Origin: an uncultured Bacteroidales bacterium
GTDB lineage: Bacteria; Bacteroidota; Bacteroidia; Bacteroidales; Muribaculaceae
Length of the DNA: 33,016 bases
Reading direction: 5' to 3'
Assembly (NCBI GenBank): GCA_902792435.1
Contig: CADAZN010000010.1
Span: 1 to 33,016, forward strand
Shown here: in pieces, positions 1 to 33,016 of the stretch
Layout: every line of letters starts with the position of its first letter
Position numbering within the stretch: the stretch's first letter is position 1
The notes under the pieces: generated by a model
The model's input: the letters and a program-made list of their open reading frames with translations, nothing else
Databases searched by the model: none
Told to the model about the DNA's origin: nothing
Made by a program: the position numbers and the translations under genes

Positions 1-30
1 ATCATGGGTTAATGCCATTCTTTTTTGATT

Positions 31-1680
31 TCAGCGGACAGTGATGTTTCTAATATAGTCAGTGAGGTTACCTTCTATACCCATCTTGTCTCTTATCTTT
101 CGCCTACGGCCTCTTACGGAAGCGACATTCCTGTAATTCCTGCACACGGCGATGGCGGCATCGGAGAAACCGCAACACATCAGCTTGATGAAGTTCAAGT
201 CGCTCGCCGAGAGTTGCGGGTAGTCATTGGCTATTCTGTCCATCGCGCCGTTATGCTTGATATTGATATAGGCATAGAGCCCTTCCCAGAACTTCGTGTC
301 ATCGTCGGCAATAGGCGATATCTTGTGTTCCACCTCGCTGCTCTTTGAGTCCTGGTTGGGATTGTAGGCACCAGTCATTATCTCCTCAAGAGATTTCAAC
401 CTCTCATTCATAGTCTTGCTGAAGTGGTTGTCAAAGTCGGCAAGATTGCTCCTCAACTCCTCATAATTGCCGAAATTCTCTTCCTTCAGCTCATCAATCA
501 TCTGCTGCTGATCTTTGCGCTTTTTCCTACTGATGACGATAATAAGTGCTACGGTAACTAGAGCAAAAACTAAGAATAAAGCAACAAGATAATAGATGAT
601 TTTGTTTAACGACGTGACCTTCTTGGCTTTAGAAGCAATTCTTTCGTTGTCAAAATCAGACTCAAACTTGCTAAGTTCATACTTTTCTTTGTTGTGCTCT
701 AATGAATCGGTTAAGTTAAGATAGTTATTTTCATATTTTGTTGCACTGGCAAAATCGCCTTTGGCAATAGCTAATTCTTTGCGTGCTCTGTAAAACATGA
801 CGCTGTCATAAGAATTGCATGAGTTTAAATCTACTTTATTGAAATAATACTCTGACGAGTCAACAAGTCCTAATTTGGAATATGCTTCGCTTAAAATGAA
901 ATAATGAGAATTTTCCATTTTGCCATTTGATAATGACAGTGCCTGAAGCATACAATCTTTAGCGTCAACGTATGATGAATCAACAAGGTATAGAAGTGCT
1001 TTCCCGGTAATAGATTGATACAACTGACTAGAATCTTTAAGTTCAATTGCGAGAGCCTGAGCTTTGTCGTATAATAATTCAGCGGTATCTTTCCTTGTAA
1101 TCCTGTAAAGACTGGCTATATACATAGAAGCTAACAATGACATTCTTTTGTCATGTAGCTTCTCGTAATAATATAATGATTTCTTGAATTTCTCTAGGTC
1201 TAGGTTGTTGCTGGCGTAGTGTTTGAAGTACAACATAGCCAAGCGCATATTGATTTGCGCGAGGTTGCGGTAGTCGGTGGTATCGGCATTATCTTCGGCT
1301 TGCTTGAACCACTTTATTGCCTCAACAGGTTGATTAGCGCTAAACTCATAATATCCCCCTTTATATAACAGTGAGCGAGTGTAGTGCTCACGGTTATGGT
1401 TGTCACTGTAGTAATCGACAGCTTTGCTGATTAACGTGTCGCTTGTCAGTGGGATATTGCATCGGAATTGAGCTTGTGTGAGTAGTAGGGCGTAATATGC
1501 CTGGTTCTCATCGCCTTGCAGTGAATCACGGTTGATAGTGTTGAGGATGGCAAGCGAACTGTCGGGGTTAGTCCACATAAGCGTGTCGGCGAGAACCAGT
1601 CGCTTGTCAACGCTGCGACTACAACTTATCGATGCCGAGAGCAGAATAGCCAAGAGAGATATGTACAATAGTTTCTTCAT
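31..1680 (-). CDS. Lipoprotein-anchored TPR protein with transmembrane segment and C-terminal LuxR-like HTH
   Basis: This 549-residue protein is probably a membrane-bound regulator. The start is placed at MKKLLYIS because it begins a clear lipoprotein signal peptide with the lipobox cysteine at residue 20; the frame stays open 32 codons further upstream, but that extension is basic and would bury the signal. Residues about 60-330 are helical TPR-like repeats, predicted to lie in the periplasm. A strong membrane helix spans about 361-384 and is followed by basic RKKRK and a coiled-coil-like stretch (390-435). The last 90 residues contain a helix-turn-helix of the LuxR/GerE flavour (about 488-535: LSASDLNFIKL, then a basic VRGRRRKIR). 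This TPR-TM-HTH plan is common in Bacteroidetes, but its signal and targets are not known. It stands alone, with its own promoter at 1701-1732. The domain order is clear; the DNA-binding role is inferred. Confidence 0.8.
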   Translation of the reverse strand: MKKLLYISLLAILLSASISCSRSVDKRLVLADTLMWTNPDSSLAILNTINRDSLQGDENQAYYALLLTQAQFRCNIPLTSDTLISKAVDYYSDNHNREHYTRSLLYKGGYYEFSANQPVEAIKWFKQAEDNADTTDYRNLAQINMRLAMLYFKHYASNNLDLEKFKKSLYYYEKLHDKRMSLLASMYIASLYRITRKDTAELLYDKAQALAIELKDSSQLYQSITGKALLYLVDSSYVDAKDCMLQALSLSNGKMENSHYFILSEAYSKLGLVDSSEYYFNKVDLNSCNSYDSVMFYRARKELAIAKGDFASATKYENNYLNLTDSLEHNKEKYELSKFESDFDNERIASKAKKVTSLNKIIYYLVALFLVFALVTVALIIVISRKKRKDQQQMIDELKEENFGNYEELRSNLADFDNHFSKTMNERLKSLEEIMTGAYNPNQDSKSSEVEHKISPIADDDTKFWEGLYAYINIKHNGAMDRIANDYPQLSASDLNFIKLMCCGFSDAAIAVCRNYRNVASVRGRRRKIRDKMGIEGNLTDYIRNITVR

Positions 1681-1700
1681 AATGATGCTTTTGAAACGTG

Positions 1701-1732
1701 CAAATTTAGCACGATTTCTGTTAACCACCAAA
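1701..1732 (-). promoter_or_regulatory. Bacteroidetes-type promoter of the TPR/HTH gene
   Basis: On the minus strand a perfect -7 element TAAATTTG (1701-1708) lies 20 bp from a TTTG -33 element (1729-1732). This is the layout known for the Bacteroidetes housekeeping sigma factor. The predicted transcript start would be about 12-15 nt upstream of the ATG at 1680. Confidence 0.6.
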
Positions 1733-2048
1733 CATTTTGCCCGTGTCCTTGTTTTTTGCAAACAACTGCAAATCAATTAGATATAAGCATCAAAAATGTG
1801 CCCTTTGATTTTTCTGCACAAATTTTCCAGAATTGAAACGGAATTTTATAAAAAATGAGCCGAAAATATTAGCACAAATCTGCCCAGAAGCTCAATGTGC
1901 AAAACCTGGATGACTTCCTGAAATGATGATAAGCTGGATGTGCGCGCATAATGCATAATGCAGAATTGGTTTTTGAGGCTGGATGGGCGCTTCGCTTAAA
2001 ATTAAATGAAAATTTAATTGAAAATTGCATAGACGTAGGATTGTTTTG

Positions 2049-2326
2049 CCACTCCTGGCGGAGTGGAAATTGAGTCGAGTTTCAATGCCCTTTGGGCACC
2101 GCACACCACGCTTCGCGTGACTTATGCTTTGAAATCTCCCCGAGCTAAAGGTTAGAGCGCTACGGGCAGAAATCTATCAAATCTAAAACAAATCAAACAT
2201 ATTAATATTTAAATTTTAGAGTCGAAGACTCTCAAATTTTCATGTGCGCAGCACATGGCAAAAAGTGTGGTAGTTTTCCTCTCACAAAGCTGCACCTATC
2301 GGTGTCGAAAAGCCTGCTTACGCAGG
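2049..2326. repeat. Cluster of seven short hairpins
   Basis: Perfect or near-perfect stems with tiny loops follow each other: CCACTCC-TGGC-GGAGTGG (2049-2066), TGCCC-TTT-GGGCA (2086-2098), CACGC-TTC-GCGTG (2107-2119), a 13-bp arm pair with one mismatch centred on the GAA loop AGAGTC-GAA-GACTCT (2211-2239), CATGTGC-GCA-GCACATG (2241-2257), CACC-TATC-GGTG (2293-2304) and CCTGC-TTAC-GCAGG (2313-2326). The stems differ in sequence, so this is not a simple tandem repeat. Confidence 0.6.
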
Positions 2327-2340
2327 AATTTTGAAACATG

Positions 2341-2374
2341 GAGATAGGAGTGGATAGGAGTGGATAGGAGGTGG
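2341..2374. repeat. Three-unit 10-bp tandem repeat
   Basis: The unit GATAGGAGTG recurs about three times head to tail (GAGATAGGAG, TGGATAGGAG, TGGATAGGAG, then GTGG). It is short and lies between the hairpin cluster and the clpC terminator. No function can be read from it. Confidence 0.6.
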
Positions 2375-2433
2375 CAATATGTCAATGAACGCGAGGCAAC
2401 ATTAAAAAAACAGAGAGGGAAGAAGGGTATATT

Positions 2434-2479
2434 AGAAAAAAAGAAGGAGGATGTGTCATGATTATGACGTATCCTCCTT
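2434..2479 (-). terminator. Rho-independent terminator of clpC
   Basis: On the minus strand an arm AAGGAGGAT plus GTCAT pairs across a four-base loop with its complement (2444-2479, with a two-base internal mismatch). It is followed by a run of T residues (2434-2443 read on the minus strand). It starts 24 bp after the clpC stop codon. Confidence 0.75.
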
Positions 2480-2502
2480 GGTGCAATTGTGTTGAACTGT
2501 AT

Positions 2503-4653
2503 TTATTTCTTGATGGTGGCAATTGTTTCGCCGTCTTTGACATCGATGGTGATTGTGGCGGCGGTCATGTCCTCGTGCTTGAGGAGGAGTTCCGACATTG
2601 GATCCTCGATGTGAGTTTGGATAGCTCGCTTCAAGGGTCGTGCACCATACTGGATGTCGAAACCTGCGTCGGCAACAAACTGCTTTGCGGCATTGGTGAT
2701 GACGAGCTCGTGGCCGAGTTCGTGCACGCGATTGTAGAACATTTCGAGCTCGATATCCACAATCTTGAGGATGTCGTCCTTGTTGAGGCTCGAGAAGGTG
2801 ATGATGTCGTCGACACGGTTAAGGAACTCGGGTGAGAAGCTGCGGTTCAGCGCCTTGCGGATTACTGAGTCGGAACGCTCCTTAGTTAGCTCATGAGTGT
2901 TGAAGCCAACACCAGCTCCAAAGTCCTTGAGTTCGCGGGTGCCGATATTAGAGGTCATGATGATGATAGTGTTCTTGAAGTCAACCTTGCGGCCGAGGCT
3001 ATCGGTAAGAGCGCCTTCGTCAAGCACTTGCAGCATCATGTTGAACACGTCAGGGTGAGCCTTCTCAATCTCGTCGAGCAGGACGACAGAGTAGGGGCGA
3101 CGGCGCACCTTCTCGGTCAACTGTCCGCCCTCCTCATAACCTACGTAGCCCGGAGGCGCACCCACGAGACGCGACACATTGAATTTCTCCATATATTCGC
3201 TCATGTCGATGCGGATGAGAGCGTCGGGCGAGTTGAAGAGGAACTCAGCCAGTCGCTTAGCAAGCAGGGTTTTGCCTACACCAGTGGGGCCAAGGAACAT
3301 GAATGAGCCAATGGGTCGGTTCGGGTCTTTAAGACCAACACGGTTGCGTCGGATAGCCTTGGCAATCTTGTCGATAGCTTCATCTTGTCCAATGATTTTG
3401 GACTTGAGCTCATCGTTCATGCCTAGCAATCTGAGACCTTCGCTCTGGGCAATGCGTTGAACCGGTACCCCTGTCATCATTGCTACAACTTGCGCTATGT
3501 CGTTCTCATCGACCGTTTCACGTTTTTTGTCGAGTTCGGCTTCCCATTTCTCCTTGAAGTCTTGAAGCTCGAGTTTAAGCTTCTCTTGGCGGTCGCGATA
3601 GTTGGCTGCGCTCTCAAAGTTCTGAGCCTGAACAGCTTTTAGCTTATTCTCTTGTGCTTCGGCAATCTGCTTCTCGAGTTCTTCAATCTCTTTAGGTGTT
3701 TCAACCTTAGAGATGTGCACGCGTGAGCCAGCTTCGTCCATGGCGTCGATAGCCTTGTCGGGGAAGGCGCGGTCGCTGATGTATCGGTCGGTAAGGGTGA
3801 CGCAAGCCCTGATGGCCTCGGGGGTATAGATAACACCATGGTGCTTCTCATAGGCATCCTTGATGTTGTTGAGGATTTCGACTGTCTCCTCGGGAGTAGA
3901 GGCGTCGACAAGCACCTTCTGGAAGCGGCGCTCTAAGGCCCCGTCTTTCTCAATATTCTTGCGATACTCATCGAGGGTGGTTGCACCAATGCACTGCACC
4001 TCGCCTCGTGCCAAGGCGGGCTTGAGAAGGTTGGCAGCGTCCATCGAACCACTGGCGTTACCAGCACCCACAATGGTGTGAATCTCATCAATAAACAGAA
4101 TCACGTCGTCGCTCTTAGAAGCTTCGTCAATAATCGCCTTGATGCGCTCCTCGAACTGTCCACGGTATTTGGTACCAGCCACTACCGATGCCATATCGAG
4201 AGCAACGATGCGCTTGTCCAAAAGGCCTCGTGCCACTTTGCGCTGCACGATGCGTTGTGCAAGTCCTTCAACGATAGCCGATTTGCCAACTCCTGGTTCT
4301 CCAATGAGAACGGGGTTGTTCTTCTTGCGTCGGCTCAAGATTTGCGCCAGTCGTTCAATTTCACGTTCACGTCCCACCACAGGGTCGAGGTCGCCAGCAG
4401 CGGCCTGACGCGTGATGTCTTTTCCGTATTTATCAATGGTCGGTGTCGCGTTGTCATTTTTTGTGACATTTCGTCGCTGGGTGCGTTTCTCGCCACCACT
4501 CGCTGGAGCGCCTGTGCCGCCCATATCGTCTTCGATGTCGTCGTCATCCTCGTCGTTGGTGAAGTCAACACCGTCGACAATAGGCAAGGCTAGCTCGTCG
4601 ATGAGCGTCATCAACTCATTGTCGTCTAATATGTTTATTTCTTTTTTGGTCAT
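2503..4653 (-). CDS. clpC: ClpC-type AAA+ unfoldase lacking the Clp N-domain
   Basis: An ATP-dependent Clp unfoldase that would feed substrates to ClpP in the cytoplasm. In the 716-residue form starting at MTKKEIN, the first AAA+ module has Walker A GEPGVGKS (118-125) and Walker B VILFIDE (184-190). A short UVR/M-domain-like coiled coil follows (about 325-375). The second module has GPTGVGKT (455-462) and SVVLLDE (522-528). The tripeptide VGF in GAGVGFN matches the ClpP-docking loop of ClpC. Known ClpC proteins are usually about 810-850 residues and begin with a double Clp-N repeat domain; here that domain is absent and replaced by about 75 residues that are acidic ([10 protein letters not shown]) and then Gly/Ser-rich. 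An upstream in-frame ATG at 4686 would add 11 residues. The gene is monocistronic with its own terminator. Family assignment is secure; the altered substrate intake is inference. Confidence 0.95.
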
Positions 4654-4703
4654 TATCGTGTAATCTATTAAAACAATATCGTTCAAGCAAATTCCGTGCC
4701 ATG

Positions 4704-4760
4704 TTTTTTTTAGGGGAGAGGGGAGAGTGGAGAGAAGAGAGGGAAGAGGGGTTTTTTTTT
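4704..4760. repeat. Homopurine/homopyrimidine tract between T runs
   Basis: Forty bases (4712-4751) are all A or G except one T at 4728. They are bounded by eight Ts on the left and about nine on the right. The tract lies about 50-100 bp upstream of the clpC start, so on the clpC strand it is a C/T-rich leader bracketed by A runs. Such tracts can form non-B DNA or slip during replication. Confidence 0.6.
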
Positions 4761-4911
4761 AAGACAATTAATAACAAAAAATTCGTGTCAAGCCTTTCGG
4801 CTTTTGGATATTAAAGACAATTGATATTGGAGTACCTTACTGATAATTATGTGTTTTTATTTTTGAGTTTAGAATTAGTATCAAAAAAACGTAAATAAGG
4901 TGGTAAAGTTG

Positions 4912-4942
4912 TTGGTTGTTTGCGGGAAATGTATTAACTTTG
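4912..4942 (+). promoter_or_regulatory. Probable gyrA promoter
   Basis: A perfect -7 box TAACTTTG (4935-4942) is preceded at 19 bp by TTGG (4912-4915), a partial -33 match. The implied leader before the gyrA ATG is about 90 nt. Confidence 0.5.
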
Positions 4943-5038
4943 TAGGTTAATTTTAATGTTTCGGCGTGACTGTGATGATTGAGGCAACATTTCGCTGGAT
5001 TTGCAGCTCGCCACAGGTAAAATTTTAAATATTTAGAG

Positions 5039-7657
5039 ATGAATAACGATCGAATTATTGAGATCAATATCGAAAACGAGATGAAGACTAGCTACATCGA
5101 TTATTCGATGTCGGTTATCGTGTCTCGCGCCCTGCCCGATGTGCGTGACGGCTTCAAGCCAGTGCACCGCAGGGTTCTTTTCGGTATGGAAAAACTAGGA
5201 AACTTCTCCAACGCTCCCTACAAGAAGAGCGCGCGCATCGTGGGCGATGTTCTTGGTAAATACCACCCCCACGGCGACTCGTCGGTCTACTTGGCAATGG
5301 TGCGCCTTGCTCAGGACTGGGCAATGCGCTATCCGCTGGTAGATGGTCAGGGAAACTTTGGCTCGGTAGACGGTGATAGCCCTGCTGCTATGCGTTACAC
5401 CGAGGCTCGTCTGGGCAAGATGGGCGAGGAGATGATGCGTGACATGGACAAAGACACAGTGAACTTTGTTCCAAACTTTGACAACACTTTGGAAGAACCT
5501 GAGGTGTTGCCAACCCGATTCCCCAATTTGCTCGTCAATGGTGGTTCGGGTATTGCGGTGGGTATGGCAACCAACATGGCTCCCCACAACCTCACCGAGT
5601 CGATTAATGCCTGCCTTGCGATGCTCGAGAATCCTGACATCGATACCGATGGCTTGATGAAATATATCATCGCTCCCGATTTCCCGACAGGCGGTATCAT
5701 TCACGGCTATCAAGGAGTGCGTGATGCTTTTGAGACCGGTAAGGGCCGCATCGTAATACGCTCGAAGGCCGAGATTGAGACTGAGCATGGCCATGACCGC
5801 ATTGTTGTGACCGAGATTCCTTACAATGTGAACAAGCGCGAGCTTATCGAGAATATTGCTGGCTTGGTTGAAGACAAACGCATTGACGGTATTTCTAATA
5901 TCAACGACGAGAGCGACCGTCACGGTATGCGCATCGTGATTGATGTGAAGAAGGACTTCAATGCCAATGTGCTTCTCAACAAGCTCTACAAGATGACCGA
6001 GTTGCAGTCGTCGTTCAGCGTTAACAATGTGTGCCTCGTTAAGGGTCGTCCTCAGACGGTAAACCTCAAAGACATGCTTCACTACTTCCTTGAGCATCGC
6101 CATGAGGTGGTTATTCGCCGCACTGAGTTTGAGCTCAAGAAAGCAAAGGAGCGTGCTCACATTCTTGAGGGCTTGATTATCGCCAGCGACAATATTGATG
6201 AGGTAATCCACATCATTCGCAGCAGCAAGACCACCGACGAGGCTCGTCAGCGCTTGGGTGAGCGTTTCAACTTGGACGACATCCAGACCCGTGCGATTGT
6301 TGAGATGCGTCTGCGTCAGCTCACCAACCTCGAGCAGGATAAGCTCCACGCCGAGATGGAAGAGTTGTTGAAGACCATTGAGCACCTCGAAGAGATTTTG
6401 ACCAATCCTGACGTTTGCCGCAAGGTAATCGAGGATGAGCTCATTGAGGTTCGCGACAAGTTTGGCGATGAGCGCCGCACTCAAATCGAGTATGCTGCCG
6501 AGGAGATGAACGCCGAGGACTTCTATCCCGATGACCCAATGATTATCACCATCTCGCACTTTGGCTACATCAAGCGCACACCACTGAGCGAGTACCGCAC
6601 TCAGAACCGTGGTGGCGTGGGAGCTAAGGGCAGCGCAACTCGCGATGAGGACTTCATTGAGTACATCTACGAGGCTACTAACCATAATTACATGCTGTTC
6701 TTCACGGCATTGGGTCGCTGCTACTGGCTGCGCGTGTTTGAGATTCCCGAGGGTGCTAAGAACTCTAAGGGCCGCGCCATCCAGAACTTGCTCAACCTGG
6801 GTCCAGAGAACCGCATCTACGCCTTTATCCGTGCGACAAAACTCAAAGATCCTGAATATAACCAAAACCACTATATCGTATTTGGAACCAAGAACGGTAT
6901 CGTTAAGCGTACCCGCTTGTCGGAGTTCTCACGTCCACGCGTTAACGGCGTGAATGCTCTTAACATACGTGAGGATGACCAACTCATTGGTGCCGTGCTC
7001 ACCGAGGGTGACAGCGAGATTGTACTCGCTAACCGCAATGGCCGCGCTATCCGCTTCTCGGAGACCAATGTGAGAGCTATGGGTAGGACAGCTACTGGTG
7101 TTAAGGGTATGACCCTTGACGGCGGTGATGATGCAGTAGTGGGCATGATTTGCATGCGTACTACCGCTCAGGACGACGTGCTCGTTCTCTCGGAGCAGGG
7201 TATGGGTAAGCGCTCTAAACTCGAGGACTACCGCATTACCAATCGTGGTGCCAAGGGTGTGAAGACCATCAACATCACCGATAAGACTGGCAAGCTTATT
7301 GCTATACGCAATGTTAATGACAGCAATGACATCGTCATCATCAACAAGTCGGGTATCACCATCCGCCTCAAGGTTGCCGACCTGCGAGTTCAGGGCCGCA
7401 ACACTCAGGGCGTAAGGCTTATCAACTTGGAGAAGAAGAGCGATGAGATAGCATCGGTTTGTAAGGTTGACACCGACCCCGAGAAGATAGAGGAATATAT
7501 CCCCGAGGGTGAAGGGCTGCAACAAGATTTGACGTTTGACGAAGCCAACGAGGCACAGCTTTCTCAAGAAAATGCTGGTGATGAATTAAACGAAAACGGT
7601 GAATCGCAGTCTTATGACCAAGAAGGCACGTTGCCTTTTGACGATATTGAGAAATAA
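5039..7657 (+). CDS. gyrA: DNA gyrase subunit A
   Basis: The breakage-reunion subunit of the type II topoisomerase that introduces negative supercoils; it works as A2B2 with GyrB, which is not in this window. The 872-residue length is normal for GyrA. The winged-helix active site has the catalytic tyrosine at 120 ([10 protein letters not shown]). The quinolone-determining region reads [14 protein letters not shown], giving Ser81 at the E. coli Ser83 position and Leu85 at the Asp87 position. At about residue 522 QNRGGVG matches the GyrA box (QRRGGKG), which separates GyrA from ParC, and the C-terminal beta-pinwheel repeats follow. The acidic tail beyond 810 is typical. A TPR gene starts 49 bp downstream with no visible terminator between, so the two may share a transcript. 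Confidence 0.98.
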
Positions 7658-7706
7658 AATATTAACGAGATAAAAATTAAAATTAGTAACAATAAACATT
7701 TTTATT

Positions 7707-8750
7707 ATGAAAAAGATTTTCTTATTCGTAGCTTGCGCATCACTCATGGTGATGGGTGTTAAAGCTCAAACTGCCGAGGAACTTTTCAATGCAGGTAAGG
7801 CCGAGTTTGCTAGATATGACAAGCTCTTTGGCGAATACACATTGACTCATGGTCAGAACCCAGAAGCTCCCGACCCAACAATTGGTGATCGTGCCAAATC
7901 TCTGATGAGTGGTTTTGAGTTGCTTCAGAAAGCCCTTCCTCTTGATACTATAATTGAGTATAACAAGGATGGAAGTCCCAAGATGGACAAGAAGACAGGC
8001 AAACCCAAATTCAAGACAAAATACTCGAAGGACATCGTAGCATTGCTTTCGGGCCACATCAATGATGTGCTCAATGTTGGTAACGCTGGCCTTTTGAGTA
8101 ACGATTTTGCTACTTCTTATAAGGCATTCAAGTTCTTTAGCCAGCTCGTTGGTTCTTCGTTGACCGAGGGCGTTCAATTTGAGCAGGCAACACTTGCCGA
8201 TGTAGCTTTCTATGAGGGTTACTCAGCTTATCAGTTAAAGGACTATGATGGCGCCTACAATGCATTCAAGAATGCTATCAGCAAGGGCTATACCGAGAAT
8301 CAGGTTGTAGACTTCAAGAATTCTTGCTTGGCTAACATTATTCAAACTTTCTGCGACTCAAAGAACTATGATGGTGCCTTTGTTTACATCGACAAAGCTA
8401 TCGCCGATGATCCTACCAGCGCATTGCTCTATGACATGAAGGGTTTTGTAGTAGAGCAGAAAGATGGATTGGCAGCAGCTGAGGCATTCTATAAGAAGGC
8501 TACTGAGGTAGATGCTACATTCCCCAATGGTTTCTTTGACCTGGGTCGTGTAATCTATGACAAGGCCGAGAAGATTATCGAGGATAATCCTAAAGCTACA
8601 AACGCTGACCTCAAGCCCAAGTTGGTTCCTCTTTACAATGAGGCTCTGCCATTGTTCAAGAAGGCTAACGAGTTGGATCCCAAGAGCGAGAAGACTCAGT
8701 CTAAGCGTTTCATCGATGACATCGAATACAAGCTTGACCTCTTGAAATAA
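7707..8750 (+). CDS. Secreted TPR protein, first of a tandem pair
   Basis: A 347-residue exported protein of unknown function. Residues 1-20 form a signal peptide (MKKIFLFVACASLMVMGVKA, cut before Gln). The mature part is built of helical repeats. TPR units are clearest from about residue 165 to the end, with typical spacing such as YEGYSAYQLKDYDGAYNAFKNA. A short lysine-rich motif, KKTGKPKFKTKYSKDIV (about 97-113), recurs in the next gene, which shows the two are paralogues. It is predicted to lie in the periplasm, where TPR proteins act as scaffolds for other proteins. It follows gyrA by 49 bp and ends at a strong terminator. The export signal and repeats are seen; the partner is unknown. 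Confidence 0.85.
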   Translation: MKKIFLFVACASLMVMGVKAQTAEELFNAGKAEFARYDKLFGEYTLTHGQNPEAPDPTIGDRAKSLMSGFELLQKALPLDTIIEYNKDGSPKMDKKTGKPKFKTKYSKDIVALLSGHINDVLNVGNAGLLSNDFATSYKAFKFFSQLVGSSLTEGVQFEQATLADVAFYEGYSAYQLKDYDGAYNAFKNAISKGYTENQVVDFKNSCLANIIQTFCDSKNYDGAFVYIDKAIADDPTSALLYDMKGFVVEQKDGLAAAEAFYKKATEVDATFPNGFFDLGRVIYDKAEKIIEDNPKATNADLKPKLVPLYNEALPLFKKANELDPKSEKTQSKRFIDDIEYKLDLLK

Positions 8751-8773
8751 TTTTATTGCACACACATAACAGT

Positions 8774-8815
8774 AAACGCTGTGCATGGCATTTTGAATGT
8801 TGTGCACAGCGTTTT
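8774..8815 (+). terminator. Hairpin terminator between the two TPR genes
   Basis: Twelve-base arms AAACGCTGTGCA (8774-8785) and TGCACAGCGTTT (8803-8814) pair perfectly around a 17-base loop, with a short T run ending the right arm. It may only partly stop transcription, because the paralogue begins 35 bp further on. Confidence 0.75.
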
Positions 8816-8849
8816 AAAAGTTAATTAGGTTTTTATTTCTTTTTTATTG

Positions 8850-10064
8850 ATGATGAAAAAGTTTCTTGTGGTTTTAATGTGGATTGCTTTGGGCACTATG
8901 GGAGTAGTGGCTCAGCAGCGTCTTGTCAATGAGGTGAAAAAGGAAATTAGTGGATTGACTCCCACTGTTGAAAGCTACAAGAACTCTTTGAAGAAGATTA
9001 ACAAAACTCTCGAAAACGAGGAGACAAAAGACAAGGCAGAGCCATGGTGGCTAGCAGGAAAGATTCAATATTTCATCTACGATAAGATATTAAACAACAA
9101 GGCAGCAGGCGAGAAAGTTAACTCCACCGAGGCAGGCCTAGCCTTGATTGATGGGTATGATAAGTTTGTCATAGCGATGAAAAAAGACTCGGTGGTGGTT
9201 CTCGACAAGAAGGGTAATCCAGTAAAGGACAAAAAGACTGGTAGTCCCAAAGTCAAGACCAAGTATTCTCAGGACATAGTTAATCGTTTTATAGATCACT
9301 TGGTAGACTATAGTGCTGTGGCTGGCGACTTTTACATGGCTAGTGACTGGGACAATGCCTATCGTGCTTGGGATATCTACTGCTCGCTTGCCAAGAGCGA
9401 CTGGGCAAAGAAGAAAAATAAAGCCGAACCCGACTCGGTGGTCGGCTACAACCGTTTTTTTCAGGGCTTGGCCGCTTATCAAGGTAAAAACTATGACCAA
9501 GCAGTCGAAAAGCTTTCAAATGCCAGAATTTTGGGTTATAAGAAAAAAGCCCTATATGACACATGGATTGATGCACTGATAAAGCAACGTGACACTATCT
9601 ACCTTGTGAGTGTGGCTCATGAGGCCCATGACATGTTGGGTGCAAAGGATCCTCGCTATGTTCACATCTTGATTAATCATTACTTGAAAACCAAGAACTA
9701 TAAAGAGGCCAACGAATTGCTCGACGAGGTGATAGAGAGCGACTCGCTTGTAGCCGATTATTATGACCTGAAAGGTAGGTTGATTGAGATAGAACATGGT
9801 ATTGATGACGCGATTCCCTATTATAAGAAGGCGGTAGCATTGAATCCAGAGCACCCTATGGGATTGTTTGACTTGGGCAATGCCTTGTATAACAAAGCGA
9901 TAACTAATAGTAATCATCGCTCGGCAGAGGCTAAGAAACTATATGGCGAGGCGTTGCCTTATTTAGAGAGGGCTTATAAGCTAATGCCCATGAATGAGTC
10001 GTTGAAGAACATTCTTAGCCGGATTTATTATGTGCTTGGCAGTAGCAAACTCGACTCGTTGTAG
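8850..10064 (+). CDS. Secreted TPR protein, second of a tandem pair
   Basis: A roughly 404-residue paralogue of the preceding gene. Two adjacent ATG codons (8850 and 8853) can start it; a TTG lies just before them. The signal peptide ends near VVAQ (residues 21-24). The same module seen in the neighbour, KKTGSPKVKTKYSQDIV, appears near residues 127-143. TPR-like helices then run from about 205 to the C-terminus (YNRFFQGLAAYQGKNYDQAVEKL; YKKAVALNPEHPMGLFDLGNALYNKA). The product should be periplasmic or loosely attached to the outer membrane. No catalytic motif is visible. Retention of both copies side by side suggests related roles, but none can be named from the sequence. Confidence 0.85.
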   Translation: MMKKFLVVLMWIALGTMGVVAQQRLVNEVKKEISGLTPTVESYKNSLKKINKTLENEETKDKAEPWWLAGKIQYFIYDKILNNKAAGEKVNSTEAGLALIDGYDKFVIAMKKDSVVVLDKKGNPVKDKKTGSPKVKTKYSQDIVNRFIDHLVDYSAVAGDFYMASDWDNAYRAWDIYCSLAKSDWAKKKNKAEPDSVVGYNRFFQGLAAYQGKNYDQAVEKLSNARILGYKKKALYDTWIDALIKQRDTIYLVSVAHEAHDMLGAKDPRYVHILINHYLKTKNYKEANELLDEVIESDSLVADYYDLKGRLIEIEHGIDDAIPYYKKAVALNPEHPMGLFDLGNALYNKAITNSNHRSAEAKKLYGEALPYLERAYKLMPMNESLKNILSRIYYVLGSSKLDSL

Positions 10065-10087
10065 AATTATTAAGATTAAGATAAAAA

Positions 10088-10125
10088 CTAAAGAGACATT
10101 GGTGCAAAAGCCAATGTCTCTTTAG
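10088..10125. terminator. Bidirectional terminator between the TPR gene and lpxA
   Basis: Fifteen-base perfect arms CTAAAGAGACATTGG (10088-10102) and its complement (10111-10125) close an eight-base loop. The converging genes end at 10064 and 10144. T runs occur on the minus side (TTTTTAT) and more weakly on the plus side, so the element can serve both. Confidence 0.85.
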
Positions 10126-10143
10126 TATTCATTTGGGTTAGAA

Positions 10144-10923
10144 TCAAATACCCATTCTCACAATGCCTCGCTTGGAGTTCTTTACGAATTCTACAATTTC
10201 ATCGCGCTCGGGTGACTCGGGCAGCTCGGCCATCACTTTTTTGAGAGCGTCGCTAGTGTTCAATCCCGACATATAAAGGGCTCGGTAAATGTCTTGAATG
10301 CCATTGATTTGATCGTTGGTGAATCCACGACGATGCAGTCCAATAGAATTGACGCGCTCATAAGACATTGGGTAACGTCCTGCCATCACATAAGGAGGAA
10401 TATCTTTATTGACTAGAGTTCCGCCTTGTACCATTACGTGAGGGCCTATTTTGGTGAACTGATGCACAAGTGCACCACCTCCAATAACCGCCCAATCACC
10501 AACCTCAACCTCGCCGGCTAGCTGAACTGTGTTGGACATGATTACGTTGTTTCCCAGCTCGCAGTCGTGGGCCACATGGCAATAGGCCATAATCAGGCAG
10601 TTGTTGCCAATTACAGTTTTGCCTTTAGAAGCTGTTCCTCGATGAATGGTAACGAACTCACGAATGCTGGTGTTGTCGCCAATGATAGTGAGACTGTCTT
10701 CACCCTGAAACTTGAGGTCTTGTGGCACGTCGCTCACTACTGCGCTTGAGTGTATGTGGCAATTGTTTCCAATCCTTGCTCCTGAATGGATAACGGCATT
10801 ACTATCGATGATAGTTCCGTCACCAATCACGACATTCTCATCAATAGTTACAAAAGGACCAATCACTACATCCTTTCCAATCATGGCGTTATTGCTAACG
10901 CAAGCTAGTGGTGAAATGTTCAT
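10144..10923 (-). CDS. lpxA: UDP-N-acetylglucosamine acyltransferase
   Basis: Catalyses the first step of lipid A synthesis: transfer of a 3-hydroxyacyl chain from acyl carrier protein to the 3-OH of UDP-GlcNAc, in the cytoplasm. The 259 residues fit the family (about 255-262). The left-handed parallel beta-helix is visible as hexapeptide repeats (IGKDVVIGPFVTI and similar) through about residue 185. A C-terminal helical domain follows. The catalytic histidine is His119 in YCHVAHDCELG, equivalent to E. coli His125. The GGGALVHQF motif is conserved. It is the last gene of the lpxD-lpxC/fabZ-lpxA operon and lies 18 bp after its neighbour. Confidence 0.97.
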   Translation of the reverse strand: MNISPLACVSNNAMIGKDVVIGPFVTIDENVVIGDGTIIDSNAVIHSGARIGNNCHIHSSAVVSDVPQDLKFQGEDSLTIIGDNTSIREFVTIHRGTASKGKTVIGNNCLIMAYCHVAHDCELGNNVIMSNTVQLAGEVEVGDWAVIGGGALVHQFTKIGPHVMVQGGTLVNKDIPPYVMAGRYPMSYERVNSIGLHRRGFTNDQINGIQDIYRALYMSGLNTSDALKKVMAELPESPERDEIVEFVKNSKRGIVRMGI

Positions 10924-10941
10924 TTTTAATATAATGCGGTT

Positions 10942-12333
10942 TTATTTGTTTTTAACGATTTGGGCCATAAACTCGACTTCGCTCACAATCTTTTCGCCTA
11001 CGAAGGCATAACCCTTCATCACAGCGCATCCACGACGCAAAGGAGTCATAAATGAGATGTGGAAAATGAGGGTGTCGCCAGGAACCACCTTCTGGCGGAA
11101 TTTCACGTTGTCAATCTTCATGAAATAAGTGGAATAGCGCTCTGGCTCATCAACACTGCTGAGCACCAACAGGCCTCCAACCTGTGCCATAGCCTCGATT
11201 TGAAGCACGCCTGGCATCACTGGCTCTTGTGGGAAATGGCCCTGGAAAAAAGGTTCATTGCTTGTGACGTTCTTCACACCTACGATGTAATTGTCGCTGA
11301 TTTCTATAACCTTGTCAACCAACTGCATGGGATAGCGGTGAGGCAGAAGTTCCCTGATGTGGTTGATGTCCATAACGGGAGCCTTGTTGGGGTCATAGAC
11401 TGGTGCCTGAACATTTTGATATCGTAGTTCCTTGCGAATCTGTTTCGAAAGTCGGGTGTTGATAGTGTGTCCTGGACGGGTGGCAACAATGCGTCCCTTA
11501 AGTGGGCGTCCTATCAAAGCCAAGTCACCCATCACATCGAGCAGTTTGTGACGTGCTGGCTCGTTGGGGAAGGTGAGAGGTTTGTGGTTGAGATATCCCA
11601 ATTGATCATTGGGAATGTGAGGTGTTCCAGCCACATCGGCTATTCGGTCGAGTTCTTCCTGACTCATCTTCTTATCGTAGATGACAATAGCGTTGTCGAG
11701 GTCACCTCCCTTGATAAGGTTGTTCTCGACAAGTGGCAAAATCTCACGAACGAACACGAAGGTGCGACTTCCTGCAATCTCTTCCTTAAAATTGGCAAGC
11801 GATGTGAGAGAAGCAAACTGGTTGGAAAGCACGGGCGAATCAAACTCAATCATTGTGTCGATTGAGAAATCATCGTCGGGCAACACGATTAATGAAGAGC
11901 CAGTGGCTTCGTCAACCACCTTGATGCGCTGTTTAACCACGTAGAACTCGCGCTCGGCTGCTTGTTCATTGAGTCCAACTTCTTCGATTTTCTCGCTATA
12001 AAGAGTAGCGCTACCATCGAGGATTGGCATCTCGGGTGCGTTGATCTCGATAATACAATTGTCTACGCCAGCAGCATAGAGTGCAGCCATAGAATGCTCG
12101 ATTGTTCCAACTTTCACATCCTTGTTGGTCTTGCATGCAATGACAGTGCCGCGGTTGGTCTCCACCACGTTCTCGGCAAGAGCCTCAATCACTGGGGCGT
12201 CTTGCAGGTCGATGCGTTTGAAAACGTAGCCCGTATTTTCAGGAGCGGGCATGAATGTAGCCTCCACGTTAAGTCCTGAGTGCAGGCCCTTACCGCTCAC
12301 ACTGAAAGGAGCATTTAAAGTTTTTTGTTTCAT
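10942..12333 (-). CDS. lpxC/fabZ: Bifunctional UDP-3-O-acyl-GlcNAc deacetylase / 3-hydroxyacyl-ACP dehydratase
   Basis: A fusion of two enzymes, as is usual in Bacteroidetes. Residues 1-305 are LpxC, the zinc deacetylase that commits the cell to lipid A synthesis: zinc ligands are His80 (TIEHSMAAL), His262 and Asp266 (RHKLLDVMGD), and His289 in RPGHT is the likely acid-base residue. Residues about 318-463 are FabZ, the hotdog-fold dehydratase of fatty acid elongation, with His366 in GHFPQEPVMPG and Glu380 in LQIEAMAQ. The start at MKQKTLN matches the E. coli LpxC N-terminus (MIKQRTL); an in-frame ATG 13 codons upstream would overlap lpxD. The fusion couples use of hydroxyacyl-ACP for lipid A with its use for fatty acids. 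Confidence 0.97.
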   Translation of the reverse strand: MKQKTLNAPFSVSGKGLHSGLNVEATFMPAPENTGYVFKRIDLQDAPVIEALAENVVETNRGTVIACKTNKDVKVGTIEHSMAALYAAGVDNCIIEINAPEMPILDGSATLYSEKIEEVGLNEQAAEREFYVVKQRIKVVDEATGSSLIVLPDDDFSIDTMIEFDSPVLSNQFASLTSLANFKEEIAGSRTFVFVREILPLVENNLIKGGDLDNAIVIYDKKMSQEELDRIADVAGTPHIPNDQLGYLNHKPLTFPNEPARHKLLDVMGDLALIGRPLKGRIVATRPGHTINTRLSKQIRKELRYQNVQAPVYDPNKAPVMDINHIRELLPHRYPMQLVDKVIEISDNYIVGVKNVTSNEPFFQGHFPQEPVMPGVLQIEAMAQVGGLLVLSSVDEPERYSTYFMKIDNVKFRQKVVPGDTLIFHISFMTPLRRGCAVMKGYAFVGEKIVSEVEFMAQIVKNK

Positions 12334-12343
12334 ATATTCTGAA

Positions 12344-13378
12344 TTACTTTTGTTCGATAGATAAATTGTCAACGGCCTTCTTCAAGTCTTTGATGTCATG
12401 AACCATCTCTGAAAGTCGCTGAATGTATAGGTAGTTTTTGTAGAATTCTTTTATTCCGACTGGTGGAGTGCCAATGATTTGAAGATTGTTTCCAATACTC
12501 TTGGGTATTCCCGACTGAGCACCTATTCCATTGTTGTCGCCAATAGTGATGTGCCCCGAAAAGCCCACTTGACCACCCACCATGTTGTGATTGCCAATCT
12601 TTGTGGATCCAGCAACGCCCACTTGTGCAGCAAAGACATTGTTTTCTCCAATTTCGACATTGTGTGCAATTTGAATCAGGTTGTCGAGCTTGGTTCCTTT
12701 CTTGACCACAGTGGCACCCATAGTAGCTCGGTCGATGGTGGTGTTGGCCCCTATCTCAACGTCGTCCTCAAGGATAACGATGCCCACCTGTGAAATTTTT
12801 TCGTAGGTTCCATCTTGTTTAGGTGCGAATCCAAATCCGTCGCTACCAATCACGGCACCGGCTTGGATGATGCATCGTTTTCCAATCTTGCATCCGTGAT
12901 AAATTTTTACACCAGGATAAAGGATTACGTCATCGCCGAGGGTTACGTTGTCTCCAACGTATACCTGAGGATAGATTTTAACATTATTCCCAACGGTAAC
13001 ATTTTCGCCAATGTAGGCGAAAGCCCCAACATAGGCATTCTCGGGAACCTCGCTACCCAAGTGGCAAGGTTGCTCAATGCCTTGTTTCGCTGGCTGCTGG
13101 CTGTTAACGAAATTGAGCAGGTGAGCTAGAGTCTCGTAGGGATCATCGACCCTGATGAGTGTGGCTTTCACTTCTTGCTCAGGCACGAAATCCTTGCGCA
13201 CCAGCACAGCAGTGGCTTGTGTGGTGTAGATGTGGTGTGTATATTTGGGATTGGCAAGAAAAGTAAGGCACCCAGGGGTGGCTTCTTCAATCTTGGAATA
13301 ATTGTCGATAAAAGCTGTGGCATCACCTTCAACAGTGCCATGCACCAAGGCCGCCAATTGCTCAACTGATATTCTCAT
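12344..13378 (-). CDS. lpxD: UDP-3-O-(3-hydroxyacyl)glucosamine N-acyltransferase
   Basis: Third enzyme of lipid A synthesis; adds the second hydroxyacyl chain to the amino group exposed by LpxC. The 344-residue length is normal. An N-terminal uridine-binding domain (about 1-100) precedes a hexapeptide beta-helix (about 105-320), with the family signature IGSDGFGFAP (178-187) and the catalytic His239 in IQIAHNVEIG, the same number as in E. coli. A short C-terminal helix probably packs in the trimer. First gene of the operon, directly behind a strong promoter. Confidence 0.97.
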   Translation of the reverse strand: MRISVEQLAALVHGTVEGDATAFIDNYSKIEEATPGCLTFLANPKYTHHIYTTQATAVLVRKDFVPEQEVKATLIRVDDPYETLAHLLNFVNSQQPAKQGIEQPCHLGSEVPENAYVGAFAYIGENVTVGNNVKIYPQVYVGDNVTLGDDVILYPGVKIYHGCKIGKRCIIQAGAVIGSDGFGFAPKQDGTYEKISQVGIVILEDDVEIGANTTIDRATMGATVVKKGTKLDNLIQIAHNVEIGENNVFAAQVGVAGSTKIGNHNMVGGQVGFSGHITIGDNNGIGAQSGIPKSIGNNLQIIGTPPVGIKEFYKNYLYIQRLSEMVHDIKDLKKAVDNLSIEQK

Positions 13379-13414
13379 TTTATTATTAAAATTTCTTTTC
13401 TACAAAACAACCCG

Positions 13415-13446
13415 CAAAGTTACTGAAAAATAGCCAAGTGGGCAAA
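13415..13446 (-). promoter_or_regulatory. lpx operon promoter
   Basis: On the minus strand TAACTTTG (13415-13422) lies 20 bp downstream of TTTG (13443-13446). The upstream TTTG is itself part of a second perfect TAACTTTG (13443-13450), so there may be two tandem promoters. The expected leader is about 30 nt. Confidence 0.65.
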
Positions 13447-13628
13447 GTTATAGGGTAAAATTTACTTAAAAAGCGGTGTTGTGTGGATTTGAGTTCCCAA
13501 AATGGCAATAAAAATGTTGATATTGAACATATTTGGTGCTTTTTCATTGATTAAGATTGATAAAAATGAACAATGATTTTTTTTAACGAATAATTATGTG
13601 TAATTTTACACCCAGTAAATAATTTGGC

Positions 13629-14054
13629 ATGGAAGATTTAAAACAAATGCTTGCTCACGATGACGTTAGGGGAGTGGTGCGGACCGCTGCTGATGAAGTC
13701 ATAGAGTTTCACAATCCTGGCGTTAAAGATCTTTTTGAGCTTGTTGCGTCTCGCCCCCATGAGCTGGCGGGAGCATTAGTAGCCGACCGTGTGATAGGGC
13801 GTGGTGCAGCATTGTTGCTTGTGCTGGGAAAAGTCAAAAGTGTTTATGCACAAGTTATTAGCTTTCCTGCCCTGCAAGTTCTTAACGATGCCAACATAAA
13901 TGTAGGTTATGGCTCAATAGAGCCTAATATCATTAACCGCGACGGCACCGACTTGTGCCCCGTTGAGAAATTAACGATGACAATCGTTGATCCAAAAGTT
14001 GCTTACGAGAAAATCAAAGAATTTTTAATCAACAAAAATATCATTAAATCATGA
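13629..14054 (+). CDS. DUF1893 family protein
   Basis: A 141-residue cytoplasmic protein. It matches the DUF1893 family by the blocks GALVADRVIGRGAALLL (48-64), VYAQVISFPALQVL (72-85) and NRDGTDLCPVEKL (103-115, with Cys110). From memory, the family is structurally related to the cytidine-deaminase fold but is not known to have deaminase activity; no HxE plus CxxC zinc site is visible. Its stop codon overlaps the start of an ECF S-component gene by ATGA, so the two proteins are translationally coupled and probably serve the same small molecule. The family match is strong, the function unknown. Confidence 0.8.
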   Translation: MEDLKQMLAHDDVRGVVRTAADEVIEFHNPGVKDLFELVASRPHELAGALVADRVIGRGAALLLVLGKVKSVYAQVISFPALQVLNDANINVGYGSIEPNIINRDGTDLCPVEKLTMTIVDPKVAYEKIKEFLINKNIIKS

Positions 14055-14569
14055 AATCTTCAACTCAAAACGTTGCGCTGTATCAGCTTAGTTACAGCCA
14101 GATGAAAACCTACCTTTTGGCTGCTTTGTTTGTAGTTGGCAACATTGCTTTGCCCCAGCTTTGCCATCTAATGCCACAGGGCGGACTGATTTTCCTGCCC
14201 ATCTATTTCTTCACTTTGGTTGCAGCCTATAAGTATGGCTTCACTGTGGGCTTGACCACAGCAGTGCTCTCGCCATTGGTTAACAGCGCTTTATTTGGTA
14301 TGCCTCCAGCAGCCGCATTGCCCATCATCCTCATCAAGAGTGTGACACTTGCTGTGGCAGCTGCAATGATAGCCAAGAAGACCAATAAAGTGACCTTGCT
14401 TACAGTTGCATTGGCAGTTATCGCTTATCAGCTCATTGGCTCACTTGCCGAGTGGGCTATGACTGGGTCAATTGAAAAGGCTTCGCAAGATATCATTCTT
14501 GGCTGGCCTGGATGCTTGATTCAGATTGTGGGTGGATATGTAATTCTGCGTTACCTCCTCAAGAAGTAA
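14051..14569 (+). CDS. Membrane protein, probable ECF transporter S (substrate-binding) component
   Basis: A 172-residue, highly hydrophobic protein with about five or six membrane helices and a C-terminal KK. Size, the loop PQGGLIFLPIYFF followed by AAYKYGFTVGLTTAVLSPLVNSALFG, and the small-residue-rich helices fit the S-component fold of energy-coupling factor vitamin transporters. Such proteins bind a vitamin or metal and pair with an EcfA-EcfA'-EcfT motor; no motor genes are here, so it would use a shared (group II) motor encoded elsewhere. It is coupled by an ATGA overlap to the DUF1893 gene. The substrate cannot be told from the sequence. Confidence 0.7.
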   Translation: MKSSTQNVALYQLSYSQMKTYLLAALFVVGNIALPQLCHLMPQGGLIFLPIYFFTLVAAYKYGFTVGLTTAVLSPLVNSALFGMPPAAALPIILIKSVTLAVAAAMIAKKTNKVTLLTVALAVIAYQLIGSLAEWAMTGSIEKASQDIILGWPGCLIQIVGGYVILRYLLKK

Positions 14570-14583
14570 AATGTTAATTAGGG

Positions 14584-14702
14584 AAGACAACTAAGTACAA
14601 GATTATTTTGCATTTGATACTATGTTATTACTGACAATTGACTTCGGTGCAAAATTGTCCTTAATAAAAAAGAAAAAATGCCACTTCGTCCTTAATTGTC
14701 TT
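14584..14702 (+). repeat. Inverted-repeat-ended element in front of the aldo-keto reductase gene (copy 1)
   Basis: The left end AAGACAACTAAGTACAAG (14584-14601) and the right end TTCGTCCTTAATTGTCTT (14685-14702) are imperfect inverted repeats. An internal ATTGTCCTTAAT lies at 14654-14665. The whole 119 bp resembles the element at 18411-18541 read on the minus strand, including an interior ATACTAT...TTATTAC and ATTGACT. It ends 11 bp before the ATG of the gene at 14714. Confidence 0.65.
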
Positions 14703-14713
14703 TAAAAATAATT

Positions 14714-15811
14714 ATGGAATACAAGAAATATAAAGATATAACCATTTCCCGCTTGGGCTTTGGCAATATGCGATTGCCCGAGAAAGACGGGCGCATCGAC
14801 CGTGAGAAGGCCAGTGCGATGATTGACCGAGCCATGAAGGGTGGTGTGACCTACTACGATACCGCTTTCATGTATCATCATGAAGACAGTGAGACCTTTT
14901 TGGGTGAGGTTCTGCCAAACTATCCCCGTGATAGTTTCTATCTTGCCACCAAGTTCAACATTGGTTTCAATCCCGATTATCGCCATGTGTTTGAGACTCA
15001 GCTCAAAAAGCTCAAGACCGACTATTTCGATTTCTATCTAATTCATGCCATTGGTGACAATACAATCCATCCTTATGTAGAGGATGGCAGTGTGGCCTAT
15101 CTCATTGAGCAAAAGGAGAAAGGACGCATTCGCAACCTCGGTTTCTCGTGTCATGCCAGCATTGAGTCGTTGAGGTGGTTTGTGGAGCAGTATGACTGGG
15201 ACTTTGCCCAGATTCAGCTCAACTGTTTCGACTGGCTATTTTCTCACACTCAAGAGGAGTATAAGATTCTTGAGGAACGCAACATTCCCATTGTTGTTAT
15301 GGAGCCTGTGCGAGGTGGACGGCTCTCTCGTCTAGTGCCCGAGGCTGAGGCGATGCTGCGTGAAGCGCATCCCGATTGGTCGTTGGCATCGTGGATGTTC
15401 CGTTTTGTGCGCTCGCTTCCACAAGTGCAGGTGATACTGAGCGGCATGAGCACGATGGAGCAGGTAGAAGACAACTTGCGAACTTTTGATGATGACAACA
15501 ACTTCACTGAAGCCGACCGTGACATGCTTTTCCGCGCCATGGAAATGTTCAAGTCCCAGATGCAAGTACCGTGCACCGCTTGCCGCTACTGTACTGATGA
15601 CTGCCCTATGGGCATCAACATTCCAGAGTTTTTGAAGCTTTATAACAAATACAAAGTGGATGGCGATTTTGGCCTGAAAGACCTGCTGGCTAAGGTGGAA
15701 TCAATCAGTCCCCCATCGGAGTGCCTCAATTGTGGCAGCTGCGCTGGCCATTGCCCACAGTCAATCGACATCCCGTCAATCATGACCGAAATGGGTGAGA
15801 AATTCTACTAA
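14714..15811 (+). CDS. Aldo-keto reductase with C-terminal 4Fe-4S ferredoxin-like domain
   Basis: A 365-residue oxidoreductase. The N-terminal 270 residues form an aldo-keto reductase TIM barrel with the catalytic tetrad Asp49 (YYDTA), Tyr54, Lys80 (LATKF) and His111 (YLIHAI). The C-terminal part has two CxxCxxCxxxC clusters (Cys287/290/293/297 and Cys337/340/343/347), each followed by P as in bacterial ferredoxins, so it should bind two 4Fe-4S centres. Such AKR-ferredoxin proteins are widespread in anaerobes, but their substrates are mostly undefined. The start at MEYKKY is preferred over an in-frame TTG six codons upstream. It is a single gene, placed directly behind the inverted-repeat element that also precedes icd. 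Confidence 0.9.
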   Translation: MEYKKYKDITISRLGFGNMRLPEKDGRIDREKASAMIDRAMKGGVTYYDTAFMYHHEDSETFLGEVLPNYPRDSFYLATKFNIGFNPDYRHVFETQLKKLKTDYFDFYLIHAIGDNTIHPYVEDGSVAYLIEQKEKGRIRNLGFSCHASIESLRWFVEQYDWDFAQIQLNCFDWLFSHTQEEYKILEERNIPIVVMEPVRGGRLSRLVPEAEAMLREAHPDWSLASWMFRFVRSLPQVQVILSGMSTMEQVEDNLRTFDDDNNFTEADRDMLFRAMEMFKSQMQVPCTACRYCTDDCPMGINIPEFLKLYNKYKVDGDFGLKDLLAKVESISPPSECLNCGSCAGHCPQSIDIPSIMTEMGEKFY

Positions 15812-15822
15812 CCCATAATTAC

Positions 15823-15863
15823 TTTTTTTGAACGAGATAAATCTCGCACTACCCTGACGACGC
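15823..15863 (+). repeat. REP-like sequence, left of the RAYT gene
   Basis: This 41-base sequence has a seven-T run, GAAC, a hairpin CGAGA-TAAA-TCTCG, then GCACTACCCTGAC and ACGC. It recurs on the same strand at 16986-17026 with one difference (40 of 41 identical). The two copies frame the transposase gene. Confidence 0.8.
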
Positions 15864-15906
15864 CAATTTGTAGCGCGCTTCCTTTTACACAAGGGTGCTC
15901 CTAAAA

Positions 15907-15942
15907 GCGTTGTTGAGGTAGTGCACGGCTTTGCCGTGTTCA
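15907..15942 (-). repeat. Inverted REP-like sequence at the RAYT stop codon
   Basis: Read on the minus strand this is TGAAC, a hairpin CACGGC-AAA-GCCGTG, GCACTACC and then TCAACAACGC. It keeps the GAAC...GCACTACC...AACGC frame of the plus-strand REP, while the stem bases differ but still pair. Its TGA is also the stop codon of the transposase (15940-15942). Confidence 0.7.
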
Positions 15943-16917
15943 TGAGTTGATGTGGCCAGCAACCAATTGTGCTATGTCATTAAGCTCAAGGCATTGCGCT
16001 CGTGTGATGGTGGGAGGGTGTGCTTGGTATTCCCATGGTGAGATGAGCAATAACTGTCCTCTTGCACAAGCGTCAAATTGTGCTCCTCCTGGTTTCCAGT
16101 TTGGGGAGAACCCGTTAGCCATCACTACTATATGAGGAAAGCCAGCATTGAAGATTGCCCTCATGACCTTTTTCTCACCATTGCTTATGCATGGCGATAT
16201 TGTTACTATTCCTTGCTCCGCCATAGTCAAGTATTTTATTGTTTCTTTTTCTATCTCCTTGTCACTCATCTTTTGTGAGCACCTCACGGCCTCTTTTAAG
16301 GGATATTGCAGCAGAAAGGTGTTGCCAGCCATTGACATCTTGCGGCCTGCTATGATGATATCACGGTGGACAGTAAAGAATTCTGGGTGATGGCTTTTTA
16401 CCCATTTCCTCAGTGGGTTATCAATGATGTAACGAAGCATATTGCTGAGCTGATTCTCGCCTCTGAGGATGCGATCGTGATACCCCGTTTGCCACAGCAC
16501 ATCTCCAATAATTTCTCGAGAAGCGTCATTGCAGGCCTTTTTAAAGCCGTTGATTACATTTCCAAGATGACATGGCATGGGCTCGGTGACAAAAAGAATA
16601 CCATGCATGTGGTCGGGCATGATGATGGCTTGTATCATCTTCATCTCTTTGCGAAAGGTGGGTATCTTGCGCCAATTTTGAAGCACTGTCTTTCCCAAGG
16701 GCGACAACTCAACCCAGGGCTTGGTGTGGATGTTGTCGCTATTGCGTAAAGTCCCCAGTACTGGCTTACGGTCTTTAGTCACAAGAGTTATCATGTAAAT
16801 GCAGCGTGCGCGATAGTCGTGACCTGCTTTGCGGCGATGGTTGTTGGGCGTGAATTTAGGCAGCTGCTTTTGGCGCTTCCACCATTCTCTTCTTGATGTG
16901 TCGCGGTCATAGCTCAT
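15940..16917 (-). CDS. REP-associated tyrosine transposase (RAYT) with extra C-terminal domain
   Basis: A 325-residue protein. Residues about 35-190 are a Y1/HUH nuclease of the RAYT (TnpA_REP) type: the metal-binding HUH pair is His103-x-His105 in MPDHMHGIL, and the nucleophile is probably Tyr163 in LRYIIDNPLRKW. WQTGYHDRIL (142-151) is another family block. RAYTs nick single-stranded DNA at REP hairpins, and typical ones are about 150-220 residues. Here about 130 further residues (195-325) follow, with GIVTISPCISNGEKKVM, IVVMANGF, KPGGAQFDACARGQLLL and ISPW. That pattern of strands and loops recalls the DprA/SLOG Rossmann fold, but this is inferred from memory. The gene lies between REP-like repeats and has no second transposition gene. 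No frameshift is visible, so it may be active. Confidence 0.88.
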   Translation of the reverse strand: MSYDRDTSRREWWKRQKQLPKFTPNNHRRKAGHDYRARCIYMITLVTKDRKPVLGTLRNSDNIHTKPWVELSPLGKTVLQNWRKIPTFRKEMKMIQAIIMPDHMHGILFVTEPMPCHLGNVINGFKKACNDASREIIGDVLWQTGYHDRILRGENQLSNMLRYIIDNPLRKWVKSHHPEFFTVHRDIIIAGRKMSMAGNTFLLQYPLKEAVRCSQKMSDKEIEKETIKYLTMAEQGIVTISPCISNGEKKVMRAIFNAGFPHIVVMANGFSPNWKPGGAQFDACARGQLLLISPWEYQAHPPTITRAQCLELNDIAQLVAGHINS

Positions 16918-16985
16918 AATGCAAAAGTAGTAATGTTTTCTATAACCACGTCATTTCTCTCTAAAAAAATCATAAATAGAGGAGA

Positions 16986-17026
16986 TTTTTTTGAACGAGA
17001 TAAATCTCGCACTACCCTGACAACGC
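16986..17026 (+). repeat. REP-like sequence, right of the RAYT gene
   Basis: Direct copy of 15823-15863 with a single G to A difference. It has the same T run, GAAC, hairpin CGAGA-TAAA-TCTCG and GCACTACCCTGAC. It lies 68 bp upstream of the transposase start codon. Confidence 0.8.
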
Positions 17027-17114
17027 TTGTTTCAGCGTCCGCCGCATGCTCTTGTAGGAGTTACAGCCATCACGGGCTTGGGGGCAAGAACATTTTTAAC
17101 GATGAATATCAGAA

Positions 17115-17149
17115 TAAAAAACACCGACAAGTATTTGCCGGTGTTTTTA
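17115..17149 (-). terminator. Terminator of the icd transcript
   Basis: On the minus strand ACACCGGCA pairs with TGTCGGTGT (one mismatch) and is followed by TTTTTTATT. It lies about 25 bp beyond the icd stop codon and also has A/T runs suited to stopping transcription from the other side. Confidence 0.75.
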
Positions 17150-17170
17150 TTTTTGTTAGTAATGGTGTGA

Positions 17171-18388
17171 TTAGCAACCGAGACGCTTCTCGAGGTTGGC
17201 GCGGATGGCCTTGATGAAGTCGAGGCTGTTTACCTGCTTGGGCTCGATACCTTCCATGAGGTTAACGAGGTCCTTAGTTACGATACCTGCGTTGAGGGTA
17301 TCGAAGCAAGCGCCTTCGAGCTGATCGCCAAAGTTGATGAGATCGTTGAGACCGTCCTTCTCACCACGTTTGCGCAGAGCACCGCTCCAAGCGAAGATGG
17401 TAGCCATTGGGTTGGTAGAGGTCTGCTCTCCCTCAAGATACTTGTAGTAGTGGCGAGTCACGGTGCCGTGAGCTGCCTCATACTCGTAGTTGCCGTCGGG
17501 GCTAACGAGGACGCTGGTCATCATAGCGAGTGAACCAAATGCGGTAGAAACCATGTCGCTCATTACGTCGCCATCGTAGTTCTTGCAAGCCCAGATGTAA
17601 CCACCCTTGCTGCGGATTACGCGAGCAACAGCGTCGTCGATAAGGGTATAGAAGTACTCGAGACCGAGTTTCTCGAACTCTGCCTTGTAGTTCTGCTCAT
17701 AAACCTCCTCGAAGATGATGCGGAACTGAGCGTCATATTTCTTAGAGATAGTGTCCTTGGTTGAGAACCAGAGATCTTGCTTGGTGTCGATAGCATACTT
17801 GAAGCAGCTGTGAGCAAACGAGCGGATAGACTTGTCAACGTTGTGCATACCTTGCAGAACGCCAGGACCCTTGAACTCGTGGATAACAACCTCTTCCTTC
17901 TTGCCACTCTCGCCTTCGAATACCATCTTAGCAACGCCTGGCTCATCGGCACGAATCTCTACGCTCTTGTAAACGTCGCCATAGGCGTGACGAGCGATAG
18001 TGATAGGCTTCTCCCAGTTCTTAACAACGGGCTTGATGCTTGGGATGGTGATAGGAGCGCGGAACACAGTACCATCGAGGATAGAACGGATGGTGCCGTT
18101 AGGGCTCTTCCACATCTCGTGGAGCTTGTACTCGTCCATGCGTTTGAGGTTAGGAGTGATAGTAGCGCACTTAACAGCTACACCAAGCTCTTTGGTCTTC
18201 TCGGCGGCCTCAACAGTGATTTGGTCGCGAGTCTCGTCACGCTTAACGAGGCCAAGGTCATAATACTCAGTTTTGAGGTCCACGAAGGGGAGGATGAGTT
18301 CGTCCTTGATCATCTTCCACAGAATGCGGGTCATCTCGTCGCCGTCCATCTCCACGATAGGAGTGGTCATTTTGATTTTTTCTGCCAT
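17171..18388 (-). CDS. icd: NADP-dependent isocitrate dehydrogenase (eukaryotic type)
   Basis: Interconverts isocitrate and 2-oxoglutarate with NADP(H) and CO2 in the cytoplasm. The protein is 405 residues from the start MAEKIKM; in-frame codons upstream run into the repeat element and are not conserved-looking. It is the homodimeric eukaryote-like subfamily: TTPIVEMDGDEMTRILW at the N-terminus, substrate-phosphate region SPNGTIRSILDGTVFR, and the isocitrate/isopropylmalate signature YDGDVMSDMVSTAFGSLAMMTS. AAHGTVTRHY forms the NADP site. It is the last gene of the citrate lyase-hydratase cluster, 175 bp behind its upstream neighbour. That gap holds an inverted-repeat-ended element that may give it separate expression. 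The reaction is reversible, so the cluster can run either way. Confidence 0.97.
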   Translation of the reverse strand: MAEKIKMTTPIVEMDGDEMTRILWKMIKDELILPFVDLKTEYYDLGLVKRDETRDQITVEAAEKTKELGVAVKCATITPNLKRMDEYKLHEMWKSPNGTIRSILDGTVFRAPITIPSIKPVVKNWEKPITIARHAYGDVYKSVEIRADEPGVAKMVFEGESGKKEEVVIHEFKGPGVLQGMHNVDKSIRSFAHSCFKYAIDTKQDLWFSTKDTISKKYDAQFRIIFEEVYEQNYKAEFEKLGLEYFYTLIDDAVARVIRSKGGYIWACKNYDGDVMSDMVSTAFGSLAMMTSVLVSPDGNYEYEAAHGTVTRHYYKYLEGEQTSTNPMATIFAWSGALRKRGEKDGLNDLINFGDQLEGACFDTLNAGIVTKDLVNLMEGIEPKQVNSLDFIKAIRANLEKRLGC

Positions 18389-18410
18389 AAAAAAATAGTT
18401 GTTTTTTGGG

Positions 18411-18541
18411 AAGACAATTAAGGACAATGTAGCATTTCTCTTTTTTATTAAGGACAATAGCTAACGTATTCAATGGTAACGCAGTCAATAGTCGGTAATA
18501 AATAGTATTTAACGCATAAATGGATTGTCCTTAATTGTCTT
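18411..18541 (-). repeat. Inverted-repeat-ended element in front of icd (copy 2)
   Basis: Perfect 18-base terminal inverted repeats AAGACAATTAAGGACAAT (18411-18428) and its complement (18524-18541) bound 131 bp. An internal copy of ATTAAGGACAAT lies near 18447-18458. Read on the minus strand, the element aligns along its length with the one upstream of the aldo-keto reductase and ends 22 bp before the icd ATG. Confidence 0.75.
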
Positions 18542-18563
18542 ATAAAAAATGATTTGTTAATGA

Positions 18564-20804
18564 TTATTTTTTGCTTTTGTAGTAGTTCATCAAGCAGCCC
18601 TGTGCAAGAATCTCACGCTCGTCGGGAGTGAGGTTCTGGAAGAACAGGTGGATGTCCTTAACGCCGTCGGCAGTGATAACCTTAGCGTCGATTTCCTCCT
18701 TACCGCTAACGATAGCCTCGCGGATGCCAGGAACGAATACGAAGTCGCCTGGGTTGTACTCAAACTTGGTCTCGGGAGCGATAGTGAAAGGAACGATACC
18801 CCAGTTGATGCAGTTGCTGCGATAGCGCTTGGTTGCATACTCGTAGCAGATGTTGGCGTCGCCACCAAGCACCTTCTGGCAAGAAGCAGCCTGCTCACGT
18901 GCACTACCATCACCAGGACGGTTAGCAAATACGCAAGAACCAAACGAAGTGTCCTCGGCCTTAGCACCAACCTTAGCGAGAGCTGCTGCAACGTTCTCGG
19001 GAACATTGCCAGCACGGCGCTCGAGGTCTTGTGCCTGGATGCGCTTGCTCAAGCCAACGTACTCAGGAACGCGGCGAGAAAGAGCAAACTCAGAGAGCTT
19101 CAATGGGTTAGAGCGGTAGCTCGAAGTCTCACCCGAAGGAATCAACTCGTCGGTAGTGGTAACGGGATCGTGGATAACGGCTGCCAACTCAAGGAGCATG
19201 TTGTCCTGCATTGGATACATCTTGGGCCAATCCTTGATGTTAGGACCATACTTGAGTTCCTCGTTGAGGTCGGCGTGCTCATAGCCGTTGAATACGCGAC
19301 GCTGATAAACGCGCTCGTCGAAGTCGTAAGGCTTGTGGTCGTCGGTGTAGTCAACATCGGTAGCAGCAGTGATAACGCCACCATTAGCAGCAGTTGCAGC
19401 GATAGAACGTGCGTCCATCAGAGCAACGAGCGAGATTTGACCCTGACCGGGCTTAGAACCCTCGCGGTTGGGGAAGTTACGGGTGGTGTGACGGATACTC
19501 AGACCATTGTTGCTAGGAACGTCACCAGCACCGAAGCAAGGACCGCAGAATGCAGGCTTGATAACTACGCCAGCCTCAAGAAGCTCCTCGGCGATGCGGT
19601 TGCGAGTAGTTGCCAAGTAAACGGGAACTGACTGTGGATAAGCACTCATGGTAAAGTAGTCGTTACCAATGCTAGCACCCTTCATGATAGAAGCTGCAGC
19701 GCTGAGGTTGTCGTAAGTACCGCCCGAGCAACCAGCGATGATACCCTGGTCGGCGTGAACCTTACCGTCGATAACCTTGTCAACGAGGTCAACTTGGATC
19801 TTGTCGCCAAAGCGCTTCTTAGCATCTTCCTCAACAGCCTTCAGAATCTCAACAGGATTCTCCTGGAGCTCGTGGATGGTGTAAGCGTTAGATGGGTGGA
19901 ATGGGAGAGCAATCATTGACTCCTGAGTGCTCAGGTCGATCTTGATCATTGCGTCGTAGTAAGCTACCTTACCGGGCTTGAGCTCGCGGTAGTCTTGTGG
20001 ACGCTTGTGAATCTCGTAGTGATGCTTAACCTCGTCGTCGGTAACCCAGATAGAGCTCAAGCAAGTGGTCTCGGTAGTCATGATGTCGATACCGTTACGG
20101 AAGTCGATTGGCAACTCCTTAACGCCAGGACCAGCAAACTCAAGAACTTTGTTCTTCACGAAGCCGCTCTCGAAAGTAGCTTTTACGAGAGAGATGGCAA
20201 CATCGTGAGGACCAACACCCTTGCGGGGCTTGCCTTCCAACCAAACGAGAACTACCTCGGGAGCGTTGATATCCCAAGTGTTCTTGAGGAGCTGCTTAAC
20301 GAGCTCGCCACCACCTTCACCAACACCCATGTTACCGAGTGAGCCATAGCGAGTGTGGCTATCGCTACCCAGAATCATGTTGCCGCACTTAACCATTGCC
20401 TCGCGGGCATACTGGTGGATAACGGCTTGGTTGGCGGGAACGTAGATACCACCATACTTCTTGGCGGCCGAAAGACCGAATACATGGTCGTCTTCGTTGA
20501 TTGTACCACCAACGGCGCAAAGCGAGTTGTGGCAGTTGGTCATTGCGTAGGGCAATGGGAACTTTTCGAGACCGCTGGCGCGAGCAGTTTGAATAATGCC
20601 CACGTAGGTGATGTCATGCGACATCATAGCGTCGAAGCGGATTCTCATCTTCTTACCCTTGCTGCCATCCACGTCGTGTGAGCGCAGAATGCCGTAGGTA
20701 ATAGTGTTTTCGCGTGCCTCGTCGGCTGAGGGCATGCCATTAGCGTCGGTGCGGATTTCGGCACCGTCAATCAAGTAAACTCCATGTTTGATTAATTCTA
20801 CCAT
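18564..20804 (-). CDS. Aconitase-family hydratase, probable aconitate hydratase
   Basis: A 746-residue member of the aconitase superfamily, expected to interconvert citrate and isocitrate using a 4Fe-4S cluster. The three cluster cysteines are Cys359 (IAGCSGGTYDN), Cys420 and Cys423 (CGPCFGAGD). Other landmarks are GSDSHT (146-151), the arginine block TRNFPNREGSKPGQ (441-454) and the C-terminal swivel-domain serine motif GDGSAREQ (631-638). Length matches mitochondrial-type aconitases. Several motifs differ from textbook aconitase, where they read SCTNSS, GPCIGQW and GSSREH, so it is a divergent branch, possibly near the YbhJ-like hydratases. Its place between citrate lyase genes and icd strongly suggests citrate/isocitrate as substrate. 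It follows the citC-citG gene by 44 bp. Confidence 0.85.
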   Translation of the reverse strand: MVELIKHGVYLIDGAEIRTDANGMPSADEARENTITYGILRSHDVDGSKGKKMRIRFDAMMSHDITYVGIIQTARASGLEKFPLPYAMTNCHNSLCAVGGTINEDDHVFGLSAAKKYGGIYVPANQAVIHQYAREAMVKCGNMILGSDSHTRYGSLGNMGVGEGGGELVKQLLKNTWDINAPEVVLVWLEGKPRKGVGPHDVAISLVKATFESGFVKNKVLEFAGPGVKELPIDFRNGIDIMTTETTCLSSIWVTDDEVKHHYEIHKRPQDYRELKPGKVAYYDAMIKIDLSTQESMIALPFHPSNAYTIHELQENPVEILKAVEEDAKKRFGDKIQVDLVDKVIDGKVHADQGIIAGCSGGTYDNLSAAASIMKGASIGNDYFTMSAYPQSVPVYLATTRNRIAEELLEAGVVIKPAFCGPCFGAGDVPSNNGLSIRHTTRNFPNREGSKPGQGQISLVALMDARSIAATAANGGVITAATDVDYTDDHKPYDFDERVYQRRVFNGYEHADLNEELKYGPNIKDWPKMYPMQDNMLLELAAVIHDPVTTTDELIPSGETSSYRSNPLKLSEFALSRRVPEYVGLSKRIQAQDLERRAGNVPENVAAALAKVGAKAEDTSFGSCVFANRPGDGSAREQAASCQKVLGGDANICYEYATKRYRSNCINWGIVPFTIAPETKFEYNPGDFVFVPGIREAIVSGKEEIDAKVITADGVKDIHLFFQNLTPDEREILAQGCLMNYYKSKK

Positions 20805-20848
20805 AGTGAATTTAGAAATTTAATTAGTTATAACTATTAAAAAATGAA

Positions 20849-22603
20849 TTAATTATTGTCTTGTTTTGTTAGAGTCGAGAGGAATAATGTGAGTGAGAGC
20901 ATGTCGGCTGCCCCGCCGGGTGAAATGTTCCTAGCAATGAAACTTTGGTTCATTTGCTCCAGACCTTCGATTGAGAAATTCTCGAGCAGATGAGCTGCTT
21001 CTTGTTTCACTTGCTGAGCCATTTCAAAACCAGTGCGGTGAATGACATTGGTGTCGTCGAGGCTACACATTATTAATAAGAGTGTTTTGTGCTTGATGTG
21101 CTCATCGTTGCAGTTGTGGAGATAGAAACTAGTCCATTTGCTGGCCTCTTTATATCCAGTGCGAGCCAAATCAAGAGCTCCAGCCACGTTGTGCTGCTTC
21201 TTGACGTTACTGCCGTGAGAGTCATTACATCCCTGCATTTGAGATGCAATGATAGCCACTGTCTTGCTCCATTGGTCAAGAGCGTCGCTATTGCAGCCAT
21301 TAGCTAGCACATTGCATGCTGCCACTACTGCAAGTCCCATCGAGAATAATGCTCCACGATGAGTGTTCACTCCACTTGTGGCGTAGAGCATCGTCTTCTC
21401 GGCGTCAATGCCAAGTTCTTGAAGCTTGCGTGCTGCCGGTAAGGTGCCACCACAGCTCATTACAGCAAGTTGAGTGAAATATGGTCTTAGTGCGTTGATG
21501 CTGCGTTGCATCGTGCCGTAGTCCATGTCGGTGTGTGCACCATTGTCGTGGGTGTCGACAAGGCCTGGTTTAGGAGTTAGGTCAAGTTCTTGTTGTAAAG
21601 CGTTGACTGCAAGCCATGACACAAGATAGGGCAGAGTTGTGGTTGGAACCAAACTTATTGCGCTCCGTAGGTTGCAACCTGTGAGCTGTTTCCTAACATT
21701 GCTGGCACTTACAGGATTTCTTTCTTTCTCCAGTCGCTGTAGTTCAATAACCTTAATGCCTCGTTGAGGCAGTTGGTTGTGCATGGCTTGGTTGTAGGCG
21801 CGAGTTAGCTCATCGCTAGGTTCGCTTCCCACGAAACGCACGGTTGCTCCAAGTGCAGGAGCAATGTGTCTTGCTGTTACATCAAGGTCAAGCTCAATTT
21901 GAGCCATTGCAGCATCACTCGCCTGCTTGATGAAATAGGAGGGGAACGTTGCAGCCGAGATTATGTAGCTGCTGCCACGGCACACAGTGACATTCTTTAG
22001 ATGGGCACATCCGGCAGTTACCATTGCCAATCGCTCATCGCTGGTGAACAGTGATTTGTCCTCAGCTACAACGATGACATATAGATTGTCGACTTGTGCA
22101 GCTGCCTGCTCCACCAGATACTTGTGTCCAAGAGTGAAAGGGTTGGCATTCATAACAATAATGCCGTTTTTGCCTTCACGCTTGAGGCTCTTGAGATAGC
22201 TCACATAGCTTGAGAGTCCATCAAGACCATTCTCTAGGAGAATTGCCTTGCTGCTCTCACCCAGGGTTTTGAATCCCAAGCTCTCAAAGATGTCGATGTT
22301 GCAAGGCTTAGTGAACACCTTGACGTTGTTGTGCCCTTGAGCGTTCATCTGTGACATGAGGTGCGAAATAAGTTGCTGGCTCATGCCAGTGCCACGCAGC
22401 GAGTCGTCGACCGCAATGCACTTGATGATGTCGTCCTTGAAACCTCCGCCAGCGAGCATTGAGTAGCTCTCGCGGTCAACTACAGCGGCATAGTAGTCCA
22501 TATCGTCAAGGCGCAAGTCGCTCTTGGCGAGGAAATTCTCGACCATAGTGCGGTTGCGCTTTAGCGTTAATGGCATTTCTACTATGTCATAGTTGTTGAA
22601 CAT
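20849..22603 (-). CDS. citC/citG: Fused citrate lyase ligase (CitC) and triphosphoribosyl-dephospho-CoA synthase (CitG)
   Basis: A 584-residue two-enzyme fusion for activating citrate lyase. Residues about 1-125 are a GNAT-like domain (DDSLRGTGMSQQL) and 140-315 a nucleotidyltransferase with NANPFTLGH (152-160) and NPVSASNVR (296-304); together these are CitC, which acetylates the acyl carrier prosthetic group using ATP and acetate. Residues about 325-584 are CitG, which makes the prosthetic-group precursor from dephospho-CoA and ATP: TPKPGLVDTHDNGAHTDMD (343-361), TSGVNTHRGALFSMG (409-423) and a SPGGAADMLSLT block near the C-terminus. In enterobacteria these are separate genes; in Haemophilus CitG is instead fused to CitX. 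The ATG at 22603 overlaps citX by 17 bp. Confidence 0.92.
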   Translation of the reverse strand: MFNNYDIVEMPLTLKRNRTMVENFLAKSDLRLDDMDYYAAVVDRESYSMLAGGGFKDDIIKCIAVDDSLRGTGMSQQLISHLMSQMNAQGHNNVKVFTKPCNIDIFESLGFKTLGESSKAILLENGLDGLSSYVSYLKSLKREGKNGIIVMNANPFTLGHKYLVEQAAAQVDNLYVIVVAEDKSLFTSDERLAMVTAGCAHLKNVTVCRGSSYIISAATFPSYFIKQASDAAMAQIELDLDVTARHIAPALGATVRFVGSEPSDELTRAYNQAMHNQLPQRGIKVIELQRLEKERNPVSASNVRKQLTGCNLRSAISLVPTTTLPYLVSWLAVNALQQELDLTPKPGLVDTHDNGAHTDMDYGTMQRSINALRPYFTQLAVMSCGGTLPAARKLQELGIDAEKTMLYATSGVNTHRGALFSMGLAVVAACNVLANGCNSDALDQWSKTVAIIASQMQGCNDSHGSNVKKQHNVAGALDLARTGYKEASKWTSFYLHNCNDEHIKHKTLLLIMCSLDDTNVIHRTGFEMAQQVKQEAAHLLENFSIEGLEQMNQSFIARNISPGGAADMLSLTLFLSTLTKQDNN

Positions 22604-23096
22604 AGGCGTCAATCATCTCTTGGATTTTAGCGTTGAGCTCTTGTGGAGTGTGTGTGCGGTTGCGCATGCAGTATCGTGCCTCATTATCGCACATCAAGCA
22701 CTTGCGGGGTTGTGACCCCACTGATTCGCGCTTGACGGGAATACCGTCGGCATCGAGCACATCAATGTCCATCAAGCGGCCAAGTTCATGTGTGTCTTCA
22801 ATCTTGCAAGCAAGGAGTTTTGCATCTTGGCGAGAGAGTGATGTAACAACATAGGCCTCATAGCCTGTTGGCAAGTCGCGAGTCACTACATCAACTATGT
22901 TTCCCTCGAGACTGCCAAGCAGGGCATTAATGGCTGCTTGTGAGACAATTAAAGAGGAAAGATTACGCTTGATGTTGCCTGGCATTATCACCGTGAGGCA
23001 CACAAGAGTTAGGTTGGGGTGTTTTTCCCTCAACTTGTGTTGCATTTCAACTCTGCGGTCACGGCTTGCCAGCAACTTGTCAAGCGTAATCTCCAT
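22587..23096 (-). CDS. citX: Apo-citrate lyase phosphoribosyl-dephospho-CoA transferase
   Basis: Attaches the phosphoribosyl-dephospho-CoA prosthetic group to the serine of the acyl carrier subunit CitD. The 169 residues match the CitX family: an N-terminal LLASRDRRVEMQ motif, GRLMDIDVLD (106-115), and the cysteine/histidine block RKCLMCDNEARYCMRNRTHT (131-150). It lies 23 bp after citF and overlaps the citC-citG gene, as expected for a single operon. The protein is cytoplasmic and acts together with the CitG half of its neighbour. Confidence 0.95.
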   Translation of the reverse strand: MEITLDKLLASRDRRVEMQHKLREKHPNLTLVCLTVIMPGNIKRNLSSLIVSQAAINALLGSLEGNIVDVVTRDLPTGYEAYVVTSLSRQDAKLLACKIEDTHELGRLMDIDVLDADGIPVKRESVGSQPRKCLMCDNEARYCMRNRTHTPQELNAKIQEMIDAYVQQL

Positions 23097-23119
23097 TATT
23101 TAGACTTCAAAAATCCGTT

Positions 23120-24655
23120 TTAGTCCTTAATGTTCTTGATAACATCCATAACCGAGCCATCGCGGTTCATCACGATGCCAACCACCTTGTCACCGAAGGG
23201 CAGAGGAGCGGCTTCGCCAATGATGCTCTTAGCTTTGTCACGCAGTGCGGTAATCTCAACGATTTCGATACCAGCCTCTTGCAGACGCTTCTTGAGCTCG
23301 GGACGACGTGGGTTGACAGCGATACCAAACTCAGTAACCACAACATCAACGGTAGATCCAGGAGTGATGAGAGTGGTAACCTCGTCAACAACGCATGGGA
23401 TGCGACCACGAAGCAATGGGCAAACGATAACTGAGAGGGCTGAGTCGGCAGCAGTGTCGGGGTGACCACCAATGGCACCGCGGATGATACCGTCGCTACC
23501 AACGAGCACGTTAACGTTGAAGTTCACGTCAACCTCAAGAGCCGAAAGGATAACAACATCAAGGAAGTGAGTTGCAGAACCTGGCTCCAGCAAAGCAGCA
23601 TATTCGTTGGCCGATACGCTCTTGTGCATTGGGTCGTTCATCAGTGACTCGGCAGCTACCTTGTCAAACGACTGAACGTCGATGAGGCGGTCGATGAGAC
23701 CTTCTTGATGCAGTTTCACCATGTGGCTGGTAATGCCACCAAGAGCGAAGCGTGCCTTGATGCCCTTGTCGATCATTGCTTGACGCAGATATTTGGTTAC
23801 AGCGAGTGAAGCACCGCCCGAACCAGTCTGCAGTGAGAAACCATTCTCAAAGTATCCACTGTTGATAACAACCTTAGCAGCCTTCTTGGCGAGGAGGATG
23901 TCGCGTGGGTTCTTGGTGTCGCGAATTGCGCCCGAAGAAATCTTGCTTGAATCACCTACCGAGTCAACAACTACTACGAAGTCAACATCAGCCTCGCTGA
24001 TAGCGTTGAGTTGGTTTGGATAGTCAACCAGGTCATCGGTCAGGATGACAGTCTTGTCGGCATACTTAGCGTCGGGAAGTGCATATCCCAGTGAACCGCA
24101 GATGCTCTTAGCATTCTCGCTCATTGAGAAACCTGCAGCGTTACCAAGAGGGTCGCAAGAAGAAGCTCCAAGGAATGCTACGTCGATGTGGAGCTCGCCA
24201 GTAGCGATGGCATAACCGCGAGAACCGTGTGAACGGAACACAACAGGCTCGTCCATTAAGCCATGTGATACCTCGGTAGCGAGGTCGCCACGAAGACCAG
24301 AAGTCGAAATCTTGGTGATAACGCCGTTCTTGATGTGCTCAATAAGAGGTTTGTGAACGTCGATAAGACTTGAAGATGCAAGGTGCAGGTTCTTGAAACC
24401 CATCTCGGCGAGTTTGTCAACCACCATGTTGATTACCTTGTCACCTCCGCGGAAGTGGTGGTGGAACGAGATTGTCATACCGTCCTTGAGTCCGCTCTTC
24501 TTAATAGCTTCTTCAAGGGTTACCACTTTACCTGATTTTCTTTGCAAGTCGTGGCGTGGGGTGCTGTTTTTTACGAGATCGTCTTTGAAGACGTCCTTAC
24601 CCATTTTCTTCGCAGCTGCTGCGATGAGATCTGCTCTGTCTTTTATGCTGTTCAT
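23120..24655 (-). CDS. citF: Citrate lyase alpha subunit (citrate:acetyl-ACP transferase)
   Basis: The alpha subunit of the citrate lyase complex swaps the acetyl group on the CitD thiol for citrate, giving citryl-ACP and acetate. The 511 residues are the usual length, and it belongs to the coenzyme A transferase fold. Recognisable parts are SFHHHFRGGDKVINMV near residue 62, FLGASSCDPLGNAAGF (about 179) and TEFGIAVNPRRPELKKRL (about 455). Start and stop overlap the citE stop by ATGA, giving coupled translation of alpha and beta subunits. Confidence 0.97.
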   Translation of the reverse strand: MNSIKDRADLIAAAAKKMGKDVFKDDLVKNSTPRHDLQRKSGKVVTLEEAIKKSGLKDGMTISFHHHFRGGDKVINMVVDKLAEMGFKNLHLASSSLIDVHKPLIEHIKNGVITKISTSGLRGDLATEVSHGLMDEPVVFRSHGSRGYAIATGELHIDVAFLGASSCDPLGNAAGFSMSENAKSICGSLGYALPDAKYADKTVILTDDLVDYPNQLNAISEADVDFVVVVDSVGDSSKISSGAIRDTKNPRDILLAKKAAKVVINSGYFENGFSLQTGSGGASLAVTKYLRQAMIDKGIKARFALGGITSHMVKLHQEGLIDRLIDVQSFDKVAAESLMNDPMHKSVSANEYAALLEPGSATHFLDVVILSALEVDVNFNVNVLVGSDGIIRGAIGGHPDTAADSALSVIVCPLLRGRIPCVVDEVTTLITPGSTVDVVVTEFGIAVNPRRPELKKRLQEAGIEIVEITALRDKAKSIIGEAAPLPFGDKVVGIVMNRDGSVMDVIKNIKD

Positions 24656-25518
24656 TGTATGTCCTCCTTTGTTAAAATGCCTGAAGCGATAGCCAGGTCG
24701 ATTGTACGTTGTGCTCTTAAAACGTTAACGGCGATAACGCCCGATCCCTTCTTCTCGGCCTCCTTGATGGCGGCGAGGATGGTGAGAGACTTCTGAATGT
24801 CTTTCTCCTTTGGAGCAAATACTTCGTTGACAACCTCAATCTGTCGTGGATTGATGATAGATTTGCCGTCGAAACCAAGTTTCTTGATAGCCTCAACCTC
24901 GTTGCGGAATGTTTCCATGTCGTTGAGGTTAGAGTAAACAGTGTCGAGAGCGTCGATACCAGCTGCACGAGCAGCAACAACGATGGTCTCACGAGCGAGA
25001 AGCAGCTCACTTCCTTCGGGAGTGCGCTGGGTCTTCAGGTTGGCGCTGTAGTCCTCGGCACCGAGTGCGATACCCATCATGCGCTTAGAAGCGGTGGCGA
25101 TGGCATAGGCGTTGACAACGCCAAGAGCGCTCTCAATAGCCGCCATAATTTGGGTGCGTCCGAGGCAACCAATCTCTTTCTCTACTTTCTCAATCTCACG
25201 CTCCACCTCGATAACCTCTTCGGCAGTCTCGGTCTTAGGCATGCGAATTACATCAACGCCAGCCTTAACAACGGCCTCGATGTCCTTCTTGCCATAAGGA
25301 GTGTTTAATGGGTTAATGCGAACTACCATCTCGGTGTCGCCATAGTCGATAGTCTTGAGTGCATTGTACACGAGCAAGCGGGCAGTGTCTTTCTCTGCCA
25401 TAGTAACGCTGTCTTCAAGGTCGAGCATTATAGAATCGGGACCATAGATATAGGCATCGGCCATCATTCCAGGGTTGTTACCTGGAACAAACATCATTGT
25501 TCTTCTTAATCTTTCCAT
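24652..25518 (-). CDS. citE: Citrate lyase beta subunit (citryl-ACP lyase)
   Basis: Cleaves citryl-ACP to oxaloacetate and acetyl-ACP, with magnesium. The 288 residues fit the CitE/HpcH TIM-barrel family: RRTMMFVPGNNP at the start, DSIMLDLEDSV (28-38) with acidic metal ligands, VVRINPLNTPYG (65-76), and GIALGAEDYSANL (about 148-160). It starts 35 bp after citD and overlaps citF by four bases. Standard composition for the complex, with nothing missing. Confidence 0.97.
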   Translation of the reverse strand: MERLRRTMMFVPGNNPGMMADAYIYGPDSIMLDLEDSVTMAEKDTARLLVYNALKTIDYGDTEMVVRINPLNTPYGKKDIEAVVKAGVDVIRMPKTETAEEVIEVEREIEKVEKEIGCLGRTQIMAAIESALGVVNAYAIATASKRMMGIALGAEDYSANLKTQRTPEGSELLLARETIVVAARAAGIDALDTVYSNLNDMETFRNEVEAIKKLGFDGKSIINPRQIEVVNEVFAPKEKDIQKSLTILAAIKEAEKKGSGVIAVNVLRAQRTIDLAIASGILTKEDIQ

Positions 25519-25553
25519 AGTTTCTTGAAAGTTTAAATGATTTCAGTAAATGA

Positions 25554-25832
25554 TTAAGCCCAAACATCAACGCCAGTCGAGCGCACTGCAGCAGCTGTAA
25601 CGCGTGCTTTGATAGTGCAGTCGAGAGCGCCCTTGTCGGTTGCTTTCACATTTGCTTTGTTAATTCCCAATTCTTTCAGGGTGTTGATGATCACGTTCTT
25701 GATTTGCTCGCCAAATTGATAGGCTACCGTGCTGTCGAGCTCAATGTGTAGTCCGTCAACGTCAGATGGCGCAATTTGGATAAGAATGTCGCCCGACTCA
25801 AGAGTGCCGGCCATTGCATTTTTTAGTTCCAT
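25554..25832 (-). CDS. citD: Citrate lyase gamma subunit (acyl carrier protein)
   Basis: A 92-residue acyl carrier that holds the phosphoribosyl-dephospho-CoA arm on which citrate is cleaved. The attachment serine is Ser13 in AGTLESGD, matching the known site in Klebsiella CitD (AGTLESSD). The downstream block DKGALDCTIKARVTAA is a family hallmark. It is the first gene of the citDEFX-citCG-hydratase-icd unit and sits behind a near-ideal promoter. Confidence 0.96.
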   Translation of the reverse strand: MELKNAMAGTLESGDILIQIAPSDVDGLHIELDSTVAYQFGEQIKNVIINTLKELGINKANVKATDKGALDCTIKARVTAAAVRSTGVDVWA

Positions 25833-25909
25833 CAGGTTCGTTTTTGGTTTTAATGTTGTTTTAAAAAATATTGTTTCAAGATAAATAATATTTGCTATTA
25901 AAAAGCAAG

Positions 25910-25940
25910 CAAATGTAGCTATATTTTTGGAACTGACAAA
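25910..25940 (-). promoter_or_regulatory. Promoter of the citrate lyase operon
   Basis: On the minus strand TTTG (25937-25940), exactly 19 bp, then TACATTTG (25910-25917). Both elements match the Bacteroidetes consensus perfectly, so the operon can be transcribed independently of pta-ackA. Confidence 0.7.
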
Positions 25941-26123
25941 AGTTTTTCATTGAAAAAATGCCTGAAACACATTTATTTAAAACAATTTCACGATTAAAAA
26001 AATGAGAAGAAAAAACAACTTTTTATAGTTTTTGTTGTTATGGTTTCACTTTGTTGCAAAGTGTGGAAAAATGATTGATTTGTTAATAAAATAGCATTTA
26101 ATTATTATAAATCGTAAAATAAG

Positions 26124-26162
26124 AAAGTGGACAAATTCCAAAGCGAATTTGCCCACTTTTTG
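26124..26162 (-). terminator. Terminator after ackA
   Basis: Arms AAAGTGG-CAAATTC and GAATTTG-CCACTTT (one mismatch near the middle) close a six-base loop. It lies about 35 bp past the ackA stop codon and separates pta-ackA from citD. The T run is stronger on the plus side, so it may work in both directions. Confidence 0.7.
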
Positions 26163-26196
26163 TTAGTGTTTTTTCTTTATCGGTGAGGACCTATGG

Positions 26197-27405
26197 TTAT
26201 GGCTCACGTCCCTCGATAATAGCCTCGGTGTCGCGTGCAATCATATACTCCTCGTCGGTCATGACAACAACAACTTTCACCTTGCTGTCGGGGGTGCTGA
26301 TTTCGCCCTCTTTTCCACGCCATAGTTTATCATTGAGCTCCTCGTCGATTTTCACTCCAAGATACTCAAGGTTGCGGCATAAGTTGCGACGGGTAGGAGT
26401 CTGGTTTTCGCCAACTCCACCAGTGAATGCGATGATGTCCACACCGTTGAGCTCAGCAGCATAAGCACCTATGTATTTCAAGATGCGCAGCTCATACATG
26501 TCCATTGCGAGTTGAGCGATAGGGTTGCCCTTGTCGATCTCGTCGCAAATCTCACGCATGTCGCTTGAAATGCCAGTGATACCAAGCACACCGCTCTCCT
26601 TGTTGACGATGCGCATCAAGTCCTTGGCAGTGAGGTTGTACTTCTCCATAAGGAAGATGAGAGCGCCTGGGTCAACATCGCCACTGCGAGTTCCCATCAT
26701 CAAGCCTTCGGTAGGAGTGAGGCCCATTGAGGTGTCGATGCTCTTGCCGTTCTTGATAGCCGATATGCTGGCTCCATTGCCAATGTGGCAGCAGATGATT
26801 TTCTTGTCTTGCCAGTCGGTGCCCAGCATTTCGCACACGCGGCGAGAAACGAAGCGGTGGCTAGTTCCGTGGAAACCATAGCGGCGTACGTGGTCCTCCT
26901 CATAGTACTTCATGGGAAGAGGGTAGAGGTAGGCGTGCTTTGGCATGGTTTGGTGGAATGCAGTGTCGAACACAGCAACCTGTGGAACGTTGGGAAGCAC
27001 CTTGGTGATAGCGTCAATGCCAGCCATGTTCACGGGGTTGTGAAGTGGTGCGATGTTATAGCACTCTTTAATCATGTCCTTCACCTCGTCGGTGATGAGC
27101 ATACTCTTGTTGAACTTCTCGCCTCCATGCACTACGCGATGTCCTACAGCGTCAATCTCGTCAAAGCCCTTGATGCAGCCATACTCGGGGTTTACAAGCG
27201 CATCGAGAATGGCCTTGATTGCTCCGTCGTGATTGATGAGACCCAGGTCAACGTTCTTCTTGCCGTCTTCGAGTTTCATCTTGATGAAAGCGTCGGGCAG
27301 ACCAATTTTCTCTACTCCACCCTCGGCAAGGATGGTGTTGCTTTTTACCTCGATGAGTTTGTACTTGGCAGAGCTACTGCCGCAGTTGAGCACTAGAATG
27401 TTCAT
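26197..27405 (-). CDS. ackA: Acetate kinase
   Basis: Interconverts acetyl phosphate plus ADP and acetate plus ATP. The 402 residues match the family: MNILVLNCGSSSAKYKL at the N-terminus, the HRVVHGG loop, DTAFHQTMP with the catalytic aspartate, GFHGTSH, GNGASISAI, the MGTRSGDVDPG arginine motif and FTGGVGENQ near the end. It follows pta by 105 bp without an obvious promoter of its own, so the two are probably co-transcribed. In this setting it can make ATP from acetyl phosphate or return lyase-derived acetate to acetyl-CoA. Short tandem repeats lie directly upstream of its start. Confidence 0.98.
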   Translation of the reverse strand: MNILVLNCGSSSAKYKLIEVKSNTILAEGGVEKIGLPDAFIKMKLEDGKKNVDLGLINHDGAIKAILDALVNPEYGCIKGFDEIDAVGHRVVHGGEKFNKSMLITDEVKDMIKECYNIAPLHNPVNMAGIDAITKVLPNVPQVAVFDTAFHQTMPKHAYLYPLPMKYYEEDHVRRYGFHGTSHRFVSRRVCEMLGTDWQDKKIICCHIGNGASISAIKNGKSIDTSMGLTPTEGLMMGTRSGDVDPGALIFLMEKYNLTAKDLMRIVNKESGVLGITGISSDMREICDEIDKGNPIAQLAMDMYELRILKYIGAYAAELNGVDIIAFTGGVGENQTPTRRNLCRNLEYLGVKIDEELNDKLWRGKEGEISTPDSKVKVVVVMTDEEYMIARDTEAIIEGREP

Positions 27406-27423
27406 AATCAGTTTGTTATTATT

Positions 27424-27451
27424 CGTTTATCGTTTATGGTTTATCGTTTAT
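27424..27451 (-). repeat. Four 7-bp tandem repeats upstream of ackA
   Basis: On the minus strand ATAAACG, ATAAACC, ATAAACG and ATAAACG follow head to tail, ending about 18 bp before the ackA ATG, where a ribosome would bind. Confidence 0.7.
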
Positions 27452-27471
27452 TGAAGTAGAAGCTGAGAATA

Positions 27472-27511
27472 AGATTCTTGTTCTCTTGTCTTCTCGTCCT
27501 CTTATCCTCTT
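27472..27511 (-). repeat. Degenerate 8-bp tandem repeats between pta and ackA
   Basis: On the minus strand the octamers AAGAGGAT, AAGAGGAC, GAGAAGAC, AAGAGAAC and the weaker AAGAATCT run in series. They begin at the pta stop codon and give a purine-rich leader to ackA. Confidence 0.6.
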
Positions 27512-28524
27512 TATTGTTTCTTGCTGATAGCCTGGTTGCAGGTAAGGAGGATTGTCTTGTAAACATCGTCGGGCGAGCATCCACGAGAGAGGTCATTAAC
27601 TGGAGCGCCAAGTCCTTGAAGCACAGGACCTACTGCGGTTGCGCCAGCAAGACGCTGAACAAGTTTATAGGCTATGTTTCCAACCTCAAGATTGGGGAAT
27701 ACGAGGACGTTAGCCTTGCCTGCTATGTCGCTACCTGGAGCCTTTGAAGCACCAACGCTGGGCACGATTGCGGCATCGGCTTGCAGCTCACCGTCAATCT
27801 TCATGTCAGGGTTCATTTCACGAGCTAAGCGCAGAGCCTCGGTAACTTTGTCAACTCTTTCATGGCTAGCGCTGCCCTTAGTTGAGAAGCTGAGCATAGC
27901 CACTTTGGGATCGATGCCAGCTATATCGCGAGCTGTCTTCTCAGTGAGAACTGCAGTTTGTGCAAGTTGACTTGCATCTGGATCGGGAATAACGGCACAA
28001 TCGGCAAACACCATTGTTCCGTTCTCTCCGTAAGGGCTACCCTCGGGAAGGAGCATGATGAAAGCACCTGATACAGCACTCACGCCAGGAGCGGTCTTCA
28101 GCACTTGGAAGGCGGCGCGCAGCACGTTGCCAGTAGTGTTCTCGGCACCGGCTACTTGTGCATCGGCATCACCATTTTTGATAAGTAAGCAACCCAGATA
28201 AAGAGGGTCAGCTGCAGTGACGCGTGCTTGCTCAATAGTCATACCTTTCTTTTTGCGCAGCTCTTGAAGCAATAGAGCATAAGGCTCAAGCTCTTCGGCA
28301 TTGGCAGGGTTGATGAATGTTGCTTTCTCGATGTTGTTGAAACCTAGCTCATTGGCTTTAGCAACGATTTCGTTCTTGTCGCCAATGAGGATGACATTAG
28401 CAGCGCCACGCTCAATAACGAGATTGGCGGCTTGCAATGTGCGTGGTTCAAAACTCTCGGGTAATACTAAGCGTTGCGGAGTGGAAATCGCTTTTTTCTC
28501 CAGGTCGATAAACAGTTGTTCCAT
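27511..28524 (-). CDS. pta: Phosphate acetyltransferase
   Basis: Interconverts acetyl-CoA plus phosphate and acetyl phosphate plus CoA. The 337 residues match the short, single-domain Pta form with no N-terminal DRTGG/P-loop extension. Visible blocks include RLVLPESFEPRTLQAA near the start, GCLLIKNGDADAQVAGA, and LVFPNLEVGNIAYKLVQRL near the C-terminus, followed by GPVLQGLGAPVNDLSRGC. It is the first gene of the pta-ackA pair and has a near-perfect promoter at 28566-28596. Confidence 0.97.
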   Translation of the reverse strand: MEQLFIDLEKKAISTPQRLVLPESFEPRTLQAANLVIERGAANVILIGDKNEIVAKANELGFNNIEKATFINPANAEELEPYALLLQELRKKKGMTIEQARVTAADPLYLGCLLIKNGDADAQVAGAENTTGNVLRAAFQVLKTAPGVSAVSGAFIMLLPEGSPYGENGTMVFADCAVIPDPDASQLAQTAVLTEKTARDIAGIDPKVAMLSFSTKGSASHERVDKVTEALRLAREMNPDMKIDGELQADAAIVPSVGASKAPGSDIAGKANVLVFPNLEVGNIAYKLVQRLAGATAVGPVLQGLGAPVNDLSRGCSPDDVYKTILLTCNQAISKKQ

Positions 28525-28565
28525 TGTTTTGTGTTAATGTTTTCAAGTAGTTTTCTAATCTTGTG

Positions 28566-28596
28566 CAAAGGTACGGCATTAACTCATAATAACAAA
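28566..28596 (-). promoter_or_regulatory. pta promoter
   Basis: On the minus strand TTTG (28593-28596), 19 bp, then TACCTTTG (28566-28573), a full match to the Bacteroidetes consensus. The spacing is the same as in the citD promoter. Confidence 0.7.
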
Positions 28597-28670
28597 ATAA
28601 TAGCCCACTAATTTATGAACAACTTTTCTCAAACAGAAACACTAATATTCTCAAAAGATATGTGATTATA

Positions 28671-28872
28671 TTATTTAACGTGAGTTCGACGGAAATAAAT
28701 GGATGTATATCAGGCTGCTCCTCTAAGATAGAGGAGCTGTCGCGAAGCGACTGAGGAGTATGATTTCCTTATGAGAGAGTTTCATACTCCCCCCAACCCC
28801 CTCTATCTTAGAGTGGGAGCTGCTAACGCAATGATTATCAAATGATAAATTCGTCGAACTCACGTTATTTAA
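28671..28872. mobile_element. MITE-like element with terminal inverted repeats, 8-bp direct repeats and nested hairpins
   Basis: Perfect 16-base inverted repeats TAACGTGAGTTCGACG (28676-28691) and its complement (28852-28867) bound the element. The octamer TTATTTAA occurs at both edges (28671-28678 and 28865-28872) and could be a target-site duplication. Inside are GCTCCTCT-AAGAT-AGAGGAGC (28717-28737), GTCGC-GAA-GCGAC (28739-28751), GGAGTATGA paired with TCATACTCC (28755-28790), and a 13-base long-range arm pair (28722-28734 with 28800-28812). No coding sequence is inside. Confidence 0.7.
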
Positions 28873-28875
28873 TAT

Positions 28876-30147
28876 TTAGTTTTTCACAACAGGTTTTGGC
28901 CCATTGATGCCGATATATGCAATGCCTTCGGTGTCCAAATCAATCAAGACACGACCATATTTGTCGCCTCCGTCAAAGACTATGACGAGTTCTTTGTCAA
29001 TATAATTAATATAATTATGGTCTTCCAGATTTGCTTTCGCAACCAGATTGATATAAATCAAGCGGTGGCCATTGCGTTTGACTCCAAAATATTGCTTAGC
29101 GTAGTTTTCGAGCGGCATAGGTCCTGTACCAGGCAGATATGCTCTCCGAGTTATTTCACGGTCAAGGAGCCATTTTGCTCTCCCAATATCGGTTTGTCTT
29201 AACTGGTAGAACTCACCTTGCAAATCTTTGTTATATTTTTGTGCAATCAGGAACTCACTCTCAGGTAGCACATAATCAAGGGAATCCATTCGTATAATAC
29301 GAATAACATTAAAAGAGCTTGTTAAATAATCAGGAGCATTCTCATCAGTTTCAAGAACTACTGTCATTGGCTGGCGACTGTCGGCAACAATTTCTTGAGG
29401 CTTAAGTCCAGGGCATGACACAGTGAGAACAGTGCCATCGGTAACGCAAATGCTGAACTTGCCATCAAAATCAGAGGCAGTGCCGTTTTTTGTGCCTTTC
29501 GCACAAATATGCGCTCCAATAACTGGCTCTCCATCTTCGGCACTCAGAACCTGACCTGTCACGATGTTTCTCTCAAGCCAAATCTCGAAGCAGTTGCCTG
29601 ATATTCGCCCTTGAATAGTCTTGTAAGATGGATGCTCGACTCTAAGTGATTTGTCACTTTCCTTAATCTTTGTGATATTGAAATAACCTTTAGAATCGGT
29701 GACGACGCTATTGCCCGATGGCAGTGCCGTGACTGTTGCACCTTGCAGGGCCTTCTCGTCTTCATTACAAACAGTGCCAAACACCCCTTGTGGCAGATTC
29801 TCGCCATAACAGCAACCAGACACGAAGTTGTATAAAGATATTCTTAACTGCTGAGCATCAACTGCCACCTCTATTTCATCGCAGTCTAAGACTTTCACAG
29901 ATAAAGTGTCTCCCAGTTGCGCCTCTATGTTAAAATGCCCATCTATATCAGTCGCTACACCTATATTGGTACCTTTAAGACGAACGTAAACGCCTTTAAG
30001 TGGTTCCTTATCAAAAGCCGATACCACCACGCCTGTAATCGTCTTGGGCGATGAAGCACCCAGACTTGCCGACTGCGCCGCCACAGTGAAGCCCATGGCG
30101 CAAACCATCATCAGCAATATAGCCCATATATGATATTTCCTTGCCAT
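28876..30147 (-). CDS. Secreted protein with three carboxypeptidase-regulatory-like domains
   Basis: A 423-residue exported protein of unknown role. The signal peptide ends near TVAAQS (21-26). Three domains of the carboxypeptidase D regulatory-like type follow at about 36-107, 120-192 and 196-267. Each has the pattern GxV, then an Ala/Gly-rich strand, then TDxdGxFxI: KGTNIGVATDIDGHFNI; VVTDSKGYFNI; KGTKNGTASDFDGKFSI. This domain is best known as the N-terminal plug extension of SusC-type transporters, but no TonB barrel is present here. The C-terminal 155 residues are not recognised. The gene shares a 44-bp leader with the lipoprotein gene ending at 31419 and lies downstream of two related surface-protein genes. 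A cell-surface role is inferred. Confidence 0.75.
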   Translation of the reverse strand: MARKYHIWAILLMMVCAMGFTVAAQSASLGASSPKTITGVVVSAFDKEPLKGVYVRLKGTNIGVATDIDGHFNIEAQLGDTLSVKVLDCDEIEVAVDAQQLRISLYNFVSGCCYGENLPQGVFGTVCNEDEKALQGATVTALPSGNSVVTDSKGYFNITKIKESDKSLRVEHPSYKTIQGRISGNCFEIWLERNIVTGQVLSAEDGEPVIGAHICAKGTKNGTASDFDGKFSICVTDGTVLTVSCPGLKPQEIVADSRQPMTVVLETDENAPDYLTSSFNVIRIIRMDSLDYVLPESEFLIAQKYNKDLQGEFYQLRQTDIGRAKWLLDREITRRAYLPGTGPMPLENYAKQYFGVKRNGHRLIYINLVAKANLEDHNYINYIDKELVIVFDGGDKYGRVLIDLDTEGIAYIGINGPKPVVKN

Positions 30148-30186
30148 AATTCAATCAGTTTTCTGCCATCCGCAAAGATAGCGGTT
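30143..30186 (-). repeat. Duplicated 44-bp gene leader (copy A)
   Basis: This stretch, from the start codon outward, matches 32185-32228 at 42 of 44 positions. It contains a perfect TATCTTTG -7 promoter element (30173-30180 on the minus strand) about 26 bp from the ATG, so a promoter plus translation start appears to have been duplicated. No good -33 element is seen. Confidence 0.75.
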
Positions 30187-30207
30187 TTCTGTTATCATTC
30201 TTTCCTA

Positions 30208-31422
30208 TCATGGAACAAATATCTGCTTGTAGCACGGTTTCTTATTTTGGAAAATGCCACGTTTGAGAGCTTCTTTTCTCAATTTCCCTAACTGCTTGAA
30301 TCTCTTTTGCGTTTTCTTGTTTGATTCATATATCGTTAAGAAGCAATCAGTAGATGCGCTTATCATTATCACTTCAAGATAATCATCGTCGCATAGTTTC
30401 ACTTTCATAGGCTCAAATCCAACAGCCCTAAAACTTAATGACTTAATTGTATCGGGCCCCAAGATCGAGAAAAAACCGTTGGGTTGTGTACTTGCAATCT
30501 TTACAGAATCGTCAATCATGATATCTACCAACGGAACAGGCTCAAAGTCTAAATCATCAATAACCAATCCCCTAATTGTTTTTAACTCATAGCCTGTTGG
30601 TTCAAACAATTCTGGCATAATTTCCTCATAAGATATTATCTCATACTTTATAGAACTCAATGGAGCAATGCCTTTTTTTCTCACTTCATCAATACCTACT
30701 TCCTTAACCAAATCAATCCATGCACCTATCTCATTTACAAGCTCATCATAACCATCAGTAGGTTGTTTGACAAAAGAAACGTCTGGAATATTGATACGAC
30801 CATATTCATCAACACCTTTATCTATTTGCTTATAGCAAAAGTAGTCATATATCACTTCATCTTTAGCGTTTTTGAAAACAAGATAATTGTTTATTGGAGT
30901 ATCATTCCGATAAATCCAAATAATCCATGACAAGGCTTTAATTTTATCTGTGCACACATGACCTAATCGATTAGAAGACCTAACCATAGCAGGTATCTTA
31001 TTGGCAGTTTGATTATCATACCAGATACAACCAATGCCATCTATAGTATCTTTAAGTTCGTAGTGATAAAGGGCTTCTATCAACTGAAGGTCTCCAAAAG
31101 CTTCTTGAGCACCATTAAAATCGTTTTTCCTCAGATACTCACCAATGGAATCCCAATTCTTGTATTTAGCTGGATTCTGCTCCCTAACATTATCTTCAGA
31201 CTGATTTTGACAAACTTCTAAACTGTGAAACTTCTTCATGACACTGTCGAGTGGCTCATCAACAGCCTGAACAAGAGCTCTATCAGCATTAAATTCAACA
31301 CCATTAATGATAAGTTTTATAGTCTCGTTCTTAGTTGCAGCCGATTGCGCCGCAACAGTGAAGCCCGTGGCACAAACCATCAAGAGAACTAATAATGCTA
31401 TTATTATTTCTTTCTTTTTCAT
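30208..31422 (-). CDS. Secreted protein of unknown function with C-terminal carboxypeptidase-regulatory-like domain
   Basis: A 404-residue exported protein. Its signal peptide (residues 1-25) is almost the same as that of the next gene downstream (LLMVCATGFTVAAQSA against LLMMVCAMGFTVAAQSA), which points to shared ancestry at least at the N-terminus. Residues 30-275 match nothing I recognise and have no clear catalytic motif. Residues about 280-354 form one carboxypeptidase-regulatory-like beta-sandwich (IRGLVIDDLDFEPVPLVDIMI, then TQPNGFFSI). The last 45 residues are strongly basic. The start codon overlaps the stop of the lipoprotein gene by ATGA, so the two are translated together. Confidence 0.7.
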   Translation of the reverse strand: MKKKEIIIALLVLLMVCATGFTVAAQSAATKNETIKLIINGVEFNADRALVQAVDEPLDSVMKKFHSLEVCQNQSEDNVREQNPAKYKNWDSIGEYLRKNDFNGAQEAFGDLQLIEALYHYELKDTIDGIGCIWYDNQTANKIPAMVRSSNRLGHVCTDKIKALSWIIWIYRNDTPINNYLVFKNAKDEVIYDYFCYKQIDKGVDEYGRINIPDVSFVKQPTDGYDELVNEIGAWIDLVKEVGIDEVRKKGIAPLSSIKYEIISYEEIMPELFEPTGYELKTIRGLVIDDLDFEPVPLVDIMIDDSVKIASTQPNGFFSILGPDTIKSLSFRAVGFEPMKVKLCDDDYLEVIMISASTDCFLTIYESNKKTQKRFKQLGKLRKEALKRGIFQNKKPCYKQIFVP

Positions 31423-32189
31423 TTCGCTTGTAATTTCTTTAAGATAACACTTTTAACCTGATCTCTATTGTTTTCGAGATAGTCCAGCAATCCAGAGGGC
31501 AATTTGCAATCATCATCAAGAATGTCGAACTGCATTCTTAAATCAATTGCTGGTTCTACATATTGTGACTCATACAAAAGAATGAATGCGATATCTCCTT
31601 TTCTAAGATTTCTCGTTTTCAAACAAATCTTATGCCCCAAGTCGGTTGTGTCCGAAATAGCCTCGGCAACGGCAGTCAATGTTTTATTGTCAATACTCTT
31701 GTCAACAAATGATTTATAAGTATAATTGTGTATAAAGCTGTTGTCTTTGTTGTTCCAAACAATATTCTCTTGACCATACTCGAGATTAATAAAAGCGTTT
31801 TCTTGGTTTACAAGTTCCCTTAGTTTCTTTTCTAAATCTATTGGGCATTTATATGTCCCATTCTTGCCTTTCACATTGTTTCCAAATACACCAAGTGATT
31901 CCTCCTTGTCTTGTCCCTTAAATGTCAAATGCAATCTTGGGTAAAATTTCACAAAATCACGTGAAGAGTCATAAGTCGACATATCAAACAACATATTTTT
32001 CGTTTCTGAATCAGTAATAATCAAAAGGGTGTCGAGCTTGTCATCATTAAATTCAGTGACAATAATAGAGTCACACTCATGGACCTTCATAGATATTGTT
32101 GTCGAAGATCCAGTCTTTGAAACAGCACACGAAAGCAACATGCCTAAACAAGCTACTGCAAAAATTATATGTAATATTAGTTTTGCCAT
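31419..32189 (-). CDS. Lipoprotein of unknown function
   Basis: A 256-residue lipoprotein: the signal sequence ends in MLLSC with the lipid-bearing cysteine at 21. The mature protein is mixed alpha/beta, rich in charged residues and not recognised. It has no membrane segment after the lipobox. It is preceded by the duplicated 44-bp leader with a TATCTTTG box and overlaps the next secreted-protein gene by four bases, so both form an operon. A role on or near the outer membrane is inferred from the lipobox only. Confidence 0.7.
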   Translation of the reverse strand: MAKLILHIIFAVACLGMLLSCAVSKTGSSTTISMKVHECDSIIVTEFNDDKLDTLLIITDSETKNMLFDMSTYDSSRDFVKFYPRLHLTFKGQDKEESLGVFGNNVKGKNGTYKCPIDLEKKLRELVNQENAFINLEYGQENIVWNNKDNSFIHNYTYKSFVDKSIDNKTLTAVAEAISDTTDLGHKICLKTRNLRKGDIAFILLYESQYVEPAIDLRMQFDILDDDCKLPSGLLDYLENNRDQVKSVILKKLQAK

Positions 32190-32228
32190 AATTCAATCTG
32201 TTTTCTGCCATCTGCAAAGATAGCGGTT
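32185..32228 (-). repeat. Duplicated 44-bp gene leader (copy B)
   Basis: Partner of 30143-30186. It carries TATCTTTG at 32215-32222 on the minus strand and lies in the 48-bp gap between two genes. The match extends into the first codons (ATGGC) and ends abruptly at GCGGTT. Confidence 0.75.
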
Positions 32229-32237
32229 ATCCATTAA

Positions 32238-32864
32238 TTAAAATTGAAAGGACTTATTATTAAAATCAACTTTTAAATCTTTTGCCAATGCCTTTATATC
32301 ATTCTCGTTTGCTGGATGATTGTATAATGGTTCTATACACCCCAAAGAATCAGTATAGAAACTTTCATCACTACAATAAATCACTACAGCGCCTTTATCT
32401 TCATATACTTTGATAGAATCAGCTGTTGGATAATAGTATGTTGCAATAAGTTTCTCTATGATACCTTCATTTTTTAAAAGGACAATATTATACTCATTTA
32501 TCGGAATGTCTTCAATTCTACTCCGAATCAAATAATCTCCATCAGAGCAATATTTAGGGGGAAGAAGAAGGGTATCCATTCCCAGTCCTTGTAAGAAAAC
32601 ACCTAATCCTGCACTGGCCACAAAGAAAACTGCGCAGTATATTTTAAGAAGCAACCAATGCTTGAACTGTTTGTTGATTAAAAAGAACAAAACCAATGAT
32701 GAGAGAATCGTTACCCAAACTATCATGTAACCCAAGCCCCATCGCAAGTGCTCACTTCGTTTTAGCGAGAAGAGTAAAACGGCACAGATTGTCAAACAGA
32801 TAAAGTGAATAGCAAATAGCCACTTCACTATCATGCTACGCTTAGTTATTGACAAATATTTCAT
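32238..32864 (-). CDS. Small integral membrane protein of unknown function
   Basis: A 208-residue protein starting at MKYLSITKRS; an upstream ATG would add six residues and is less likely. Three membrane helices are predicted at about 14-34, 44-63 and 71-93, with positive residues before the first. A soluble domain of about 110 residues follows, with no motif I recognise. Base composition is A/T-rich, as in the neighbouring lipoprotein genes. It ends 48 bp before the lipoprotein gene on the same strand. No function can be given. Confidence 0.6.
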   Translation of the reverse strand: MKYLSITKRSMIVKWLFAIHFICLTICAVLLFSLKRSEHLRWGLGYMIVWVTILSSLVLFFLINKQFKHWLLLKIYCAVFFVASAGLGVFLQGLGMDTLLLPPKYCSDGDYLIRSRIEDIPINEYNIVLLKNEGIIEKLIATYYYPTADSIKVYEDKGAVVIYCSDESFYTDSLGCIEPLYNHPANENDIKALAKDLKVDFNNKSFQF

Positions 32865-32918
32865 AATAATAAGTTTTATCAATTAGGTAAAAATGGTTCT
32901 TTGGCCTACAACAAAAAT

Positions 32919-33016
32919 CTAATCCACATAGGGCCAAAGTTTATCACTTATCATAAAACTATATTGGGACTTATATAGCCATTCAGCTTCTTTTATCATA
33001 TCAATATTAATTTCAT
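32919..33016 (-). CDS. 3' end of a gene running off the right edge
   Basis: On the minus strand an open frame enters from the window edge and ends at a TAG (32919-32921) after 31 residues (IKEAEWLYKSQYSFMISDKL, then WPYVD). The composition is protein-like and the strand agrees with the neighbours. Arms CTTTGGCC (32899-32906) and GGCCAAAG (32932-32939) bracket the stop codon and may belong to a terminator. The fragment is too short to name, and it could be chance. Confidence 0.4.
   Translation of the reverse strand, partial: EINIDMIKEAEWLYKSQYSFMISDKLWPYVD

Follow-up and report, generated by a model that had tools for sequence, protein, structure and literature searches.

The locus and its hairpins

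The locus described here lies in a stretch of 33,016 nucleotides from an uncultured Bacteroidales bacterium of the Muribaculaceae (the whole of which is termed 'the window'), and comprises a gene for a REP-associated tyrosine transposase (RAYT), three hairpins and two adjacent metabolic genes. The features are as follows.

14696-15811, plus strand: left flank, aldo/keto reductase family gene (PF00248, E 9.6e-36; 92.3% DNA identity to L229, the corresponding locus of the related genome G063)
15812-17113, no strand assigned: aligned segment of 1,302 bp with the gene and all three hairpins, facing 18 bp in G063 (L229)
15827-15858, minus strand: REP downstream of the RAYT gene, in gene orientation (stem 15833-15837/15842-15846, GTAG 15849-15852)
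15912-15944, plus strand: inverted REP at the RAYT stop codon (stem 15924-15929/15933-15938, GTAG 15918-15921)
15940-16917, minus strand: RAYT gene, 325 amino acids, stop included (HuH motif PDHMH, WQ, Y-I-I-D-N-P)
15943-16398, minus strand: predicted C-terminal DprA-like Rossmann domain, residues 174-325 (structure model and Foldseek)
16405-16806, minus strand: HUH/Y1 nuclease domain, residues 38-171 (NF047646 match, structure model and Foldseek)
16990-17021, minus strand: REP upstream of the RAYT gene, in gene orientation (stem 16996-17000/17005-17009, GTAG 17012-17015)
17171-18457, minus strand: right flank, gene of the isocitrate/isopropylmalate dehydrogenase family, termed icd (PF00180, E 4.2e-53; 97.7% DNA identity to L229)

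A preliminary description of this DNA had reported a direct repeat around the RAYT gene and a third, oppositely oriented copy beside its stop codon, and both are present: positions 15823-15863 and 16986-17026 agree at 40 of 41 bases (98%), and the third copy overlaps the stop codon. The stems are also as claimed (CGAGA/TCTCG in both direct copies, CACGGC/GCCGTG in the inverted one), and the flanks said to be kept, GAAC-N(8-18)-GCACTACC, occur three times in the window versus never in 100 shuffles. Of the three bases of the stop codon TGA (15942-15940), two fall within the GAAC flank of the inverted copy. The layout of the repeats was correctly recognised but their strand needs correction, the REP form (GTAG-TG-stem-loop-stem) being that of the opposite strand. 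There each copy reads GGTAGTG-stem-loop-stem-TTC, with GTAG at the 5' foot, which is the classical form of a REP. Read on that strand, both direct copies share the orientation of the RAYT gene, and the order in gene orientation is REP, RAYT gene, inverted REP, REP.

The folding energies of single copies are unremarkable (z -1.2 to -2.6 over five strands), and the case for the hairpins is built on comparison, not on folding energy. A weak hairpin past the upstream REP, at 17070-17100, could be a decayed inverted REP; it would then complete the doublet that is seen on both sides of some RAYTs (for example, at L034).

A nuclease core joined to a second predicted domain

The RAYT gene is intact, and its product carries the motifs DHMH, WQ and YIIDNP. 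It matches the REP_Tyr_transpos profile NF047646 with an E value of 3.4e-16 (59.4 bits, below the curated cut-off of 80) and Y1_Tnp with 21.7 bits, just under the cut-off of 23. All 48 aligned homologs match NF047646 and 44 of them match Y1_Tnp (at E values up to 1), and 87 of 89 proteins longer than 250 amino acids have MP[DN]HxH as well as Y---NP. W142, D148 and Y163 are invariant across the 48 alignment rows. Judged by its spacing from the tryptophan, D148 stands at the place of E. coli E100, a residue that is replaced by aspartate in subclasses 2.5 and 2.7 (PMC6006769). The residues that contact GTAG in E. coli are only partly kept, namely the tryptophan and the acidic residue (placed by spacing), and the place of R104 varies. 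Positions H147 and R149 look different between proteins with GTAG or GTGG hairpins and those with GTAT hairpins, in a comparison whose four to five independent tree pairs put significance out of reach. Two features expected of class 2 RAYT/TnpAREP proteins are found in the window: the combination of HuH and Y---NP in a Y1 core, and inverted REPs with a 5' GT[AG]G tag beside the gene.

An AlphaFold2 model of the protein (built with 48 sequences; pLDDT 91.6) divides into two halves in Foldseek searches, of which the N-terminal one matches ISDra2 and IS608 as well as 4er8, the RAYT of E. coli; the matches of the C-terminal one are DprA and ShosA. When the C-terminal half is modelled by itself (pLDDT 92.6), its 14 best matches are all DprA or ShosA, with TM-scores of 0.62-0.70 by query length; the same two proteins account for 13 of 13 matches at an E value of 0.001 or less, and the first unrelated match has an E value of 0.069. 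On the strength of these models, the C-terminal half of the RAYT, of about 150 residues, very probably adopts a DprA-like fold. A separate match in BFVD, with an E value of 3.7e-4, was set aside for its TM-score below 0.2.

By sequence, the link to DprA is weak (profile E value 0.05). PF02481 matches two of the 48 homologs, with a best E value of 0.13, and an hhalign comparison of the C-terminal half against 12 DprA sequences from the genus gave an E value of 0.019 and a probability of 2.4% in collinear register, too weak to stand alone. A Pfam search with the C-terminal half alone returned no families. Across 395 genomes of the phylum, searched at an E value of 1e-8 with at most nine candidates scored per genome, that half was matched in the window's own genome only. 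That genome also encodes a separate DprA. Among phages and plasmids there are one and three distant relatives, respectively, which match in the core only, and a single unnamed PHROGs family was matched at an E value of 0.0025. Within a limited coverage of the literature, no title was found that describes the fusion of a RAYT with a DprA-like domain.

Tagged hairpins at the RAYT loci of the genus

Ninety RAYT loci of the genus were examined (from among more than 150 matches listed) for hairpins carrying GT[AG][GTC] zero to two bases from the stem and no more than 350 bp from the RAYT gene. Such tagged hairpins were found at 60 of the 90 loci (GTAT at 23, GTAG at 12, GTGG at 12, GTGT at seven and GTAC at six), some of the single assignments being possibly due to chance. 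The remaining 30 loci include at least two, L014 and L059, that the rule misses, which is not so for most of the others; several of them have long untagged or double-footed palindromes instead. On a tree of the RAYT proteins from 54 of the 60 labelled loci (six truncated or doubtful ones were left out), tag type changes 12 times versus 28.9 times in shuffles, and 0 of 200 shuffles is as low, a clustering that near-copies favour. GTGG forms one clade and GTAC is unclustered (four changes for four rows). From these sequences, tag type appears largely to follow the RAYT tree.

The preliminary description had argued that the hairpin itself is selected, since its stems differ in bases and keep their pairing, and this argument gains from the wider set of copies. 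The 18 GTAG copies, of which 17 are distinct and which come from 11 loci, are paired in 102 of 102 cells, with 28 double changes versus 7.7 in shuffles and changes on both sides in five of the six stem pairs; in 22 GTAT copies, 132 of 132 cells are paired, with 14 double changes versus 2.6. The rows of both counts had been picked as hairpins. In a less biased test, all occurrences of a tag word were scored for whether they open a stem of at least five pairs, within 350 bp of a RAYT versus elsewhere in the same loci. GTAGTGC does so in 22 of 31 cases near RAYTs versus five of 23 elsewhere, GTATTGC in 65 of 93 versus 16 of 41, GTGGGCC in 21 of 34 versus none of 23, and GTAGCGC in four of seven versus four of 31. 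Together, the paired substitutions in the GTAG copies and the counts for GTAGTGC bear out selection on the hairpin. Changes of stem with preserved pairing were already known for proteobacterial REPs (PMC2817692). The GTGG pattern, allowing up to two mismatches, has copies in 27 of 101 genomes, the reversed control being zero in every listed genome, and the copies include some whose two mismatches complement each other (CCGTGGC/GCCACGG and CCGCGGC/GCCGCGG).

Stems and orientation are also related. Within a locus, the five loop-side bases are identical in 56 of 72 pairs of hairpins with the same orientation versus 10 of 68 pairs with opposite orientations, and the latter 10 all come from L086, L089 and L095; in 31 of 34 loci no stem is common to both orientations, and the window locus obeys the same rule. 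Of the REPs closest to the gene, the upstream one has the gene's orientation at 35 of 50 loci, and the downstream one has the opposite orientation at 32 of 38. Most likely, the unlike stems would prevent a REP and an inverted REP from pairing as one long hairpin, or would let the enzyme distinguish the two.

A search for a cleavage dinucleotide, at offsets of up to 25 bases on each side of 146 hairpins, gave nothing salient, the best offsets accounting for 16, 17 and 13 of the 146. The pairs of guide and cleavage sequences tried were GTAG-CT, GTGG-CC and GTAC-GT (PMC8266576), together with GTAT-AT and GTGT-AC as our own extension of that rule. CC is found at -3 in 14 of 28 GTGG copies.

Distribution of RAYTs and dispersal of hairpins

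Of the 101 genomes of the genus, 81 contain RAYT homologs at an E value of 1e-5, with as many as 12 matches in one genome; the two in the window's genome are 45% identical. Among 295 genomes of the order, the family profile at an E value of 1e-20 matches 20, of which, judged from the match ranges, 10 (the window's genome included) span both halves in one piece, two are partial or in pieces and eight have the nuclease core only; two of the 10 have internal stops in at least one copy. A scan of named genomes confirmed at least 560 RAYT relatives. Eighty of these belong to uncultured Prevotellaceae, Muribaculaceae and Porphyromonadaceae, a Bacteroidaceae, other Bacteroidales and Prevotella communis E15-14, and many of the 80, judged from record titles, come from rumen or gut samples. 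These named relatives agree with a Bacteroidales host, as given in the preliminary description.

The hairpins accompany the gene. A hairpin model, R1, has matches at an E value of 0.1 in 71 of the 101 genomes of the genus, divided between 67 of the 81 RAYT-bearing and four of the 20 RAYT-less genomes (p 2e-7); 14 RAYT-bearing genomes are without a match. For the better genomes the counts are 40 of 43 versus one of five (p 9e-4). A second model, R3, of the GTAT type, matches in 67 of the 101, including four of the 20 RAYT-less genomes; the two overlap, in that R1 also catches GTAT copies. Outside the genus, R1 has a match in one of 30 control genomes (two from the same family, 23 from the order and five from the class), of which 24 lack a match to the family profile at an E value of 1e-20 and six were checked with the C-terminal half only. 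With part of the candidates scored, the per-genome maxima are at least 22 matches for R1 and at least 43 for R3 (in G021).

The preliminary description had stated that its reading would fail if the repeat occurred only at this locus. For the GTAG type this is literally the case in the window's genome, in which three copies were found, all at the RAYT locus. Against drawing that conclusion are the GTAT relatives in the same genome and the hairpins in other genomes of the genus. Among the other places scored in the window's genome, seven hairpins are tagged with GTAT (two each on contigs C4, C7 and C15 and one on C42, the last adjoining the second RAYT), and an eighth scored place, on C54, has no clear tag. 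Forty distant hairpin places were fetched, hand-picked away from known RAYTs (two of them from the window's genome; one proved to lie beside a RAYT), and 24 of these are between open reading frames, as delimited by a crude caller under which 88% of the sequence counts as coding.

Some hairpins are grouped. On contig C4 of the window's genome, three GTAT-tagged hairpins lie within about 200 bp (L126:2000-2210), and no RAYT was found in the 4.2 kb around them. Regular REP arrays, with periods of about 35-120 bp, are found upstream at L076, downstream at L074 and L085, and at G100:C34:4400-4561, G089:C13:71-400 and G015:C3:65464-65855, suggesting local tandem amplification.

The reductase-icd site in related genomes

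In three related loci (L229 in G063, L231 in G077 and L232 in G026), the reductase gene and icd are adjacent and about 80 bp apart. To L231 the left and right flanks are 90.4% and 95.6% identical in DNA, and to L232 they are 81.7% and 91.8% identical. G063 has no RAYT at an E value of 1e-5 and no R1 match. The exact junctions of the 1,302-bp segment cannot be placed because the short spacer differs. The closest homologs of the RAYT, L009 (62%) and L010 (61%), are not beside reductase and icd in the stretches examined. Gain of the whole unit would be the simpler reading of this pattern, as opposed to its loss elsewhere; the latter is kept alive by RAYTs of another subfamily, which about ten genomes have at the icd end.

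These other RAYTs, which start with MDNS and are about 45% alike, lie beside the 3' end of icd in ten genomes, seven on the icd strand and three on the other (L047, L049-L053, L055, L067, L068, L248 and L249; L248 and L249 were tested directly and the rest assigned from coordinates). Some of their loci have long double-footed palindromes, such as TATTACGGGCT-loop-AGCCCGTAATA. L236 and L228 carry other inserts with open reading frames in the reductase-icd gap, and in L236 the insert is followed by a second copy of the reductase gene's end, so that the gap looks like an insertion hot spot. An inverted repeat at 17099-17166, between the inserted unit and icd, is kept in the empty-site relatives; by eye it is possibly a terminator, and the consensus scan did not report it.

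A proposed mechanism and its alternatives

The REP/inverted REP layout proposed in the preliminary description is upheld by GTAG-tagged hairpins that frame an intact gene, by their paired substitutions, by the linkage of hairpins and gene across the genus and by the presence of the whole unit in some relatives but not in others, and we regard the locus with high confidence as a 'REPtron', in which a RAYT is combined with the hairpins cognate to it. When a strand is exposed in single-stranded form (for example, as the lagging-strand template), a RAYT dimer would bind the hairpin and read its GTAG tag, the tyrosine Y163 would nick and rejoin DNA near the hairpin, and hairpins would thereby be copied or moved at a low rate, and the whole unit rarely. 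Taken as a whole, a REPtron with this presumed mechanism is probably the best explanation of the locus.

The unit might instead be an insertion sequence of the IS200/IS605 type, moving as an ordinary transposon with the direct copies as its left and right ends. A gene flanked by direct copies on one strand, and a 1.3-kb unit missing from three relatives, would both fit such an element. It is nevertheless improbable: the RAYT has Y---NP and not the Y---Q of subclass 1.1 (PMC6006769), both adjacent genes are metabolic, and near-identical copies are lacking, the second homolog in the genome being 45% identical and 37 within-genome pairs from seven genomes (26 mapped loci of the 90) being 44 to 73% identical.

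A different proposal starts from the C-terminal half, for which the top single fold match is ShosA (8zva). ShosA belongs to a defence pair of the toxin-antitoxin type, and the half might serve as a nucleotide-sensing or defence effector, as DprA and ShosA relatives may do, the REPs being only autoregulatory sites. No PADLOC model matches the window RAYT, its two neighbours are metabolic genes and hairpins of the same kind occur away from RAYTs, all of which make an effector of this sort quite improbable. Least probable is a role of the hairpins as transcription terminators or mRNA-stability elements flanking a transposase gene by chance, as the position of the 24 distant places between open reading frames might suggest, for at none of the three hairpins did the consensus scan report a terminator-like site, both tag and orientation are conserved, the type of tag largely tracks the RAYT tree, RAYT-less genomes are mostly without the hairpins and the RAYT gene is intact.

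Within the REPtron reading, the likeliest role of the DprA-like half, which we offer tentatively, is to bind single-stranded DNA made or used by the nuclease half. A more speculative extension, which we consider rather unlikely as a whole, is that a RAYT lineage captured the DprA-like domain to become a one-protein machine for single-strand processing, with a radiation of paralogs whose whole units are still gained and lost among closely related species, contrary to the view that RAYTs are inherited vertically and do not copy themselves (PMC8049555). The HUH half would nick at REPs, and the DprA-like half would hold the freed strand and might pass it to RecA, so that hairpins and entire REPtrons would be re-inserted; many divergent paralogs, with subfamily-specific tags (GTAG, GTGG, GTAT, GTAC and GTGT) and stems, would be the outcome. 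Were this so, the radiation would constitute a natural series of altered guide specificities.

The question addressed by such loci is how RAYTs spread REPs and why their hosts keep them. Dozens of diverged RAYT-REP pairs, with five tag types and orientation-specific stems, provide natural variants for testing how the guide is read and how REP and inverted REP are discriminated, and the added fold, known from a protein that binds single-stranded DNA, offers a way to probe the fate of the cut strand.

Comparison with known systems

A REPtron of known kind is in keeping with the available texts of PMC2817692, PMC6006769, PMC3733652 and PMC8266576. The RAYT/TnpAREP REPtrons of E. coli and Stenotrophomonas, with their GT[AG]G REPs (PMC2817692, PMC6006769), have in common with the window locus the HUH/Y1 core with Y---NP, the GTAG at the 5' foot of the hairpin, the inverted REPs that flank the gene and a BIME-like module in which an inverted REP lies between two direct ones. 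The inverted pairs formed by the different but related Y and Z REPs of E. coli, in its REPtron and BIMEs, are a further likeness (PMC6006769). Unlike those systems, the protein here is 325 amino acids long with a predicted DprA-like C-terminal half, the tags of its family also include GTAT, GTAC and GTGT, dispersed copies are few, and genomes of the genus have several divergent paralogs each.

Subclass 2.6 (group 5 of Bertels), as described in the 2018 survey, consists mostly of Bacteroidetes TnpAREP proteins with a median length of 179 amino acids and the motif NH[LIV]H, whose hairpins are atypical and lack GT[AG]G (PMC6006769). It shares phylum and class 2 core with the window RAYT, whose 325 amino acids, DHMH motif and GTAG tag place it outside that subclass; tagged REPs are now placed in a large Bacteroidales RAYT family, versus the untagged subclass 2.6. 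Subclass 2.4, which is also found in Bacteroidetes (median 194 amino acids, NH[IFV]H), has canonical long REPs (PMC6006769), so that tagged REPs in Bacteroidetes are not new as such. DprA (PF02481) and ShosA share their Rossmann fold with the modelled C-terminal half of the RAYT, which differs from DprA in its length (about 150 residues versus the 212 positions of the Pfam model), in drawing no Pfam hit and in being fused to a nuclease. As far as can be seen from the available parts of PMC2817692, PMC6006769, PMC3733652 and PMC8266576, three aspects appear to be new: a RAYT with a DprA-like C-terminal half, tags beyond GT[AG]G within one family, and the size of the radiation in Bacteroidales.
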